Notes under the pieces: generated by a model
Seen by the model: only the letters and a program-made list of their open reading frames with translations
Database searches by the model: none
Told to the model about the DNA's origin: nothing
In this document: positions 1-64,000 of the stretch, piece by piece
Layout of the letters: every line of letters begins with the position of its first letter
Numbering within the stretch: position 1 is the stretch's first letter
NCBI GenBank assembly: GCA_944389925.1
Contig: CALXOD010000051.1
Span: forward strand, 124,001-188,000
Reading direction: 5' to 3'
DNA length: 64,000 nucleotides
Source: an uncultured Victivallaceae bacterium
Lineage (GTDB): Bacteria; Verrucomicrobiota; Lentisphaeria; Victivallales; Victivallaceae
Program-made: the position numbers and the translations under genes

Positions 1-969
1 ATCGGCAGCAAACTGCCTTCTATCCGCCGTCTGGCTGCGAAATTCCACTTGAGTTTTGGTACGGCATACCGTGCCATTCACACCTTGCAGGAACGCGGCC
101 TGATTGAACAACGCGGCACAGCAGGGCTCTTCGTAAAATCCCATCGCTTGATCGCAGGAGGCAATGCCGGAGTCTTCACGGTATTGATCGGCCCCGCGCT
201 GCTGCAAACCACCGGACTTTTCCATGCCGCCTATCTGGGGGTGGAAAAAGCGGTCATGCGCCATCATTACCAGCTGCAGGTCCATTATGTGGCAATCGAC
301 AAACTCACGCCGGAAAAACTCCGCCAGACAGCGGTGGAATCAGACGGGCTCCTGCTGCTGTGTGAATACGATCAGTATCTGCGGGAATTCCCGGTACTGC
401 CCTGCCCGGTCGTGGCCCTGCTCTCGGCTAACTCCTGGAACGGACTGATTTCCACCGTGAACATCGATGCGGACGATGCGGCCTGTACTGCCGCGAAATA
501 TTTCCGGGAAGCCCGCTCCTGGCTGCGGGAAGTCAAGGTTTTTTCCAGCCCCAAGCCGGTTTACGTCGCCCGGGCGCTGGCCTTCGAAAGCCGGTGGCGG
601 CATCTGGGCGGGCGGTGCGAAGTCCGCATCGGTTATCCGGATGAAAATCAGACTTACCGGGAGGACTGCGGTTATTACTTCACCTCTGACCAATGGCTGC
701 AGAATGCCTCGGCTGACTTTTTCCGGATCCATCAGGTGGAGCCGGCGCAGAAATACGCCATGCTCGGCGTAGACGGCAAACAGTTTCTTGATCCTGATTT
801 TTTCCATTTTCCCACCATTGCGGCGGACTGGCCGCAAATGGGCGAAATCATGGTCAACGAACTGATCCGCCGCCGGAATGAACCGGAGCTGGGGGCCCGC
901 AATATCAGTGTCTGCGGCAAACTGCGTTTGCCAAACACCCTTGAATCAGCCTCTCCTGAATCAGCTTAA
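1..969 (+). CDS. GntR-type transcriptional regulator with sugar-sensor-like C-terminus (5' partial)
   Basis: The reading frame is open from base 1, so the start lies outside the window. The first ~50 residues are the second half of a winged helix-turn-helix: SKLPSIRRLAAKFHLSFGTA, then a Glu-Arg-Gly-Leu-Ile-Glu wing typical of GntR proteins. The remaining ~270 residues resemble the effector domains of LacI/GntR hybrids, with short stretches shared with the regulator at 34366-35445 (YYFTS, a VDGK/LDGK motif before the last strands). It probably binds DNA and senses a sugar. It lies upstream of a pseudopilin and a heparinase-like gene on the same strand, so it is the likely local regulator of that module. 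The effector is unknown. Assignment to GntR is firm; the sensor fold is inferred. Confidence 0.8.
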   Translation: MGSKLPSIRRLAAKFHLSFGTAYRAIHTLQERGLIEQRGTAGLFVKSHRLIAGGNAGVFTVLIGPALLQTTGLFHAAYLGVEKAVMRHHYQLQVHYVAIDKLTPEKLRQTAVESDGLLLLCEYDQYLREFPVLPCPVVALLSANSWNGLISTVNIDADDAACTAAKYFREARSWLREVKVFSSPKPVYVARALAFESRWRHLGGRCEVRIGYPDENQTYREDCGYYFTSDQWLQNASADFFRIHQVEPAQKYAMLGVDGKQFLDPDFFHFPTIAADWPQMGEIMVNELIRRRNEPELGARNISVCGKLRLPNTLESASPESA

Positions 970-1025
970 AAGTTTATTCACCAACATCTTCTATCATCTT
1001 CTGCAATCATCCTCCCGAGAAACCG

Positions 1026-1058
1026 CGGATCAATCTGAATCACCTTGGATCAGATTCC
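1026..1058. promoter_or_regulatory. Candidate operator: nested inverted and direct repeats
   Basis: AATCTGA (1032-1038) and TCAGATT (1050-1056) form an inverted repeat. GGATCA also occurs twice in direct orientation (1027-1032 and 1047-1052). The element sits about 25 bases upstream of the -35 box at 1083, downstream of a GntR-type regulator gene and upstream of the pseudopilin. It is a plausible binding site for that regulator, but there is no U-run and no independent evidence of binding. Confidence 0.3.
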
Positions 1059-1082
1059 CCTCCGTTTTCATCTGCAGGAGTC

Positions 1083-1111
1083 TTGTGTGCCGGGATTTTC
1101 TTTTCTATAAT
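1083..1111 (+). promoter_or_regulatory. Sigma-70-type promoter for the pseudopilin gene
   Basis: A -35-like TTGTGT (1083-1088), a 17-base spacer and a perfect -10 TATAAT (1106-1111) lie 42 bases upstream of the pseudopilin start codon. Similar boxes precede other transcription units in the window. Confidence 0.55.
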
Positions 1112-1153
1112 TGAAATGGAACCGGAAATCCCCCACTAACAACAGGAGAAACC

Positions 1154-1894
1154 ATGATGAAACGGTCCCCTTTCACACTGATTGAACTGCTGGTCGTTAT
1201 TGCGATCATCGCCATTCTGGCCGGCATGCTGCTGCCCGCACTCAACAATGCCCGGGAAAAGGCCAAAGCGATCAGTTGTGCTAACAATCTCAGGCAGATC
1301 GGCTTTTCTCTGATACAATACACCATGGCCAATGATGAATATGTCTGCTGGGGATTCAGCGGCAAGCTGCCGAATGGACTGACTGGAAATTTTCACGCTT
1401 TTTTATATCCCTATCTTGGCGGCGGCTCCTATCCGACCGACCGAATCACTGAAAAAAAGCCATTCTATTTCGCTCCATTTATCTGCCCGACGCAGCGTTC
1501 CCTTCGATATTACACCAATGACTATGCCGTTTCCAATTACGGGTACAATGCGCGTGGCGTAGATGCCGGCGGCAGGGTGTTCTTCGGTTATTCCACAACT
1601 TACCGATCCAATAAAATCAGTAAATTGAAAATGCCTACAAAGATGTTTGCATTCGCAGATGGCCGTCTTAATATCAGTCGTTCAACCACCGTCAATTCGG
1701 CAACAGACTGGAACGGAGGTGGGGTACCGATTTCGGACAGTCCCACGGATGTCGCAGAACTCCGGCACAGCGGAAAAATTAATGCCGTGTTTTTTGATGC
1801 CCATGTGGAATCCCGCACGGTATACGAAAGACCCTGCAGTTCAATCGTGACCAATGATATGAATCTGCTAATGCGTGGACAGTTACTTTACTGA
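1154..1894 (+). CDS. Pseudopilin-like protein with type II N-terminal methylation/cleavage domain (DUF1559-like)
   Basis: 246 residues. The N-terminus has a short basic leader (MMKRSP), then [20 protein letters not shown]. This is a canonical prepilin peptidase site followed by the hydrophobic helix, with the conserved Glu five residues after the cleavage site. Near the C-terminus, [16 protein letters not shown] matches the H-X9-DG pattern of planctomycete/Lentisphaerae DUF1559 proteins, with Asp-Ala in place of Asp-Gly. The start has a strong Shine-Dalgarno (AGGAG, 1143-1147). It probably sits in the inner membrane and projects into the periplasm; whether it polymerises is unknown. It lies between a sugar-responsive-type regulator and a secreted lyase-like protein, suggesting a role in polysaccharide use or secretion. 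Confidence 0.85.
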
Positions 1895-2032
1895 CTTAGC
1901 CCAGTCAGACAGCTGGTCATAACATTTTTTACATTTTTCCGAAAGCCCTTTAAAAAAATATTGAAAATATTCGGATCCGGCTTCATTTCGAGATTTTATT
2001 TCCGCCGTTTCTGCGCTATGTTTCAGAATGCA

Positions 2033-2065
2033 GACAGGGACTGCCGGCATGGACGGTCCCCTGTC
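2033..2065 (+). promoter_or_regulatory. Hairpin in the leader of the heparinase-like gene
   Basis: GACAGGGAC (2033-2041) can pair with GTCCCCTGTC (2056-2065) with one bulged base. The hairpin is about 23 bases upstream of the Shine-Dalgarno (GGAGAA, 2089-2094). No U-run follows, so it is not an obvious terminator. It could be an mRNA-stabilising or operator element. Confidence 0.3.
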
Positions 2066-2101
2066 TTCGTATCAACCATTCCCTGCCTGGAGAAATATTT
2101 C

Positions 2102-5100
2102 ATGATGAGATCATCCTTTTTCATTGCCGCCCTGCTTCCGGCAATGACCGTTTCCGCCGCATTGGAGCTGGCCCTGCCGATGGAATCACGCCCCGGTCCG
2201 GCCCGCAGCATAGTCGATGCCGCCGTTCGCGGCTTCAACGGCAGAGTCCGATTGCAGAAATCCCCTTCCGACGATGCCCAATATGTTGCGGATGTCCCTG
2301 ATTCGTTGAAAGAAATCAGCCAAACCGCCCTGGAACTGAAAAATCAGGCCATGGCCTTCTTTCCGAACGGAAAAAAATTGAACTGCACCGGTGATTTCAC
2401 CTGGAGCCTGTGGCTCAAACCACTCGGGAATGAAACCAAACGCCAGACGCTGCTGGTTCATACCGGCAGCTGGAGTCTGCATTACCTGCCGGCTTCCAAC
2501 CAGCTGGAATTCGCGGTCCGGAACGGCGGAAAAAACCTCTTCCAGCTGCCGGAGAACTTCCGCAATCTCTGGCACCATCTGCTGCTCGTGCGCAGCGGCG
2601 ATCAGCTCCGGCTCCGGGTAGACGGTACTCCTGTCGGCCCAGCCCAGACAATTTCCGCATCCCCCGTGCCGGGAGCAAATCTTTACCTCGGAGCGGGGAC
2701 TTCTCAGGGGGATCATGCCTTTACCGGCAGAATCGACGAAGTCGGCCTCTGGAGCCGCGCCTTGTCCGATGAAGAAGCGGACCGGCTGGCAGCAGGGGCC
2801 GCGGTAACCGCCATTCCCGATCCCACAAAACTCACTCGAACCATCACCTCCCCCTTCCCCGCCGAACTGCCGGTCAAAGAACGGCCGACTACGGTCGAAC
2901 TGGTTCGGAACGGAAAACCGGTGGCCGTCATCGCTCTCCAGAAAGGCAATCGCCATCCGGAACTGGCCCGGCTGATCCAGCAAAAACTGGCCGAAGCCTG
3001 GGGCGTTACCTTTCCCATCCGGGAAATCGCCGATCACTCCGACGGGAATTTCCCGTTGATTCTCTTCGGCCGCAACAACAGCAACATGCTGACCCGGGAA
3101 TTGACGGCCAACGGCTTTCTCTCCCCCAATACCCTGGGGTACGAAGTACGGGTTTTCCCGCAGGTGCTGGACTGGAACCGGGGAGCGGTATTTCTGGGCG
3201 GAGCCACTCCGGAAGAAGTCGGTCAGGCGGTTGATCAGCTTTTACAACGTTGTCCCCGGGTGGCACCGCTGCCTTTTCTGGCCGTTCTGGAACGCCAGCA
3301 GACCTACCCGGCACCGGAGGAATTTTTCAGCAATCTCCAGAGTCTGTACAATTCCAACAGCCATGACAAAAGTCGCGCCGCCTCGCCGATTCTGAATCAA
3401 CTGGCGCACGCCTATCGGGATACCGCGGACGAACGCTATGCCAAAACCATGGGCGATGTCATCAGCATGATGCTGGAAAAATATCCGGCCATCAAAGCAT
3501 CGCAGCGGAACCATCCTCCGACCTTCTTTTTCTATGAAATCCCCCGGCATCTGTTTTTAGTTGAAAATTCTCCGGCATTTACCGCCAGACACCGCCGCGA
3601 TGCGGCTGAATTATGTCGACAGTTCATGGAGGATACCATCGTCTTTTACGAAATGGCCAATCCTGCCGTCTGTTATGCCCAGGGGCAGGTGAAATACTGG
3701 ACAAATCACTTCAATTTTGCGGCACGCTCCAGCTATGATGCTTCACGCTATCTGCTGGATCGGCACGATTTCACGCCGGCCCAATACTGGCAGGCCGTAG
3801 CGGAATGTGTATTTGACGGCGTCAAAAACAATCCGATCTCTCCGGAAGATGCGGCGGGATACCATTTTCTGGTCTATCGGATCTTTACCGATCATGCGCT
3901 GGCCAGCGGCCGATACGGGGTGGATTTCTTTCAAAACGACCGGTATCAGGGAGCGGTGGATTTCGCCAAACTGATCACCAATCCCCTCGGCAGCGTCCCC
4001 GGATACGGCGATGCGGATGCCCTCGGTGGTGCCAGCCATTACACCCTGCTGCGTGATGCGCTGGATATTCTCGGAGACCGGGATTGCGAATATCTGCTGA
4101 CCCTGATTGCCCGCCAGGCCAAAAATCCGTTCTACCGGGATACCATCAGCGCCATGGGACTGTCGGAGCATCTGCCGCCCCCCTCGACCTCCCGCTATCT
4201 GGGGTTAAACGCGATTGCCTTGAATGATTTTCTGCTTGATCAGCACAGACGCTATCCTGCATATCCGCGACCGGTGCTGAACAAAGCAATTTTCCGCAGC
4301 GGCTGGGACAACTCCGCCGAATTTCTCGCGCTCAACGGACTGACCAGCGCCCCCCACGGCCACGACGATGCAACGGGTATCTGCCAGTATATCAAAGGGG
4401 ACCGCCTGTGGATTTTCGAAGGACATTATATCAATCGTCATGCCGAAGACCACAACGTGCTGAACGTCATCCGCAACGGCGAAGCCCCCGACCGCCGGCG
4501 TAATTTTCCGACCTCCCGCAATATGGCGGCGCAGATTGTCTCGGAAGCAGAAACCGATGCAAAGGATTTCGCGCTGCTCAACCTTCTGCTGGAAAATTAT
4601 AACGGAGTCGACCAATACCGCCGGATTGCCTGGGAAAAAGACGGCGGCTTCTGGCTGCTCGACCAGATCATTGCCCGCAAACCGGGAGATTACCTCTTCC
4701 TCAACCAGCTGCGTACCACCGGACAGATCCGGGAACACGCCCAGGGGATTCTGGTCGAACAGAAACCGGGAGAAGACCCCGCCGTACCGCACCGTTTTTC
4801 CATCAGTGAAGACGGAGATTCAGTCCGTAACCGCTATTCCCGCCTGGAACGTTGCCATGGGCGCCCGAATACCGTATTGCCGGGATACCGTTACTCCGAC
4901 GGCGTCACCCGTTCGCTGCTGTACCGCCGTACCGCTGTTTTGGCTCCCGGAGATAAACAGAACTTTTTCCACTACCTCACACCGCTGACTGCGGGAGACA
5001 CACCGGTGCCGTTGCGCCGCGTGGCGGATCACGCCCGCCTGGCCCTGACCGGGGACTTCCCCCGGCTGGCCGCGCTCGGTCCCCTGAACCTGCCCGGAGT

Positions 5101-6385
5101 CACGATCGACGCCGAATCCTGTTTCATCGGACCGCGCGGAATCCTGGCGGAAAATGCCCGGAAAATCACTCTCGGCGACCATGATTATCCGGTTACCGCC
5201 GATGCTCCGACCGTCATCGCCTTCCGCGATGAAAAGGAACGCGCCGACGCGGCCCGAATCCTGGCAGCGCTGCCGGAACAACCGGTTTCTTCCCCCATAG
5301 CGGAACCGGTACCGGTAGTACCGCAACAGAATTTCACCCGTATGCTGCCCCAGCAGAGCCCTGTCCGGGCGCTGGCAGTTCATGACCGTTATGCCGCAGT
5401 AGGTCTGGCGGATGGCACCTTCAAACTGATTGATCTGCAAGGGGAAACCGTCGCTGAGAAAAAATTCGATCAGGAAATCAGCGCCATCGCCTTTATCGAA
5501 GCCGGTGATCGCTCCTGCTGGGCAATTGGCGTCTGCGGACCTCGTACCCGTTCCATTCAGGATGTAACGGCGGGCACCCTGCATGTGCTCTCGCCGGATG
5601 GCAAAAAGGAACTCTGGCAAAAGGAATTGCCGTTCTACAGCCGGCGTTACGGTAATGCCCGCACCATTTTCCGTGCGTTCCTCGACGGACAGGATGCCGC
5701 GCCATCCATTGTAGTGGGTTGTGACTCCTGGACCTACCATGCCTTTACTCTGGACGGTCAGCCCGTCTGGCAGGCCCGCTGTGTACATGGCGCCACCAGC
5801 GGCGCGGCAGGAGACTTGAATGGAGACGGCCGGGACGAGGTATTTATCGGCAATGAATATTACTCTCACACCATCCTGGATCATGCCGGCAAACCGTTGA
5901 AATCCGCCACCTATTCTCCCCATGACGTCGCCGCCACCATTCTCGACCTGAATGAGGATGGAAAAAAAGAAGTGATCGTCGGCCGTTATGACGGATTCCT
6001 TTACATTGATGCCCTGCAGGATAACCCCCTCGACGGTCGTCAGCTCAATCTCGGTGGTCAGCCCCGGAACATCGCAGTACTTCCCTCCGGTTCTTCTGCC
6101 CGGCTGGCCGCGGCCGCCTTCACCGGTGTCATTACTTTCATCGGAAGCGACCTGAAGCCAACCGCCAGACTGGTACTGCCCGCGCCGGTCGTATCCATGG
6201 CGGCCCGGGGCGCCAGGGTCTATGCCGCCGCCATGGACGGCAACGTCTATGAGATGGAACAAGGGAAACTCCTGACCCGACTTCCCTTCCGCTACGCTCC
6301 TGATGCTCCGGAAGCGCCTCCCATGGCGGCAGGAGAACAGCTGCTGGTTCTCGGTTCCGGAAAAAATCTATACTTCCTGCGCTGA
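2102..6385 (+). CDS. Large secreted heparinase II/III-like protein with LamG-like and FG-GAP-like regions
   Basis: 1427 residues from the ATG at 2102, chosen because GGAGAA lies seven bases upstream and a Sec signal (MMRSSFFIAALLPAMTVSA) follows at once. The frame is open further upstream, but that stretch is not protein-like. Approximate layout: LamG/concanavalin-like jelly roll 45-215; mixed alpha/beta region 235-390; alpha-helical toroid-like region 400-720; heparinase II/III-type beta-sandwich from ~725, with SAPHGHDDATGICQYIKGD and a His-rich NRHAEDHN stretch; C-terminal propeller from ~1085 with two Ca-binding-type motifs, GDLNGDGRDEVFIGN and LNEDGKKEVIVGRYDG. It probably binds and cleaves an acidic polysaccharide outside the cytoplasm. 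Substrate and catalytic residues are not established. Confidence 0.75.
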   Translation: MMRSSFFIAALLPAMTVSAALELALPMESRPGPARSIVDAAVRGFNGRVRLQKSPSDDAQYVADVPDSLKEISQTALELKNQAMAFFPNGKKLNCTGDFTWSLWLKPLGNETKRQTLLVHTGSWSLHYLPASNQLEFAVRNGGKNLFQLPENFRNLWHHLLLVRSGDQLRLRVDGTPVGPAQTISASPVPGANLYLGAGTSQGDHAFTGRIDEVGLWSRALSDEEADRLAAGAAVTAIPDPTKLTRTITSPFPAELPVKERPTTVELVRNGKPVAVIALQKGNRHPELARLIQQKLAEAWGVTFPIREIADHSDGNFPLILFGRNNSNMLTRELTANGFLSPNTLGYEVRVFPQVLDWNRGAVFLGGATPEEVGQAVDQLLQRCPRVAPLPFLAVLERQQTYPAPEEFFSNLQSLYNSNSHDKSRAASPILNQLAHAYRDTADERYAKTMGDVISMMLEKYPAIKASQRNHPPTFFFYEIPRHLFLVENSPAFTARHRRDAAELCRQFMEDTIVFYEMANPAVCYAQGQVKYWTNHFNFAARSSYDASRYLLDRHDFTPAQYWQAVAECVFDGVKNNPISPEDAAGYHFLVYRIFTDHALASGRYGVDFFQNDRYQGAVDFAKLITNPLGSVPGYGDADALGGASHYTLLRDALDILGDRDCEYLLTLIARQAKNPFYRDTISAMGLSEHLPPPSTSRYLGLNAIALNDFLLDQHRRYPAYPRPVLNKAIFRSGWDNSAEFLALNGLTSAPHGHDDATGICQYIKGDRLWIFEGHYINRHAEDHNVLNVIRNGEAPDRRRNFPTSRNMAAQIVSEAETDAKDFALLNLLLENYNGVDQYRRIAWEKDGGFWLLDQIIARKPGDYLFLNQLRTTGQIREHAQGILVEQKPGEDPAVPHRFSISEDGDSVRNRYSRLERCHGRPNTVLPGYRYSDGVTRSLLYRRTAVLAPGDKQNFFHYLTPLTAGDTPVPLRRVADHARLALTGDFPRLAALGPLNLPGVTIDAESCFIGPRGILAENARKITLGDHDYPVTADAPTVIAFRDEKERADAARILAALPEQPVSSPIAEPVPVVPQQNFTRMLPQQSPVRALAVHDRYAAVGLADGTFKLIDLQGETVAEKKFDQEISAIAFIEAGDRSCWAIGVCGPRTRSIQDVTAGTLHVLSPDGKKELWQKELPFYSRRYGNARTIFRAFLDGQDAAPSIVVGCDSWTYHAFTLDGQPVWQARCVHGATSGAAGDLNGDGRDEVFIGNEYYSHTILDHAGKPLKSATYSPHDVAATILDLNEDGKKEVIVGRYDGFLYIDALQDNPLDGRQLNLGGQPRNIAVLPSGSSARLAAAAFTGVITFIGSDLKPTARLVLPAPVVSMAARGARVYAAAMDGNVYEMEQGKLLTRLPFRYAPDAPEAPPMAAGEQLLVLGSGKNLYFLR

Positions 6386-6427
6386 AGAAAAAATATCCGT
6401 GCCGGAGGAATCTCCCCCGGCACGGAT
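6386..6427 (-). terminator. Rho-independent terminator of the fmdB-ksgA-nfo operon
   Basis: An 11-bp perfect stem ATCCGTGCCGG (6395-6405) / CCGGCACGGAT (6417-6427) has an 11-base loop. Read on the minus strand it is followed by TATTTTTTC, so it terminates transcription leaving nfo. The stem also lies just after the plus-strand heparinase gene, so it may act in both directions. Confidence 0.8.
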
Positions 6428-6451
6428 GTCGTCAGTCCCAACATACCTTTC

Positions 6452-7300
6452 TTATTGTGCGCCCGGCATGGCGTAGAGCGTGGCGATTTCCTGGGCCCAC
6501 AGAGAATCGTCGATCGTCTCCAGAATCATCGGAATGCCATCCAGCCGGGGATCCGCCATAATCCGGCGAAATGTCTCCAATCCCAACATGCCCAGACCGA
6601 TACTCTGGTGGCGGTCGAGGTGTCCCCCCAGCTTGCCCTTGGAGTCATTGAGATGCATGCCCGCCAGATGTTCGAATCCGATCAGCCGCCGGAACTGGTT
6701 CATCGTCCACTCATACCCCTCTTCCGTCAGCAGGTCGTAGCCCGCAGCAAAGGCATGACAGGTATCCAGACACACCCCCACCCGGCCGGGACGATCAATA
6801 AGCTCCATCAGCGTCGCCAGCTGTTCAAAGGAATATCCGAGATTGGAACCTTGCCCCGCAGTATTTTCGATCACGGCCATCACATTCGGAACCGTATCCA
6901 CCGCCTCGCGCACCCCATAGGCGATGTGCTCCAGGCAATGGTGCTCTCCGATCAAATTCAAATGGCTCCCCGGATGAAAGTTGAGCCGGATCAACCCCAG
7001 TTGGTCACAACGCCGCATCTCATCTATAAAGGCAGCAAGGGAAAGCGCCCGCTTGGCATCATCCGGCTGTCCGAGATTGATGAGATAACTGTCATGCGGC
7101 AAAATGTGTTCCGGAGCAAATCCGCTCTTACGGCAATTCTCCCGGAAGGCGGCAATGGACTCCTCCCGCAACGGTGGCGATGACCACTGTCGCTGATTTT
7201 TCGTAAACAGCGCGAAAGCCTTCGCACCGATGGCCGCGGCATTCAGCGGCGCATTTTCCACCCCGCCGGCCGCACTGACATGTGCTCCGATGTATTTCAT
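6452..7300 (-). CDS. nfo: Endonuclease IV (AP endonuclease)
   Basis: 282 residues starting [17 protein letters not shown], nearly the textbook start of endonuclease IV, so I use the ATG at 7300 rather than an upstream in-frame codon. It cleaves DNA 5' to abasic sites in base-excision repair, using three zinc ions. Metal-ligand motifs are visible: [37 protein letters not shown] followed by HLDRH, and a C-terminal ILETI. Length fits the family (about 280). Its ATG overlaps the TGA of ksgA (ATGA), indicating translational coupling and shared expression. Confidence 0.97.
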
Positions 7301-8118
7301 GCGAAAATCCACTCCGTCAGTTTCACAAAATCCTCCACGCCGACTTTATCGGGACGGATTTCCAGCGGCATATCCAGCTGTGCGAATGCCGCCTGAACCT
7401 TCTCCCGATCATAATTTGCCCCGAGCACCTTGCCCATCTGTTTGCGGCGTTGGGCAAACGCGGTTTTCACCACCCCCGCCAGCCGACGGCGCAACTGCTG
7501 CTCCGGCACCGGATGACGCAGTGTGAAGGCCGCCACCGCCGAATCCACCTCCGGCGGCGGAAAAAACACCTCCGGCGGCACATCCCGCAGAATACGTACT
7601 TCATACGCCTGCTGCACCCGGACGCTCAACGCCCCATAAGCACGGCACCCCGGCGGCGCGGCCAGCCGCTCGGCCATCTCCTTCTGCAGCATAAAAACCA
7701 TGCCGTCCGGCATCCGGGGCAACTCCAGCATCCGCGCCACAAAAATGCTGCTGATTGAATAAGGCAAATTGGCAATGGCACGAAAAGGCCGTCCTTCCGG
7801 AAGAATTTTCGTAAAATCCACCCGGCATGCGTCATCTTCGACCAGCGTAAAATGTTCGGTCGGCATCTCCCGTCGCAGATATTCCGCGATCCGGTGGTCG
7901 AATTCCACGGCAATCACTTCCGCCCCGGCGGCAAGCAGGCGCCGGGTCAGTACCCCGAACCCCGGCCCCACCTCCAGAATCACTTCTCCGGGAACAGGTG
8001 CGGCCGCCCGGACAATCGCATCAAGCAGATTGGCATCCACCAGAAAATTCTGTCCGAGTCCCCGCCCCGGACGCATGCCGATCGACGCCAGCGCCGCCGT
8101 CAACTGCTGTTTATTCAT
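7297..8118 (-). CDS. rsmA: 16S rRNA (adenine1518/1519-N6)-dimethyltransferase
   Basis: 273 residues from MNKQQL at 8118. The SAM-binding region has [23 protein letters not shown] and the acidic strand VIAVEFD. The catalytic NLPYSIS motif follows, as in KsgA/RsmA. It dimethylates two adenines near the 3' end of 16S rRNA during 30S assembly. The chosen ATG overlaps the stop of the upstream fmdB-like gene by one base (TGATG), and the stop overlaps the nfo start. The three genes therefore form a coupled operon. An upstream in-frame start at 8139 is possible but lacks support. Confidence 0.96.
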
Positions 8119-8348
8119 CAGTGGCCGCCACACCCGCAATGCCCATTACAGCAATGCCCGCCCGCCGATGGACAAAAATCCGCGGCGGCACAGCCGGAAG
8201 CGGCGGAACGGCTGACCGCAGCAAAGGCGCTCGGCTGTTTCGTCATGACTTCCCCGCATTTCTCACAACGCACCTCCGCATCGAAACGCGGAACCAGACG
8301 GGTCTCTCCGGTGCCGCATTGTGCGCACCGGTAACGGAAAATCGGCAT
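8118..8348 (-). CDS. FmdB-type zinc-ribbon protein
   Basis: 76 residues starting MPIFRYRCAQCG, the hallmark of the FmdB/CxxC-CxxC regulatory-protein family, with the second pair in RCEKCGEV. The C-terminal third is rich in Cys, Gly and His (DFCPSAGGHCCNGHCGCGGH) and may bind an additional metal. A Shine-Dalgarno GGGAG lies eight bases before this ATG; a start nine bases earlier is also in frame. The molecular role of the family is poorly defined. It heads the coupled fmdB-ksgA-nfo operon. Confidence 0.85.
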   Translation of the reverse strand: MPIFRYRCAQCGTGETRLVPRFDAEVRCEKCGEVMTKQPSAFAAVSRSAASGCAAADFCPSAGGHCCNGHCGCGGH

Positions 8349-8485
8349 ATTATACACTCCCTCATTCCGGAGGCCAACGTTTTTTCAGACGGATCATCCG
8401 ATTTTTTCGCTGTTCCGGATTTGTTGAAACAGGTTTCCGGTATTACATTACCGCATAAACGATATTTTTTCAAAAGCGGAACAAC

Positions 8486-8869
8486 ATGAAATTCATCCAT
8501 GTGGCCGCCGCGGTCATCCGCCGCAACGGCAGAATATTGATTTGCAGCCGGCCTTCCGGAAAGCCGCCCGCCGGGTGGGAATTCCCCGGGGGGAAGATCG
8601 AACCTGGTGAAACAGCGGCGGAGGCATTGCGGCGGGAATTGCGGGAAGAGCTGGCCCTGGAGGCGGTGATTCTTGACCCGATATTTGAAATAACGCATCA
8701 GACGCAAGACGCGACGATCCGGTTGTCGTTTCTGCGCTGTCTGATTGCCGCAGAGGCGGTTCCAGTCTCCTGTGAAGGGCAGCAATGGCGTTTTGTCCGG
8801 CCGGAAGAACTGCGGAACTGCGGCTTGTTGGCGGCGGACCGGCCGCTGGCGGATTTTCTGGGGGAATAA
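8486..8869 (+). CDS. mutT: MutT/Nudix hydrolase
   Basis: 127 residues. The Nudix box spans GGKIEPGETAAEALRRELRE followed by ELAL, matching G-x5-E-x7-R-E-U-x-E-E-x-G-U except that the last Gly is Ala, a tolerated substitution. The preceding GWEFPGGK is typical of the MutT 8-oxo-dGTP diphosphatases, which sanitise the nucleotide pool. Length matches MutT (about 130). It is divergent from the fmdB-ksgA-nfo DNA-repair/rRNA-modification operon. The exact substrate cannot be fixed from sequence alone. Confidence 0.9.
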   Translation: MKFIHVAAAVIRRNGRILICSRPSGKPPAGWEFPGGKIEPGETAAEALRRELREELALEAVILDPIFEITHQTQDATIRLSFLRCLIAAEAVPVSCEGQQWRFVRPEELRNCGLLAADRPLADFLGE

Positions 8870-8962
8870 GATTTTTTCGTGTTTTTTTTCGTGGGCGGCG
8901 CAATTTTTCCGGCGTCGATCCGTTAATTCTGAGTGAAAGAATATTGACCAGAGCGATCACAA

Positions 8963-9541
8963 GTGTTGGAAGAACGCAGCGATTACGAACTGATTACAGA
9001 CTATCTTGAGGGAAACGACAGCGCCTTTGAACAGCTGTATCAGCGGCATCGGAAAAGGCTGTACGGCTACCTCAATGGAATGATGCCCTGGAGCCCGGCG
9101 GAAGTAGATGATGTTTTCCAGCAGACCTGGGTGCGCGCGGTCACCCGGCTGCCGAAATACCGGGATCAAGGATATTTTGCCGCGTGGCTCTTCCGCATCG
9201 GAAGGAACCTGTTGATTGACAAAGTACGCCGCAGTAAACGAGAAAACGGCTTTCTCGAACTGGATCGCGAAGAGACCCCGGAAATCGATGCCCCGCCCGG
9301 AACCGAGCCATGGTGCCAGCTGGACGAGGCGGAACTGGGAAGACTGATCCAACAGGCTCTGGCCGAGTTGCCGGAAGAACAGCGGGAGGTCTTCCTGCTG
9401 CGCCGGGAAAAAGTGGCGTTCAAAGATATCGCGGAAATACAGAACTGTTCCATCAATACGGTTCTGTCCCGCATGCAATATGCTTTAAAAAACTTAAGGA
9501 CCCATCTGGGGACCGTTGACCATGGAGGATTGCTCCAATGA
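8963..9541 (+). CDS. ECF-type RNA polymerase sigma factor
   Basis: 192 residues from GTG (8963), with TTG (8966) as an alternative; no strong Shine-Dalgarno is visible. Region 2 runs from about residue 16 (NDSAFEQLYQRHRKRLYGYL) through VDDVFQQTWVRAVTRLPKY and the -10-recognition segment FAAWLFRIGRNLLIDKVRR. Region 4 (about 130-185) has LPEEQREVFLLRREKVAFKD and a recognition helix NTVLSRMQYALKNLR. Regions 1 and 3 are absent, as in ECF sigmas. Its stop overlaps the start of the anti-sigma gene (ATGA). The signal and regulon are unknown. Confidence 0.93.
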   Translation: MLEERSDYELITDYLEGNDSAFEQLYQRHRKRLYGYLNGMMPWSPAEVDDVFQQTWVRAVTRLPKYRDQGYFAAWLFRIGRNLLIDKVRRSKRENGFLELDREETPEIDAPPGTEPWCQLDEAELGRLIQQALAELPEEQREVFLLRREKVAFKDIAEIQNCSINTVLSRMQYALKNLRTHLGTVDHGGLLQ

Positions 9542-10002
9542 AAGAACTCTGCAACAAATATCTCGAAACCGTGCTGGACACGGATTCCCTGCTCACCGGG
9601 GAGGTGGCAGCGCATGTGGCGCACTGCCCGGCATGTGCCGCTCTGCGCCGGGATGCGGAGCTTCTGTGCAATAGCGCCCTGCCGGTCACACCGGAACCGG
9701 CCGGGGAGCTTGATGACCGGGTGCTCCGAGCCGTCCGCGAAGATCGGAAACGGCGACGCCTGGCGGCAGTGATTCTCCGCCGGATTCTGCCGGTCTCGGC
9801 GGCTGCCGCCGCGGCGATCGTGATTGCAGTCCGTCTGACCGGTGGCAATGAAACCATGCAGCGTCCGATGGCACCGCCGGTTGCGGCAACCGTCACGGAA
9901 CAACCTCCGACCCTGATGGACTGGACCCAGCTGGAACAGGAATCCTATTGCCTGGATCAGGAATTGAATTCGCGTCAATACGCATTGAATAATTGGATTT
10001 AA
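9538..10002 (+). CDS. Membrane anti-sigma factor with zinc-finger (zf-HC2/ZAS) domain
   Basis: 154 residues. The N-terminal cytoplasmic domain carries the zinc motif H-x3-C-x2-C (HVAHCPAC, residues ~22-29) that defines ZAS anti-sigma factors. A single hydrophobic segment (ILPVSAAAAAAIVIAV, ~82-97) anchors it in the inner membrane. The short C-terminal part, rich in Pro, Thr and Gln, would lie in the periplasm. It is coupled by ATGA overlap to the ECF sigma gene, whose product it most likely sequesters. Confidence 0.88.
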   Translation: MKELCNKYLETVLDTDSLLTGEVAAHVAHCPACAALRRDAELLCNSALPVTPEPAGELDDRVLRAVREDRKRRRLAAVILRRILPVSAAAAAAIVIAVRLTGGNETMQRPMAPPVAATVTEQPPTLMDWTQLEQESYCLDQELNSRQYALNNWI

Positions 10003-10030
10003 GAAAGACAGAGATCAAACAGGAATCAGC

Positions 10031-10609
10031 ATGATGGTTTTCAAAGTTTCAGTTGTGCTTCTTCTGCTTCTGGGGGCTCCGTTGTTGCCGCTCCAGGCCG
10101 GAGTGGCCGAAGAGGTTCAGAAAGCGGAGGACTTTGTTCCGCCGCCGCCGCCACCGCCGCCGCCGGATTTTCATCCCAAAGGCAAGGGTGGACGTTCCGG
10201 CGATGCAGCCATCTGGCGGGTTTTTTCCATGCTGACACCCAGCGAACGCAAATCCATGATGGAGTTGCAGGCAAAAGATCCTGATGAATTTCGGATGCAG
10301 CTGCAGGCAAAAGTCGACGCTCTGCGCAAAATGGAGCGGGAACGGGAACAAAAGCTGAAAGCGCTTGTGGAAGCCTATCACGGTGCCAGCCCTGCTGAGC
10401 GTCCCGCCATCGAAGCAGAAATCACTGCCATGGTTCGGGAAAGATACCAGAAACGCCTGGACGAAAACCGCCGCTATCTGGAAGAGACAAAGCGTCGACT
10501 TGAGCGGCTCTCTCAGGAATTGGCCAAGCGGGAAAAAAATGCCGATCGGGCGATTCAGGCTACCGTCAAGCGACGACTGGAACGTCCGGAAAAGATAACA
10601 CCCCCTTAA
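10031..10609 (+). CDS. Exported proline-rich, helical protein of the sigma-factor operon
   Basis: 192 residues. A Sec signal (VSVVLLLLLGAPLLPLQAG) is followed by a run of nine prolines (about 37-45) and a linker. The rest, about 60-185, is long, highly charged helix with coiled-coil character (KMEREREQKLKALVEAYHGA, RRYLEETKRRLERLSQELAK). It resembles the general layout of periplasmic Spy/CpxP-like stress sensors, but I see no LTxxQ signature, so this is only an analogy. It follows the anti-sigma gene by 28 bases and is probably co-transcribed. It could be an envelope-stress effector or a partner of the anti-sigma factor. Confidence 0.6.
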   Translation: MMVFKVSVVLLLLLGAPLLPLQAGVAEEVQKAEDFVPPPPPPPPPDFHPKGKGGRSGDAAIWRVFSMLTPSERKSMMELQAKDPDEFRMQLQAKVDALRKMEREREQKLKALVEAYHGASPAERPAIEAEITAMVRERYQKRLDENRRYLEETKRRLERLSQELAKREKNADRAIQATVKRRLERPEKITPP

Positions 10610-10732
10610 TTCTGCATCATCATAAAGACCGAATTCCCCGGCATGTCAAGCACAATCTCACACTTCTGGATCTGAAATCCGATCAGATCTGTGGGGGATT
10701 ATACACTCTTAACTCCAACCTGAATCAATACT

Positions 10733-11845
10733 ATGGACTACCAGAAATTTCCTGCTTCTTCAGGAACCGTCGGAGAAACTTTCATTGCCACCTGTTCCCA
10801 ACCAGCTGAGGATTTTGCCACGGAGGCGCATGCTTTACTGGAATCCTGTCGGGCGATTTTTGCCGGACGCCGGCCGTTGTACTGGCGCTTTCATCTAAGC
10901 GACATCGCCAATCAGGCGGAACCGCTCCGGAAGTTGCTCGGCGATGACGCCAATTACGTTCTGATGGTGGGACAGCCGCCGACAGGCGGCAGTCGTCTGG
11001 CCACCACCGCCTGGCTGCTGGATGCCCCCCAACCGGTAATCCGGCAACAAACAGAAGACGGCAGTTCCACCGAACAAGCACTCTCGCATTATCATCTGTT
11101 CACCTTTCGCCGGCCCCGTCTGCAGTCAACGACCAGTGAAGACCAGATGCGGGAGGAGTTTCAAGCCCTGCGCACAGCCATTGTGTTGCGAAACGGCACA
11201 CTGGCTGACCATGTGCACCGCACCTGGATCTATTGCAGGGATGTGGACAACCATTACGCCGGTCTGGTAAAAGGGCGGCGGGATTTTTTTCGCGAAGAAG
11301 GCTTGACGGAAAAGACACATTACATCACCAGCACCGGCATCGAGGCGCTGGCCGCAGAACCGGCCCGCCTGGTACAGATGGAATCCCTGGCATTATGGGG
11401 GCTGCGTCCGGAGCAGGTAATCTATCTGCGCGCGCCGGAATACCTCTCGCCAACCCATGTATACGGAGTCACGTTTGAGCGCGGTGTCCGAATTCTGTTC
11501 GGCGATCGTTCCTGGCTCCACCTTTCCGGTACCGCCAGCATCGACAAGGAGGGACACATTGTCCATCCCGGCAATATCCGGCTCCAGGTCCGGCGGATGG
11601 TGGAAAACTTTTCTGCTCTGTTGCATGAGGGAGAAGGTTCTCTGAATGACCTGAAAATCGCCGCCGTCTACCTGCGTGATGCCGCCGACGCCCCCGCAGT
11701 GGAGGAGATTCTCAGCGAACTTCTGCCGCCAACCGTCCCGCGAATCATGGTAAAAGCCCCGGTCTGCCGTCCCGGCTGGCTGGTGGAAATGGAAGGCGTC
11801 GCTGTACATGACCATGGCGATCCCCGATTCCAACCGCTCGGATAA
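10733..11845 (+). CDS. Large RidA (YjgF/YER057c/UK114)-superfamily protein
   Basis: 370 residues, about three times the length of classical RidA. The C-terminal part (about 220-365) has the family features: ERGVRILFGDRSWLHLSGTA, SIDKEGHIVHPGNIRLQVRR, then LNDLKIAAVYLRDAAD. This is the 'GTAS.D..G.......I..Q.....NF...L...G....D......Y..D' pattern of RidA proteins. The N-terminal ~200 residues are unfamiliar and may be a degenerate second RidA-like fold, as in FkbO/Hyg5 chorismatases. RidA proteins deaminate reactive enamines, but the active-site Arg cannot be assigned with confidence here. It precedes the DUF1549 operon on the same strand. Confidence 0.65.
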   Translation: MDYQKFPASSGTVGETFIATCSQPAEDFATEAHALLESCRAIFAGRRPLYWRFHLSDIANQAEPLRKLLGDDANYVLMVGQPPTGGSRLATTAWLLDAPQPVIRQQTEDGSSTEQALSHYHLFTFRRPRLQSTTSEDQMREEFQALRTAIVLRNGTLADHVHRTWIYCRDVDNHYAGLVKGRRDFFREEGLTEKTHYITSTGIEALAAEPARLVQMESLALWGLRPEQVIYLRAPEYLSPTHVYGVTFERGVRILFGDRSWLHLSGTASIDKEGHIVHPGNIRLQVRRMVENFSALLHEGEGSLNDLKIAAVYLRDAADAPAVEEILSELLPPTVPRIMVKAPVCRPGWLVEMEGVAVHDHGDPRFQPLG

Positions 11846-11919
11846 AGAGCGTTACGCATGTCCCTGCACCGAAAAGACAATTATCCATCCATCATATACA
11901 AAAACCGGAGAACAACTTC

Positions 11920-13500
11920 ATGAGATCCATCACGGTTCTGCTGCCGTTGCTGCTGGCAGCCCTCTTCCTTCCTGTTCAGGCGGCAGAAGGGAAAACGGAA
12001 CGGAGTTTATTTGAAAAGGAAACCCCGGTTCCGCTCCGTACCCCGCTGGATCAGCGGTTCGCCGAATCCTGGCATCATGCCTCCCTCGCGATTCCCCGGG
12101 AGGCCTCGGACGCAGTTCAGCTGCGCCGGGTTCATCTGGCACTGGCCGGACGCCTGCCGACCCCGCAGGAGGCGGAAGCCTATTTCCGGGATACTGTGCC
12201 GGATAAATATGAAAAGATGGTTGACCGGTTACTGAATTCTCCGGATTTTCCGGCGTTCTGGTCGATGAAATGGGCCGATGTGCTGCGTATCAAGTCCGAA
12301 TTTCCCATCAATCTCTGGCCTAATGCGGTCTACGCCTACCACCGGCTGTTGTACCATAGCCTGTCCCGAAATGAACCTATGGATCGTCTTTTCCGACATC
12401 TGTTGCTGGCTACCGGCAGCAACTTCCGCGATCCGGAGGCCAACTTTCTGCGGGCGGCGGCAGACCGCACTCCGCGCGGACTTTCCCGAAATATTGCGCT
12501 GACACTATTCGGTTGCCGGACCGAACAATGGCCGGAAAAAGATCAACAGGCACTTGAAGCGTTCTTTTCCCAGATCCGCTACAAAAAAACCTGGGAGTGG
12601 AAAGAGGAAATCGTCTTTGTACAGCCGGAAACCGCACCGGTCTCCCTGACTTTGCCGAACGGTTCCGCCGTCACCATCCAACCGGGCGAAGACCGTCGCA
12701 CGGCACTGGCCGACTATGTGTTCGATCCCCGGGAGCAGGTATTCGCCGCCGCCACAGTCAATCGTACCTGGTGCTGGTTTTTCGGCCACGGGCTGAATGG
12801 AGGAAGTGGGGACGACCTGCCCCGCCCGGGGCCAGACGCCCTGCCGGAACCGGGAAAGCTGCTGACACAGCAGTTTTCGGAAGATGGATATGACTTCCGG
12901 GAACTCTGCCGCCGGATCGTGCTTTCCGCGCCATTCCGGGCCTCGGCACTTCCGCGGGAAAATCTTGAACCGCAACACCTCGAAAAGGCGGAACACATGT
13001 TCGCACAATTTCCGTTGCGCCGACTGGATGCCGAAGTGCTGGATGATATGATCGGTACCCTCTCCGGTAATCCGTCCTCTTATTCCAGCGTCATCCCGGA
13101 GCCGTTCAGTTTCATTCCGAAAGAGGAACGGACTGTGCTGCTGACTGATGGATCCATCAGCAGTCGCTTTCTCGGTCTTTTCGGGCGCCCTTCCCGCGAT
13201 GGAGGAGGTTTGGATGAACGCAACAACCGGATCAGTGCCGAACAGCGGCTCTATCTCTTCAATTCGGGTGAACTATATCGGAAAATGGGCAGAATCCCCG
13301 GAGTCTGGAAAATACGAGGGCGTGCTCTTCCCGCCCAGCTGGATCGAGTGTATCTGCTGTTCTATTCGCGCTATCCGTCCCCGGAAGAAAAGCAGTTGCT
13401 GCGCCGGGCTTATCCTGCTGAAGGAAAAGAAAAGGCGCGTTTTCTGCAGGACCTGTGCTGGGTGCTGCTGAACAGCAAAGAATTTCTGTATCAACACTAA
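11920..13500 (+). CDS. DUF1549/DUF1553 protein (planctomycete-type, exported)
   Basis: 526 residues with a signal peptide (MRSITVLLPLLLAALFLPVQA). A DUF1549-like region at ~50-200 includes LRRVHLALAGRLPTPQEAEA and WSMKWADVLRIKSEFP. A DUF1553-like region follows at ~260-520 (DYVFDPREQVFAAATVNRTW, GHGLN, RRLDAEVLDDM, LYSRYPSPEEKQL-type ending). Planctomycete homologues often carry an N-terminal cytochrome domain (PSCyt1) with CxxCH; none is present here. The start has GGAGAA upstream. It is first in a tight operon with a DUF1501 protein (10 bases downstream) and a PPC-like protein. Function is unknown; in planctomycetes the pair is associated with polysaccharide use. Confidence 0.8.
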   Translation: MRSITVLLPLLLAALFLPVQAAEGKTERSLFEKETPVPLRTPLDQRFAESWHHASLAIPREASDAVQLRRVHLALAGRLPTPQEAEAYFRDTVPDKYEKMVDRLLNSPDFPAFWSMKWADVLRIKSEFPINLWPNAVYAYHRLLYHSLSRNEPMDRLFRHLLLATGSNFRDPEANFLRAAADRTPRGLSRNIALTLFGCRTEQWPEKDQQALEAFFSQIRYKKTWEWKEEIVFVQPETAPVSLTLPNGSAVTIQPGEDRRTALADYVFDPREQVFAAATVNRTWCWFFGHGLNGGSGDDLPRPGPDALPEPGKLLTQQFSEDGYDFRELCRRIVLSAPFRASALPRENLEPQHLEKAEHMFAQFPLRRLDAEVLDDMIGTLSGNPSSYSSVIPEPFSFIPKEERTVLLTDGSISSRFLGLFGRPSRDGGGLDERNNRISAEQRLYLFNSGELYRKMGRIPGVWKIRGRALPAQLDRVYLLFYSRYPSPEEKQLLRRAYPAEGKEKARFLQDLCWVLLNSKEFLYQH

Positions 13501-13510
13501 GGAGCGCACC

Positions 13511-14824
13511 ATGAACCGGCGTGATTTTCTAAAAACCTTCGCTACCTTCTCCACACTGGGCGCCGTCGCTCATTTTGCCGGGCGCCCCCTGTCCGCATGG
13601 GCGGAAAAAGCCGCCCCGCCTCCCCGACCGCGGGCAAAATCCGTCATCGAAGTATGGGTCTGGGGCGGACCGAGTCAGTTGGAAACGTTCGACCCCAAAC
13701 CCGGAGCGCCACGGGATTACAACGGCGGGTTCAAAGCCATACCGACCAACGTGCCCGGAATTGAAATCAGCGAATTTTTCCCGTTGCTCGCTCAACATGC
13801 CGACAAATATTCCCTGATCCGTACCATGACCCATCCCCATCCGGGCCACGAAACCGCCACCTATCTGATGCAGACGGGACGCAATCCCGGCGGCGGTCGG
13901 GTGTTTCCCGCCATCGGTGCAGTCATTGCCATGTTCAAGGCGGAAAACTACCGGGGGGACATTCCCCCCTATGTCATCCTGACTGTCCCCAAAGGACGTT
14001 TTTCTGAAGTAGGTTTTCTCAATGAACGCTACAGCCCGCTGGTTACCGGCGGCAATCCGGCGGCGGAGAAGTTCATCGTCGACGGGATTGTCCCGCCGGG
14101 AGGGTTGAGTCGGGAAGCGTTGCAGAAGCGGTTCGGTCTGCTGGAACAGCTGGATACGTTCGGGCGTGCCGCCGCCGGCATGGAAGAGTTGAAGCGTTTC
14201 GACGAAGCCGGAATCGGCGCCCGCCGCGTTGTGGAAGGCGATGCCGCCAAAGTTTTCGATCTGGCGCTGGAACCTAAAGCCATGCGGGAGCGGTATGGTA
14301 TGACCACCCTGGGACAGTCCTTCCTCACCGCCCGTCGTCTGGTGGAGGCAGGGGTTCCCTATATCACCATCAATGCGCAGGGGTGGGATACTCACAAACG
14401 CCATTTTGAAACCATGAAGACGAAAGCAGCGGAGATGGACAAAGCCACCAGCGCACTGATTTCTGATCTGCATGAGCGCGGCCTGCTGGACAGTACCATC
14501 ATCTGGTGGACCGGCGAATTCGGCCGTACCCCCAAAGTCGACTGGGATGCCCCCTGGAACGGCGGCCGCAATCATTATCCGCATTGTTTTTCCTGCCTGG
14601 TCGCCGGCGGTGGTTTTGCCGGTGGCAAAGTCGTGGGTGAATCTGATGAATTTGCCGCAAAAGTCGTCTCCCGTCCCGTCAGTCCGCAGGATATGCTCGG
14701 CAGTATTTACGAACTCTGCGGCATCGATCCGGATGGGAAACTGCCGAACCCGATCGGCCTGGACGTCCCTGTACTGCCGCCGGAATCCGCGGCCGGACGC
14801 CTCCGGGAACTTTACCGGTCCTGA
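13511..14824 (+). CDS. DUF1501 family protein with Tat-type signal
   Basis: 437 residues. The N-terminus MNRRDFLKTFATFSTLGAVA has a twin-arginine motif (RRDFLK), so export as a folded, possibly metal-bound protein is likely. The body matches DUF1501, a sulfatase/alkaline-phosphatase-fold relative: VWVWGGPSQLETFDPKPGAP, IRTMTHPHPGHETATYL, NAQGWDTHKRHFETM and a C-terminal WWTGEFGRTPKVDWDAPWNG followed by GRNHYP. Asp/His residues in these motifs resemble metal ligands. It sits in an operon with DUF1549 and PPC-like partners. Substrate is unknown. Confidence 0.88.
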   Translation: MNRRDFLKTFATFSTLGAVAHFAGRPLSAWAEKAAPPPRPRAKSVIEVWVWGGPSQLETFDPKPGAPRDYNGGFKAIPTNVPGIEISEFFPLLAQHADKYSLIRTMTHPHPGHETATYLMQTGRNPGGGRVFPAIGAVIAMFKAENYRGDIPPYVILTVPKGRFSEVGFLNERYSPLVTGGNPAAEKFIVDGIVPPGGLSREALQKRFGLLEQLDTFGRAAAGMEELKRFDEAGIGARRVVEGDAAKVFDLALEPKAMRERYGMTTLGQSFLTARRLVEAGVPYITINAQGWDTHKRHFETMKTKAAEMDKATSALISDLHERGLLDSTIIWWTGEFGRTPKVDWDAPWNGGRNHYPHCFSCLVAGGGFAGGKVVGESDEFAAKVVSRPVSPQDMLGSIYELCGIDPDGKLPNPIGLDVPVLPPESAAGRLRELYRS

Positions 14825-14839
14825 AAGGAGACCCCTGTT

Positions 14840-16612
14840 ATGAAATTCTCGTTGTTTCTGTTGTCTGCGGGCCTGTGCAGTGCTTTTTCCCTGACTGCCG
14901 CTCCAGATCCTTATATCGGATATCTTTATCCGGCGGGAGGCCGGCAGGGAGAAAAAATCCGCGTTCTTATCGGCGGCCAGAATCTGTCAGTCCTGACTGG
15001 TGGAATTGTCTCCGGTTCCGGCGTTACCATTGAGAAACTGCAGGTCGTAAAATTCTTCCCCGCTCCTGCCGGCAATCAGCGTCGTTATCTCGTTCAGCGC
15101 CTGATTGCCGTCGAAGACGGGAAAAAACCACCGGCCGTTCCGGAAGATACCGACGGCTGGCGGGAACATCCATGGTGGGATCGCATCGAATCCCTGCCGC
15201 AGCTGGAACGGACGCTGATTGCCCGCGATCTCTGCGTGCCCAAGAATGCCCTGCAGGCCAGTCCATCCATCCGGCAGATGGCGATTGCAGAAATTGCCAT
15301 AGCTCCCGATGCGCTTCCCGGCCGGCGGGAACTCCGATTGATTCGTTCCGGGCGTGGCAATCAGGCGGTCACACTACCGTTGCCGTTCTTTGTAGACACC
15401 GCGCCCCAGGTGAAGGAAGCCCCCTACACCATGCCACGCCGCCCCCTGCCGCCACCGAACCGCCTGGAGCAGATCCCTGCCACCTTCAATGGGCAGATCA
15501 TGCCGGGAGAAACCGATACGGTGGAAATTCCCCTGCGGCAGAATCAGGATTACACCTTTATCCTGACCGGACGTGCTCTGCGTCCGTTTCTTGGCGATGC
15601 GGTGCCGGGGCATTTTCAACCGATTCTGCGGCTGCTGACTCCGGAAGGCGAAGAAGCGGCATTTGCGGATGATTATCTGGTTCACCCGGATCCTGTTATG
15701 TTTTTCCGGGCGCCGGCAGACGGCCTTTATCGAATGGAAATCCGGGACAATCTGTATCGCGGACGGGAAGATTTCGTCTATCGGCTGCAGGTGCTTCCGG
15801 GAACGGTCCCGCCTGAACGCGGTCTTCCTGCTCAAACTCTCCTGCCGGAAACAGAAGCCTCCTCGCCCGCTGCCGCCGGACTTCTGCCTTTTCCGGGCAT
15901 GATCCGGGGCGTGCTGACACGTCCAGGAGAAACGGCCACATTTCGCTTCTCCGGTCACAAGGGAGAAAAAGTTGTATTGGAAGTTCAGGCGCGCCGATTC
16001 GGCTCGCCTCTGGATTCCCGCCTGACGCTGATCGCTCCGGATGGTCGGACGGTAGCGGAAAACGATGACGTTCAGGAGCCACTGCTGGTAGACGAATATA
16101 CCCAGCATCTGGATTCCGGGATCACCTGTGAACTACCCCAGACGGGCGAATACCGCATTCTGCTGACGGACACAGAGGGACGTGGTGGAAAAGATTATTT
16201 TTATCGGCTGCGAATCGACCGACCTCGTCCGGATTTTCAAGTATATCTGGTGGGATCCGGCTTGAATCTTACCCGGAATACGCCGCGGAAGGTGCGCTTT
16301 CTGATTGTACGCCGGGAAGGTTTTTCCGGTCCGATCCGCCTCATCATTCCGGAGCGTTTCCTGAAAATTTCCGGAACGCCTGTGATTCCAGCTGATTGCA
16401 AAGAATGGAGCGCGGAAATTCTTCCCGGCACCGCAGCGAGCAACACTCCGCGTGCGGTCGAACTCTTCGCGGAAGGGGAAATCGCGGGCAAGACCGTCCG
16501 CCACTCAGTGATTCCCGCGGATGAATTCATTCAGGCTTTTGCCCATACCCATCTGTTGACCGCCGGGAATCTCTTCACTGCCGTTCGCAACAGCAGCAAG
16601 AAAAAGAAATAA
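14840..16612 (+). CDS. Exported PPC-like beta-sandwich protein of the DUF1501 operon
   Basis: 590 residues with a signal peptide (MKFSLFLLSAGLCSAFSLTA). It starts with an IPT/TIG-like segment (PYIGYLYPAGGRQGEKIRVLIGG-type opening) and then has two bacterial pre-peptidase C-terminal (PPC)-like modules: ~210-330 (GQIMPGETDTVEIPL ... DNLYRGREDFVYRLQV) and ~350-470 (GVLTRPGETATFRFSGHKGE ... TDTEGRGGKDYFYRLRI). No catalytic domain is apparent. Proteins of this layout accompany DUF1549/DUF1501 pairs in planctomycetes, so it probably binds substrate or partners. It ends the operon at the terminator beginning at 16627. Confidence 0.72.
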   Translation: MKFSLFLLSAGLCSAFSLTAAPDPYIGYLYPAGGRQGEKIRVLIGGQNLSVLTGGIVSGSGVTIEKLQVVKFFPAPAGNQRRYLVQRLIAVEDGKKPPAVPEDTDGWREHPWWDRIESLPQLERTLIARDLCVPKNALQASPSIRQMAIAEIAIAPDALPGRRELRLIRSGRGNQAVTLPLPFFVDTAPQVKEAPYTMPRRPLPPPNRLEQIPATFNGQIMPGETDTVEIPLRQNQDYTFILTGRALRPFLGDAVPGHFQPILRLLTPEGEEAAFADDYLVHPDPVMFFRAPADGLYRMEIRDNLYRGREDFVYRLQVLPGTVPPERGLPAQTLLPETEASSPAAAGLLPFPGMIRGVLTRPGETATFRFSGHKGEKVVLEVQARRFGSPLDSRLTLIAPDGRTVAENDDVQEPLLVDEYTQHLDSGITCELPQTGEYRILLTDTEGRGGKDYFYRLRIDRPRPDFQVYLVGSGLNLTRNTPRKVRFLIVRREGFSGPIRLIIPERFLKISGTPVIPADCKEWSAEILPGTAASNTPRAVELFAEGEIAGKTVRHSVIPADEFIQAFAHTHLLTAGNLFTAVRNSSKKKK

Positions 16613-16626
16613 TTGCTGAAATGTTC

Positions 16627-16670
16627 AACAGCCGTCACCGTTGTTCTACGGTGACGGCTGTTTTCCTTTC
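16627..16670 (+). terminator. Rho-independent terminator after the DUF1549/DUF1501/PPC operon
   Basis: A 14-bp stem (16627-16640 paired with 16649-16662; core GCCGTCACCG/CGGTGACGGC) has an 8-base loop and is followed on the plus strand by TTTTCCTTTC. The convergent argS gene ends 32 bases away, so the hairpin may also limit minus-strand read-through. Confidence 0.85.
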
Positions 16671-16693
16671 TTCATTCCATCTTCTGGCGATCG

Positions 16694-18490
16694 TTACATT
16701 GCGTCCGGCACGCCGATGGTAAGTGTGGCCAATCCGTCCGTCAAAACAATGCGCACCGATTCGCACAGTGCCAGCCGGGCGGAAACCAGTTCCGGCTCCG
16801 CCGCCGCCAAAACCGGGCACTCCCGATAGAAGCGGTTGAACGCCTTGGCCAGATCCAGCAGATACTCCACCAGCGACGAACAATCCCGCCGTCCGGCGGC
16901 CAGCTGCAACGCTGCCGGATAGAAGGCGGCAGCCAGCGCCAACGCCTTTTCCGCCGGATGCGTCAGCAAATCCCACTGTACCCGATCCGGCGCAAAATCG
17001 ATGCCGCGTTCCGCCGCTTTGCGCGCAATGGAACGGATCCGGGCACAGGCATACTGCACGTAAGGCCCGGTATCGCCCTCGAACCGGATACTGGCGGCGG
17101 GATCGAACGTCATGGTAGTTTTGGCATTGAATTTGAGCAGCATGAATTTCAATGCCCCCATCCCGATGATCTCGCCTCTCGCCGCCAGCTCTGCTTCAGG
17201 AACCGACTCGTCAGCGCGTTCCCGGCAACCGGCAATCGCCAGATTGACCATTTCATCGAAGAGATCGTCGGCATCGACGACCGTTCCTTCCCGACTTTTC
17301 ATCTTCCCGGAAGGCAGATTGACCATGCCGTAAGAGAGGTGAAACAGGTTATCCGCCCATTCGTACCCGAGCTTGCGCATGATCGAAAACAACATCTGAA
17401 AATGCAGGTTCTGTTCATCCCCCACCACCCAGATCATCGCTTCCGGCTGGTAGTCCCGGTATTTCAACAGTGTAGTCCCGATATCCTGCGTCATATAAAC
17501 GCTGGTACCGTCGGAGCGCAGTACCACCTTATCCCCCAATTTGCCGAGCGGCGCCATAACGGCACCATCCGCGCGGCGAACAAACACCCCCTGCTCCAGT
17601 CCGGCGGCGATCACATCCTTGCCGAGCTGGTAAGTCTGGCTTTCCAGATAAGTGTGGTTGAAATGGATCCCCATGCGCCGGTAAGTCGCGTCAAATCCGG
17701 CAAACACCCAGTCATTCATCCGTCGCCAGAGCGCCCGCACTTCCGGATCACCGGCTTCCCAGTCCTGCAACATCTTCTGGGTCGCCCGACCGAGTTCAGT
17801 TTCCAGAAAGAGCGATTCCGCGTCCCGATCCGCCCATTCCGGATGAGCGGTCTTCAGCGCGGCAACCTCTTCGGACAGCGCCCGGTTATATTCCACATAA
17901 AAATCTCCGACCAGATGATCCCCCTTTATGCCGGTGGATTCCGGCGTCTCGCCATGGCCGAAACGCTGATAGGCAATCATGGATTTGCAGATATGAATGC
18001 CCCGGTCATTGACCAGATTGATCTCAATCACCTCATGCCCGACGCGCTTGAGCAGAGCTGCAAGCGACATTCCGAGCGTATTGTTGCGCACATGGCCCAG
18101 GTGCTGCGGCTTGTTGGTATTGGGTGCGGAATATTCGATCAAAATCCGACGCCGTTCCTCCGGAGCCACTTTCCCAGCCTCCAGCAAAGCGTCCGGAGCG
18201 GCGACGGAATCGCGATACAGCGCGGCAGGCTTCAGTGTCACGTTGACAAATGCCTTCACCACATCGACTGCTTCCACATCCGCATGTTCCGACAGGTAAT
18301 CCGCGACCTGTCGTGCCACCCGGTCCGGAGCTGCGCCGCAGAACCGGGCAAAACGAAAACAATTTACCGTCAAATCTCCGGCCATTCCCTCCGGACACCG
18401 TTCCGGATCCACCCGCGTTTCCCCCGGAAAACGCTCAAATGTTTTTTTCAAAAACTCATTCAGATCGGCCATGCACTGAAACTGCAACAT
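16694..18490 (-). CDS. argS: Arginyl-tRNA synthetase
   Basis: 598 residues, a class I synthetase charging tRNA-Arg. The HIGH-type motif is HLGHVRNNTLG in the context IEYSAPNTNKPQHLGH. The KMSKS-equivalent is KMKSREGTVVDADDL, the form common in Bacteroidetes/PVC enzymes. The N-terminal ~90 residues are the Add-1 tRNA-binding domain and the C-terminal ~140 the anticodon-binding DALR region. Two starts are possible: 18490 (AAGGA upstream, long spacing) and MADLNEFL at 18472 (no Shine-Dalgarno). It lies 21 bases downstream of manA and could share its transcript. Confidence 0.96.
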   Translation of the reverse strand: MLQFQCMADLNEFLKKTFERFPGETRVDPERCPEGMAGDLTVNCFRFARFCGAAPDRVARQVADYLSEHADVEAVDVVKAFVNVTLKPAALYRDSVAAPDALLEAGKVAPEERRRILIEYSAPNTNKPQHLGHVRNNTLGMSLAALLKRVGHEVIEINLVNDRGIHICKSMIAYQRFGHGETPESTGIKGDHLVGDFYVEYNRALSEEVAALKTAHPEWADRDAESLFLETELGRATQKMLQDWEAGDPEVRALWRRMNDWVFAGFDATYRRMGIHFNHTYLESQTYQLGKDVIAAGLEQGVFVRRADGAVMAPLGKLGDKVVLRSDGTSVYMTQDIGTTLLKYRDYQPEAMIWVVGDEQNLHFQMLFSIMRKLGYEWADNLFHLSYGMVNLPSGKMKSREGTVVDADDLFDEMVNLAIAGCRERADESVPEAELAARGEIIGMGALKFMLLKFNAKTTMTFDPAASIRFEGDTGPYVQYACARIRSIARKAAERGIDFAPDRVQWDLLTHPAEKALALAAAFYPAALQLAAGRRDCSSLVEYLLDLAKAFNRFYRECPVLAAAEPELVSARLALCESVRIVLTDGLATLTIGVPDAM

Positions 18491-18511
18491 AAAATACGAA
18501 ATTCCTTATTT

Positions 18512-19537
18512 CTACAAGGTTGTCTTGACCACCGCCGTCTCGCCGGCCGCCAGCGGACGCACCGAATACGCGCCATAGGCGAAAGGAATCAGCGCGGTTT
18601 CCCCGGCCTGTAATTCCAAAGCCTGTTCTTCCGCCAACGCTCCTTTGCCAATCCGTACCGGCTTATTGACCGCGCTGAGCAAATGAAAACTGCCGGTGGC
18701 GCTGGTGTCGTCATGCCAGACCGTCACCAGCCGCAAATCGTCCACCTTAAAATAACGGCAACGGTCGACAATTGAAAATTTCCGATTGTGCGCCACCTCG
18801 TCCGACACTCCGGCAATCCGGGGCGAACTCCGATTCATGAAATCAATCGCCATCAGTCCCTTTTCCACATGCAATTCCCGGGACCGCCCCGCGGCATCCA
18901 CCCGTCCCCAGTCACTGATCCGGTAGGTAGTATCGCTGTTCTGCTGAATTTCCAGAATCAAATTTCCTCCACCGATCGCGTGCAAGGTACCTGATGGAAT
19001 AAAATATGCGTCCCCCGGCTGAGAAGGATACACCTGCAGCAATTGCTCCACCTCAGGGGAACTCAACTGGTCCTTGAGCTGCAATCGGGTAGCGCGCGGA
19101 CTCAAACCTGCCAGAATATTCGCACCGCGGCAAGCGGCGATAATATACCACATTTCCGTTTTCGACTCAGCCCCTCCGCCAATCCGCTGCGCCACCTGCT
19201 CGTCTGGATGCACCTGCAACGACAGTCGATCTCCGGCATCAATCAGTTTCACCAGCAACGGGAATCTTCCATCTGAACGGGCTTTTCGCCCCAGCAGCGC
19301 GGTACCATAACGAGTCATCAATTCCCGCAGCGACACCCCTTCCAGTGCCCCGCAAGCCACCACGCTGACGGCCTCATCTCGATCGGAAAGTTCCCAGGAT
19401 TCCCCTATCGGCAGAGCTCCTGCGGGCACATCCCGTCCCAAAACCTCCGGCATCAACGTCCCCCCCCAGATTCGTTCTTTATAAATCGGGCGGAATTTCA
19501 ATGGCGACAACATGCTCGCCTCCGGCCATTCAGACAT
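18512..19537 (-). CDS. manA: Mannose-6-phosphate isomerase, class I (Bacillus type)
   Basis: 341 residues; interconverts mannose-6-P and fructose-6-P with a zinc ion. Zinc and active-site motifs: LSLQVHPDE, SKTEMWYII and GTLHAIGGGNLILEIQQNSD, then TYRISDWGR, typical of the short Bacillus-type enzyme. The start at 19537 is supported by an excellent Shine-Dalgarno (AGGAGGT five bases upstream) and overlaps the end of the ybgC-like gene by 8 bases. It is part of the cmk-ybgC-manA-(argS) run downstream of the ribosomal operon. Confidence 0.94.
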   Translation of the reverse strand: MSEWPEASMLSPLKFRPIYKERIWGGTLMPEVLGRDVPAGALPIGESWELSDRDEAVSVVACGALEGVSLRELMTRYGTALLGRKARSDGRFPLLVKLIDAGDRLSLQVHPDEQVAQRIGGGAESKTEMWYIIAACRGANILAGLSPRATRLQLKDQLSSPEVEQLLQVYPSQPGDAYFIPSGTLHAIGGGNLILEIQQNSDTTYRISDWGRVDAAGRSRELHVEKGLMAIDFMNRSSPRIAGVSDEVAHNRKFSIVDRCRYFKVDDLRLVTVWHDDTSATGSFHLLSAVNKPVRIGKGALAEEQALELQAGETALIPFAYGAYSVRPLAAGETAVVKTTL

Positions 19538-19940
19538 GGTCTACCTCCTGAAATTTCCGGCACTGCTCCACCAGAAGCGAGGGAAGCCGTACCACTTTAT
19601 GATCTGCATTCACGCAGGCCAGCACCACATGCCCGCTCACCAGCAGCCGGTCGTCCCGCCAGACTTCGCTGACAATCGTCAACCGCACCCCGCGCATCTC
19701 CTGCACAAAAGAACGAAACGTCAAAAGATCGTCATAACGCGCCGAATCATGATATTTGCAGCAAGCCTCAGAAACCGGCAGAAATATCCCCATCTTCTCC
19801 AGTTCGCTGTACGGCAAGCCCGCCGCCCGCAACATCTCCGTCCGGCTGCGTTCAAAATATTCAAGATAATTGGCGTAGTAAACCACCCCCATCTGGTCGG
19901 TATCGGCGTAGGGAACCCGATAGGTCATCTCATGCTTCAT
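19530..19940 (-). CDS. ybgC: Acyl-CoA thioesterase of the YbgC/4-hydroxybenzoyl-CoA family
   Basis: 136 residues from MKHEMTYRV at 19940, preceded by AGGA at six bases; longer in-frame starts lie inside cmk. The hot-dog fold signature is clear: VPYADTDQMGVVYYANYLEYFERSRTEML, with the catalytic Asp in the Asp-Thr-Asp-Gln-Met-Gly segment. In proteobacteria YbgC is tied to the Tol-Pal/phospholipid system, but no tol genes are nearby. Overlaps the end of cmk by 11 bases and the start of manA by 8, so it is coupled on both sides. Confidence 0.88.
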   Translation of the reverse strand: MKHEMTYRVPYADTDQMGVVYYANYLEYFERSRTEMLRAAGLPYSELEKMGIFLPVSEACCKYHDSARYDDLLTFRSFVQEMRGVRLTIVSEVWRDDRLLVSGHVVLACVNADHKVVRLPSLLVEQCRKFQEVDHV

Positions 19941-20610
19941 GCTCCATCCTTCCGACGATAAAATCAACCACTTCTTCAATCGACATTCCGGTGGTGTCCA
20001 CCATGATCGCGTCCGGCGCAGGTTTCAGCGGCGCAATCTCCCGGGTGGAATCAATCCGGTCCCGTTCAGCAATCGCCCGAGCCACCTCTTCCAGCGTGGC
20101 TCCGGAAAAATTCTCTCCCTCCTGGGCAAGACGCCGACGCGCCCGCTCCAGCGGAGATGCCGTTACAAAAAACTTATAGCGGGCCTGCGGAAAAATCACC
20201 GTTCCGATGTCCCGCCCCTCCATTACCAGCCAGCCGTGCCCGGCCAGCTCCCGCTGTCTTTTCTTTAGAAATTCACGCACCGGCCCGATCGTCGCCACCG
20301 GACTCACCAGTGCCGCCACTTCCGGTGAACGCAATGCCTCACCGGGAAACATGCCGTTCAAGCACAACTCAAAATTGCCTTCCGCGTTGCGTTCATAATC
20401 CAGCTGGAGATGTTCCAGCACCGGCGCCAGTTTTTCCGCGGTACAATCCGACACCTCCGTGATTCCGGCTCGACGCGCGGCCAGAGTCACCGCGCGAAAC
20501 ATGTTTCCGGTATTAACGTAAGCGATGCCAAGCCGATGGGCCAATCGTGCAGCGACCGTGCTTTTACCCGACGCGGCAGGACCGTCAATGGCAATTACAG
20601 AATCCGACAT
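19930..20610 (-). CDS. cmk: Cytidylate kinase
   Basis: 226 residues from MSDSVIAIDGPAASGKST at 20610, with AGAGGAAAG upstream; an upstream in-frame start would read through the hairpin repeat and is unlikely. P-loop GPAASGKST is at residues ~9-17. CMP-binding and lid motifs follow: YVNTGNMFRA, EGRDIGTVIFPQARYKFFVTAS, RARRR and ERDRIDSTREIAPLKPAPDA. Phosphorylates CMP/dCMP. It stands immediately downstream of secY, where adk is more usual. Confidence 0.95.
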   Translation of the reverse strand: MSDSVIAIDGPAASGKSTVAARLAHRLGIAYVNTGNMFRAVTLAARRAGITEVSDCTAEKLAPVLEHLQLDYERNAEGNFELCLNGMFPGEALRSPEVAALVSPVATIGPVREFLKKRQRELAGHGWLVMEGRDIGTVIFPQARYKFFVTASPLERARRRLAQEGENFSGATLEEVARAIAERDRIDSTREIAPLKPAPDAIMVDTTGMSIEEVVDFIVGRMEHEA

Positions 20611-20634
20611 TCGTCTTTCCTCTCCCAGAACAAA

Positions 20635-20669
20635 ACGCAAAGACGCAAAGGCACTTTGCGTCTTTGCGT
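20635..20669. repeat. REP-like hairpin CGCAAAGACGCAAAG between secY and cmk
   Basis: A perfect 16-bp stem (left arm 20635-20650 containing CGCAAAGACGCAAAG, right arm 20654-20669) has a 3-base loop. Each arm holds a tandem CGCAAAG unit. On the minus strand TTTGTTCT follows, so it may attenuate transcription from secY into cmk. Hairpins of this CGCAAAGACGCAAAG family are widespread as dispersed repeats in several phyla; only one copy is in this window. Confidence 0.7.
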
Positions 20670-20705
20670 CTTTCCCCTGCTCGGCCATGCCGCCGGGGTA
20701 ATTAA

Positions 20706-22061
20706 TCAGTTGCCACTGCGCCCGCGTAAACGGCCGCTCTTCAGGAACCCTTCATAATGCCGCATCGTCAGATGCGACTCGAGCTGCCGCATGGTATCCA
20801 ATACCACACCGACCATGATCAGCAGACTGGTACCACCGAAAAACTGCGCCACCATAAAAGGAATCTTGAAATTGCTGTAGAGAAACATCGGGAAAAGCGC
20901 CAGCGCCACCAGAAAAATCGCACCGCCGAACGTCACCCTGGTCATGGTCGTATCCAGATAATCCGCCGTCGCCTGTCCGGGACTGATGCCGGGAATAAAA
21001 GCACCTTCCTTTTTCAGGTTGTCGGCAATCTGAATCGGATTGAACTGGTTCGCCACCCAGAAGTAGCTGAAAGCCATGATCAGAATCCCGTAAGTAATAC
21101 TGTAACCGGCTCCGTCCGGACGGAACCACAATGCAACCCGGTGCCATTGCAAATACTGGAACAGATATTCCGGCAACATCAAAATTGCACCGGCAAAAAT
21201 GATCGGCATAACGTTCGCAAAATTCACCTTGAGCGGCATGTAGGTGCTGCCTCCCGTCAACTGGCTGCCAACGGTCTTACGCACCATCTGAATCGGTACC
21301 CGACGATACCCCTGCGACAGCAGAATTGTGGCCGCCGTGACCCCTGCAAACACCAGCAGCAACAACAGCAACTGCACCGGTTTGAAGGAGTTTCCATCCG
21401 GCGTAGCCCCCTTCATCGCCATCTGCACCAGTTCAATCACGGAATGCGGCAACCGCGAAACGATGTTGATCGTGATAATGATCGACACCCCGTTGCCGAT
21501 CCCGCGCTCCGTCACCTGTTCGCCAAGCCACATGAACACCATCGTCGTACAGGTGATCACCACCACCGTCGTGAAAACAAACGCTGTCTGAGAACCGGTA
21601 AACAACGGCATCCCCGGATCCCGCAGTCCCAGCCGGGCAGGATTGACCATCGCCATGGCCACCATGATACCCTGCACCAGACAGACCACAATCGTCAGAT
21701 AACGGGTATACTGAGAGATTTTCTGACGCCCTGCCTCCCCTTCTCTGCTGATTTTTTCCAGAGAAGGAATCACCGGCACCAGCAACTGCATAATGATCGA
21801 TGCGGTAATGTACGGCATGATCCCCAGCGCGCCGAGCGCAAAATGCGCCAGAGCCCCGCCGGAAAAGAGGTCGATCATCGCCATGAAACCGCCGTCAGCA
21901 CCGCCGGTCATACTCGCTAAATAAGCTTCCAGCGCCGCCGGGTCAACCCCGGGACACGGAATGTTGCTCGCCACGCGCACCAAAACAATGATCAACGCGG
22001 TGAACAGCAGCCGGTTCCGCAGTTCCTTGACTCTCCATAGATTCCTGAATGCAGCAAACAT
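20706..22061 (-). CDS. secY: Protein translocase subunit SecY
   Basis: 451 residues with ten hydrophobic segments, the channel of the Sec translocon. Family landmarks: the N-terminal FRNLWRVKELRNRLLFTALI; ALGIMPYITASIIMQLL; the second-half YLDTTMTRVTFGGAIFLVAL; and FFGGTSLLIMVGVVLDTMRQ near the C-terminus. The ribosomal-protein operon ends here as usual, but the expected downstream adk/map/infA/rpmJ/rpsM block is missing and cmk follows instead. Confidence 0.97.
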   Translation of the reverse strand: MFAAFRNLWRVKELRNRLLFTALIIVLVRVASNIPCPGVDPAALEAYLASMTGGADGGFMAMIDLFSGGALAHFALGALGIMPYITASIIMQLLVPVIPSLEKISREGEAGRQKISQYTRYLTIVVCLVQGIMVAMAMVNPARLGLRDPGMPLFTGSQTAFVFTTVVVITCTTMVFMWLGEQVTERGIGNGVSIIITINIVSRLPHSVIELVQMAMKGATPDGNSFKPVQLLLLLLVFAGVTAATILLSQGYRRVPIQMVRKTVGSQLTGGSTYMPLKVNFANVMPIIFAGAILMLPEYLFQYLQWHRVALWFRPDGAGYSITYGILIMAFSYFWVANQFNPIQIADNLKKEGAFIPGISPGQATADYLDTTMTRVTFGGAIFLVALALFPMFLYSNFKIPFMVAQFFGGTSLLIMVGVVLDTMRQLESHLTMRHYEGFLKSGRLRGRSGN

Positions 22062-22135
22062 CTTTCTTTCTACCCGTCTCTCTCGATTACGGAAGCGCCG
22101 CCGGAAAAATTTTTCCGGCGGCCGCTCCCACGCTG

Positions 22136-22582
22136 TTACTCGATGACTTCGGCTTTTCCTCCGGCGGCCTCAATCTTGGCTGCCGCCGCGGCGGAAAATT
22201 TCCGGGCCTTCACGGTCAGCGCCTTGGTGAGTTCGCCATTGGCCAGAACCTTCAGCTCGCGTTCACTCTTGCCGAGCAGATTCTTCGCACGGAGCGCTTC
22301 CATATCAACCACCTCGCCGGCTTCAAAATTTTCTTCCAGCACGGAAAGGTTGATCAAATGGTATTCAATATGATCCGGACTGTTGAATCCGCGCTTCGGC
22401 AGCCGCCGGAACAACGGAATCTGACCACCTTCGAAGAACGGACGGATCTTCGAGCCGGAACGGGACTTCTGTCCCTTTTCCCCGCGGCAGCAGGTTTTTC
22501 CCATGCCGGAGCTGTCGCCACGGCCGACCCGCTTACGCCGCTGCCGGGAACCCGGATTCGGACTGAGTTCGTGCAATTTCAT
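22136..22582 (-). CDS. rplO: 50S ribosomal protein L15
   Basis: 148 residues beginning MKLHELSPNPGSRQRRKRVG, then the Gly-rich GDSSGMGKTCCRGEKGQKSR stretch and FEGGQIPLFRRLPKRGF, all diagnostic of L15. Shine-Dalgarno GAGGT precedes the start. It follows rpsE directly, with only 39 bases between; rpmD (L30), normally in this gap, is absent. Confidence 0.97.
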   Translation of the reverse strand: MKLHELSPNPGSRQRRKRVGRGDSSGMGKTCCRGEKGQKSRSGSKIRPFFEGGQIPLFRRLPKRGFNSPDHIEYHLINLSVLEENFEAGEVVDMEALRAKNLLGKSERELKVLANGELTKALTVKARKFSAAAAAKIEAAGGKAEVIE

Positions 22583-22621
22583 GATATTACCTCAATTTTT
22601 TCCGCATTCCTGCGAAAATCC

Positions 22622-23137
22622 TTATTTCGCTTCCGCAGCGGTCATTCCACGCCGTTCCAGAACACTGTCCCGGTCCCGCAGCATGGAAATCGCCTTGAAC
22701 GTCGCCTTCGCCACGTTGGTCGCATTGCTCGCACCAAGTGACTTGGCCAGCACGTCCTGCACACCGGCCAGTTCCAGAATGGCCCGCACCGCACCACCGG
22801 CGATCAAACCGGTCCCGGCACTAGCCGGTTTCAGCAGCACCCGCGCTCCACCGAACTTGACTTCGACTTCATGCGGCAACGTCATACCGTGCATCGGAAC
22901 GGCCACCAGATTACGACGGGCGCTTTCTCCACCCTTGCGGATGGCATCAGATACTTCATTCGCCTTCCCGTAGCCATAACCGACCCGGCCCTTGCGATCG
23001 CCCACCACCACCAGAGCGCCGAAACTGAAGTTTTTGCCGCCTTTGACGACCTTGGCACTCCGGTTGATGCTGATGACGCTCTCGCCAAGCTCGTTGTCGA
23101 AAGCTTCATCATTCTTCATATTTTCACGCTTCGCCAT
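22622..23137 (-). CDS. rpsE: 30S ribosomal protein S5
   Basis: 171 residues. The double-stranded RNA-binding N-domain has [20 protein letters not shown] and [19 protein letters not shown]. The C-domain has the [19 protein letters not shown] and [20 protein letters not shown] motifs. AGGAG precedes the start. Standard position in the spc-type cluster, downstream of rplR. Confidence 0.97.
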
Positions 23138-23150
23138 ATGCCATACGCTC

Positions 23151-23513
23151 CTAGAATTTCAGTCCCTGCTCTCTGGCGGCTTCGGCAATTGCCTTCACGC
23201 GACCATGATAGCGATATCCAGAACGGTCGTAGACCACCGCGGAAATACCGACGGCTTTGGCATTTTCCGCCGCCAGTTTGCCCAGCAATGCAGCGCCGGC
23301 CATATTCGGTTTGCCGTTCGCTTCCTTGAACTTGGGATCCAGGCTGGAGGTCGAAGCCAGCGTCACGCCTTTTTCATCGTCAATGAACTGACAATAAATA
23401 TTGTTGGCAGTGATGCTCACGCAGAACCTCGGGCAAGCCGCCGTGCCGGAAACTTTCTTGCGAATGCGCAGATGACGGCGCATACGTTGTTCTTTATTGC
23501 TTTTAACAGCCAT
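23151..23513 (-). CDS. rplR: 50S ribosomal protein L18
   Basis: 120 residues. [20 protein letters not shown] at the N-terminus, then [20 protein letters not shown] and the C-terminal [20 protein letters not shown] with GLKF ending are typical of L18, which binds 5S rRNA. Tandem with rplF upstream and rpsE downstream. Confidence 0.96.
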
Positions 23514-23534
23514 GATTCATAACTCCCCCGCGGA

Positions 23535-24068
23535 CTATCCGACGGATTTCCCTTCCTTGAGGGTGATCTGTTCATCCACATACCGGATCCCCTTACCCTT
23601 GTAGGGTTCGGGCTTCCGGAAACGGCGAATGGTGGCGGCCGCCTGGCCGACCAGCTGCTTGTCCGCGCCTTCCACCGTAATCTTGACGTTGTCGGCCACC
23701 GTAACCTTCACACCTTCCGGCACCACATATTCAATCGGGTGGGAATAGCCCAGGTTCAGAACCAGCTTGCTGCCGCTCATCTGAGCACGGTACCCCACGC
23801 CGACAATCTGCAGCTCTTTTTTGAAACCGGCACTGACGCCGATGACCATATTGTTGATCAAGCTGCGTGCCAGGCCCTGCATCGCACTCGAAGCACGCTC
23901 TTCATCCTGGCGGCTGACAATGACCTCCGACCCCTCGACGGCTACCGAAACCAGCGGCGGCAGCGGCAGCGACAGCTTGCCCTTGCCCTCCACCGTCACC
24001 GTGCCGTCCGCAACCGTTACCTTGACGCCGGCGGGAATCGCAATCGGTTTTTTTCCAATACGAGACAT
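23535..24068 (-). CDS. rplF: 50S ribosomal protein L6
   Basis: 177 residues. MSRIGKKPIAIPAGVKVTVA at the N-terminus and the C-terminal signature RRFRKPEPYKGKGIRYVDEQ identify L6. Length is normal for bacteria. Order rpsH-rplF-rplR matches the canonical spc operon. Confidence 0.97.
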   Translation of the reverse strand: MSRIGKKPIAIPAGVKVTVADGTVTVEGKGKLSLPLPPLVSVAVEGSEVIVSRQDEERASSAMQGLARSLINNMVIGVSAGFKKELQIVGVGYRAQMSGSKLVLNLGYSHPIEYVVPEGVKVTVADNVKITVEGADKQLVGQAAATIRRFRKPEPYKGKGIRYVDEQITLKEGKSVG

Positions 24069-24086
24069 AATGAGAATATCCTTGAC

Positions 24087-24482
24087 TTACCAGATGTAAC
24101 AGATGATCTCACCGCCGACGTTTTCCTTCGCGGCCTGAGCGCCGCTCATGATGCCGTGCGGAGTGGACAACACCACAGTACCGAGCCCGTTGCGCACCCG
24201 CGGAATTTCGCGACTGCCACAATGCATACGACGGCTGGGCTTGCTGACGCGTTCCAGACCTTCGATCACCGGTTTCCCGTTGTAATATTTGAGGTCTACC
24301 ACGAGCGTCTTCTTCGGCCCGTCTTCCACCACTGAACAATCCTTGATGTAGCCTTCCTGCTTGAACACCGCAGCAATCGCCGCTTTTTCGCGGGAACCGG
24401 GCATAACGACCTGTTTCAGACCGGCCGCTCCGGCATTGCGAATCCGGGTCAGCATATCGGCAATCGGATCCTGCATACTCAT
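24087..24482 (-). CDS. rpsH: 30S ribosomal protein S8
   Basis: 131 residues. N-terminal QDPIADMLTRIRNAGAAGLK and C-terminal RVRNGLGTVVLSTPHGIMSG followed by GGEIICYIW match S8, which binds the central domain of 16S rRNA and autoregulates spc operons in some bacteria. Located between rpsN and rplF. Confidence 0.97.
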   Translation of the reverse strand: MSMQDPIADMLTRIRNAGAAGLKQVVMPGSREKAAIAAVFKQEGYIKDCSVVEDGPKKTLVVDLKYYNGKPVIEGLERVSKPSRRMHCGSREIPRVRNGLGTVVLSTPHGIMSGAQAAKENVGGEIICYIW

Positions 24483-24498
24483 AACAACAATCCCTTCC

Positions 24499-24684
24499 TT
24501 ACCAGCTGGCCTTGGTCACACCCGGAATCTGGCCTTTGGAGGCCAGCTCCCGAAAGCAGATACGGCAAAGTTGAAATTTTCCGATATAAGCGCGGGCGCG
24601 CCCGCAGGCTTTGCAGCGAGTGTAGTTACGAACTTTGAACTTGCTGCCGCGGAGCGCCTTGACAATCAAACTGGTTTTAGCCAT
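24499..24684 (-). CDS. rpsN: 30S ribosomal protein S14, type Z (zinc-binding)
   Basis: 61 residues, the short zinc form. Two Cys pairs, [10 protein letters not shown] and CRICFRELA, form the zinc site, and the protein ends [11 protein letters not shown] as usual. The presence of the C+ form rather than the ~100-residue C- form fits a genome in which zinc is not limiting, or which has a paralogue elsewhere. Standard position between rplE and rpsH. Confidence 0.97.
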
Positions 24685-24706
24685 GTTACTTCGCTTCCTT
24701 CCATCC

Positions 24707-25243
24707 TTATTCCGCGAACGGAACTTCCAGCATTTTCAAGAGCTCGAACGCATCCTCATCCTTCCGGGCCGTCGTCACCATCGTGATATTCAGCCCGAGC
24801 GGATATTTCAGCTTGTCCTGGTCGATTTCGGTGAATACCGCAATATCCGGAATCCCGACATTGTAGTTCCCAGCTCCGTCAAAGCCGGTTTTCGGAATCC
24901 CACGGAAGTCGCGTACACGCGGCATCGCATTGTGCACGAAACGATCCAGAAATTCATACATCCGATCCCCGCGAAGCGTGACCATGACCCCGTTCTGCAT
25001 CCCCACGCGCAGCTTGAAGTTCGACACGTTTTTGCGCGCCTTGGTAATCACCGGAGTCTGCCCGGTGATCGCGGCAATCTGCTTCTTGGCCTCCGTAAAA
25101 GCATCGCGTTCGCATCCGGAGCCCAGCCCGGTGGAAAGCACAATCTTTTCCAGCTTGGGAATCTGCATGACGTTCTTGCAGCCGATCTTGGCCTGGAGCG
25201 CCGGGCGGATTTCTCCCATATATTTTTTCTTCATATCAGGCAT
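24707..25243 (-). CDS. rplE: 50S ribosomal protein L5
   Basis: 178 residues. Landmarks are [20 protein letters not shown], the [20 protein letters not shown] segment, and the C-terminal [20 protein letters not shown]-like ending (here [20 protein letters not shown]). L5 binds 5S rRNA in the central protuberance. Six bases separate it from rplX. Confidence 0.97.
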
Positions 25244-25249
25244 TTTGCA

Positions 25250-25522
25250 TTACTCCGTCTTTTTCCCGCCCTTGGCGTCGACGAGCGCGGCAACGTTCGA
25301 AACATGCACCGACACCGAACGTTCCACCAACCCGCCATTCGGATTGGCCTGGCTCTTCTTGAGCGTCCGCTTACCGATCTGACGATCATCCTTCTTCGTC
25401 AAGAACTCCAGCACAACCCGGTCTTTTTCCGGAAGAATCGCCGTGATCTGCGCGGTTCCCCCCTTCCACTTGCCGGAATTGACAAACACCTTATCGCCTT
25501 TTTTGACATGGTATTTTTTCAT
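25250..25522 (-). CDS. rplX: 50S ribosomal protein L24
   Basis: 90 residues. The KOW motif is at the N-terminus (KYHVKKGDKVFVNSGKWKGG). The RNA-binding C-terminal half has QANPNGGLVERSVSVHVSNV, matching the L24 pattern. Its ATG overlaps the TAA of rplN by one base (TAATG). Confidence 0.95.
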   Translation of the reverse strand: MKKYHVKKGDKVFVNSGKWKGGTAQITAILPEKDRVVLEFLTKKDDRQIGKRTLKKSQANPNGGLVERSVSVHVSNVAALVDAKGGKKTE

Positions 25523-25887
25523 TACAACACCTCCGGCGCCAGCGAAATAATCTTCATAAAATCCTTTTCCCGAAGTTCACGGGCCACGGGTCCGAAAATA
25601 CGGGTCCCGACCGGATTCTTGTCCTTGTCGATGATCACACCAGCGTTGTCGTCAAATCTCAGATAGGAGCCATCAGGACGACGAATCTTCGCAGCCGTGC
25701 GAACAATGACCGCCTTGACTACCTGCCCCTTCTTCACGCTGCCGTCTGGAATCGCTTCCTGCACGGCTGCAGTCACAATATCACCAACTCCGGCAATGGT
25801 TTTCGCCTGCCCCAGGATGGTGATCACCACCATCGACTTGGCACCGGAATTGTCGGCCACCTCGAGTTTCGTCTGCATCTGAATCAT
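25522..25887 (-). CDS. rplN: 50S ribosomal protein L14
   Basis: 121 residues starting [20 protein letters not shown], with [20 protein letters not shown], the [20 protein letters not shown] signature, and a [13 protein letters not shown]-terminus, all typical of L14. Tandem between rpsQ and rplX, with one-base overlap to rplX. Confidence 0.97.
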
Positions 25888-25908
25888 TTTGCATCTCTCC
25901 CCGGGTGT

Positions 25909-26181
25909 TTATTCCGCCGCGCGGCTGATGATTTCAAGAAGCCGCCAGCACTTGTTCTTGCTCAACGGACGGGTTTCGACAATGCGCACGGTATCGCCGA
26001 CCTTCGCCTCGTTGTTTTCGTCATGAGCCGTGAATTTCTTCCGGACCTTGACCACTTTCTTATACAACGGATGCGGAGTACGACGGTCCACTTTGACCAC
26101 AATGGTCTTATTCTGCACGTCGCTGACCACGACTCCGACGCGTTCCTTGCGGATCCCGCGCTTTTCGATAGCTTCACTCAT
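25909..26181 (-). CDS. rpsQ: 30S ribosomal protein S17
   Basis: 90 residues from [20 protein letters not shown] (ATG 26181, with GAGGTG upstream; an earlier in-frame codon overlaps the rpmC stop and is unlikely). [20 protein letters not shown] and [20 protein letters not shown] are S17 signatures. Standard position. Confidence 0.95.
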
Positions 26182-26189
26182 GATACACC

Positions 26190-26387
26190 TCACTCGGCCT
26201 TGGCGGCACGACTGGTTTGTTCGGTCAGCAATCGGGCGATGTCACGCCGAACCTGACGCACGCGGGCGGTTTTTTCCAGCTGGCCGGTACGCGATTGAAT
26301 CTTCAGATTCAGTTTTTCGCGCCGCAGTTCCGTCATCCGGCTGACCAGTTCCGCATCGGTCATTTCACGAATTTCTTTGTTCTTCAT
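26190..26387 (-). CDS. rpmC: 50S ribosomal protein L29
   Basis: 65 residues from [20 protein letters not shown] (ATG 26387); longer in-frame extensions overlap rplP and are not L29-like. The helical hairpin segments [20 protein letters not shown] and [15 protein letters not shown] are characteristic. Located between rplP and rpsQ. Confidence 0.95.
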
Positions 26388-26392
26388 AAAAC

Positions 26393-26806
26393 TCAACCCT
26401 CCCGCGACAGGAACTTGCAACGCAGACACAGCTTGTTGGCCGCACGGCTCATCGCTTCACGGGCCACAGCTTCGCTGCAACCGGAAATTTCAAACAGAAC
26501 CCGTCCCGGCTTCACCGGAGCGTTCCAGCCCTCGACGTTCCCTTTTCCTTTTCCCATACGCACTTCCAACGGCTTCTTGGTGAACGAACGATACGGGAAA
26601 AGACGAATCCAGACTTTCCCACGGCGCTTCAGGTGACGGGTGATCGCCACACGGGCCGCTTCAATCTGATTATTCGAAACGTATCCACGGCTCAGCGACT
26701 GAATCGCGAAATCGCCGAAGTCCAGCTTGTTATTGCTGGTGGCGAGGCCCGCGTTACTTCCGCGCTGAACCTTTCTGTACTTTACTCTTTTTGGCATTAG
26801 CGGCAT
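26393..26806 (-). CDS. rplP: 50S ribosomal protein L16
   Basis: 137 residues beginning [16 protein letters not shown], the near-universal L16 N-terminus, so the start must be at 26806 (or 26797). A GGAGG Shine-Dalgarno lies at 26816-26820. [20 protein letters not shown] and [20 protein letters not shown] confirm the family. The start lies 53 bases inside the end of rpsC, in the +1 frame, an unusually long overlap for this gene pair. Confidence 0.96.
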
Positions 26807-27476
26807 AATTCTGATCCTCCATACCCTCTTTGTGGCAAATCCATACCTTGACGCCGATCTTTCCGGCCGTCGTGTCGGCTTCCGCGAAGCCGTAGTCAAT
26901 GTTGGCCTTCAACGTGTGCAACGGCACCCGGCCTTCCTTATACTGCTCTTCCCGCGCCAGTTCGGCTCCGCCGAGACGGCCCGCGCAATTGACCTTGATC
27001 CCGTCCACACCCATTTCCATGGCGGACTGAATCGCACGCTTCATCGCGCGCCGGAAGCCGATCCGGCGTTCCAGCTGCTGAGCAATATTTTCGGCCACAA
27101 GCTGAGCATTCACTTCGGCACGCCGGATTTCGACGATCTCTGTAAATACTTCCTTATTGCCGACGAGTTTGGAGATCGCCTGCCGCAGCGAATCCAGTTC
27201 TTCCCCTTTTTTGCCGATCAGAAGACCGGGACGGGCGGAAAAAATAGTTACGCGAATACGACTGGCATACCGTTCAATCTGAATCCGGGAAATCGCAGCG
27301 GCAGCAGCCGCCAGCTCATTCTTCCCCTTGATGACGTACTGTTCCTTGATGAACTTCCGGATCTTGAGGTCCTCATGGAGCCATTCGCCGAACAACGCCT
27401 TGCCGGCGAACCAGCGGGATTCCCAATTCTTGGTAAGCGCCGTTCTCAATCCGATCGGATTTACTTTCTGTCCCAC
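26754..27476 (-). CDS. rpsC: 30S ribosomal protein S3
   Basis: 240 residues starting [20 protein letters not shown]. The KH domain has [20 protein letters not shown]; the C-domain has [20 protein letters not shown] and [20 protein letters not shown]. The C-terminal tail after the conserved core (~residue 225 on) is basic ([14 protein letters not shown]), and its DNA also encodes the first ~17 codons of rplP. Confidence 0.97.
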
Positions 27477-27487
27477 GATGCTGCCCC

Positions 27488-27823
27488 TTATTTATTGTCC
27501 GTCAAAATCACTTCCAGATGGCTGGTCCGCTTCCGGATCCGGCCGGCGGAACCGCGGGCCTTGGCCCGAAAACGCTTGATGATCGGACCGGGGCTGACCA
27601 GCGCCGCTTTGACGCTCAGCTCATTGCGGTTCAAATCAAAGTTGTTTTCGGCATTGGCCACAGCGGAACGCAGGGTATCGCCCAGCAGTCGCCCCGCCTT
27701 GCGCGGAGTCAGCTCGACAATGGCCAGCGCTTCGCTGGCGGACTTGCCCTGAAGAAGACGCGAAATATGGCGCGCCTTTTCCGGCGAAATCCGCACATTC
27801 TTAGTCAAAGCTCTAACTTCCAT
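27488..27823 (-). CDS. rplV: 50S ribosomal protein L22
   Basis: 111 residues. [20 protein letters not shown], the [20 protein letters not shown] region and the C-terminal hook [20 protein letters not shown] identify L22, whose loop lines the peptide exit tunnel. It is the first ribosomal gene of this cluster. Canonical upstream rpsS and rplB are absent, and an exported coiled-coil gene precedes it by 24 bases. Confidence 0.96.
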
Positions 27824-27847
27824 AATCTGGTTCTCTCTTACTTTGCT

Positions 27848-28687
27848 TTACTTGCTTTGCGTCACGGCCTCCATACCAGGAGCAATGGCATCAATGTTGC
27901 CGGACACCAGCTGCGCCGCCGCGACAAATGGCCGCACACTGACCACTCTGAGCGCTGCTTCGTCCTTCCCGACGTAGTACATCAGTCCATTGAACGCACC
28001 ATGGACCGTGCCTACCGGCAACACGACCACCGACAGCTCGCGATCCACGGCGAGAATCCGGCATTTCTCCAGACTCTGCTCATCTTTTTCCGCAGCCGTC
28101 AGTGCGATGAACCGGCGGGACTCACTTTTCAGCTCGTCAGCGCGCAATCGGATTTCCGCCTGTTTCACCTTCCCGAGAGGCTGGTCACCCGTCTGCGCTT
28201 CCACCAGTTCGCAGAATTCCACGGTCTTGAGGGCAAGCGCTCGCCCGCTTTCAGCAGTATCGTTCATCGCTCGAAGCAACTGTTCTTCCCGTTCCCCGGC
28301 GCTACGCACTTGACCGCTTGCCAATGCACCGGACAGAACCAGTCGGAGCTGTCGATACTGCTCATTCTGCTTTTGATACTTATTCGTTATTTCAATCAGC
28401 TCCCGCTGACTTCGCTGCCCGGCTTCGCGTAAGGATCGATTTTCCTGCTCGAGCCTGGCCAGAGACTTTGCCGCCTCGGCCGCTTCGCGCCGCAGGGCAT
28501 CGAGTTCTTGCTGCCGTTGCGCATCCTCCGGCCGCACCCGCACCCGCACGCCGCTGAAGCCTCCATCATCGGGAAACTCACTACTCGCGACGGCAGACAC
28601 ACCGCCGCATATAATTAGATTATATAAAATAACCGCTCCCGCAACCTTTTGCCAACGGGAAACCGGATTTTTTCGATATTTTTTCAC
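27848..28687 (-). CDS. Exported coiled-coil protein of unknown function heading the ribosomal operon
   Basis: 279 residues from GTG 28687, chosen because GGGAGG lies about eight bases upstream and a signal-like segment follows (VAGAVILYNLIICGGVSAVA). Coiled coil occupies ~50-115 (QRQQELDALRREAAEAAKSL, RLEQENRSLREAGQRSQREL). The C-terminal ~75 residues look like a small beta-rich domain (ILAVDRELSVVVLPVGTVHG, LRVVSVRPFVAAAQLVSGNI). I do not recognise a family. The promoter at 28745-28772 would transcribe it with rplV onward, making a periplasmic or membrane-anchored protein the lead gene of a ribosomal operon. Confidence 0.65.
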   Translation of the reverse strand: MKKYRKNPVSRWQKVAGAVILYNLIICGGVSAVASSEFPDDGGFSGVRVRVRPEDAQRQQELDALRREAAEAAKSLARLEQENRSLREAGQRSQRELIEITNKYQKQNEQYRQLRLVLSGALASGQVRSAGEREEQLLRAMNDTAESGRALALKTVEFCELVEAQTGDQPLGKVKQAEIRLRADELKSESRRFIALTAAEKDEQSLEKCRILAVDRELSVVVLPVGTVHGAFNGLMYYVGKDEAALRVVSVRPFVAAAQLVSGNIDAIAPGMEAVTQSK

Positions 28688-28744
28688 TCGGCACGCCTCC
28701 CGGCAGCATTCACCACCATTTTCTGCTTGAAATACATGTCCGGT

Positions 28745-28772
28745 AATATAATCCCGACACTCTTTTTTACAA
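28745..28772 (-). promoter_or_regulatory. Sigma-70-type promoter of the coiled-coil/ribosomal operon
   Basis: On the minus strand, TTGTAA (28772-28767), a 16-base spacer and TATATT (28750-28745) lie 58 bases upstream of the GTG at 28687. It is the only good promoter I see ahead of the rplV-secY run. Confidence 0.55.
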
Positions 28773-28977
28773 ATTTTCAGCGATCCGCCAGAAATTTGCG
28801 GTTCTTTTTGCAACTCCAGTTGCCCGCCGGACAACTTCGATGGATTTTCCAATGGAATTCCCATGCGTTTCCTTGCATTTCCATTCGGATGGTTTTACAT
28901 TGATATTGATCGCACCTTCTGCAGAGAAAGTCCGGAAGGAAGGAGCGGCACCACAGTTTTTTTCCCGAATTACAGTC

Positions 28978-29739
28978 ATGAAGTTTTTGATTTACAATAT
29001 TGCTTACGGAACCGGTAATCCGGGCGGAGAATACCGGCGACTGTTGACCAGCCATCATTATCTGGCCGCCCCCAAGCGTCCTTTCCGGAAAATTGTCCGT
29101 TTCATCGCCGCCCAGTGCCCTGACATTGTGGGGTTGGTGGAGGCGGATTTCGGCAGTACCCGTACCGGTGGCATCAATCAAGTCGAAACACTGGCGGGCG
29201 AACTGGGACACTTCCGTTTCTATCGGCCGAAATACGCGCCGGATTCACCTCTGGTCCGCCTGCCTTATTTAAAATATCAGGGGAATGCGTTTCTCACCGG
29301 GCAAGCAGAGAGTTCCTGTACGTTTGACTTTTTCCCATGCGGCTGGAAAAAACTGATTCTTTCCATCCGCTCCGGAGGAATCCGCTTTATTCTGGTACAT
29401 CTGGCTTTGACCCGACAGGTCCGACGAACGCAACTGGAGTATCTGGCAGAGCGGTTGAAGCCGGGTGAGCCGACCGTGGTGGCGGGAGATTTCAATACAT
29501 TTGCCGGAGCAAGAGAGCTGGCACGGTTCATGGAACGATGTTCGCTCACCAGCGCCGATCCCGACGGCCGTGCCACCTATCCATCCTGGAAACCGGGCAG
29601 GCAGCTGGATTACATTCTCTGCTCTCCGGAAGTGGAGGTCCGGGATTTTGACGTTCCACGGGTGCGTTTTTCCGATCATCTGCCGTTGGTAGCTCATCTG
29701 GCGGTTGCCCGGCCACAGCAGCAGGAGGTTTCCGCATGA
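28978..29739 (+). CDS. Endonuclease/exonuclease/phosphatase-family protein
   Basis: 253 residues from MKFLIYNIAYGTGN (ATG 28978); the frame is open upstream, but the family N-terminus begins here. Motifs of the EEP fold: FLIYNIAYG (metal-site Asn), CPDIVGLVEAD, VVAGDFNTF and the terminal RFSDHLPLVAHLAV, giving the catalytic Asp-Asn and Asp-His pairs. Members cleave phosphodiesters in DNA, lipids or inositol phosphates; the substrate is not predictable. The stop overlaps the start of a membrane protein gene (ATGA), so the two probably act together at the membrane. Confidence 0.85.
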   Translation: MKFLIYNIAYGTGNPGGEYRRLLTSHHYLAAPKRPFRKIVRFIAAQCPDIVGLVEADFGSTRTGGINQVETLAGELGHFRFYRPKYAPDSPLVRLPYLKYQGNAFLTGQAESSCTFDFFPCGWKKLILSIRSGGIRFILVHLALTRQVRRTQLEYLAERLKPGEPTVVAGDFNTFAGARELARFMERCSLTSADPDGRATYPSWKPGRQLDYILCSPEVEVRDFDVPRVRFSDHLPLVAHLAVARPQQQEVSA

Positions 29740-31442
29740 ATCTTTCGTTCGTTCGTAAAAATTTTCTACCGCTGCTGATCGCCGCACAACTCTTATCGGC
29801 GTTGCTCGGGGTCGTCGGCTTCTGGGGATTTCCCGGCTGGCCGGGAACCCATGAATACACGTCAACTGCCGTCCGGGTATTTCAATTCGCCGATGCCTGG
29901 CGCGCCGGAGACTGGCTGCCGATCTGGAGTACGGCGGAAAATTACGGACTGGGATCCCCCATGCCGTTGTACTATCCTCGGTTGTTCACGACCATCACCA
30001 TGATCTTCTTCCTGTGCGGAGTCGGAATCAAAACCGCATTGGTGCTCACGTCCATGCTTTTCGGAATGATCGGAGGAACCGGCTTGTACGGCTGCTGCCG
30101 CATTCTGCGATTGCCCCGGTGCTGGGCCGCAGGGTTAAGCCTGCTCTTCATACACCTCAACTATGCGCAAACCGACCTCATGGTGCGCGGCGCGATGGCG
30201 GAATTTACGGCAATGGCGCTGCTGCCCTTGCTTGCGGCCTGGAGTCTGCTGGTGATGTTGCGCGGAGACTTCCGCTGGTGGGGAGTGCTGGTCGGACTGG
30301 GGTTGTTTTTCGGACATCCGACGATTCTGGCCACGGCTCTGCCACTGCCGGCGACGGCATTGGTCATCGCCTACATCCGCCATCCGGCCCGGCGCAGCGA
30401 ATTGTTGAAACGAACCATACTGGGCGGACTGGCCGGTGCAGCAGTGGTCGGACCATGGGTGCTGCTGTGGCAGACACAGAAAGAAAATTTTATTTTCGAA
30501 ATCGGCTACCTGCTGATGAACAATCCCCGGTATTTTTTTGTTTCAGTCCGGGAATTTCTGTTGAATTTCCTTTTCTATGAGCGCCACGGCAACTCCATCA
30601 ACCCGCAGCTGGATCTCGGTTTTCTGCTGGGCTTCCTCGTCCTGGCCGGAATTGCCGGCTGTGCTCTGTACCGTTCTGCGGCACTGCGGCAGCGCTGGCG
30701 GCGGCACTGGCCGGAACTGCTGGTCATCGGCGGCTGCGTGATTCTGTATTTCCTCTTCATGAACCGCATCACCTGGCCGATTTACCGGCGCAGTTACTTT
30801 TTAATCACCATGCAGTTTCCCTGGCGGCTGCTGGCTCCGGCCTCGGTGCTGGGCGTGGTGCTGTACGCCCTCTTCCTGCGATTGCTGCGCGGGGTGCTGT
30901 CCGACCGGAAGCTGGCGCTGCTGGTATGGCTGCCGCTGCTGCTGACGCTGGGGGGCAGTCTCCTGCATCAGTACCGTCTGGAATCACGGCTGACATGGCA
31001 GGAATTCACCCGGCAAAATCCAGTCAACTGGATTGAATATGTGCCCATGGTACCGAAATTCAAGGATGACTGCGATCCCAATGAATGGCGTATTCTAATC
31101 GACCAATGGCTGCAATACCATGCGCAGCGGCCGCCGGAGTTTTTCGGCACCCCGGCAAAAATCGAAATCGTACCGCTGGCCGATCGGAGAAGCTGGCAAA
31201 TCACGTCCATATCCGATCAACCATTTATTGTGGAACTGCCGATCATCTGGAGCGATCTGCTCCTGATCACGCCGCAGGACGGTTCCGGCCGCCTTCCCGG
31301 CTGGCGCAGCCTGGAAAATCCGCGGCTGCGTTTCGCCGTTCCCGCAGGCTCCCAGCAAATTCGTGTCGACGTTCCCTCCTGGCGCACCGTCTGGCGTCGC
31401 AATCACCTGCCGCTGCTGCCCTCCGCCCTGCCGCCGCAGTGA
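29736..31442 (+). CDS. Polytopic membrane protein (YfhO/GT-C-like)
   Basis: 568 residues with roughly ten hydrophobic segments in the first ~430 residues, then a ~135-residue soluble C-terminal domain (from about VPMVPKFKDDCDPNEW). After the first helix, residues ~35-80 form a loop (THEYTSTAVRVFQFADAWRA, LGSPMPLYYPRLFTTI) typical of YfhO-like and '6-pyruvoyl-tetrahydropterin synthase-related' membrane proteins, related to GT-C glycosyltransferases. It may transfer sugars from a lipid carrier, but no catalytic residue is certain. Coupled by ATGA overlap to the phosphatase-family gene. Confidence 0.68.
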   Translation: MNLSFVRKNFLPLLIAAQLLSALLGVVGFWGFPGWPGTHEYTSTAVRVFQFADAWRAGDWLPIWSTAENYGLGSPMPLYYPRLFTTITMIFFLCGVGIKTALVLTSMLFGMIGGTGLYGCCRILRLPRCWAAGLSLLFIHLNYAQTDLMVRGAMAEFTAMALLPLLAAWSLLVMLRGDFRWWGVLVGLGLFFGHPTILATALPLPATALVIAYIRHPARRSELLKRTILGGLAGAAVVGPWVLLWQTQKENFIFEIGYLLMNNPRYFFVSVREFLLNFLFYERHGNSINPQLDLGFLLGFLVLAGIAGCALYRSAALRQRWRRHWPELLVIGGCVILYFLFMNRITWPIYRRSYFLITMQFPWRLLAPASVLGVVLYALFLRLLRGVLSDRKLALLVWLPLLLTLGGSLLHQYRLESRLTWQEFTRQNPVNWIEYVPMVPKFKDDCDPNEWRILIDQWLQYHAQRPPEFFGTPAKIEIVPLADRRSWQITSISDQPFIVELPIIWSDLLLITPQDGSGRLPGWRSLENPRLRFAVPAGSQQIRVDVPSWRTVWRRNHLPLLPSALPPQ

Positions 31443-31456
31443 CACTCCGTTCGGAA

Positions 31457-34258
31457 TTACTCCGCCGGATTCGGCGTCACCGACGGAATCGGGCAGCGCA
31501 GAATCCGGGGGCCCCGGGCACAATAGAGAAAGCCACCGGCCACGGCGCCGCCTGCAGAAATACCTTTCTCCGCTGCCAGCCGCACCGGTCGCGAAGTCTT
31601 CGGAGAAATTTCCGAAATCCCATCACGCTGAATCAGAAACAACCGGTCCCCTGCCCCGGTTAACAGACCGTGCCGCTGCGGCATGCCCCATTCGGAAATA
31701 TCCACGGTGAATTCCACCTTCCAGGTTTCGGGATTAAGAAACAGCAGTCTGCCGTCGCCGGTCGCCGCTACCAGGCGATTTTTCCAGAACGCAACGGCGA
31801 TCACCTGGGTGCAACCGGGCAGCGTCAGGGAATGACTGACCTTGCGGGTCTTCCAGTCCAGCCGAAACAGTGCCGCCTCATGCGCCACCTGATGTCCGCC
31901 GCCGGGCGCAGCGATGCTGGTACCGCCCGCCAGATCCCCCCCGGGCAGCGCCGTCAGCGCGATACAGCTGTGGCCGGGCAGCCAGTCGCGAATTTCCTCC
32001 GTATGCCCGCTCTCCCGGTCATAAATCCCGAATCCGCCGCCGGTCAGTCCGTAATTGGCAAACCCGCACACCACCAGGTGTCTGCCGTCCGGATGCGCCA
32101 GAATCGCCCGGGGCCGGGTCAACAGATCCGCCCAGCGTGCCAGCACCCGGGGATTATCCCGGAATGCAACCGGCAGCTCCCGCAGAGGTTCCCGATCCAG
32201 CTTCAATCCGGCCAGATCCAGTCGCGCCTCTTCATCGGGAAGCCCCTGCAAAGTGAAAACCACCGGGGTTTCTCCGGCTTTCAACGAAAACGGTCCCAGC
32301 GATACGCTCCGGGTCTGATCCAGTGGGGTTTGCATCACCACTTCCCGCCGTTCGCCGCCGCATGCCAGTGTCACGGTATCGGCGTCCGCATGGTGCAGCA
32401 TTACTGCGTGCAGGTACCATTCTCCATCCCCGGGAACCGTCATCGGAAAGGTGAATGTCGCATCCTTGCCCGGTTCGGCGCGGCAGGTCAGAATCGACAA
32501 CAACCCCAGCTGGCGCGTATATCCGTTCTCCGCGCGCACGACCGCCCCCAGTTCCGCCGTGCTTCTTTCTCCGAAATCCGCGGCGTGCAGCCCCAGTCCT
32601 CCCGACGGCAGCGCCGGATCGAACGCCCACAGTCGTCCGCCGGGATATTCGCAGGCGTACACCTGATTGCCGACGCTGGTGATCGAGCAGAAGTTTCCTC
32701 CATACTCCAACCCGAGATCGATCAACTTCCCGCTGCGCGTGTCGATCTCCACCAGATGCATGGGATGACTGGTGCTCGCAAACAGACGGTCGTCCACCTG
32801 TCCCCCGATACTGGTAATGTCCACTCCGCCGGAACGATAATCGAATTTCAGAGTCCGGACCTTTCCGTCCGGCTCGCACAACAGGATTTCCCGGTCGTCG
32901 ATGCTGTAACGGAGCACCTTTGCCCCATCCTCAAAATCCAGCAGCCTCGTTCCGAACTTCGCCGCCCGGCCGGACCGCGGCGCGACCTGCATGGTGCTGT
33001 GTTCCACGATCTTTCCCCCCAGCAGCTTTACCCGAAAATCTCCGAAAGATCCGTACACATACCCGTCTTCCCCGGCGATGACGTTCCCGTATCCCAGCCG
33101 CCGCTGCGCCTCCGGCAGAATCTGAATTTTCTCCCCGGTCGCCGGATTCAGCGCCACGATGTTGGCCCGGGCGGTACCGATGCCGGCGTACACCCAGCCG
33201 TCCCGGTCTACCGCCAGCTGTCCGACGTATTGCTCCCGCTCGTCCAGACGGCCGAAATTATGGAATTTCCCGGTGGCGGGATCATAAAGTGCCAGAGCGG
33301 CGCGGGGATAACCGCCCATGTAGATTTTGCCGTCCGGAGCTTCCGTATATACCATATAATGAATATTGGCGGCGTCCGGACAGCCCAGATAGCGCGTTTC
33401 GCGGGTATTTACGTCGAACTCCAGCACGTGGCCGCGCTGATCATAATAATACTTTCCGTCGCGACTCAACACTGAACCGAAGTTGTCCTCCTGACGAACT
33501 GTCTCCGGGTTGAAATACTGAAAAGTCTCCCCGGATTCCACATCGGTGTAAAGCAAATATCCCTGCGGCCCGCGATCCTGCGGCCGACAGAGAATGAATG
33601 GTTTCCCCTGCCGGTCGCGGCCCGTGACGATGCTCCGGATCTCCGCCGTGCGGGCGGCGACGCCCAGATCCTCACACGCCACCTGGGCCGAGGCATCCTG
33701 TGTCCGTTCCTTCAGGCGAATATTGCGAACCTGCACGCCGAAGAGTTCCCCGACGCGCCCGGTCCCGGCCACGATCCGGAGCCGGACGACCGGCGTATCC
33801 TCCGGGGCCTTGACCTGCTGCGGTTCCCAGCGGGCAAAACCGTCCTGTCCCGGCGTGAACACCGCGGTCCGCGCCGTAGCAGGCATCCCGTTCCGGCGCT
33901 GAAAACTGAACACCGTGCGTCCGTCGGCGGCCAGACCGCGCACATAAAAAGCACTCGTCGCCCGGGGATCGTCGGTCTGGAGCTCCAGCTCCAGGGATTT
34001 TCCCGCAATGGTGAACGGTGCAACCTTCAGATCGGCGAATGCATAACCGATCTTCCCCTCGTCCAGTTTTGCCGTCAGCGTCAAGGTGTCGTCGCGGTAT
34101 TCTGCCTGAATGCCGGAAACCTTCGTCCCGAACGTCCCGGTCGCCGCATTTTCCCCGACCACTTCCACCGGCTGCGCCAGCGCCGCCGGAATCATACTGA
34201 GCATCAGCAGCAAGGCGCCGCCCCTACATTTCCGTTTGAACCCTTCAATCTGTTGCAT
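31457..34258 (-). CDS. Large secreted beta-propeller protein (paralogue A)
   Basis: 933 residues from MQQIEGFKRKCRGGALLLML (34258), which leads straight into a signal peptide ending AALAQ; MAGWIEKG at 34291 is an alternative with a better Shine-Dalgarno (AGGA). An N-terminal beta-sandwich (~30-190) precedes propeller repeats with YYYDQRGHVLEFDVNTRETR, GIGTARANIVALNPATGEKI and a later HPDGRHLVVCGFANYGLTGG / AAPGGG segment. It is paralogous with 35482-37803 along most of its length; the N-terminal sandwich is extra. Probably a sugar-binding or quinoprotein-fold protein; no catalytic motif recognised. Confidence 0.7.
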   Translation of the reverse strand: MQQIEGFKRKCRGGALLLMLSMIPAALAQPVEVVGENAATGTFGTKVSGIQAEYRDDTLTLTAKLDEGKIGYAFADLKVAPFTIAGKSLELELQTDDPRATSAFYVRGLAADGRTVFSFQRRNGMPATARTAVFTPGQDGFARWEPQQVKAPEDTPVVRLRIVAGTGRVGELFGVQVRNIRLKERTQDASAQVACEDLGVAARTAEIRSIVTGRDRQGKPFILCRPQDRGPQGYLLYTDVESGETFQYFNPETVRQEDNFGSVLSRDGKYYYDQRGHVLEFDVNTRETRYLGCPDAANIHYMVYTEAPDGKIYMGGYPRAALALYDPATGKFHNFGRLDEREQYVGQLAVDRDGWVYAGIGTARANIVALNPATGEKIQILPEAQRRLGYGNVIAGEDGYVYGSFGDFRVKLLGGKIVEHSTMQVAPRSGRAAKFGTRLLDFEDGAKVLRYSIDDREILLCEPDGKVRTLKFDYRSGGVDITSIGGQVDDRLFASTSHPMHLVEIDTRSGKLIDLGLEYGGNFCSITSVGNQVYACEYPGGRLWAFDPALPSGGLGLHAADFGERSTAELGAVVRAENGYTRQLGLLSILTCRAEPGKDATFTFPMTVPGDGEWYLHAVMLHHADADTVTLACGGERREVVMQTPLDQTRSVSLGPFSLKAGETPVVFTLQGLPDEEARLDLAGLKLDREPLRELPVAFRDNPRVLARWADLLTRPRAILAHPDGRHLVVCGFANYGLTGGGFGIYDRESGHTEEIRDWLPGHSCIALTALPGGDLAGGTSIAAPGGGHQVAHEAALFRLDWKTRKVSHSLTLPGCTQVIAVAFWKNRLVAATGDGRLLFLNPETWKVEFTVDISEWGMPQRHGLLTGAGDRLFLIQRDGISEISPKTSRPVRLAAEKGISAGGAVAGGFLYCARGPRILRCPIPSVTPNPAE

Positions 34259-34365
34259 TGTTCGATTGCCCTTCTCTATCCATCCAGCCATCTTGAATCC
34301 TGCGCTTATGCAATCTCCAGACCGCATCCGACCGTTGCAATTCCCTCTGTGCGAACAAAAAAAAA

Positions 34366-35445
34366 TCACCATACAGTCCCTTCCATACTGCAAACATCAG
34401 CCCTCTTTCCAACGTCCGTTGCCAGTTCATATAATCGGGGATAGAGGTAAACTCTCCGGCCCGCGGTATGGGGGGATTCCAGTCGCCGCATCGCTTCGGA
34501 AAACAGCGCCCGCCCTGCCTCCACCCAATCCACGGCCACCGTATTCACCGGCTGATAACGCGGCACCAGCAGCGATTTTCCATCCAGCGCCAGTACCGGC
34601 ACCCGGTCCCGGAAATGACAGCCGTGCCGGGCAAAATACACCCGCTCCGCATATTCGCAGGGCGTTCCGGAAGTGAAAAAATAGCCGCACCCGACAGCCT
34701 CCAGCAAAGAAGCATCCGGATGGTTGTCCGCCAGCAGTACCAGCTCCGTTTCACCGTATTCCCGAAACGCCTCCATGAAACAGCGGGTCCGCACTTCACT
34801 GACCCCGTAGTCGAACGACAGCACCCGGACTTTCCGACAGCCCCGCTTCCGGAAAAAATCCGCCGCCAATTCGCCCGCCGCAAAAGGATCCAGATCGATC
34901 GTGGAAATCCGCCCGCCGCCCATGTCCTGCATAGACAATCCCACCGCCGGAATTCCTGCCGGCAGCTGTAATCCCCGTCGGTCAAACGACCCCAACAGCA
35001 CGATCACGGCGCAATCCCGCACCTCGGCAGCAGAAACCACATACGGTTGCGGCAAGTCATAATAATTATGAAACAACATATTGATGGCGCAGCAATGCCG
35101 GCGCGCCTCCTCCTGAAGCCCGTTCAACGCATAGGCCCCATACGAACGATCCACATTCGCACCAGTGGCATGGTCGGTAATCACTGCCAGCCGGCGAATG
35201 GGTGTTCCCGGATGTTCCTGCGCTCCGGATGCGATGTAAATCCCGGAACCATGCCGCAGTTCAATGATCCCCTCCTCCGCCAGTTTCCGCATGCCGTTAT
35301 GCGCGGCGCAGCGGGAAATCCCGAAATCCTCCGCAAAGGAGCGCAGTGACGGCAGTTTATCTCCAGCCCGATAGTTGCCGCAGGCGATCATTGCCCGGAT
35401 GTGGTCCGTCATCCGCCGGTAGGTAATGCGTCCTTTCTCTCTCAT
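34366..35445 (-). CDS. GntR-type regulator between the two propeller genes
   Basis: 359 residues. The N-terminal winged helix spans ~8-75 (YRAGDKLPSLRSFAEDFGIS, MRKLAEEGIIELRHGSGIYI). A LacI-like effector domain follows (AVITDHATGANVDRSYGAYA ... VLLGSFDRRGLQLPAGIPAV ... YFFTSGTPCEYAERVYFARH). It lies 36 bases downstream of propeller B and 107 bases upstream of propeller A, on the same strand, so all three are probably one operon with autoregulation. Similar in architecture to the truncated regulator at 1-969. Effector unknown, likely a sugar or derivative. Confidence 0.85.
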   Translation of the reverse strand: MREKGRITYRRMTDHIRAMIACGNYRAGDKLPSLRSFAEDFGISRCAAHNGMRKLAEEGIIELRHGSGIYIASGAQEHPGTPIRRLAVITDHATGANVDRSYGAYALNGLQEEARRHCCAINMLFHNYYDLPQPYVVSAAEVRDCAVIVLLGSFDRRGLQLPAGIPAVGLSMQDMGGGRISTIDLDPFAAGELAADFFRKRGCRKVRVLSFDYGVSEVRTRCFMEAFREYGETELVLLADNHPDASLLEAVGCGYFFTSGTPCEYAERVYFARHGCHFRDRVPVLALDGKSLLVPRYQPVNTVAVDWVEAGRALFSEAMRRLESPHTAGRRVYLYPRLYELATDVGKRADVCSMEGTVW

Positions 35446-35481
35446 AAAAAAACTCCCGGTTCGTCTCTACACGTTTCCCCG

Positions 35482-37803
35482 TCATTTCGCCGAATCCGCC
35501 GTCGGGGGAATCCGGAACCGCTGCACATTGATTCCGTTGCCGCTGAAGTACAGCCAGCCGTCCACCACCGCTCCTCCGGCAGTAATCTCCTGCGGCGGCC
35601 GCCCCAATAACCGCACTGATTCCCCGGAAGTGGTCAGTTCATGGATCCCCCACCGCTGCAGGATAAACAGTCGTCCGTCCGGCCCTCTCTGCAAAGAGCA
35701 GCGCGGTACTTCGCCGAATTCCTTCAAATCAAAGGTTCGCTCCACCGCCAGCGTTTCAGGATTCAGCAGCAGCAACCGACCGTCAGCCAGCATTGCGCAA
35801 ACCCGATCCCGCCACAATTCCAGACTCACTACGGAAGAGGCTTCCGGAATGGAATACGATTTCTTAAGCTTTCGGCTCGACCAGTCGATGATGAAAATGG
35901 CAGCCTCCTTCGCCTGTCGGTATCCCCCTCCCGGCGCGGCCACGCTGGTGCCGCCAATCAGGTCGCCGTTCGGCAGTGTCCGCAGCGCAATACAGCTCAG
36001 CCCCGGCAGATAATCTGCAATCTGACTCTTTTCGCCGGTCTCCAGATCGTAAATCCCGATGGCACCGCCGGTCATCCCATACCCGGCAAACCCCGAAAAC
36101 AGCACGTGCCGTCCATCCGGATGTACCGTCACCGTCCGCGGCCGGGCGATCGCATCCCCCCAGCGCCCGGCAAGCCGGGGATTGCTCCGGGGCGCCGGTT
36201 CCGGTTTCACCGTCCGCGGCGCCGCCGCCAACTCCACACCGGTCAGGCCGAACATCGGCGGCCGGTCGTCCGACATGCGTGAAACCATCACTTCCATTTC
36301 CACCTCGCCCGTTTTCAGATCGAACGGCCCGAGCGTCACCACTTCCGACGGCAGCTCCCGGTCGCTCTGCAGTTCGCAGCCGGCTTCCCGCCCTTGAAAC
36401 CGCAACTTCACCCGGCCGTGCAGCGGTGAACATAGAAACTGTGCATTGAGATAATACCGTCCCGCGCGCTCCACCCGCAACGGCATCCGGAAAACTGCGC
36501 CATCCCGGTCCCCTTTCCCGAACAGCATCGGCGGCATCATCATCGGCACCACCCGGCTCCCCGATTCTATCCGAACCGTTCGGGCCAGGTCCCCCGGCCA
36601 TAACCCGAAATGCGGGATATTTTCCGACTTCCAGCGCGGTACCTCGTCCGGCTCGTAAATCCAGAGATCGCCGAACGGATATTCGCAGGCATACAACCGT
36701 TTGCCGTCATTCGCAAAATTACAGAAATTCCCCCCGGTCATCATCGGCTGTAGCCCGTAATCGGTCATCTTCCCGGTCGCCGGATCGTAAATCACCCAGT
36801 GCATCGGATGTGCGGTGGTAATATGTACCTTCCGCCCGTCCGGGCTGGCGGCAATGCTGGTGATTTCCACCCCGCCCGGGGTGAAGTCGAAAGACCGACT
36901 GACCACTCGGCCGTCCATCTCCCGGACATCGTAAATTCCCCGGTAGAAATCCCAGCGCACCACAGACGAACCATCCGGAAATGTCCGCAACCGGCCACCG
37001 TAGTTCGCCACCAGATCCGCCCGGGCGGCCGGCATCTTTCCGTTTTCGGCCACCACTCTACCGCCGAGCAGCTGTACGCGGAAATTGCCGAAGGAGGCAT
37101 ACACCGTCCCGTCCGCCGCCGGCATCACCACTCCCTTGCCCTTGGCCCGGAGCGGTTCCGGCAGAATCGACGTCTTGCGACCGGTGGCGGGATCAAATGC
37201 GACGATATGCGCCCGCGCCGTCCCGATCCCGCAGTACACCACCCCCTCCCGGTCCACAGCCAGATGGCTGAGATATGCTTCGCGGTCGTCCATCCGCCCG
37301 TAATCCGTGATTTTCCCGGTAGCCGGAGAATAAGCGATCAGCCGGCAGTGCGGAGTCGTACCCAAATAAATGGTTCCGTCCGGGCCTTCGCAGTAGGTCA
37401 TTACCTCATCGGTCGTCGCTCGCCCGAGAAACCGCATCTGCCGGGTTCTCAAATCGAAACAGACCAGATAGCCGCGCTGGTCATAATAATATTTCCGGTC
37501 CCGTGTCAGCACCGAGGAATAGCTGTACCGGAGTTTCGGATTCACCTCCGGCGGCACCACATATTCGCTGGAAGTGTCCCGGTCCACCTCCCAGAGCAGC
37601 AGCGCCCCGCCGTGGGGCCCGAAATCCGCCACCCGAGCCAACACGATCCGCCGCCCCTCGTCATCCACCGTCGCGGTCAGACTGCGCAGCTCCACCGTCC
37701 GCGCCGCCGTCCCCAGAACTTCGAAACCAGAGTCAGCTGCGGTTACCGAGAGGAACGCTCCCCCCGCGAACAGAATCCACATCAACAGTAAAATCCACTT
37801 CAT
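35482..37803 (-). CDS. Secreted beta-propeller protein (paralogue B)
   Basis: 773 residues from MKWILLLMWILFAGGAFLSV (37803), with GGGAGG just upstream. A signal peptide is followed by propeller-like repeats: YYYDQRGYLVCFDLRTRQMR, GIGTARAHIVAFDPATGRKT, HPDGRHVLFSGFAGYGMTGG and a C-terminal AAPGGG segment. These match paralogue A almost motif by motif. It is shorter because A has an extra N-terminal sandwich domain. Co-transcription with the regulator and A is likely. Function unknown; a role in handling a plant or host polysaccharide is a guess from the regulator type. Confidence 0.7.
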   Translation of the reverse strand: MKWILLLMWILFAGGAFLSVTAADSGFEVLGTAARTVELRSLTATVDDEGRRIVLARVADFGPHGGALLLWEVDRDTSSEYVVPPEVNPKLRYSYSSVLTRDRKYYYDQRGYLVCFDLRTRQMRFLGRATTDEVMTYCEGPDGTIYLGTTPHCRLIAYSPATGKITDYGRMDDREAYLSHLAVDREGVVYCGIGTARAHIVAFDPATGRKTSILPEPLRAKGKGVVMPAADGTVYASFGNFRVQLLGGRVVAENGKMPAARADLVANYGGRLRTFPDGSSVVRWDFYRGIYDVREMDGRVVSRSFDFTPGGVEITSIAASPDGRKVHITTAHPMHWVIYDPATGKMTDYGLQPMMTGGNFCNFANDGKRLYACEYPFGDLWIYEPDEVPRWKSENIPHFGLWPGDLARTVRIESGSRVVPMMMPPMLFGKGDRDGAVFRMPLRVERAGRYYLNAQFLCSPLHGRVKLRFQGREAGCELQSDRELPSEVVTLGPFDLKTGEVEMEVMVSRMSDDRPPMFGLTGVELAAAPRTVKPEPAPRSNPRLAGRWGDAIARPRTVTVHPDGRHVLFSGFAGYGMTGGAIGIYDLETGEKSQIADYLPGLSCIALRTLPNGDLIGGTSVAAPGGGYRQAKEAAIFIIDWSSRKLKKSYSIPEASSVVSLELWRDRVCAMLADGRLLLLNPETLAVERTFDLKEFGEVPRCSLQRGPDGRLFILQRWGIHELTTSGESVRLLGRPPQEITAGGAVVDGWLYFSGNGINVQRFRIPPTADSAK

Positions 37804-37845
37804 AATGCCTCCCGTTCTGGCATACAAAAGATTCGCCACCCACCA

Positions 37846-37864
37846 AAGTGTCTCTCAAGTGTCT
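37846..37864. promoter_or_regulatory. Direct repeat AAGTGTCT x2, candidate operator
   Basis: AAGTGTCT occurs at 37846-37853 and 37857-37864, an 11-base period (one helical turn). It sits immediately downstream of the -10 box of the minus-strand promoter for propeller B, overlapping the expected transcription start. This is a reasonable repressor site for the GntR-type regulator encoded in the same operon. Confidence 0.4.
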
Positions 37865-37871
37865 TTAATTA

Positions 37872-37899
37872 ATTATAAAAAAAATTTCCCCAGATGCAA
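37872..37899 (-). promoter_or_regulatory. Promoter of the propeller/regulator operon
   Basis: On the minus strand: TTGCAT (37899-37894), a 16-base spacer with an A/T-rich run, and TATAAT (37877-37872), 69 bases from the start codon. The direct repeats at 37846-37864 overlap the predicted transcript start. Confidence 0.55.
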
Positions 37900-38000
37900 G
37901 TATTATTTCAGAAAAAACAATCCTTCATTACCGCGATAAACCTTTCTGGCCTCTCTCGAAGAACCAGACTGGTAAAAAGCGGAAAAGCTCCCCCTGTTAT

Positions 38001-38029
38001 TTGTCATTTATACATTCCGGCATTATATT
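38001..38029 (+). promoter_or_regulatory. Promoter of the hisE-hisG operon
   Basis: TTGTCA (38001-38006), a 17-base spacer and TATATT (38024-38029), 46 bases upstream of hisE. Divergent from the propeller operon promoter about 100 bases away. No leader peptide rich in His codons is visible between promoter and hisE. Confidence 0.6.
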
Positions 38030-38074
38030 AAGGTTTTACGATATGGAACCATCAAACCACCAGGGCAAACAGCC

Positions 38075-38338
38075 ATGAAAACATTTGAACAGCTTTTCTC
38101 CGAACTCCGGGCCAAAGCCGCCGCCGCCGATCCGAATTCCGGCACCGTCAAAGAACTGGCCCGCGGCAAGCACTTCATCGGTAAGAAAATCGTCGAGGAA
38201 GCCGGTGAGGTTTGGATGGCCGCGGAATATGAAGGCCGGGAGAAAACCGCCGAGGAAATTTCCCAGCTGCTTTATCACCTCCAGGTCATGATGATCGCCA
38301 ATGATCTGGAACTGGAAGACGTGTATCATTACCTTTGA
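38075..38338 (+). CDS. hisE: Phosphoribosyl-ATP pyrophosphatase
   Basis: 87 residues, a stand-alone HisE (MazG-like helical fold). [20 protein letters not shown] holds the metal-binding Glu residues, and [20 protein letters not shown] completes the fold. It hydrolyses PR-ATP to PR-AMP, step two of histidine synthesis. HisI is not fused and not nearby. It precedes hisG by 24 bases. Confidence 0.93.
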
Positions 38339-38362
38339 TTTGAGCGAAAGAGATTCAACACC

Positions 38363-39211
38363 ATGCTGCAACTGGCCATCCCCAACAAAGGCGCCCTCTC
38401 CGAAAGCGCCATCTCCCTCCTGCGTGAAGCCGGATACCGCTGCACCCGTTCCGGGCGGGAACTGATTCTGAGCGACCATGAAAACGATATCGACTTCGTT
38501 TTCCTGCGTCCCCGCGACATCGCCATTTACGTCGGCAACGGCGTGCTGGAACTCGGCATCACCGGCCGGGATCTTACCCTGGACAGCCGCGCGCCGGTCC
38601 GGGAAATCATGCCGCTGGAATTCGGGCGGTCCCGTTTCTGTTATGCCGTACCTGCCGATTCCGGCATGACCATTGGCGATCTCAACGGCAAACGCATTGC
38701 CACCAGCTATCCGGAACTGCTCCGTTCCGACTTGGAAAAACGCGGCTTCCAGTGCGAAATCATCCGACTCGACGGCGCGGTCGAAGTCTCCGTCCGGCTC
38801 GGTGTCGCCGACGCCATCGCCGATGTGGTCGAATCCGGCCGTACTCTGGCTGAAGCCGGTTTGGTCGTCATCGGAGAACCACTGCTGAAATCTGAAGCCG
38901 TGCTGATCGCCCGATCCGCTGAAATCGCCAACTGTCCGGAAGTCAAAATTCTCATGGGCCGCATCCGCGGTATCATGCTCGCCGCCGCTTACGCCATGAT
39001 CGAATACGACATTCCCCGCAGCCAGCTTGCCGCCGTCTGCGCCATCACCCCGGGAATCGAATCCCCCACCGTTTCGCCGCTGAGCAATCCGGACTGGGCT
39101 GCGGTCAAGGCCATGATCCGCCGCGCCGACAGCAACCGGATCATGGATGAACTGTATGCGGCGGGAGCGCGCGGCATCATTGTCACCGACATCCGCTCCT
39201 GCCGGATTTAG
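38363..39211 (+). CDS. hisG: ATP phosphoribosyltransferase, long form
   Basis: 282 residues, so the long homohexameric HisG with a C-terminal ACT-like regulatory domain; no HisZ is needed. LQLAIPNKGALSESAISLLR opens the catalytic domain; the PRPP-binding loop is GVADAIADVVESGRTLAEAG. The C-domain begins around IMLAAAYAMIEYDIP and includes PGIESPTVSPL. First committed step of histidine biosynthesis, normally feedback-inhibited by histidine through this domain. Operon with hisE. Confidence 0.95.
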   Translation: MLQLAIPNKGALSESAISLLREAGYRCTRSGRELILSDHENDIDFVFLRPRDIAIYVGNGVLELGITGRDLTLDSRAPVREIMPLEFGRSRFCYAVPADSGMTIGDLNGKRIATSYPELLRSDLEKRGFQCEIIRLDGAVEVSVRLGVADAIADVVESGRTLAEAGLVVIGEPLLKSEAVLIARSAEIANCPEVKILMGRIRGIMLAAAYAMIEYDIPRSQLAAVCAITPGIESPTVSPLSNPDWAAVKAMIRRADSNRIMDELYAAGARGIIVTDIRSCRI

Positions 39212-39242
39212 GCGGCGCATTTCCGCAGAAAGGATGAGAAAC

Positions 39243-40217
39243 ATGGCCGATATACTCCAACGGGCGCGTGAAGTCTTCGACGTGGAAATCGACGCGCTGT
39301 ATCATGTCCGGGATTTGCTGGACGACCGGTTCGTCGCGGTCAGCCAAGCCTGCCTGGAAGCAGTGTCAGGCGGAGGGAAACTGATCCTTACCGGCATCGG
39401 CAAAAGCGGTTACATCGGGAAGAAAATCGCCGCCACCTTGTCCAGCGTCGGCTCCCCCGCAGTCTTCATGCATCCAGTAGAAGCCCTGCACGGCGATCTC
39501 GGCATCATGCAGGCTCATGACCTCATGCTGGCCTTGAGCTACAGCGGTGAAACCGATGAACTCCTGGGGATGCTCGCACCGGCCAAACGACTCGGCATCA
39601 AAATCATCGCCATCACCGGCAATGCGGATTCCAGCCTGGCGCACCTCTGCGATTATGTGCTGCCCATGCCGGTCCCCAAAGAGGCGTGTCCATTTAACCT
39701 GGCGCCGACCGCCAGCACCACCGCCCTGCTGGCCATCGGCGATGCACTGGCCATGGTGCTGCTGCAGGAACGTGGCTTCACCAAGGAAAACTTCGGACGT
39801 CTGCACCCCGGCGGAGCCATCGGACGGATGGTCACCATGCGGGCGATTGACATTATGCGCAGTGAAGACCGCTCCGCCATTGTCGGACCGGACTGGAAGC
39901 TGCGCGACGCGCTGTTCCGGATGAGCCAGGCTCGCTGCGGCGCCGCCATCGTCGCGGACGAAGACCGGCGACTGCTCGGAATTTTCACGGATGGCGACTT
40001 CCGCCGCCGTGCTGAAAAAGACCTCAACGTGCTGGAGCGGCCGATGCGGGAAGTCATGACGCCCAATCCGGTTTCGGTCCAATCCTCCGCCCTGGCCGCC
40101 GAAGTGCTGAAACTGGTGGAAGAACGCCACATCAACGGTGTGATCGTCATGAATGAGGACGGCCGCGTGGCAGGCTTGATTGATGTCCAGGATTTGCCCG
40201 GTCTGAAACTGATGTAA
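39243..40217 (+). CDS. kdsD: Arabinose-5-phosphate isomerase (KpsF/GutQ family)
   Basis: 324 residues from MADILQRAREVFDVEIDALY (39243, AAGGA eight bases upstream). The SIS domain, ~35-170, has KLILTGIGKSGYIGKKIAAT, SYSGETDEL and GDALAMVLLQERGF. Two CBS domains follow, ~205-320 (VTMRAIDIMRSEDRSAIVG, MREVMTPNPVSVQSSALAAE). Converts ribulose-5-P to arabinose-5-P, the entry to KDO for lipopolysaccharide. The BamD-like and LptE-like genes that follow support an outer-membrane role. Confidence 0.94.
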   Translation: MADILQRAREVFDVEIDALYHVRDLLDDRFVAVSQACLEAVSGGGKLILTGIGKSGYIGKKIAATLSSVGSPAVFMHPVEALHGDLGIMQAHDLMLALSYSGETDELLGMLAPAKRLGIKIIAITGNADSSLAHLCDYVLPMPVPKEACPFNLAPTASTTALLAIGDALAMVLLQERGFTKENFGRLHPGGAIGRMVTMRAIDIMRSEDRSAIVGPDWKLRDALFRMSQARCGAAIVADEDRRLLGIFTDGDFRRRAEKDLNVLERPMREVMTPNPVSVQSSALAAEVLKLVEERHINGVIVMNEDGRVAGLIDVQDLPGLKLM

Positions 40218-40220
40218 GGC

Positions 40221-40249
40221 TGGACACATCCTTGTCGATGTGCTATATT
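40221..40249 (+). promoter_or_regulatory. Promoter for the BamD-like/lptE genes
   Basis: TGGACA (40221-40226), a 17-base spacer and TATATT (40244-40249) lie just after the kdsD stop and 42 bases before the ATG at 40292. A second TATATT at 40251-40256 is poorly spaced from any -35. Confidence 0.55.
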
Positions 40250-40291
40250 GTATATTGCAGGAATAAAAAAAGAAACCCGGGAGATTCCCTG

Positions 40292-41401
40292 ATGCGAGTT
40301 TGGAACATTTTTCCGGCCCTGCTGCTGGCGGTGACATTTTTCCCGCCACTGGCTGCCGATGATGCCGGGGCCAATGCCAAGGTCGCGGCAGCACTGGAAC
40401 TGGCCCGGGAGGGCGATCATCGCGGTGCGGCGCAATTATACTGCGATGCGGATCTGCTGGCAGACGACCCGCAGCTCAAAGCCAATGCGCTCAAAGGTGC
40501 CATCAGCGAATACGAAAAAGCCGGTCTGCCCCAGCGGGAATTCGAAGCCATTGAACAGCTTTTGACCCGCTACCCGGCTCAGGCTGACTATGTCGCCATG
40601 ACCGATCGCCAGCTGGCTATCGCCAATGCCTATTATCACGGCAAACGGGAACCGGCATTCTGGCAGCTGCGCTGGATTCCGTGGCTGACCGGACCGGATA
40701 AAACGGTTGAATTCTACGAAACCGCCCTGAAGCGTGCTCCGTTTGCTCAGGGAGCTCCGGCGGCACGATTGCGTCTGGCTTTCCGCATGGACGAGGAAAA
40801 CAAGCCGGAAAAAGCCATGGAACAGCTGCGGATCCTGATCCGTGACTATCCCGACGCGCCGGAACGGAAGCCGGCATATCTGGCATTGGGCGAATTGCTG
40901 TTCAATCTGTCGCAACGCGGAGATGGAGACGGGCGTTACGCCCAGGAAGCCATCGCCGTATTCCGGGAATTTAAACGTCTTTATCCGAAAGCGGACGAAA
41001 ATGAATTCGTGGACAAAACCCTCCTGAAACTCAAAGATATTCAGGCGGAACGCCTCCTCGGCATAGCCAAATTCTACAATCGCACCGGGAAATCCGGAGC
41101 CGCAGTACGTTATCTCAATACGGTTCTCAAGGAATACCCCGACTCCCTTTCCGCCGAAGAATCGGAGGCATTGCTGGTGCAACTGGATCAAACCTATACC
41201 CCGGATGGATTCCTGCCTGAGGTACAGAGCCGCGAACCCATTTACTCCGTTCAGCGTATTCCGGAGCAGAACGCTCCGCTGCTGATTGCACCGGAAAACA
41301 GCAACGGCAAATATCTGCTCCCGGTGTATGACCTCGGACTGGATAATACCGCCGGTTCGCAACCCGTCACTTCGGAAGAAAAAAATCATGAAAATCCATA
41401 A
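40292..41401 (+). CDS. Exported tetratricopeptide protein, BamD-like
   Basis: 369 residues from MRVWNIFPALLLAVTFFPPL (ATG 40292, GGGAGA upstream). The signal looks signal-peptidase-I-like (PPLAAD); no lipobox Cys is present, unlike true BamD. TPR-like helix pairs run ~25-290: VAAALELAREGDHRGAAQLY, TVEFYETALKRAPFAQGAPA, AMEQLRILIRDYPDAPERKP, AAVRYLNTVLKEYPDSLSAE. The C-terminal ~70 residues are low-complexity. BamD helps insert beta-barrel proteins; this homologue may do so or serve another periplasmic scaffold role. Overlaps lptE by 14 bases. Confidence 0.7.
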   Translation: MRVWNIFPALLLAVTFFPPLAADDAGANAKVAAALELAREGDHRGAAQLYCDADLLADDPQLKANALKGAISEYEKAGLPQREFEAIEQLLTRYPAQADYVAMTDRQLAIANAYYHGKREPAFWQLRWIPWLTGPDKTVEFYETALKRAPFAQGAPAARLRLAFRMDEENKPEKAMEQLRILIRDYPDAPERKPAYLALGELLFNLSQRGDGDGRYAQEAIAVFREFKRLYPKADENEFVDKTLLKLKDIQAERLLGIAKFYNRTGKSGAAVRYLNTVLKEYPDSLSAEESEALLVQLDQTYTPDGFLPEVQSREPIYSVQRIPEQNAPLLIAPENSNGKYLLPVYDLGLDNTAGSQPVTSEEKNHENP

Positions 41402-41912
41402 ATTTGTCTGCTTCGCCATCGGCCTGAGTCTGCTGTTGTTCGCCTCCGGCTGCGGCTATCAGATAGGCTCATTGATGCACCCGCAGATCAAAACCATTGC
41501 CATTGCCCCGGTGGTAAACGATACCCTCGCCTACAATGCCTCGGCGGAAATGCGGAATCTGCTCAGCGAACAGTTCATGCGGGACGGTTCCCTCAAAGTA
41601 GTCTCGCTCAGCAAAGCAGACTGCCAGGTCTTTGTCCGTATTACCCAGGTGGCGTTTTCGGAAATTACCGAGCGCTCTTATGACGATGAAGATGAAATTT
41701 TCGTCCCGGATGAATGGCAGGTCACAGTCAACGCGGAATTTTCCGTTATTATTCCAGGACGGCGGGAACCGCTGATTCCCCGGCGCGTTGTCAACGGTAG
41801 AGCCAATTTTCAAGCTCCGGGCGATATGGACGCCAGCCGACGTCGCGGTATTCAGCAGGCCTGCCGCGAAGCAGCCAGACAGGTGGTGGAATTCACCACC
41901 ACGGCGTGGTAA
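41388..41912 (+). CDS. lptE: LptE-family outer-membrane lipoprotein
   Basis: 174 residues. A type II signal ends in the lipobox ASGC (GLSLLLFASGCGYQIGS), giving lipidated Cys. The mature part has the LptE pattern: CGYQIG, HPQIKTIAIAPVVNDTLAYN and EMRNLLSEQFMRDGSLKVVS. LptE plugs the LptD barrel that places LPS at the surface. The start at 41388 overlaps the BamD-like gene. Neighbours kdsD and bamD-like fit LPS/outer-membrane biogenesis. Confidence 0.85.
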   Translation: MKIHKFVCFAIGLSLLLFASGCGYQIGSLMHPQIKTIAIAPVVNDTLAYNASAEMRNLLSEQFMRDGSLKVVSLSKADCQVFVRITQVAFSEITERSYDDEDEIFVPDEWQVTVNAEFSVIIPGRREPLIPRRVVNGRANFQAPGDMDASRRRGIQQACREAARQVVEFTTTAW

Positions 41913-41963
41913 TGCAACGGTATCACTCATGATACGGCACGAAATGACGGGAGAAAAGGGCTC

Positions 41964-43265
41964 ATGTTGATCAGCGTCATCAAGAAAAGCCAACTGTACT
42001 TTATCTTTTCTTTCGCGCTGATGATCGCCGGCGGTACACTGTTGCTCAAACTGCCGTTCCTTTTCCGGGAAGAAGAACCATTAAGCTGGCTGGACTCTTT
42101 TTTCACGGCCACCAGCGCCGTCTGCGTAACCGGATTGACCACAGTCAATACCTCCAGCTTTCATCTGCCGGGGCAGCTGCTGATTTTACTGTTGATTCAG
42201 CTGGGCGGGATCGGCGTCATGACCTTGACGACCTCCATTCTGCTGGTGCTGGGACGAAAACTTTCCTTCGGCAACACCCTGCTGATGTCTAATCTTTCCG
42301 ACCGTTTTACGCTGCGCGGGACGGAAACTCTGACCCGAACCGTCATGCATTACACCCTCATTTGTGAAGCTGCCGGAGCGGTCTTGCTTTTCCCCGGCTT
42401 CCGCTGGGCGGGTTATTCCATTCCGGAATCACTATGGTATGCGGTGTTTCACTCGATTTCCGCTTTCTGCAATGCCGGCTTCAGCCCCTTCGATCAAAAT
42501 CTGGTCGGTCAAAGTGCCTGGATCAAACTGGTGATCGCCCTCCTGATTATCATGGGCGGTCTGGGCGTTTACGTTGTCTATGATATCCGCAGCGCCTGGC
42601 AGCTGAAGCAGAGGCTGCGAGCTCAGACCCGGCTGATCCTCACCACTACAGTGGTGCTCATTGCCATCGGGACTCTGGCGCTGTGGGGATTGCAGGAAAT
42701 CGGCGAAAAACCGATGAGCTGGCTGGACGCCTTCTTTCAATCGGTCTCGGCACGAACGGCGGGTTTCAATTCGGTACCGCTCGGTACCTTGACCAGTTCC
42801 AGCATTGCCGTCATGATTCTGCTGATGCAGATCGGCGCCTCGCCGGGGTCCACCGGGGGAGGCATGAAAACCACAACCATCGCCCTGGCGGTAGCTGCTA
42901 TCTACAATACATTCAAAGGGAATCGCCGGGTCCTGGTGTATAAACGTGAAATCCCGCCGGTCAACGTCATGAAGGCGTTTTCACTGATCGTCACCTATAT
43001 TCTGCTGGCCTGCTTCGGTGCCATCATCATTCAGTCATTAACGCCCTGCACGATGCAGTGGGCGTTTTTTGAATCCGCCTCGGCACTCGGTACTGTGGGA
43101 CTGGCACTGGACAATCCCGAACCGTTGACATCGGCGGCGAAACTTTTCATCATTCTTTACATGTTCCTGGGACGGGTGGGACTGTTCACCATCTTCCTGT
43201 TCCTGCTCGGAAGAGAACATAAAAGCAGGCTGACCTACCCGGAAGAACGGGTCATCGTCAGCTGA
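41964..43265 (+). CDS. ktrB: Potassium uptake channel subunit, TrkH/KtrB family
   Basis: 433 residues with four repeated M-P-M units. Pore segments are visible in order: TSAVCVTGLTTVN, HSISAFCNAGFSPFD, QSVSARTAGFNSVPL and ESASALGTVGLALDN, each with the Gly of the selectivity filter. Length is closer to KtrB (about 440) than TrkH (about 480). It works with the KtrA-type gating ring encoded 19 bases downstream, importing K+ driven by Na+ or H+. Confidence 0.94.
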   Translation: MLISVIKKSQLYFIFSFALMIAGGTLLLKLPFLFREEEPLSWLDSFFTATSAVCVTGLTTVNTSSFHLPGQLLILLLIQLGGIGVMTLTTSILLVLGRKLSFGNTLLMSNLSDRFTLRGTETLTRTVMHYTLICEAAGAVLLFPGFRWAGYSIPESLWYAVFHSISAFCNAGFSPFDQNLVGQSAWIKLVIALLIIMGGLGVYVVYDIRSAWQLKQRLRAQTRLILTTTVVLIAIGTLALWGLQEIGEKPMSWLDAFFQSVSARTAGFNSVPLGTLTSSSIAVMILLMQIGASPGSTGGGMKTTTIALAVAAIYNTFKGNRRVLVYKREIPPVNVMKAFSLIVTYILLACFGAIIIQSLTPCTMQWAFFESASALGTVGLALDNPEPLTSAAKLFIILYMFLGRVGLFTIFLFLLGREHKSRLTYPEERVIVS

Positions 43266-43284
43266 ACTCCGGAGAACCATCATC

Positions 43285-43938
43285 ATGTCCAAAAACAATT
43301 ACGCGGTATTTGGCCTCGGCGCATTCGGCGCCAAACTTGCCGTAGAACTCAGTCGGGCGGGCAATAACGTCGTCGTCGTCGATCTCAATCCGGAACGGGT
43401 CAATGATCTGCGGGAAAAAGTCACCGAAGCCATCGTAGCAGACGTCAGCAACGAAGAAGTAATCCGCGAACTCGATGTCAAAAAATTCGATGCCATCATT
43501 CTTGGAATGAGTTCACATTTCGAAGATCTGGTTCTGGCGCTGACTCTGCTCAAACAGGAAGGCGCAGCCAAGGTACTGGCCAAAGCCGGCAATCAGATTC
43601 AGGAACGCATTCTCTACCGTCTGGGAGCTGACGAAGTCATCCAGCCGGAACAGGATGTGGCGGAACGACTCTCCCGGAGACTGTCGCTGGATAACATTTC
43701 GGACTTCTTTGCCTTCAAAGGTTCTGCCATTGCGGAAGTAATGGTACCGGAGGCGCTGTCGGGACAATCGCTGCGCCAGTTGGATCTGCGCAACCGTTAC
43801 AATATCACGGTTCTGCTGATCCGCAAGCCGGGCGGCAGCCCGGAAAGCATCTGGAATCCGGACACCATCCTTGAACAGGGCGATCAACTGACTGTCTTCG
43901 GCAACCAGAAATCCATTATTGAACTTTTCAAAAACTAA
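43285..43938 (+). CDS. ktrA: Potassium uptake regulatory subunit, KtrA/TrkA family
   Basis: 217 residues. An RCK N-domain has the nucleotide-binding FGLGAFGAKLAVELSRAGNN followed by VVVVDLNPERV. The TrkA_C domain covers ~135-215 (IAEVMVPEALSGQSLRQLDL, DQLTVFGNQKSIIELF). One RCK plus one TrkA_C unit matches KtrA rather than the doubled TrkA. It forms the cytosolic octameric ring that gates KtrB in response to ATP/ADP or c-di-AMP. Confidence 0.94.
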   Translation: MSKNNYAVFGLGAFGAKLAVELSRAGNNVVVVDLNPERVNDLREKVTEAIVADVSNEEVIRELDVKKFDAIILGMSSHFEDLVLALTLLKQEGAAKVLAKAGNQIQERILYRLGADEVIQPEQDVAERLSRRLSLDNISDFFAFKGSAIAEVMVPEALSGQSLRQLDLRNRYNITVLLIRKPGGSPESIWNPDTILEQGDQLTVFGNQKSIIELFKN

Positions 43939-43950
43939 GGATCAGCCATT

Positions 43951-44388
43951 ATGGGAAACTGCATTTTCTGCAAAATTATCGCCGGCGATATTCCCTCGGT
44001 CAAAATCTATGAGGATGACCTGATTTACGCTTTTCTGGACATCGCTCCGATCAATCCCGGGCATGTACTGGTCATCCCGAAAGAACACCATGAAAGCGCC
44101 TCCACGATTCCGGAAGCCACCGCCGGTCGTATGTTCCGAATCGGGTCCCGCATCGGCATTGCACTGAAACGCGAGCTTGACTACGATGCCTACAACCTGC
44201 ACCTGGCTGATGGAACCGCAGCCGGACAGGTGGTCATGCACGCCCATTTGCACGTGGTTCCCCGGGGCGTGGAAGACAATTTCCACTGGAACTGGCGGCA
44301 GCTCACCTATGCCGATGATGCCGCACGCGCGGCTGTAGCGGAAAAGCTCGTCCGCCGCCTTGCCGACGCCTCCGAAATACAAAAGTAA
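43951..44388 (+). CDS. HIT-family nucleotide hydrolase/transferase
   Basis: 145 residues. NCIFCKIIAGDIPSVKIYED at the N-terminus with the C-x2-C pair, INPGHVLVIPKEH, and the histidine triad MHAHLHVVPR identify the HINT branch of the superfamily. Such enzymes hydrolyse AMP-linked compounds. Last gene before the terminator at 44410, so co-transcribed with ktrBA. Confidence 0.93.
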   Translation: MGNCIFCKIIAGDIPSVKIYEDDLIYAFLDIAPINPGHVLVIPKEHHESASTIPEATAGRMFRIGSRIGIALKRELDYDAYNLHLADGTAAGQVVMHAHLHVVPRGVEDNFHWNWRQLTYADDAARAAVAEKLVRRLADASEIQK

Positions 44389-44409
44389 TCTCCAGCCAGA
44401 CAATCGACG

Positions 44410-44458
44410 GGAAGAGAAAGACTTGCCGAATCAAAGCCTTTCTCTTCCATATTTTTTC
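44410..44458 (+). terminator. Rho-independent terminator after the HIT gene
   Basis: GGAAGAGAAAG (44410-44420) pairs perfectly with CTTTCTCTTCC (44438-44448), with a 17-base loop, followed by ATATTTTTTCTC. It closes the lptE-ktrBA-HIT transcription unit. Confidence 0.85.
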
Positions 44459-44828
44459 TCAGGCCCTCTCCCTCTGCCCGGTGGCTGCGAGGGAATCAAA
44501 TGATTGCAGGCATTGACCGACCGGAGCTATGTCATCCCCCGGGGAGCGCGTCCAGTTCAGGGAGATTGCATCATTGTCATAATGGCAATTCAATGACAAG
44601 CAGTTGAAATGCCTGTTCAGAAAACTAATCGATTGTACAGCCCCCTTCTCCTGATCGCACCAGATCGGTGACATCCGCAAAAAAGCAATGGGAGCCCAGC
44701 CCGGGATTTGCCAATACCCGTCACACGCGCCCCCTGTTCCATGGGTAGCTGCCAGTGCAAATCCAGCAGGACAGACTCTATTATGCAAATCGAAACCCAA
44801 ACAACAACGCATTCTTTTATAACGGCCA
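44459..44828. other. Gene-free stretch
   Basis: About 370 bases between the HIT terminator and the heparinase remnant with no credible coding frame. The minus-strand frame that spans it has no recognisable family and unusual composition (clusters of Cys, Trp). No tRNA, repeat or mobile-element end is seen. It may be decayed remains of the same damaged locus. Confidence 0.5.
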
Positions 44829-45592
44829 ATGAGAACCTGGAAAATTGCGTTCAGCTTCCCCCTGTTGCTATTCAGAAACACTGGTAATCAGCCGTGTGGG
44901 GTGCCCGTCAGCTGGTCACGCTGGACAACCGCCCCATTCGTTCCCGGGGACGGCATCTCTGGCGGGGAGAGTTTGACGGCGAAAAAGTCATCGCCATGGA
45001 AAACACTCCATACGATGATCTGACACAACGCCGAACCTTCCTTCTCGCGGACACCCAGTACAGCCTGCTGCTGGATGAATTGTCCGGAGCGGCTTCCGGC
45101 AAACTGCGACAGCATTTTCAGCTTCTTCCCGGCGAAGCGGCCATTGATCTGGCCGGTCCCACGGCGCACACAATGAACGAAGCCGGTGCCAATCTGCTGG
45201 TCAGGGCACTTCCCGCTCCGCAACTTTCCATGACCTGGAAAGAGGGGTGGCTGTCCACTTTATACATGCAGAAAAAACCGCGGCCGGCATTTGCCTTTGT
45301 ACAGCCCCAAGCGGCTGGTCAGAAGGCTTTCTTCCTGACCCTCCTCGCGCCTCTGCCGGAAAATCGGCGCGTCTGGCACGTGACGTTCGGTTTTGAACAG
45401 AATGGCCAACCGGCCCGGATTCCGCCCGATACGATCCGCCTCCGGACCAACCACCGGGAGGATTACCCCCTGACCTGGTCACATGCGGAAAAACGCGCCG
45501 TCCTGCGGAAAAACTTCGCTCCTCTTCAGGAGCAAGACCGCCATAACGCCATGTATGAACAGGAGGGGCCGGAATTGAAAAAGAACAGATAA
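44829..45592 (+). pseudogene. Remnant of a heparinase II/III-like gene
   Basis: The frame 44888-45592 encodes ~230 residues that look like only the C-terminal beta-sandwich of a heparinase II/III protein (RGRHLWRGEFDGEKVIAMEN, RRTFLLADTQYSLLLDELSG). The signal peptide, toroid and catalytic region are missing. A signal-like start (MRTWKIAFSFPLLLF, 44829) lies just upstream in another frame, as if most of the gene was deleted out of frame. A GTG at 44894 could start a short product, but no Shine-Dalgarno supports it. Confidence 0.6.
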
Positions 45593-45640
45593 ATCACCTT
45601 TCCGCCTTGCATCCGCAGTCCCGCCGCCCTCCGGACTATC

Positions 45641-47281
45641 TTATTTTCCGGAAGCTGCAACGTCGCATTTCCTGCTGGCGAAACACTCCTCCAGCAGCGG
45701 CGCCGGCGGCGGGGTCGTCCGGAGACTGACCAGCACCAGCGCCAATACCGCCAGCGGCAGAGAATAGATCATCGTATCCACATACGGCCAGGGAAAAGTG
45801 CTGATCAATTCCGTTTTCCCAGTCAGAAATTCGCAGAGTCCCAGGGCTGCCGATTCTTTGCGGTGCAGGAAAAAAAGGCCGAACAAACTTACCCCGACTC
45901 CAGTTCCCATGCTCGCCCAGACTCCGGCCGCCGTCGCGCCGCGCCAGTAGAGTGCCGCCACATAAGTCGGCAGAAACGCAGCGGCACACACCCCGAAAAA
46001 GATCGCCGTTCCCCGGGCAATAATCCCCGGAGGCAGCACAAACCCCAGCACCAGACTGATCAAAATCCCGAACACCACCCCTGCCCGGGTGATCGATATG
46101 CTGTCCGAATCCCCGCGTACCAGCGTGCGGAAAAGGTCATGTCCGATCGAACTGCCGGTTACATGAAACAGCGAACTCAACGTCGACATGGCCGCAGACA
46201 GCAGTGTCAGGGCGAAAATATACAGCAGCACCTCCGGCAGCGCCTGAGAAATGAACAGTGGAATAACCATATCCGGATTTCCTCCTGCCGCCTCAATCGC
46301 CAGTTTCCCGGAAACCCCTTCGGCAATCCCCTTGTCCGAATGGTAGAAGAAAACATTGGACAATGCTCCCACCACATAGGCCGATCCCACGGTAAACAGA
46401 ATAAATACCGCCCCGATCAACGTTGCCCGGTTCAATTCCCGGCTGCTCCGCACCGTCATAAACCGGACTGCAAGCTGCGGCTGAGCCAATGCTCCGATCC
46501 CGACGCCCAGCATCAGACTCGACACCAGCGTCCACCACCAGACGGAATGGAATCGCGGCATCACCGTCCAGCCGAGATGCCCCGCAGCCGCCTCCGCCGG
46601 CAGCCGTTCCGCCACCAGCGGCGCCATGGCAGTCAATTCCCGGTGCGCCTCTACCACGCCGCCGAGAAGCCAGTAACTCATCACCAGAAGTGCCAGCAAC
46701 CCCAGCACCATAACCGACCCCATCAGGGCATCGACATACATAACGCCCTTCAAACCGCCGAAGGTCACATAAACCGCCACAACCGCGGCAAAAAGCAGCA
46801 AGGCCACGTGATAATCCATCTGCAGCACGCTCTGCAGAAAACGCGCGCCGCCGATCAGCACTACACTGGAATACAGCGGCATGAAAATAAAAATCACCAG
46901 CGCGATGAAAATTTTCATCCCCTGTGAATGAAACCGTTTCCCGATGAATTCGGGAAACGTATGAGCATCCAATGCCTTGCCGATACGACGCGTCCTCCTG
47001 CCGAAAAATACAAAGGCCACGAAAATCCCTACTGCGATATTCATAAAAGACAACCACAGCAGTCCCATCCCGAACTGACCGGCAATCCCCCCGAACCCGA
47101 CGATTGCCGACGTGCTGATGAATGCCGCACCATAACTCATGGCCATAACGAAAGGATGTACCGAACGCCCCGCCAGCAGATAGTCCTGATGATTAACCGT
47201 CCGGCGGTATCCACGATACCCGAGCCAGGCAATACAGAGCAAATACACCAGAGCGGTGATGCCGAAAAGCGTGGCATTCAT
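45641..47281 (-). CDS. Sodium:solute symporter (SSS family)
   Basis: 546 residues, thirteen or so hydrophobic segments. SSS hallmarks: YLLAGRSVHPFVMAMSYGAA and FISTSAIVGFGGIAGQFGMG near the first helices, Ala-His-Thr-Phe-Pro-Glu-Phe in DAHTFPEFIGKRF, VTFGGLKGVMYVDALMGSVM, and LTLLSAAMSTLSSLFHVTGS, containing Na+-site Ser/Thr residues. The substrate (sugar, amino or carboxylic acid) cannot be read from sequence. Its start overlaps the stop of a 46-residue accessory protein (ATGA). Confidence 0.92.
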   Translation of the reverse strand: MNATLFGITALVYLLCIAWLGYRGYRRTVNHQDYLLAGRSVHPFVMAMSYGAAFISTSAIVGFGGIAGQFGMGLLWLSFMNIAVGIFVAFVFFGRRTRRIGKALDAHTFPEFIGKRFHSQGMKIFIALVIFIFMPLYSSVVLIGGARFLQSVLQMDYHVALLLFAAVVAVYVTFGGLKGVMYVDALMGSVMVLGLLALLVMSYWLLGGVVEAHRELTAMAPLVAERLPAEAAAGHLGWTVMPRFHSVWWWTLVSSLMLGVGIGALAQPQLAVRFMTVRSSRELNRATLIGAVFILFTVGSAYVVGALSNVFFYHSDKGIAEGVSGKLAIEAAGGNPDMVIPLFISQALPEVLLYIFALTLLSAAMSTLSSLFHVTGSSIGHDLFRTLVRGDSDSISITRAGVVFGILISLVLGFVLPPGIIARGTAIFFGVCAAAFLPTYVAALYWRGATAAGVWASMGTGVGVSLFGLFFLHRKESAALGLCEFLTGKTELISTFPWPYVDTMIYSLPLAVLALVLVSLRTTPPPAPLLEECFASRKCDVAASGK

Positions 47282-47418
47282 GATTGACCGTCCTCCTTCT
47301 CTTCCTCTTCTTCGTCTGACCGGTTCCAGTTAACCGCTCCATACACGATGCAGACCAGCACCGCAACGATGTTGGCGATGAACGCCGCGGCAACCCAGCC
47401 GTCTCCCAATCCCAGCAT
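47278..47418 (-). CDS. Symporter small accessory membrane protein
   Basis: 46 residues from MLGLGDGWVAAAFIANIVAV (ATG 47418, AGGGA six bases upstream; longer in-frame starts lack a Shine-Dalgarno). One transmembrane helix, then VYGAVNWNRSD and a tail of Asp/Glu. This matches the small single-helix proteins encoded directly before SSS symporters. ATGA overlap with the symporter argues for a 1:1 complex. Confidence 0.8.
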   Translation of the reverse strand: MLGLGDGWVAAAFIANIVAVLVCIVYGAVNWNRSDEEEEEKEDGQS

Positions 47419-47851
47419 AGCGTGTCCCTGTTTGCTGCGGAAAGGCCGGCAGAATCCGGCCCGTCGCGCATGGTTCCAGTTCATATTGTATTCGCGTAAT
47501 ATAACCTGTCGGAAAAGATCCGACAACACCCCGGCCCCATTTTCCCTCCAATCTTTTCGCTTTTTTTCTTCAATCAATCCCAATCCAGGTGAACACTTTT
47601 TTCAGGGAATCTCCAGTATGCAGTCTTGACAATCCAATTCTCTCCATTAGATTGACCATTATATATACGAAAGGCCGTAGATTTTTCAAATATCGCTCAT
47701 GCAAGGACCTGTTTTGCAGATAGATGGTTGTCGGCAATAACCGCAGTCATCGATCAGATACAGAAAAAAGATTGGGACACCCGTCACGGCAGAGAACCAT
47801 CTTCTATTCCTCCCGCACGGTTCTGTCCGCCATCAGCAAGGAGTCTTCGTG
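47419..47851. other. Divergent intergenic region, symporter / PHP gene
   Basis: About 430 bases. It holds the minus-strand promoter at 47498-47526. On the plus side there is a TTGACA (47626-47631) whose best -10 (TAGATT, 16-base spacer) is weak. No terminator, repeat or small gene was convincing. Confidence 0.5.
47498..47526 (-). promoter_or_regulatory. Promoter of the symporter operon
   Basis: Minus strand: TTGTCG (47526-47521), a 17-base spacer and TATATT (47503-47498), 80 bases before the small accessory gene. Same consensus as other promoters in the window. Confidence 0.6.
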
Positions 47852-49150
47852 ATGAAATCCCCGTTTTTTGACGTCTACCCACTGTGCGTGCCGGTACACG
47901 AAATCTCGGAAATCCGCATCCGCCCTCGTTTCGCCCACACCTCTTTTCTCCGTCATCCGGTCCGTGAGGTGCAATCAATCCGGGTGGACGGGTACCGGAC
48001 CGATGGCACCTATGCCGACTGGGCCGAATTCGAAACGGCGCCTTTCCGGATGGATGGTGAGGAACTGGTGATTGCCTACCCGTTTTCCGACGAAATGGAA
48101 TACGCTTTCCGACTCCTCGGCGACGGAGCTGATGGGAAACCGGAAATTCTGTTGACCGCCCATGTATATGCCCTGGAACCGGACCTGCTGCGACTGCGAC
48201 CGTACAAAGGAGACTTTCATATTCATAGTTTCCAGTCCGATGGTCTGGAAGCGCCGTCCTATGTTGCCTGTTGTGCCCGCCGTGCCGGGTTTGATTTCAT
48301 GGCGCTGACCGACCACCGGCAGTATGAACCTTCCCGGGAAGCAATGGACTTCGTGGCCTCCGTGCCTACGGATCTGCGCTGCTATCCTGGCGAAGAGGTG
48401 CATCCACCGGAGTGCCGGCCGCACATCATCAACTTCGGCGGAGCATTCAGTGTCAACGATGAATACCGCCATGACGAGGCAGCTTACCGCCGGGAAGTGG
48501 CGGAGCGTATGAAAAACATCCAGGATGAACTGCCGCCGGAACTGAAATTCCAGGTTGCAGCCAGTGAATGGGCCTTTGATCGGGTCCGGGCCGGCGGAGG
48601 TGTCGCCATGTACTGCCACCCCTATTGGAAACCCCACGAACGTACCGATGTTCCCAACTCGGTTAACGAATGCCTCCTGAAACGCCGGAAATTCGACGTC
48701 CTGGAAGTGATCGGTGGCTACGCCCGTATCAATATGGAAGGAAATGCGCTGGCAATCGCCCGTTACCAGCAGGAACGCGCAGCGGGCAATCCGATGCCGG
48801 TAGCCGGGGTCAGTGATTCGCATTGCTGCGATGCGGAACCTTTCGGCTGGTACTGCACACTCGTTTTTGCCGAAAGTGTGGACTTTCCCGATCTGGCGGC
48901 GGCTATTCGTAATGACCAGGCACTCGCGGTGGAGGCGGTGGAAGGAGAGTTCCCGCGGTTGATTGGCAACTTCCGGCTGGTTCGTTACGGCTATTTCCTG
49001 CTGCGGGAATTTTTCCCGCTGCATCAACGCCTCTGTCGTGAGGAAGGAGTCACTATGCTGGACCTGCTGGCAGGAGACGAGAGCGCCCGAAACAGGTTGA
49101 ATGCCATGCAGGGCCGGGTACCGCGCCTCTACGACCATTACTGGCGTTGA
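47852..49150 (+). CDS. PHP-domain phosphoesterase
   Basis: 432 residues (ATG 47852; GTG 47849 also possible, AAGGAG upstream). After an N-terminal beta-rich ~110 residues, the PHP domain starts: GDFHIHSFQSDGLEAPSYVA, FMALTDHRQYEPS, CYPGEEVHPPECRPHIINFG, YCHPYWKP and GVSDSHCC provide the His/Asp/Glu metal ligands of a trinuclear site. No signal peptide, so cytoplasmic. PHP proteins hydrolyse phosphate esters such as histidinol-P or nucleotide phosphates; which one is unknown. Confidence 0.85.
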   Translation: MKSPFFDVYPLCVPVHEISEIRIRPRFAHTSFLRHPVREVQSIRVDGYRTDGTYADWAEFETAPFRMDGEELVIAYPFSDEMEYAFRLLGDGADGKPEILLTAHVYALEPDLLRLRPYKGDFHIHSFQSDGLEAPSYVACCARRAGFDFMALTDHRQYEPSREAMDFVASVPTDLRCYPGEEVHPPECRPHIINFGGAFSVNDEYRHDEAAYRREVAERMKNIQDELPPELKFQVAASEWAFDRVRAGGGVAMYCHPYWKPHERTDVPNSVNECLLKRRKFDVLEVIGGYARINMEGNALAIARYQQERAAGNPMPVAGVSDSHCCDAEPFGWYCTLVFAESVDFPDLAAAIRNDQALAVEAVEGEFPRLIGNFRLVRYGYFLLREFFPLHQRLCREEGVTMLDLLAGDESARNRLNAMQGRVPRLYDHYWR

Positions 49151-49369
49151 ATCCCCCCTCCGTTCGTTGCCGAAATTTCTCCGGCAACGTTCCACGGCAG
49201 CCCTTCTCCCCCATGTCCCGCTCTCCGGTGACGTGGCAGGGGAAGATCGGAAATTTCGGGAGTATGTCCCGATTTAACCTGATGAAGCGGCTCATCCCCG
49301 CTCTCCGAGTGCGCAGAAAATCTCCGTTGTGTTGTCGGTCTCAAGCCGTTTTCAGCTGCCTCCCGGCAG
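49151..49369. other. Intergenic with hairpins upstream of the DMT promoter
   Basis: No gene. CGTTGCCG (49165-49172) / CGGCAACG (49182-49189) forms an 8-bp hairpin just after the PHP gene without a U-run, so it is a doubtful terminator. TCGGGA/TCCCGA around 49253-49270 is a smaller inverted repeat. Confidence 0.4.
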
Positions 49370-49398
49370 TAGACAAAGTTTTTACGCCATGGTATATT
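49370..49398 (+). promoter_or_regulatory. Promoter of the DMT transporter gene
   Basis: TAGACA (49370-49375), a 17-base spacer and TATATT (49393-49398). The predicted transcript starts near 49405 and carries a ~95-base leader containing a 19-codon ORF. Confidence 0.6.
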
Positions 49399-49439
49399 AT
49401 TTGAATTTGAATTCATCGTTTCCGCAAAGGAGTTGCGAC

Positions 49440-49499
49440 ATGCCGCGCCTGGACGTCTCCCGGCCCCTCGCCGCGGCCCCGTCCCGAAATCAGGAGTAA
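49440..49499 (+). CDS. Short leader ORF preceding the DMT transporter
   Basis: 19 codons (MPRLDVSRPLAAAPSRNQE) with a near-perfect AAGGAG Shine-Dalgarno seven bases upstream. The final codons CAG-GAG contain the Shine-Dalgarno (AGGAG) of the next gene, and its TAA ends one base before the TTG at 49501. The leader DNA can form a compound hairpin (GGACG 49451-49455 with CGTCC 49480-49484; GGCC 49462-49465 with GGCC 49475-49478), which a translating ribosome would open. Likely a translational-coupling or attenuation device; no homologue recognised. Confidence 0.45.
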   Translation: MPRLDVSRPLAAAPSRNQE

Positions 49500-49506
49500 T
49501 TTGATT

Positions 49507-50415
49507 ATGACGCTGTTTGCGCTTCTACTGGTTGGTACCTCAGCCTTTACCCATGCGACCTGGAATCTTTTATGCAAATCCCGTACTCCGTCCGGTGCGT
49601 TTTTTCTGGTATCAACCACCGCCTCGGTTACTGCACTGCTGCCCTTTCTTCTGGGATTCGGCTATCTGCTGGGCACCGTTCCCGCCCGCTTCTGGTTGCT
49701 CCTGGCGCTGACCGGAGCGGTGCAGGCCGTTTACTACAATATGCTCGGCAATGCATACCGACTGACGGAAATTTCCGTAGCCTATCCTCTGGCGCGTTCG
49801 ATTCCCATCCTGTTCACCCCGATGATCACGGGGCTTTTCGGACTGGGAGCGCCGCTCTCTTTCTCTGCACTTGGCGGCATGGCGCTGGTTTTCATCGGCT
49901 GCCTGGTGCTGCCGCAACCGAATTTCCGGGCGCTCGCCCGATTCGGTGGCCTGCGGGGAGCTGGATTCCTGTTCATTCTGGGGGCGGCATTTTCCACTGC
50001 CGTCTATTCCGTCATCGACAGCGAAGCAATGGGCATTTTGCGCACGGCAGCGCCTGATGCCGGCTCTTTCCGCCCTGCTCTGCTCTATATTGCTCTGGAA
50101 AATATCGCCATCGAAATCTTCCTGCTTCCTTATATTCTGTACAACCGGACGGAACGTGCCAATCTCAAACAGCTTTTGCGCACGGCGCCGGCATATCCGT
50201 TGCTCTCGGGGTTGATCTGCAGCGCCGGATATACTCTGGTTCTGGCTGCCATGACTCAGGCCAGCAACGTTAGTTACGTCGTAGCATTCCGCCAGTTGAG
50301 CATTCCGATCGGAGCATTGCTCGGCATTTGGCTGCTGCACGAAAAAAAGACCACACCGAAATGGGTCGGTCTGACGCTGCTGCTGACCGGACTGGTAATT
50401 GTCGCCCTGCATTGA
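49507..50415 (+). CDS. EamA/DMT-superfamily transporter
   Basis: 302 residues, ten hydrophobic segments in two EamA-like halves. The first half has TLFALLLVGTSAFTHATWNL and AVYYNMLGNAYRLTEISVAY PLARS; the second has ILGAAFSTAVYSVIDSEAMG and SYVVAFRQLSIPIGALLGIW. Such permeases export or import small metabolites. Start is ATG 49507 or TTG 49501; AGGAG (49492-49496) sits between the usual spacings for each. Regulated possibly through the upstream leader ORF. Confidence 0.85.
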   Translation: MTLFALLLVGTSAFTHATWNLLCKSRTPSGAFFLVSTTASVTALLPFLLGFGYLLGTVPARFWLLLALTGAVQAVYYNMLGNAYRLTEISVAYPLARSIPILFTPMITGLFGLGAPLSFSALGGMALVFIGCLVLPQPNFRALARFGGLRGAGFLFILGAAFSTAVYSVIDSEAMGILRTAAPDAGSFRPALLYIALENIAIEIFLLPYILYNRTERANLKQLLRTAPAYPLLSGLICSAGYTLVLAAMTQASNVSYVVAFRQLSIPIGALLGIWLLHEKKTTPKWVGLTLLLTGLVIVALH

Positions 50416-50427
50416 CAGTACACCACA

Positions 50428-50456
50428 TGGAAAAACAGGAAGTTTTGTGCTATATT
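50428..50456 (+). promoter_or_regulatory. Promoter of metH
   Basis: TGGAAA (50428-50433), a 17-base spacer and TATATT (50451-50456), 45 bases before the start codon. The leader is too short for a cobalamin or SAM riboswitch. Confidence 0.5.
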
Positions 50457-50500
50457 CTTCCCTGACATTCCATTGACCCAGTAACCATGTGGAGACCGAT

Positions 50501-52912
50501 ATGACCCGGGATGAATTTCGAATCTTGCAGCAACAACAGGTGATTCTGCTGGACGGCGCCACCGGCACTGAACTGATCAAACGGGGAATGCCGGGGGGCG
50601 TCTGTCCCGAGGAATGGGTTCTGGCCCATCCGGAGGCTGCAGCAGCGGTGCAGGAGGAATATCTGCAGGCTGGTTCCCATATCGTCTACGTTCCGAGTTT
50701 CGGTGCAAACCGCCTCAAACTGGAAGAGTTCGGGTTGGGAGACCAGGCTACGGAAATCAACCGCAAACTGGCAGAACTGACAGTACGGAACTTGAACGGA
50801 CGTGCTCATGCGTTTGGAGATATGGCGCCGACCGGACAATTTATCGAGCCGTACGGCGATCTTTCTCTGGAGGACGCGATTGCGGTCTACCGGGAACAGG
50901 CTGCAGCGCTTCTGGAAGGCGGCGTTTCCGGCTTCGTCGTGGAAACCATGATGGATTTGCAGGAAGCCCGGGCGGCGCTGCTGGCCATTCGGGAAGTGTG
51001 TGATTTGCCGGTCATTGTCACCATGACGTTTGATCAGAATGGGCGGACACTGACTGGGTGTGACGCGGTCTGTGCCCTGATCACGCTTCAAGCGCTCGGA
51101 GCAGATGCATTTGGCTGTAACTGTTCCACCGGTCCGGAAAACATGCTGCCCATCATTGCCAAACTCCGGGATTTCGCCCGGATTCCCCTGGTGGCCAAAC
51201 CTAATGCCGGCATGCCGCAACTGGTGGATCTGCATACGGTTTTCGACCTGGGCCCAGAGGAGTTTGCCGCCCAGACGGCCGCCATCGTCTCCGCTGGAGC
51301 CGGCCTGGTTGGAGGTTGCTGCGGTACTACACCGGAACACATCCGGCACCTCGGAGAAGCGGTCAGTAAACAAAAACCGCTCCAGATTTCACCTCGTTAC
51401 ACCAGTGTGGTATCCGGTACGCGCGAATTCCGCGTGCTTGCCCCCGAACAGCCATTCGCAGTCATCGGAGAACGAATCAACCCAACCGGCAAAAAACAGC
51501 TCCAGGCCCAGTTACTGGAAGGCGACCTGAGCCTGGTCCGCGACTTTGCCGAAGAACAGACCGAACAAGGGGCAGCGTTGCTGGATGTCAACTGCGGCAT
51601 GTCCGGTATTGACGAAACGACCATGCTCCCCCGGCTGGTCTCGGAGATCAGCAGTACCGTTCCGACTCCGCTCTGCATCGATACGACCGATCCGGTCGCC
51701 GCTGAAGCGGCCCTGCGGCGTTATCCGGGACGTGCCCTGTTCAACTCCATTACCGCCGAGCGCAACCGGCTGGACAAACTCCTGCCGATTGCAGCCCGTT
51801 ACGGTGCCATGCTGATTGTCCTGCCGCTGACGGATGCTGGTATTCCTGATACCTTGGAAGGGAGAATTGACGCGTTGAATACCATTTTCGACCGGGCAGC
51901 AACGTATGGTATCCGTCCCTGCGACTGCTGTATCGATCCTCTGGTCATGACCGTTTCCGCCAATCCGGATGCCGCCCGGCTGACGCTGGATACGCTTGAA
52001 TATGCCTCGCGAGTCCTGCATGCGAATACCGTTTGCGGTCTGTCTAATATCAGTTTTGGACTGCCTCGCCGGGAACTGGTCAATGCCGCGTTTCTTGGTA
52101 TGGCACTGGGACGCGGCCTCAACATGGCGATTGCCAACCCCGCAGCCCCCGGCATCATGGATCTGGCGCGGGCCTCGGATGTTCTGACCCGTCGCGACAG
52201 CAAAATGACGACTTACCTTTCCCATTACGCAGCTACCGGCACCGGTGCTGCGACTCATTCTTCAGCGGCTGTTGACGCGACGACTCCTGCGGACAAGTTG
52301 TTTCAAGCAGTCCTTCATGGTTACCAGGAACAGATCGACGAACTGATTCAGTCCGCCCTGCAAGCCGGTCTGACCGCCTCACAGCTGGTTCATGAGACGC
52401 TCATCCCCGCCATCACCCTGGTGGGAGACTATTTTGAAAAGAAAGAATTTTTCCTGCCTCAACTGGTACAAAGTGCCGATGCCATGCGCCGGGCGATGCA
52501 GATTCTGTCTCCCATGTTGGAAATCCGGGATGGAAGCCAGTCGCAACGCCCCCGCATTATTCTCGCCACAGTCAAGGGAGATATTCATGACATCGGAAAA
52601 AATATCGTCGGACTGATGCTGCGCAATTACGGTTTTGAGGTCATCGACCTGGGAAAAGATGTTTCGGCGGAAACTATTTTGGACACGGCAGAAAGAACCC
52701 GGACCACTCTGATCGGATTGTCCGCACTGATGACAACGACCATGACGGAAATGAATCATGTCATCCACCTGGCCCGGGAACGGAACATGTCCCATCTCCG
52801 CTTCATCGTCGGCGGAGCGGTACTCTCTGAAAATTACGCGCGGGAAATCGGCGCAACCTATGCTGCCGATGCCATGCAAACCGTCAAAATCGCCCGAGAG
52901 CTTACCCACTGA
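50501..52912 (+). CDS. metH: Cobalamin-dependent methionine synthase lacking the reactivation domain
   Basis: 803 residues from MTRDEFRILQQQQVILLDGA (ATG 50501, GGAGA upstream). Homocysteine-binding domain ~1-290 with zinc ligands in FGCNCSTGPENML and LVGGCCGTTPEH; pterin (methyl-THF) domain ~310-570 (IGERINPTGKKQLQAQLL, LLDVNCGMSGIDE); B12-cap helices ~600-685; B12-binding domain with GDIHDIGKNIVGLMLRNYGF, His ligand included. The ~330-residue AdoMet/reactivation domain of E. coli MetH (1227 aa) is absent. A separate activation protein would be expected elsewhere. Confidence 0.95.
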   Translation: MTRDEFRILQQQQVILLDGATGTELIKRGMPGGVCPEEWVLAHPEAAAAVQEEYLQAGSHIVYVPSFGANRLKLEEFGLGDQATEINRKLAELTVRNLNGRAHAFGDMAPTGQFIEPYGDLSLEDAIAVYREQAAALLEGGVSGFVVETMMDLQEARAALLAIREVCDLPVIVTMTFDQNGRTLTGCDAVCALITLQALGADAFGCNCSTGPENMLPIIAKLRDFARIPLVAKPNAGMPQLVDLHTVFDLGPEEFAAQTAAIVSAGAGLVGGCCGTTPEHIRHLGEAVSKQKPLQISPRYTSVVSGTREFRVLAPEQPFAVIGERINPTGKKQLQAQLLEGDLSLVRDFAEEQTEQGAALLDVNCGMSGIDETTMLPRLVSEISSTVPTPLCIDTTDPVAAEAALRRYPGRALFNSITAERNRLDKLLPIAARYGAMLIVLPLTDAGIPDTLEGRIDALNTIFDRAATYGIRPCDCCIDPLVMTVSANPDAARLTLDTLEYASRVLHANTVCGLSNISFGLPRRELVNAAFLGMALGRGLNMAIANPAAPGIMDLARASDVLTRRDSKMTTYLSHYAATGTGAATHSSAAVDATTPADKLFQAVLHGYQEQIDELIQSALQAGLTASQLVHETLIPAITLVGDYFEKKEFFLPQLVQSADAMRRAMQILSPMLEIRDGSQSQRPRIILATVKGDIHDIGKNIVGLMLRNYGFEVIDLGKDVSAETILDTAERTRTTLIGLSALMTTTMTEMNHVIHLARERNMSHLRFIVGGAVLSENYAREIGATYAADAMQTVKIARELTH

Positions 52913-52946
52913 CGGCAACGGTTCCTCTGACCCCACAAAACATCGC

Positions 52947-52985
52947 AAAAGCACACCGGACTTCATTCCGGTGTGCTTTTTTCTT
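52947..52985 (+). terminator. Rho-independent terminator after metH
   Basis: A 14-bp stem AAAAGCACACCGGA (52947-52960) / TCCGGTGTGCTTTT (52967-52980) with a 6-base loop, followed by more T (TTCTTC). Confidence 0.92.
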
Positions 52986-53013
52986 CTACGGTTCTCCCAA
53001 TTGGCATGAGACA

Positions 53014-53054
53014 CCAGAAAAAACTCCCGCATCTCCGTATAGGAAATGCGGGAG
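53014..53054 (-). terminator. Rho-independent terminator of the giant gene
   Basis: CTCCCGCAT (53024-53032) / ATGCGGGAG (53046-53054), 13-base loop, followed on the minus strand by TTTTTTCTGG. It lies 26 bases after the stop codon of the giant gene. Confidence 0.88.
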
Positions 53055-53080
53055 CTGTTTCAGGTTGACAGAACGTCAGC

Positions 53081-56000
53081 TCAGCAGGCCAGGAATTCCT
53101 CCAACGCCTGACCGGCTTCTCCATCGAACCGGGCATTGAACGCTGCAGCGCGATCCGCCAGCGCAGCGAACAATCCAGCCGCCGGGCTCGGGGTATTGCC
53201 GACAAACGAAGTGTATTTCGGCTTTGCTGTACCACGGCACTGATCGGCCAGGAACTGCTGTTCCGTAGCATAGGTACTGTAGATGGTCTTGGCCGTCACG
53301 GTACCGGTGTTGGTCAACACGCTCGAATCCATCCGGAAATCCTTGCTGATCGACACGGTTCCATTATTGAAAATGTTGGCCCCATGCAGAGTCAGAGTAT
53401 TCTTGACCGTCATCTTGCCGTAGTTGCTCACCGAGCCAGTGATGTCAGCATTCGTTGCGGTGAAGCTCGAGCCGGCAGTATTGATAACGCCGCCAAGCAT
53501 CTTCGCCAATCCGGAAGCACTGAATGTTCCTTCATTCCGGAACTCGCCATAAACCTGCAGCTCCTTGACCGACATCTTGCCGATCTTGTTGGTCAAACTG
53601 GCGTCGCTCACAGCACTATTGCCAATCGTAACCTGAGCCGAAGTCGCGTTGAATGTTCCTTCATTCTGGAAATCAGCCGTCGACTGAGCACCCGACTGAC
53701 CGGCAACGTTCACGGAGGTACCACGCACCGTAACAATACCGCTATTGGTAATCGTTTCAGCACTCAGGCTACCGCCGGCCGTCAATGTACCGTAGTTTAC
53801 CAGCTGTTCGCCAACCGTCACCTGACCGGATTCAGCCACCTTGGAGTTGCTATTCACCGTCATCGTTCCGGCACGATTGGTCAAGCTTCCACCGACTTCC
53901 AACCGTCCAGTGTCAGCCACGCCGCTCACCGGAGTAATCGTCAGAGTCGCCTTCACCGTACTGCCGGTATTCCAGCCGTTGATCCAATCACCACCGACCG
54001 TCGCACCGACTGCCGTCAGAGAACCGGCAAGGTTTTCCACATTGCCGTCAACCGCCAGCATCCCGGTAGGTACATCTACGACAATGCCCTTCAGGCGGAT
54101 CGTACCACTGACTCCCTTGTTGGCGGAGTTGATCGAACCATTGATCAACTCTCCGTTACCGGCTATCGGAGCGCCACCACTGTCACGTCCCGTCAGCGAC
54201 AGATTGCCATCAGAAATCACAGTCATAACACCGTTGATCTTGACGCCCAGCGCCGTCAGCGACAGAGATTTATGATTCGTCACGTTACCGGACTCAGCCC
54301 CTGCTCCATCCACGTCGGCGAGCTCAAGACCACCAGCACTGATCGTCTTGGTATTGAGCAGGTTACCGCCACCAAGGTGGATTCCGCCATCCGCATTGCC
54401 CCAGACCACCAGCACCTGACTGTTGGCAGCATCCCGAATAGTGGTGTAGACCGCCTTGACCGTCAGCGTACCGGAGTTGGTAAGATCAGCAGCTCCACTC
54501 ATCGTCACTTCCGTGGCGGACACCGATCCGGTGTTGGTGAAACTGCCTTCGGCCAATGTAATCTGCCCGCTTCCAGTCGTCAGGAAATCCTTACCTCCGC
54601 CAACCTTGTTAAAGGTCACCCCTGTACCTTTGGCTGTAATCGTGCCGTTATTGACGATGGAGCCGGTACGCGACCCGTCGGGCAGCAGAGTTCCCGCGCC
54701 ATTCATCGTCACCGAACCGACACGGATCGATTTCCCCTTGGCGTTATAGAGGCTGCCTTCTTCTATCAGCAGTTCGCCGTTGGACACCAGTGTCGCATTC
54801 TGACCGCCCTCCACCCGGTTCACCACAGCCAGACCATTCAGGGCCAGAGTTGCTTCATTGTTCAAATCTCCGGTCAGAAGCGTCAGGGAACCGGCGGTAA
54901 ACGAGCCCTTCAAATTCGCCATCGAGCCATATACCGACACGCTGCCGTCACCACCGATCGCCACCTTCTGCACGCTGCCGGAGGTCACCAGTTTACTGGC
55001 TGCGGTAATATTCATCGTACCGCTGTTAACCAGTTCTCCGCCGCTGACATAGTTCGGCGCACCGCTGGTGCTGTCGAAGACACCGTTAATCTCCAGTCCG
55101 GTTGCCCGAACCGTCTTGCCGGCATTGTTGGTGAAGTTGCCGTTCAGGGCAATCGTCCCTTCGGAAAGCTTCCACAAGCCACCGGAGATCGTCACCATGG
55201 TCGAAGAAATCGTCATCGAACCATTGTTGATGATGTCGCCGGTCGCAGCCGCACCATCCATAACAATCGAACCGGCTTTCATGGTACCGTTGTTATTAAG
55301 CGTTCCTTTTCCCTGGATTTCCAGCTGCCCACCGGAAACTGCTTCCACCGATTTCGCCTTCGTCGCCGTATCAGTCACAATCCGATATACCGGTGAAACG
55401 GTCAGCGTGCCGTAATTCAGCAGATTACCGTCCACCAAGGTAATATCCCCGGCAGTCAGGGATTTGCCCTTATTGTTTTCCAGATTGCCGGAACCGGTAA
55501 TTTCTATCGTACCGTACGACGTATAACTTTCGATGGTATGTGCCGGATCACTGGTATCCTTCACACGTTTGATACCGCTGATCGTTCCGTAGTTCTTCAG
55601 AGAGCCAACCGTAATCCGTTCCATCTGTCCACCGACGGACTGATAACCGTCATGGAGTGTCAGAGAGGTTCCGAGATACAGGACCGCCTTGTTGTACAGC
55701 TCTCCATACAGAACGATGTTTTCCGCCGACAGCTTTCCTCCCATATTCGAGATGGATCCAAAGGAATTGGAGTCAGCTTCGATCGACGTTGCCGACAACG
55801 TGCCGTAATTCAGGATGGACGCACCGCCGGTAAGCTCGATCGCATTCACGAAATTCTTGGTATCGAAGCCTTCCTTCATCGTTCCCCGGTTTTCCAGCAT
55901 ACCGCCGTTGACCGTAACCGCATCCACCTTGATCGTACCCTTATTGTAAAGGGTACCATCCACGTCAATGCCGCGCACCGTCAAAGTACCGGCTTCATTG

Positions 56001-59000
56001 CTGATACGGCTGTTCGCCAGACCACTGAAGTCAATGGTGCCATCCACCGTCAACTTGCTGCGGTTGATCAGCGTTGCACCGGTACCCGGCAAGACGGCTT
56101 CGCCCTGCGAATTCTGCTCGATGTTGCCGGAAACCGTCATGGTAGCTTTGTTGGTGATCGTACCGAACTGAACCACCATGCCGCCTGTAACCGTCATCGT
56201 GCCGGAGAGATGCTCCAGCTGACTCCAATCCAGCAACATCACCTGCCCTGCGGTCAGGGTCTTTCTGTTGGAAATCAACGAAGAGACGTTCAATACCTGT
56301 ACATCCCCAAGCGTTGCATCCGTATAACGCAGATCCGCATCCTCTGCCGTCAAGGTTCCGCTGACAGTCAGAGTCCCCTTATTGACCAGTTCAGCTTTGC
56401 CGATCAGGGCGGTATTGCTCATCAAACCGTTGAGAATCCCTTCGGCGAACTGGACATTCACCGTCTCTCCCTGTTCATTTTCGTAGGACAGACCGTTCAA
56501 CAGATATTCTCCATAAAGCGTACCGCCGCTGGAGAGCGTGACCGCCTGCGCTTCGAAAGTACCGCTGTTGGTGAATACCCCACCCTTCATATTCAACGTG
56601 CCGCCGACTACCATCTTGCCGGACAACAGATTGAACGCACCGGACGAGAGCACCGTAAAGGTTCCGTTTCCGAGATCCGTCAACGCCCCCGTACCCGCAT
56701 CGCTCGAAATACTGCCGTTGTTGTCGTAAGCCACATTATAGTCGAGCGTTACATCACCAGCGACATTGACCAGTGTAGCCTTGCTGCTCAGAGCACCAGC
56801 GTCGATCGAAGCAACCTGGAAGTTCCCCTTGAGGAAATTCAACGTTCCGGCGATATCTACCGCACCGAGATCGCTGATCACACCGCTCTTATTAGAGGCG
56901 GACAGTTGCAGCTCGCCAAACGTTCCCGTGGCATCCGACACAAATCCGGAAGCCTGAATCATCCCGGAAGCCGTCAATGCGATGTTCATCAGTCTGCCCT
57001 TCGCATCATAAACTTCCAGCACTCGGGCCTGGTCAAGAAGCATCAGATTGCCACTGACGCTCACCGATCCGCCAAGGCTGATCTCAGCATTGCCGAGACT
57101 ATCCACCGTCACATTCCGGAAACTCTTCAGGCCACCCAGATAGACCATGCCACCGGCCGTCAGATCCAAATCTTTGCTGGAACCGGAGAACGTACCATTG
57201 CCGGAGACATAACGCCCGGTAACCATATCAATGGTGCCGCCGATCACCAGGTCCCCATCGCTGTGCAGGGCCAGACTGGATCCCACGGCACTGGTCAGTT
57301 TAATGGTTCCGTTCAAAGTCAAGTCATGCGCCCAGTTCAGACTGGAGGTCAAGGTCACCGTACCGCCAAATTCCAACGCGCCGTCGAAATTCTGCAACAA
57401 GTCCTGATTGACGGTAATCGTCCCATAAAGAGCGACTGTACCGGCATTGCTGATAGTCTGATTCAGCATGCAGCTCAGTTTTCCGCCCGTCACGAACTTA
57501 AGTTTGGCGCCGTCTTCCACCGTAATCTGGCTGAAGGCATTGTCCGACAAGGTAATGTTGTTACGACCGAAATCAAAGCTCAGTTCACCACCGTTTTTCA
57601 CCACCAGAGCCAGCGCCGGAGCGGCACCGGGCTGTGTACCGGCTTCCCGGAAGTACGGGAGAGACTTCAGGCGGAAAACATTGCCCATACCACTCACGGT
57701 CAAATTCTGCAGATTTTCATCCAGGAACACCTGACCGGTGCCATTCCCAACAGTGGCATATCCAGTCAATTCCACGTTCTGCGCCAGAAATTCGATCGCG
57801 CTGGTCTTACCGGCTTCCAGAATCACGTTGCCAACAGAAACCGTGGCATCGCCAACCGATCCAAGGAGGATACTCCCTGCCGCTGTAACTTTGCCACTGT
57901 CCTCGGCCGTACCATCACCGAAAATACGTTCGTGTACCAGCAGATCTCCACGCGGTCCATTGCTGACAGCGTTGATCTTCAAGGTCACATTACGACCGAT
58001 TTCCAGCGACTTAAGCGCCAGATTGCCGGAGAAGGTCTTCGCACCGCCGCTCAGTGCCAGATGATCATAGTCGATGGCGTTCCCCAGATAATCCGTGTTG
58101 ATCACTGTCTGCGCCTTTTCTGCACTGTAAACGACCCGGGTCTCCGTACCATCCAGCAGGACACCGAGCTTACTATAGTTTGTGGTAGCCAATTCAAGGT
58201 TGCCGCCATCCATGACCACAACCCGACCGGCCAGAACCACGTTCGCAGCTACGGTAAACCAGCCCCCGTCTTTTACCACAATACTGCTGCGCGAAGCCTC
58301 AGACAACCAAGTCGGTCCCAGCGTCCAGTCTGCAACCAGAGTCCCCTTTTCTGTAAACTCTGCACTGACAGCCTGGAAAGTCTGACCATATCCGGTCATT
58401 TCACTGGTCGGCCGCTGGAAATCCGTCGCGGTATAAGCGTCTTTACCCGCGCCGAAATACGTCGTGTAATAGATCACTTCTCCGGTAGAGGAAACCACGC
58501 TCCGGGTCACCAGCTGGTTGATCACTCGATCTCCATGCGTAATGTTTACCGAAGAACCGTCCCCGATAAAGATGAACCGGGTATCCGCAGCATTCAAAAC
58601 GCCATCGGATTCCAGCAGATACATACCATTGGAACTGACCCACTGGGACTGCGTCAGGGCATTCCCCTTGAGATCGCCCTGAACGAAGTATAAATGCCGT
58701 TCCTGCTTTTCAAACGCCCCCACCGTCTTTCGGACATCAGTTTCATTCTGCCCGTCAAACATTTCCAACTGAGTTTGGTCCAGTTCGCCGGCGGACTGTG
58801 CCCGCTGCAGGAAGGTGCTCAAACCGGCGCCGTCATAGACGTAAACCGTCATCTGTTTGCCACCGTTGAAGGCCAGCTTGGTATCCAGCAACTGTGAATA
58901 TCCTGCCATGGTACCGGAAAAACGCGCCCAATCGCCACCATTTGCCGCGGCATTGAGATAGTAATTGCCGTTGGCATCGGTGGAACCGCCAGGCAGAATT

Positions 59001-62000
59001 TCCCGACCGCCGGTGCGGGACAATTTGCCGAACAGGTTATTCGCCGAATTCCCAAGGCTGCTCGTGTCATTGTACAGGAAAACATCGTCATGAATTCCAG
59101 ACGAAAGTGACAAGGCTCCGACAAAGTTCTGGGCAATCAACGAATTATTCGCCAGCAGATTGCCGGATACCATATAAATCCCGCCACCATTCCAGACCTG
59201 ACCGGATGCCGCACTTCCCGACAACGTCCAGCTGGACTGGTTGTTCGCGACCGTAACGAAATCCAACTTCACCTGATCAATGGAGTCGAAATAGACCCCA
59301 CCGCCGGCATTGGTTGCCGTATTGTTGGCCACTGTCGAGTTATACATGGTCAACGAACCGGTTTTCTGATAAATCCCGCCGCCATGACCGCCGGATTTGT
59401 TGTTACCTATCGTGGTATACTGGAAATTGGAATTCCCACTTTCCACATATACACCACCGCCACTGCCGCCCTGGCCACTGTTCGTCCGCGCGATATTGCC
59501 GATAATCGACACATTCGTCGCATTGAGCACCAGACCACCGTTGTCGTACCCCTTGGCGTAGATCCCGCCACCCAGCTGGGCCACACATCCGGTGACAACC
59601 ACATCGGTCAAGCTCAACATGCCGCGTTCCGAGTAGATCCCGCCGCCAAAACCACCACTTCCCGCCTGGGAATCAGAAATTTCCACATTCTCCAGCGTCA
59701 GATTCGCCACCGAGTAAATGGCGCCACCGCTGTTGAATGCCGCCAGACCACCGTTATTGGCACGGCCGCCACTGAGCGACAAGTTATACAAATTGACATC
59801 CAGCAACCGGTCTTCCGTACTCTTGATGTAGAAAATCCGGGAGTTCGCATTCGATGCCATCTTCAAGTTAACCATACCCGGCACCGGAGCATCCGATTCA
59901 GGCAGGAAGTTACCATTGATGGTGATGTTGCGCACAATCGACAATTCGCCCTGCAGCATAATAATCAACTGCCCCTGACTGTTCAGTTCACCGGAAACCG
60001 TACTGCCGTCAGCGCGCTTGGATCCATTGATCGCCCAGCCCGACTTGAATACCACTGTCGTACCGTCATCCGCCAGATACAGAGCTTCCCGCAATGTCAG
60101 ATCCGGCGATTCCCACAACGGCAGGTTGTTGGCAAAATCAAATCCGGTCCGATGATCCAAACTGTCTTTGCCCGATCCAACTACCAGCAGACTGATTGTT
60201 TCAAATGCACCAATATTAGTGGTATCGGTCACGTTTCCATTACCGTCTGTCAGACGGCTGACACCACGCTGGTCGGTGGCAAACGACCGGAATCCCAAGG
60301 CGGACAACGAGTCCAGATATTCCGTCGTCAGAATCCCGCCTTCCAGCGCGGAACTGCCGCCCAATACCCGATACGTCATCGTTTTTCCACCGTTGTAATC
60401 CATCGTGACTTCCAGCCGCAGATCGCTGATCCGGCCGAAATTCGTCTGAGAATAATCCAAATTCCCATCCGAATCGGTCGTGATTTCGCCTGTAACGTTG
60501 TAAAGCGAAGAATCATCCCAGTCAAATCCACCGGCCAGAGCGCCGTTGAAAGCACCGATCACATTGTGCGTGGCATCAAAACTTGTCGCCATCCGCACCA
60601 CATCGGAACCAACGTACACATCCCGCAATCCCACTCTGGGTTTGCTGCTGGCTATCTTCCCGGAATTTCCAGCTACCAGCGTATTGGCCATATACAGCGA
60701 ACTGCCCTGAGCGGAATAGAGTGCCGCCATATCATATCCCGGCGCCTGATTGTCCGCACCTTTGAGGATCGTCTGATTGTTGAAAATCGTATTATTGTAG
60801 CTGTAGAGAACACCACCGGACTTCGAATTCACCACCACACCAACACCGGTATCAGACCCGGCATTGTAGATGGCACCACCTTTACCGATGGAAGCCAGAG
60901 CAGTACTGTTCGCAATATTTTCCGCAATTGTGCTGTTGGCGATCTTCAGCACTGCACCGGTGGTATTGTAAATCCCGCCGCCGGCCACCCCCTGGGCACC
61001 TTCGTAGGTACTTCCCCACACCGCCGTGTTATAGGAAATATTCGACCGTTCCACCACCATGTAACCGGCATTGAAGAGCCCGCCACCGGCGCCCGCCAGA
61101 TTCCGGGGAACATAATTCTGACTGGCATTGGCGGTCACTGTATTGTGGTCAATCGTACAGTCATAGAGGTAAGCCATCCCCTGATAACCGTTAAACAGCC
61201 CACCGCCGTAACCGGAATTTACCTTGCTCGAATTCGTCAAGGCATTCGCGGCACTGTTTTCGGTCAGCCGGACGTTATTCAAGGTCAAAATACCGTTGTT
61301 CCAAATCCCGCCACCGTTTTCCATGTCGTTTTCTGCGGCATAGTAGACATCCTGAGCGGCCTTGCCCCCGGTAATCGTCAGATTGTTCAATACAACCGCA
61401 TGGGAACTGCCGAACGTAAACACCCGTTCGCTGCCGTTACCTTTGATAACGATCCGGTCATCAGCATCTTGAGCGCGATAGCTCAGACCGTACATATCCC
61501 CGATCACCAGATCCTTGCTGTTCCCATTGCTGAACCAGCCGCGGGCCACATAAATCTGCCCCTCCGTCAAATTGATCGTATTATCCTGCCCTGCGGCAAA
61601 GACGTCGGCATCAAATCCAATGGTCCCGGTTGTGGAAATCCGCAACGGATTTCCTTTGGCATCCCGCAACAGGTTCCCCTGATAATCCATCAGATATCCG
61701 AAAGAAGCCGGATTGTCTGCTGCCCCGGCATTTACGGTATAAATATTCTGAGCTGCTTGGGAAACTGCATCCTGCACCGTTCCCGACACTGCCTGGATAG
61801 TCGCCTTGATTCCGCTCACCAGACTGGAAACAAGAACCGCATTATCCAAGACTTCTCCGCCGGTCACAAACCGATATCCCAGAGGTGTCCCGGACGAGCT
61901 GGTAACCAGGTAGAGGTCTACACCGGTATAGTACCGGTTATAGTTTTCCAGCAGCTGATTGACCATCTGGAAATAATCCGTGTCGCCAGTGGTCAGATAA

Positions 62001-64000
62001 GACTCCAGAGCGTTGTTGGCCAGCTTCAACAATCCACTGCGGGAATCCACCCAATAAGTGGCCTCACGCAGGGTCAGCCCACTCCCACCGTAAGCCGCAT
62101 CCAGATAGTGGCCGTTGGCATCAGAGGTATACTTAATCTTTGAATCATCGCCCTTGCTGCTGACTTCCAGATAGAAGATCGGCTCAAAAGCACCGATGGA
62201 CGCCTTGGTTTTAGTCCCCTGCACCCATTTGTTTTTGGCACTGTCCCAGACCCAGGCCTTGGGATCCACCCGCAGATTCCCACGCTGGTCATACTTCACG
62301 CCGGATGCGGCCACCACATTATAAACCCAGCTCGCTTCACTGATAATAGCCAGCGACTGTGTCCGATAATTAGCGTGATAACCCAATTCAGTGTCCAGAT
62401 AAACATTCTTCTGGATAGCCGTGGATTCCTGTTCGGTCGCAGCAATCAATTTATGACCGTTTACCCAGCCCGAACCATTCGTCTGCGTAGCAGAGAGGGT
62501 CAACGCATTGTTGGTCCGACCGTCGGACCGGATACTGCGTTCCCACACTGCGGCATCCTTGTAATAATGGCTGTACAGGTTGTTCGACGTGGAGAAATTC
62601 ACATCGATAAACTTGTTCGTACCACCGGCATCCGCCAGGAAAATCTGATTGAACTGGTTGTTGGACACCATGCTCTGGTCAGCAGCACCACCGTTGTAGA
62701 TAATGGAATTCGAAACGTTCAGCGTGCTCTTCTGGACAGTATCTCCGGCAATATAAATCGCCGCACCCTTCCCGCGATTGTAAGCCAGCGAACTGAAATT
62801 GATCGTCAGCGTACCGGCATGCATATAGATGGCACCGCCCAATGCATAACTGCTGCCGTCAAAGCTCCCATTAAACGCCAGCGTGGAACTTTCGATCTTC
62901 AAAGTCCCGCGATCCAGATAGATCCCGCCGCCCATACCGAACTCGCCGGCGGCACTGTTCACCACGTTCGAGTTGATCCCGCTTCGCTCAATCGAAAGGA
63001 CATAGCCGGGATTCTGATTGGTAAAATAAATCCCGCCGCCCTTACCACTCACGGTTCCGGCAACCCAGCGGCCATCGCTGTCCAGGGCCCCTCCCGCCTC
63101 ATTGTTGGAAATTTCCACATCCGTCAGGTAAACATTCTGGGAATTTTCCACATACAAACCACCGCCGAATTCGCCGGCATGGTTATTCAGAATCTGCACG
63201 AAATCAATCGTCACATTGCCTTTGTTGTTCACCACGGCAATGGCACCACCCCCCACGCCGGCAAAGTTGCCCGAAAGCGAACTTTGAATGTTCACGCCTT
63301 TGGTCACCCCGGCTTCCTCTATAACAGTCTGAATAGATACAGAGCCGGTAGTGCCCGTGATATACAGAGCGCCGCCACGAAGCATGGCTACGTTTCCAGT
63401 AAAATCGCACCATTCAAACGACAGCGCATCCTTCCCGGAAATATTCCCGTTCGTAAAATAAATACCGCCACCGTTTTCCGCCGCGATATTGCCTGCCACA
63501 TCCGTACGGTAGAAGTAAATGGTATCAGGCTGCAACCCCTTGGCGTCGATGAACACTCCGCCACCGGAGCCGCTTAACGCCTGGTTTCCAGCATATATCT
63601 CATAAGAGATATCACCGATGAAGAACTGCGTACGTCCATTCGCACCAATACTCGACTGGTGGAATTCCAACTGCCCCGTGGAACTGTAAATCCCACCGCC
63701 GGCACCAGTGGCGACATTGCCATAACAACGGACCATAGACCCCGGGGAACCATCCCGGTCGACCGAGTCTCCAATAAACTGGAATACACCGGCATTATAA
63801 ATCCCGCCGCCATTCCCAACCCCGATAATCTGATCCAATCCTCCTTGCGAAGTCAACGTATAGGAGCCGGCAATATTGGCAATGATTCCGTTTTCCCATT
63901 TCAAGAAGTTTCCAGATGTCGTCTTCGTAGTGAAGAGAAGCGAACCGGAGTTGTAGATCCCGCCTCCGTCCTTGTCCGCCCGGTTCCCGGCCACCAGAAC
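53081..64000 (-). CDS. Giant beta-helix surface protein (5' partial, >3600 residues)
   Basis: 3639 residues are visible; the frame is open through the window edge, so the N-terminus is missing. Residues ~1-1750 are right-handed beta-helix, built from GGGIYN/GGGI-Y/F repeats and IGAFE...TLREA module boundaries seen at ~613, ~1270 and (IGAFE only) ~1745, typical of CSLREA/choice-of-anchor-Q surface proteins. Residues ~1900-2150 are a spacer with VVKDGGWFTVAANVV-like strands. From ~2200 to ~3570, dozens of short repeats such as LTNTGTVTAKTI and NNGTMKAGSIVMDG form a haemagglutinin-like helix. The C-terminus (GLFAALADRAAAFNARFDGE ... EEFLAC) has no autotransporter barrel, LPxTG, PEP-CTERM or T9SS signature. 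Probably exported and adhesive; the anchoring route is unknown. Confidence 0.82.
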   Translation of the reverse strand, partial: VLVAGNRADKDGGGIYNSGSLLFTTKTTSGNFLKWENGIIANIAGSYTLTSQGGLDQIIGVGNGGGIYNAGVFQFIGDSVDRDGSPGSMVRCYGNVATGAGGGIYSSTGQLEFHQSSIGANGRTQFFIGDISYEIYAGNQALSGSGGGVFIDAKGLQPDTIYFYRTDVAGNIAAENGGGIYFTNGNISGKDALSFEWCDFTGNVAMLRGGALYITGTTGSVSIQTVIEEAGVTKGVNIQSSLSGNFAGVGGGAIAVVNNKGNVTIDFVQILNNHAGEFGGGLYVENSQNVYLTDVEISNNEAGGALDSDGRWVAGTVSGKGGGIYFTNQNPGYVLSIERSGINSNVVNSAAGEFGMGGGIYLDRGTLKIESSTLAFNGSFDGSSYALGGAIYMHAGTLTINFSSLAYNRGKGAAIYIAGDTVQKSTLNVSNSIIYNGGAADQSMVSNNQFNQIFLADAGGTNKFIDVNFSTSNNLYSHYYKDAAVWERSIRSDGRTNNALTLSATQTNGSGWVNGHKLIAATEQESTAIQKNVYLDTELGYHANYRTQSLAIISEASWVYNVVAASGVKYDQRGNLRVDPKAWVWDSAKNKWVQGTKTKASIGAFEPIFYLEVSSKGDDSKIKYTSDANGHYLDAAYGGSGLTLREATYWVDSRSGLLKLANNALESYLTTGDTDYFQMVNQLLENYNRYYTGVDLYLVTSSSGTPLGYRFVTGGEVLDNAVLVSSLVSGIKATIQAVSGTVQDAVSQAAQNIYTVNAGAADNPASFGYLMDYQGNLLRDAKGNPLRISTTGTIGFDADVFAAGQDNTINLTEGQIYVARGWFSNGNSKDLVIGDMYGLSYRAQDADDRIVIKGNGSERVFTFGSSHAVVLNNLTITGGKAAQDVYYAAENDMENGGGIWNNGILTLNNVRLTENSAANALTNSSKVNSGYGGGLFNGYQGMAYLYDCTIDHNTVTANASQNYVPRNLAGAGGGLFNAGYMVVERSNISYNTAVWGSTYEGAQGVAGGGIYNTTGAVLKIANSTIAENIANSTALASIGKGGAIYNAGSDTGVGVVVNSKSGGVLYSYNNTIFNNQTILKGADNQAPGYDMAALYSAQGSSLYMANTLVAGNSGKIASSKPRVGLRDVYVGSDVVRMATSFDATHNVIGAFNGALAGGFDWDDSSLYNVTGEITTDSDGNLDYSQTNFGRISDLRLEVTMDYNGGKTMTYRVLGGSSALEGGILTTEYLDSLSALGFRSFATDQRGVSRLTDGNGNVTDTTNIGAFETISLLVVGSGKDSLDHRTGFDFANNLPLWESPDLTLREALYLADDGTTVVFKSGWAINGSKRADGSTVSGELNSQGQLIIMLQGELSIVRNITINGNFLPESDAPVPGMVNLKMASNANSRIFYIKSTEDRLLDVNLYNLSLSGGRANNGGLAAFNSGGAIYSVANLTLENVEISDSQAGSGGFGGGIYSERGMLSLTDVVVTGCVAQLGGGIYAKGYDNGGLVLNATNVSIIGNIARTNSGQGGSGGGVYVESGNSNFQYTTIGNNKSGGHGGGIYQKTGSLTMYNSTVANNTATNAGGGVYFDSIDQVKLDFVTVANNQSSWTLSGSAASGQVWNGGGIYMVSGNLLANNSLIAQNFVGALSLSSGIHDDVFLYNDTSSLGNSANNLFGKLSRTGGREILPGGSTDANGNYYLNAAANGGDWARFSGTMAGYSQLLDTKLAFNGGKQMTVYVYDGAGLSTFLQRAQSAGELDQTQLEMFDGQNETDVRKTVGAFEKQERHLYFVQGDLKGNALTQSQWVSSNGMYLLESDGVLNAADTRFIFIGDGSSVNITHGDRVINQLVTRSVVSSTGEVIYYTTYFGAGKDAYTATDFQRPTSEMTGYGQTFQAVSAEFTEKGTLVADWTLGPTWLSEASRSSIVVKDGGWFTVAANVVLAGRVVVMDGGNLELATTNYSKLGVLLDGTETRVVYSAEKAQTVINTDYLGNAIDYDHLALSGGAKTFSGNLALKSLEIGRNVTLKINAVSNGPRGDLLVHERIFGDGTAEDSGKVTAAGSILLGSVGDATVSVGNVILEAGKTSAIEFLAQNVELTGYATVGNGTGQVFLDENLQNLTVSGMGNVFRLKSLPYFREAGTQPGAAPALALVVKNGGELSFDFGRNNITLSDNAFSQITVEDGAKLKFVTGGKLSCMLNQTISNAGTVALYGTITVNQDLLQNFDGALEFGGTVTLTSSLNWAHDLTLNGTIKLTSAVGSSLALHSDGDLVIGGTIDMVTGRYVSGNGTFSGSSKDLDLTAGGMVYLGGLKSFRNVTVDSLGNAEISLGGSVSVSGNLMLLDQARVLEVYDAKGRLMNIALTASGMIQASGFVSDATGTFGELQLSASNKSGVISDLGAVDIAGTLNFLKGNFQVASIDAGALSSKATLVNVAGDVTLDYNVAYDNNGSISSDAGTGALTDLGNGTFTVLSSGAFNLLSGKMVVGGTLNMKGGVFTNSGTFEAQAVTLSSGGTLYGEYLLNGLSYENEQGETVNVQFAEGILNGLMSNTALIGKAELVNKGTLTVSGTLTAEDADLRYTDATLGDVQVLNVSSLISNRKTLTAGQVMLLDWSQLEHLSGTMTVTGGMVVQFGTITNKATMTVSGNIEQNSQGEAVLPGTGATLINRSKLTVDGTIDFSGLANSRISNEAGTLTVRGIDVDGTLYNKGTIKVDAVTVNGGMLENRGTMKEGFDTKNFVNAIELTGGASILNYGTLSATSIEADSNSFGSISNMGGKLSAENIVLYGELYNKAVLYLGTSLTLHDGYQSVGGQMERITVGSLKNYGTISGIKRVKDTSDPAHTIESYTSYGTIEITGSGNLENNKGKSLTAGDITLVDGNLLNYGTLTVSPVYRIVTDTATKAKSVEAVSGGQLEIQGKGTLNNNGTMKAGSIVMDGAAATGDIINNGSMTISSTMVTISGGLWKLSEGTIALNGNFTNNAGKTVRATGLEINGVFDSTSGAPNYVSGGELVNSGTMNITAASKLVTSGSVQKVAIGGDGSVSVYGSMANLKGSFTAGSLTLLTGDLNNEATLALNGLAVVNRVEGGQNATLVSNGELLIEEGSLYNAKGKSIRVGSVTMNGAGTLLPDGSRTGSIVNNGTITAKGTGVTFNKVGGGKDFLTTGSGQITLAEGSFTNTGSVSATEVTMSGAADLTNSGTLTVKAVYTTIRDAANSQVLVVWGNADGGIHLGGGNLLNTKTISAGGLELADVDGAGAESGNVTNHKSLSLTALGVKINGVMTVISDGNLSLTGRDSGGAPIAGNGELINGSINSANKGVSGTIRLKGIVVDVPTGMLAVDGNVENLAGSLTAVGATVGGDWINGWNTGSTVKATLTITPVSGVADTGRLEVGGSLTNRAGTMTVNSNSKVAESGQVTVGEQLVNYGTLTAGGSLSAETITNSGIVTVRGTSVNVAGQSGAQSTADFQNEGTFNATSAQVTIGNSAVSDASLTNKIGKMSVKELQVYGEFRNEGTFSASGLAKMLGGVINTAGSSFTATNADITGSVSNYGKMTVKNTLTLHGANIFNNGTVSISKDFRMDSSVLTNTGTVTAKTIYSTYATEQQFLADQCRGTAKPKYTSFVGNTPSPAAGLFAALADRAAAFNARFDGEAGQALEEFLAC

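Follow-up and report, generated by a model that had tools for sequence, protein, structure and literature searches.

A putative promoter within the signal-peptide codons of a coiled-coil gene that adjoins rplV across most of a class of Verrucomicrobiota

Bacterial S10-spc ribosomal-protein operons follow the order rplV-rpsC-rplP-rpmC-rpsQ and onwards to secY. Promoters of the rRNA type that are read by sigma-70 and carry UP elements combine phased A-tracts with a -35-like TGGACA, a 17 bp spacer and TATNNT, and intragenic sense promoters within operons allow downstream genes to be transcribed apart from the first one. In the SecM-secA secretion monitor, an exported protein is encoded upstream of a Sec gene. 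Here we describe a locus from an uncultured Victivallaceae bacterium, contained in a stretch of 64,000 nucleotides (hereafter, the window), in which the run of genes keeps the S10-spc order from rplV-rpsC-rplP-rpmC-rpsQ to secY but is broken off between rpsS and rplV, its first gene encoding a signal-peptide protein with a coiled coil (hereafter, CC); elsewhere in the phylum, a CC-family gene is found inside the operon. Like SecM, CC bears a signal and is encoded upstream of a Sec gene, secY; unlike SecM, it has no conserved C-terminal arrest motif, and secY stands at the far end of the run. A putative promoter inside CC, denoted P2, shares with rRNA-type promoters the A-tracts, a TGGACA-like -35, the 17 bp spacer and TATNNT, but is set in the frame of a signal peptide, about 800 nt from the first ribosomal-protein gene in the window. 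As an internal site, P2 would transcribe rplV-secY apart from CC, as other intragenic operon promoters do for their downstream genes, but it lies at the extreme 5' end of its gene and is conserved along with the reading frame throughout the class. We rate CC and P2 as a variant of two known kinds, the guest gene in a ribosomal-protein operon and the intragenic promoter.

CC occupies positions 28687-27848 of the minus strand and encodes 279 amino acids, with a signal peptide, a coiled coil and a conserved C-terminal part. The open reading frame reaches further upstream, to an ATG at 28864, but the start was set at the GTG at 28687, because comparison showed that this codon is ATG in the two nearest relatives. 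The N-terminus has a Lys-rich stretch followed by a hydrophobic core, a pattern seen class-wide; a helix predicted for residues 53-166 comes from a model whose overall confidence is low, and most of the invariant residues in alignments of the family fall in the C-terminal part. The gene for L22, rplV (27823-27488, minus; Pfam PF00237, E 1.9e-31), starts 24 nt beyond the end of the CC open reading frame (27848-28864, minus), so that the coordinates agree with an earlier note on this DNA, which had described a coiled-coil gene with a signal peptide at that distance ahead of rplV. The remaining ribosomal-protein genes, rpsC to rplO (22136-27476, minus), and secY (20706-22061, minus; Pfam PF00344, E 4.6e-100), with which the run as treated here ends, lie downstream on the CC strand. 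Eight genes of the run were positive in the Pfam check, namely rplV, rpsC (S3), rplP (L16), rplN (L14), rplE (L5), rpsH (S8), rplO (L15) and secY; the others were named by eye. Upstream of CC, from 28978, a gene of the endonuclease/exonuclease/phosphatase family (Pfam) points away from it. In the same genome, rpsS sits on a different contig, in the run rpsL-rpsG-fusA-rpsJ-rplC-rplD-rplW-rplB-rpsS (all names except that of S19 assigned by eye). No terminator-like site was found between 26500 and 29500, against 3.7 expected from shuffling.

Searches of Pfam, NCBIfam and PDB sequences yielded no family name for CC, returning weak, mostly coiled-coil matches, of which the Pfam ones were below the cut-off wherever a cut-off was shown. 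The C-terminal part showed a weak likeness to FlgT_C (PF16538) in 2 of the 10 proteins scanned; with E values of 0.03 and 0.06, under the Pfam cut-off, and with no such hit among the matches of the window protein, this family was rejected. A SecM-like arrest was likewise set aside, the C-terminal residues varying in length and sequence in alignments, with no conserved arrest motif. The plasmid search gave no CC match, Rfam returned nothing for positions 18000-30500 of the window or for six loci of the class, and structure prediction from three CC sequences was poor (mean pLDDT 47).

A CC homologue is present in 58 of the 61 genomes of the relatives set, the source genome included. Searches of the 143 genomes in the class set recovered CC in 128 and rplV in 136; in 103 of the 123 with both genes, CC adjoins rplV, adjacency being defined as CC upstream on the same strand with no more than 500 nt between match ends. 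The conservation of the pair that the earlier note had proposed as a check is thus present well beyond close relatives, and the pairing is therefore not a local accident. The 20 exceptions comprise 17 genomes of genus g16, where CC has moved, one of genus g44 with a weak match, one in which the two genes lie on two contigs (G151) and one with CC 3.3 kb away (G103), so that adjacency holds in 103 of the 105 genomes outside g16 and g44. The upstream neighbour of CC differs between genomes, being topoisomerase-like (by eye) in some and divergent in others. At one locus of the class (L021 in G047, a genome with 6% contamination), rpsS lies directly upstream of rplV and is accompanied by a partial second rplV; this rplV perhaps sits on a foreign contig.

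To place the pair in the history of the operon, we turned to a phylum set of 144 genomes, 95 of them outside the class, with counts tallied by hand. Outside the class, rpsS and rplV were both found in 93 genomes and linked in 89, and 42 of these 89 carry a CC-family match between the two. Among 20 such loci that were read, picked so as to include exceptions, 17 carry a CC-family match and 13 show plainly the order rplB-rpsS-CC-rplV, with certain gaps of only a few bases. Most simply, these gene orders suggest that the position of CC beside rplV predates the class. The S10 operon of the class appears to be cut just upstream of CC, which would already have been the neighbour of rplV before the cut, because other lineages of the phylum show rpsS-CC-rplV. 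The earlier suggestion that the locus marks an operon breakpoint thus holds for the cut itself, but not for the meeting of CC and rplV, which were already side by side; the idea that CC is recent debris of the break was set aside. At one locus outside the class (L147 in G235), CC stands ahead of rplV with rpsS far off, which may reflect another, independent cut ahead of CC, in this case without P2. At three others (L151, L152 and L156), CC is short, consisting of the signal and the C-terminal part with hardly any coiled coil or none, yet it keeps its place between rpsS and rplV.

The earlier note had taken a site upstream of CC as the only good promoter ahead of the pair. This putative promoter, P1, was recovered in our promoter scan as TTGTAA-16-TATATT (28772-28745, minus); it matches 9 of 12 consensus bases, its -10 ends 58 nt ahead of the CC start, and it scores 13.2 against a shuffled mean of 6.9, with 4 sites of its quality in the scanned region against 1.3 expected. 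The P1 -10 is retained in the two nearest relatives (L137 and L138). Across the class, the regions upstream of CC exceed the mean of their own shuffles for promoter-like sites in 53 of 78 loci (Wilcoxon p 2e-6), an excess that weakly backs P1-like sites in general. P1 is a plausible promoter, but it is not the conserved one. The scan returned a second site with 9 of 12 matches at 28655-28626, read there as TTGGCA-18-TATTTT, and this is the site that is conserved class-wide, as TGGCAA-17-TATTTT (28654-28626). P1 is thus neither the only good site nor, on the main point, the conserved promoter of the pair, which lies inside CC, downstream of the start codon.

In the window, P2 consists of TGGCAA (28654-28649, minus) and TATTTT (28631-28626, minus), sigma-70-type hexamers whose 17 bp spacing falls within the 16-18 bp range, and both are inside the signal-peptide codons of CC. 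UP-like A-tracts upstream of it (28655-28684, minus) are also inside CC codons. The class consensus comprises phased A-tracts at -30 to -24, -19 to -13 and -9 to -6 from the first -35 base, TGG(A/C)(A/C)A, commonly read as TGGACA or TGGAAA, 17 bp, TATNNT and then GCTCTGTTT-like letters; the phasing of the A-tracts is seen in columns outside the search pattern, as a property of the class consensus rather than locus by locus.

A pattern search that ignored reading frame retrieved 59 sites from the 88 distinct CC loci; the P2 matrix was built from these sites, and the N-terminal region of every locus was rescored with the tested locus left out and close relatives still in training. The search pattern fixes 8 matrix columns and allows two or three letters in two more, so that those columns, and part of one codon tally, are circular. 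A score of at least 15 was reached in the N-terminal region of 79 of the 88 loci, in 78 of these 79 in the frame of CC; the scoring loci span all 21 families sampled (the weakest, 15.1 and 16.1, in f5 and f13, family labels having been mapped by hand) and, being related by descent, are not independent events. In 81 of the 82 loci in which CC has not moved, the best N-terminal site is the top site of the entire locus, four of these sites being weak; P2 scores below 15 in the non-moved loci L022, L026, L011 and L108. Other sites in the loci have a 95th percentile of 12.0, and one reaches 15. The window P2 scores 45.8 with its own genus excluded from training, and the runner-up across the 64 kb scores 1.6. 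Elsewhere in the source genome, a P2-type site with a score of 18.1 lies about 109 nt ahead of rpsL (L085, about 13479, minus), in line with a growth-linked promoter; a stricter P2-like pattern gave 6 overlapping matches at 4 places in this genome, neither P2 nor the rpsL site being one of them. On the rplV strand of the 20 non-class loci that were read, P2 scores were negative throughout, at -3.7 at most, which fits a gain of P2 together with the operon cut. A structured leader downstream of P2 was unsupported (z -0.94).

Over P2, the CC frame reads KKxxFFxxxxW(T/K/Q)xxxxxxILxAL. Among the 78 loci with an in-frame P2, stops across the site occur in the CC frame in one and in the other two frames in 67 and 61, 76 have a positive net charge near the A-tracts, and the CC frame holds across 39 distinct lengths from the -35 to the stop. 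At one locus (L093 in G064), P2 is present but no start codon in frame precedes its start point, and the CC there may lack a signal. For codon usage, sites were picked by amino acids only, namely a W and an L nine residues on, which occur in 50 of the 82 non-moved loci; the other 32 lack these residues. At these sites, ACA encodes all 22 Thr residues that follow W (its share is 22% over the remainder of the genes), AAA all 15 Lys (52%), CAA all 5 Gln (35%) and TTA 40 of the 50 Leu in the -10 (7%). Within the genus of the source genome, third codon positions over P2 were not clearly slower (2 of 28 versus 30 of 251, p 0.75). An open frame kept across P2 and synonymous constraint, the two marks of dual coding, are both seen in the class-wide counts, the constraint not showing within that genus alone.

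Lineages in which CC has been lost or moved show P2 and the gene apart. In genus g44, 9 of 10 genomes gave no CC match, and 4 of the 5 loci read carry P2, scoring 64.6-69.8, about 267 nt ahead of rplV; the fifth, L112, has no P2. Those four (L113, L114, L115 and L116) share an in-frame TGA at the same place in a relic of the CC signal peptide, with P2 intact, and the common TGA suggests a single event. In genus g16, weaker sites, scoring 15.1-36.0, precede rplV in 5 of 5 loci, and the moved CC is without P2 in 4 of 5 (L054, L056, L058 and L118); the remaining copy, L117, gives an out-of-frame, low-complexity hit of 28.8. P2 is likewise missing from the CC found at 3.3 kb from rplV (L121). The relocated CC of L058 sits 3 nt after an RND-transporter-like gene (by eye).

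From gene order, motif, frame, codon bias and the behaviour of the locus where CC is missing or moved, all read from the genomes, we consider it likely that CC is a guest gene, that the operon was cut ahead of it and that P2 drives rplV-secY from the signal-peptide codons, so that one stretch would be promoter and signal peptide in one. CC would be an old guest of the S10 operon in the phylum, between rpsS and rplV, and in the class the cut would have been made just upstream of it. P2, a strong sigma-70-type site with an A-tract UP-like element, would be active in the cell as the main promoter of rplV-secY; its A-tracts would encode the Lys/Phe n-region of the signal peptide, and its -10 and start region the hydrophobic core of a presumably exported protein. 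Because P2 transcripts would begin past the CC start codon, CC would have to be made from transcripts starting upstream, from P1 or by read-through, the P1 transcript carrying CC and the operon and the P2 mRNA carrying rplV-secY behind a leader of about 800 nt. As a regulatory consequence, P2 transcripts, lacking the CC start, would raise ribosomal-protein and SecY output and leave CC unchanged. A leader of about 800 nt is odd and counts against this model. A further, more doubtful proposal is that the promoter turned into the signal peptide: once the S10 operon had split, ribosomes reading through the new promoter would have supplied a signal in place of the original one of CC, and the overlap would then have been fixed as a lasting class-wide dual code. 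Upstream polymerases and ribosomes would have to cross P2, so that the outputs of CC and of rplV-secY would compete, and export demand and ribosome synthesis would be opposed through promoter occlusion.

The evidence for P2 as a promoter in coding sequence has to be weighed against two readings in which one of the two codes is illusory. Were the N-terminal motif just a conserved signal peptide, its likeness to a promoter a by-product, one would expect what is indeed seen in all 78 in-frame scoring loci, a hydrophobic 12-mer in the CC frame. That reading would leave unexplained why synonymous codon choice tracks the promoter sequence also where sites were picked on amino acids only, why P2 persists before rplV where the frame is broken and why it is missing from 5 of the 6 moved CC copies (L054, L056, L058, L118 and L121), and we consider it highly improbable. 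Scarcely better placed is the converse, in which P2 is an ordinary promoter, CC starts downstream as a cytoplasmic protein and the upstream frame is open by chance. An SD-like motif precedes the upstream start codon in just 24 of 78 loci, in 14 of 78 the 50 codons past P2 include an ATG or GTG in frame that has an SD-like motif, and L093 lacks the upstream start; however, a start codon in frame lies ahead of the P2 start point in 77 of 78, the 50 codons past P2 are free of any in-frame ATG or GTG in 19 of 78, and the frame is kept over the 39 lengths, with stops frequent in the other two frames, which makes this reading very unlikely.

Two further alternatives concern the promoter and the linkage. 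The coupling of envelope and ribosome through a single transcript of CC and rplV-secY from P1 as main promoter, as the earlier note had envisaged, draws on the existence of the site, the retention of its -10 within the genus, the promoter-like excess upstream of CC in 53 of 78 loci and the lack of a terminator-like site between 26500 and 29500; class-wide conservation and the A-tracts nevertheless belong to P2, and we regard P1 in that role as unlikely. It is possible, if doubtful, that the pair is a passive leftover of the operon break and that the linkage itself is unselected. Lineages with CC relocated or not found (g16, g44, g46 of family f10 and G103) thus tolerate unlinking, but outside g16 and g44 the linkage is kept in nearly all genomes (103 of 105) even though the gene upstream of CC changes. 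The linkage could be held merely because P2 lies in CC.

A literature search over titles and the beginnings of abstracts, with partial coverage, returned nothing on the CC-rplV/P2 arrangement, and S19 and L22 are absent from the main text of PMC2474590 and PMC3444138.

The pairing of CC and rplV is real and ancient, and the two are entangled via a shared stretch of DNA. If the proposed role of P2 is true, a strong housekeeping promoter that overlaps a translated signal peptide in all 21 sampled families would be a clear natural case of DNA carrying two codes. A motif that looks conserved at the protein level would really be one at the DNA level, a trap for annotation and for comparisons of signal peptides. 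The natural losses and relocations of CC provide ready-made controls, and the presence of a signal-bearing protein within the ribosomal-protein operon in many lineages of the phylum offers a simple handle on whether ribosome synthesis sets envelope proteins.

Follow-up and report, generated by a model that had tools for sequence, protein, structure and literature searches.

A giant beta-solenoid-like protein of a Victivallaceae bacterium with a LEPR-XLL-like leader, a conserved C-terminal helix and a candidate M50-HlyD export module

Bacteria of this group commonly encode giant proteins, thousands of residues long, for most of which no export route has been assigned. The LEPR-XLL proteins (NF012209) are very large and repetitive, with a short motif among their first ~30 residues; LEPR-XLL has been named in passing as the N-terminal domain of a ~8,000-aa Vibrio protein (PMC10868602), and it also occurs in PMC9611531. 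In the open-access literature that we searched, no function is assigned to the LEPR-XLL domain and no paper links it to an adaptor/M50-HlyD module; PqqD, HlyD and M50 are never found together there, nor are three of peptidase M50, HlyD, TolC and giant protein. A second family of relevance is DUF4347, which has a relative of solved structure in Tce1 (PA0256, PDB 9QPE); Tce1 is described as a putative cysteine protease, and its His/Cys pair is named (PMC13323088).

The window analysed here is a stretch of 64,000 nucleotides (G000:C51:124001-188000) on a 206,134-bp contig of a 2.8-Mb draft genome (G000). The closest relatives with a name place this gut-type bacterium in Lentisphaeria/Victivallales. 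The minus-strand frame of the window is open throughout 53081-64000, and further along the contig it stays open up to an in-frame stop at 67052 (extended coordinate), with the candidate start ATG at 66985 (G000:C51:190985) or 66979, which gives a full-length protein of ~4,632-4,634 aa. The same protein is encoded in same-genus genomes (98% in G001; in G002 the tail is 85% identical and the frame 3,671 aa long), so the frame is more than chance. Long ORFs on the opposite strand (670, 1,051 and 919 aa; window 53384-62143, plus strand) resemble shadow ORFs of repetitive coding sequence. The features are as follows, with positions above 64,000 being extended coordinates:

53018..53054, minus strand: putative intrinsic terminator directly past the stop codon, read from the sequence (CTCCCGCAT...ATGCGGGAG, then TTTTTT)
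53081..64000, minus strand: in-window part of the giant, putative exoprotein, 3,639 codons plus stop, with the N-terminus beyond the window
53084..53131, minus strand: conserved C-terminal tail, RFDGEAGQALEEFLAC-stop, fitting the motif F-K/R-S/D-D/E-h-D/E-x-x-L-D/E-x-h-L-A-x
53120..53275, minus strand: solenoid-to-tail linker, predicted disordered, pLDDT mostly below 50
53276..53923, minus strand: modelled C-terminal beta-solenoid repeats, pLDDT mostly 65-97
60197..60403, minus strand: choice-of-anchor Q domain NF041518, visible residues 1200-1268, 31.2 bits against a cut-off of 25
~65730-66720, minus strand: two DUF4347 domains, 206 bits
~66970, minus strand: LEPR-XLL-like leader MDMYQLEDRILFDGAA, NF012209 match at residues 5-18
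67167-68732, minus strand: TolC-type outer-membrane, lipoprotein-like gene directly upstream of the giant, OEP 91.3 bits

The putative terminator stands right behind the stop codon of the giant gene, and therefore no adaptor or M50 gene would be co-transcribed downstream.

The body of the protein agrees with the preliminary description, which had read one unbroken frame of more than 3600 residues over the last 11 kb, had predicted a long fibrous beta-helix protein from the repeats, and had held that the C-terminus is not an autotransporter barrel, sortase, PEP-CTERM or T9SS signal. Searches of the visible part with Pfam and NCBIfam gave no family of the barrel, sortase, PEP-CTERM or T9SS kind; NF041518 is the only NCBIfam match, and Pfam and PDB sequence searches returned nothing, including no RTX repeats and no PMP repeats. 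AlphaFold2 was run on the last 280 aa with an alignment made only of the protein's own non-overlapping repeat segments, which replaced a self-alignment from overlapping windows that was unusable as folding input. The model has beta-solenoid-like strands over the first ~216 of these 280 aa (pLDDT up to 97) and, behind the disordered linker, a C-terminal helix predicted at low confidence; the same description had anticipated a beta-helix followed by a small helical cap. Foldseek with this model found no significant match in the PDB (best E 0.35), the weak matches being mostly beta-solenoid proteins. Judged on its last 280 aa, the window protein is by prediction a beta-solenoid protein.

The tail is a ~16-residue acidic amphipathic helix that recurs in 24 of 30 leader-bearing proteins, counted as distinct C-termini scoring at least as high as the window protein with a leave-one-group-out profile, and on other giants as well; several of the remaining six C-termini are visibly broken or doubtful frames. 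Of the true tails, that of the window protein scores lowest in the leave-one-out test (2.2 bits), whose background still contained giant fragments, so that its false-positive fractions are overstated. When the tail model was compared with 1,080 other C-termini, each of the best 15 matches proved to be the 3' portion of a long ORF. Fourteen of these ORFs are truncated by the 5' end of their locus, and Ser/Thr/Asn/Gly accounts for 27-47% of the 15 (most, not all, strongly enriched); since the 15 include a same-genus orthologue (L031) and a few loci overlapping training proteins, they are an independent recovery only in part. Among matches of other kinds the best reaches 9.2 bits; the window protein itself has 18.8 bits with the full model, whose training set included it. 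A conserved tail on many giant proteins had been named beforehand as what would support a new sorting signal, and such recurrence was found. The helical tail finishing with Cys was also read correctly, and the Cys is real, but it falls outside the conserved signal: among the 30 relatives it is common only to G056, and a role of the C-terminal Cys as anchor was rejected on this lack of conservation. The C-terminal helix may instead be an uncleaved export signal.

Two further observations concern the giants of relatives. At G039:C15:9585-58136 (L040-L042), an unbroken leader-bearing ORF of 16,183 aa (48.6 kb) ends in the family tail; the flanking sequence examined showed neither TolC nor M50 genes. 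Apparent frameshifts, through assembly error or real breakage, split leader-bearing giants at L085:3620-15632 (G020:C2), G026:C9 and G026:C12, where the conserved tail stands on a later ORF or ahead of a read-through extension.

Extension past 64000, proposed earlier as a way to recover the N-terminus and a signal peptide, delivered the former and, in place of the latter, a LEPR-XLL-like leader followed by DUF4347. The protein begins MDMYQLEDRILFDGAAIVDVAAAAAAAAEQQ, in which inspection by eye finds no positively charged start and no typical n-h-c pattern of a Sec signal. The profile NF012209 scores the leader at 13.9 bits against a cut-off of 17, and the leaders of relatives reach 12.6-14.5 bits where matched, all below that cut-off; the leader is LEPR-XLL-like only, the curated cut-off not being reached. 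Its position at residues 5-18 of a very large repetitive 4,634-aa protein fits the LEPR-XLL habit. DUF4347 (PF14252) is found in two stretches with 206 bits, far above the gathering cut-off of 24.6. A His-Gly and a Cys position are invariant across ten aligned DUF4347 domains; the second copy in the window protein keeps this His/Cys pair and the first is without it. The DUF4347 domains are cysteine-protease-like. Other matches in the first 1,100 aa are weak hexapeptide-type families only. This region contains no TPS domain of two-partner secretion; the neighbouring gene is an OEP, and no TpsB partner was found.

Beyond the TolC-type gene, the next three upstream genes are metabolic; of the type I components, the locus has the TolC-type gene, and ABC and HlyD are absent from it. 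A paralogue locus on contig C65 of the same genome combines in one run a TolC gene, a leader/DUF4347 protein, MFP1, MFP2 and M50-HlyD, in which the substrate (2,090 aa) has the leader, DUF4347 and PMP repeats, the two adaptors are HlyD-type, and the M50-HlyD fusion has 690 aa. HExxH is invariant in a first alignment of M50-HlyD proteins and H-E-x-A-H in a second. The AlphaFold model of M50-HlyD (pLDDT 83.6) opens with a beta3-alpha3 arrangement and continues with membrane-type helices and then a MacA/MexA-like adaptor half (C-half). PqqD profiles match weakly (E 0.014, below the gathering score, and 0.0048), and this, with the modelled topology, suggests that the N-terminal domain is PqqD/RRE-like. 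No recognisable ATPase is found in the MFP1/MFP2/M50-HlyD module. A second MFP1-MFP2-M50 set is present at G000:C23:12850-17271 with no giant alongside. In the M50 tree the C65-type genes form one clade (support 1.0), and the C23 gene groups with the M50 genes of genomes bearing the MYQLEDRILFDGAA leader form, as in the window protein. Because of this grouping by leader subtype, the unlinked C23 set is likely to be the partner module of the window giant.

Across genomes, leader-bearing proteins are strongly tied to the MFP1/MFP2/M50-HlyD module, with which they often share an operon. In a set of 61 genomes the leader was searched by a back-translated pattern, which was positive in 28 genomes; the reversed pattern, used as a control, gave a single match. 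All 28 leader-positive genomes have M50-HlyD, as do 9 of the 33 leader-negative ones (Fisher 7e-10; 4.5e-8 at genus level), in tests that ignore phylogeny and with many loci from related draft genomes. Of 34 leader loci with enough upstream sequence, 15 have TolC as the immediate upstream neighbour, and some module gene is within 15 kb of the leader in 21 of 37 loci, many of the others ending at contig edges. A wider survey, outside the order, took in 289 genomes of the phylum and used the classical LEPR..LLS pattern, which occurs in 13/29 M50-positive and 10/187 M50-negative genomes (p=1.4e-7, again without regard to phylogeny); proteins above the NF012209 cut-off adjoin module genes there in G296, G176, G135 and G087. 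The operon order of leader and module genes recurs in divergent families. G105 is a counterexample, having leader, DUF4347 and TolC with no M50 match, and a search for the LEDR/LEER leader form in the three outlying M50 genomes behind L180, L181 and L183 gave no match. A protein of ~85 aa is encoded beside the TolC/adaptor genes of M50 sets (L168:7042-7281, L183:115-354, L036:15619-15831) and also just upstream of the HlyB-type ABC gene in G015, G019, G046 and G056; no Pfam family matches it convincingly, and the own-genome loci examined yielded no copy.

We consider it fairly probable that the window gene encodes a giant beta-solenoid surface or exo-protein, exported independently of Sec, in a type I-like manner, by way of a TolC-type channel and with a signal at each end. 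The uncleaved C-terminal helix would act as the export signal, the PqqD/RRE-like N-terminal domain of M50-HlyD would bind the leader, and its HExxH site would cut it; the HlyD half would dock with MFP1, MFP2 and TolC, and DUF4347 would trim or anchor the fibre after export. We infer that the module itself exports the giant, rather than merely processing or anchoring it, and all functional links invoked here are genomic associations. The preliminary description had held that the export and anchoring route cannot be named; the leader with DUF4347, the upstream TolC-type gene and the adaptor/M50-HlyD tie point otherwise.

Ordinary type I secretion would also use the neighbouring TolC: an unlinked HlyB-type ABC transporter and HlyD would export the giant by its C-terminal helix, and the M50-HlyD module would only process, retain or anchor the N-terminus. 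The genome does encode such a pair, an HlyB-type ABC with a C39-like domain and an HlyD, on another contig than the giant (G000:C1:56306-60215), and in G015 such a pair lies immediately downstream of a giant with the tail. Five loci in gut Lentisphaeria (L201, L204, L210, L212 and L217) join ABC and/or HlyD, TolC, a leader/DUF4347 substrate, MFP1, MFP2 and M50-HlyD in one operon, and the ~85-aa accessory gene occurs in both the TolC/M50 and the ABC context. Against this, type I HlyD (TIGR01843) shows no association with the leader (18/28 leader-positive and 20/33 leader-negative genomes, p=0.80), and neither does the C39-like ABC (16/28 and 19/33). Type I HlyD is absent from ten leader-positive genomes, including the single-contig G012 and G057, G058 and G060 at 91-95% completeness. 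Lacking the leader association, ordinary ABC-type secretion is demoted as the general route; at the window locus the ABC route keeps some weight because of the genome's own ABC/HlyD pair and the several relatives that join ABC/HlyD with the M50 module, and we regard it here as rather unlikely.

A role of tail and leader as assembly or capping elements of the mature fibre, exported by Sec with an unrecognised signal, is very doubtful: the tail is modelled as a short helix behind a disordered linker and could cap a solenoid, but the by-eye inspection gives no Sec-type n-h-c signal, neither an outer-membrane barrel nor a TPS partner was found, and the TolC adjacency is recurrent. It is most improbable that leader and M50-HlyD co-occur through shared ancestry or gene islands instead of joint function, a reading to which the phylogeny-blind tests and the related draft genomes lend themselves, since the association persists when counted by genus and reappears outside the order with another leader form, the operon order recurs across divergent families, and even the unlinked C23 module groups with its leader subtype.

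Returning to the two-signal, module-dependent export of the giant, we tentatively propose a wider reading, in which LEPR-XLL might tag proteins for a TolC-dependent system of export or surface assembly that has not been described before and has no ABC ATPase of its own. An RRE-like/M50/adaptor fusion would read and cut the N-terminal leader and the C-terminal helix would start export, and the system would serve the largest proteins of Lentisphaeria and other Verrucomicrobiota. The LEPR-XLL motif, a defined gene set and a second signal at the other end make a testable export hypothesis, and the paired-end signals, together with a little-studied machine that contains an M50 membrane protease, suggest a way in which such bacteria could bring giant proteins to the cell surface. 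The cultured type strain Victivallis vadensis DSM 14823 carries three M50-HlyD loci (L192, L196 and L214), which makes the system testable.

Among known systems, the chlamydial polymorphic membrane proteins resemble the C65 paralogue in their PMP repeats; the window protein differs from them in that its visible part has neither a PMP repeat match nor an autotransporter barrel. With Tce1 the giant shares DUF4347 and a weak profile match to 9QPE (E 0.0012), but Tce1 is a small T6SS cargo effector, whereas DUF4347 here is N-terminal on a giant exoprotein and often duplicated. Daptide-type M50 proteases (NF041824) match residues 23-380 of M50-HlyD with 155 bits, below the cut-off of 300 bits; unlike them, the M50 domain here is fused to a MacA/MexA-like adaptor, and its proposed substrate is a giant protein, not a small peptide. 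The substrates of type I secretion (HlyA-, LapA-like) likewise have a C-terminal helical tail, no Sec signal and a TolC-type partner, and the operons of some relatives include ABC and HlyD; in contrast to them, no RTX repeats were found (common, not universal in type I), and the constant partner is the M50-HlyD fusion. To the LEPR-XLL proteins the window protein is related by the place of its leader in a very large repetitive protein and by the M50 module, which the classical form adjoins in other lineages of the phylum, while the leader here has its own form, LE[DE]R[VI]LF[DE].
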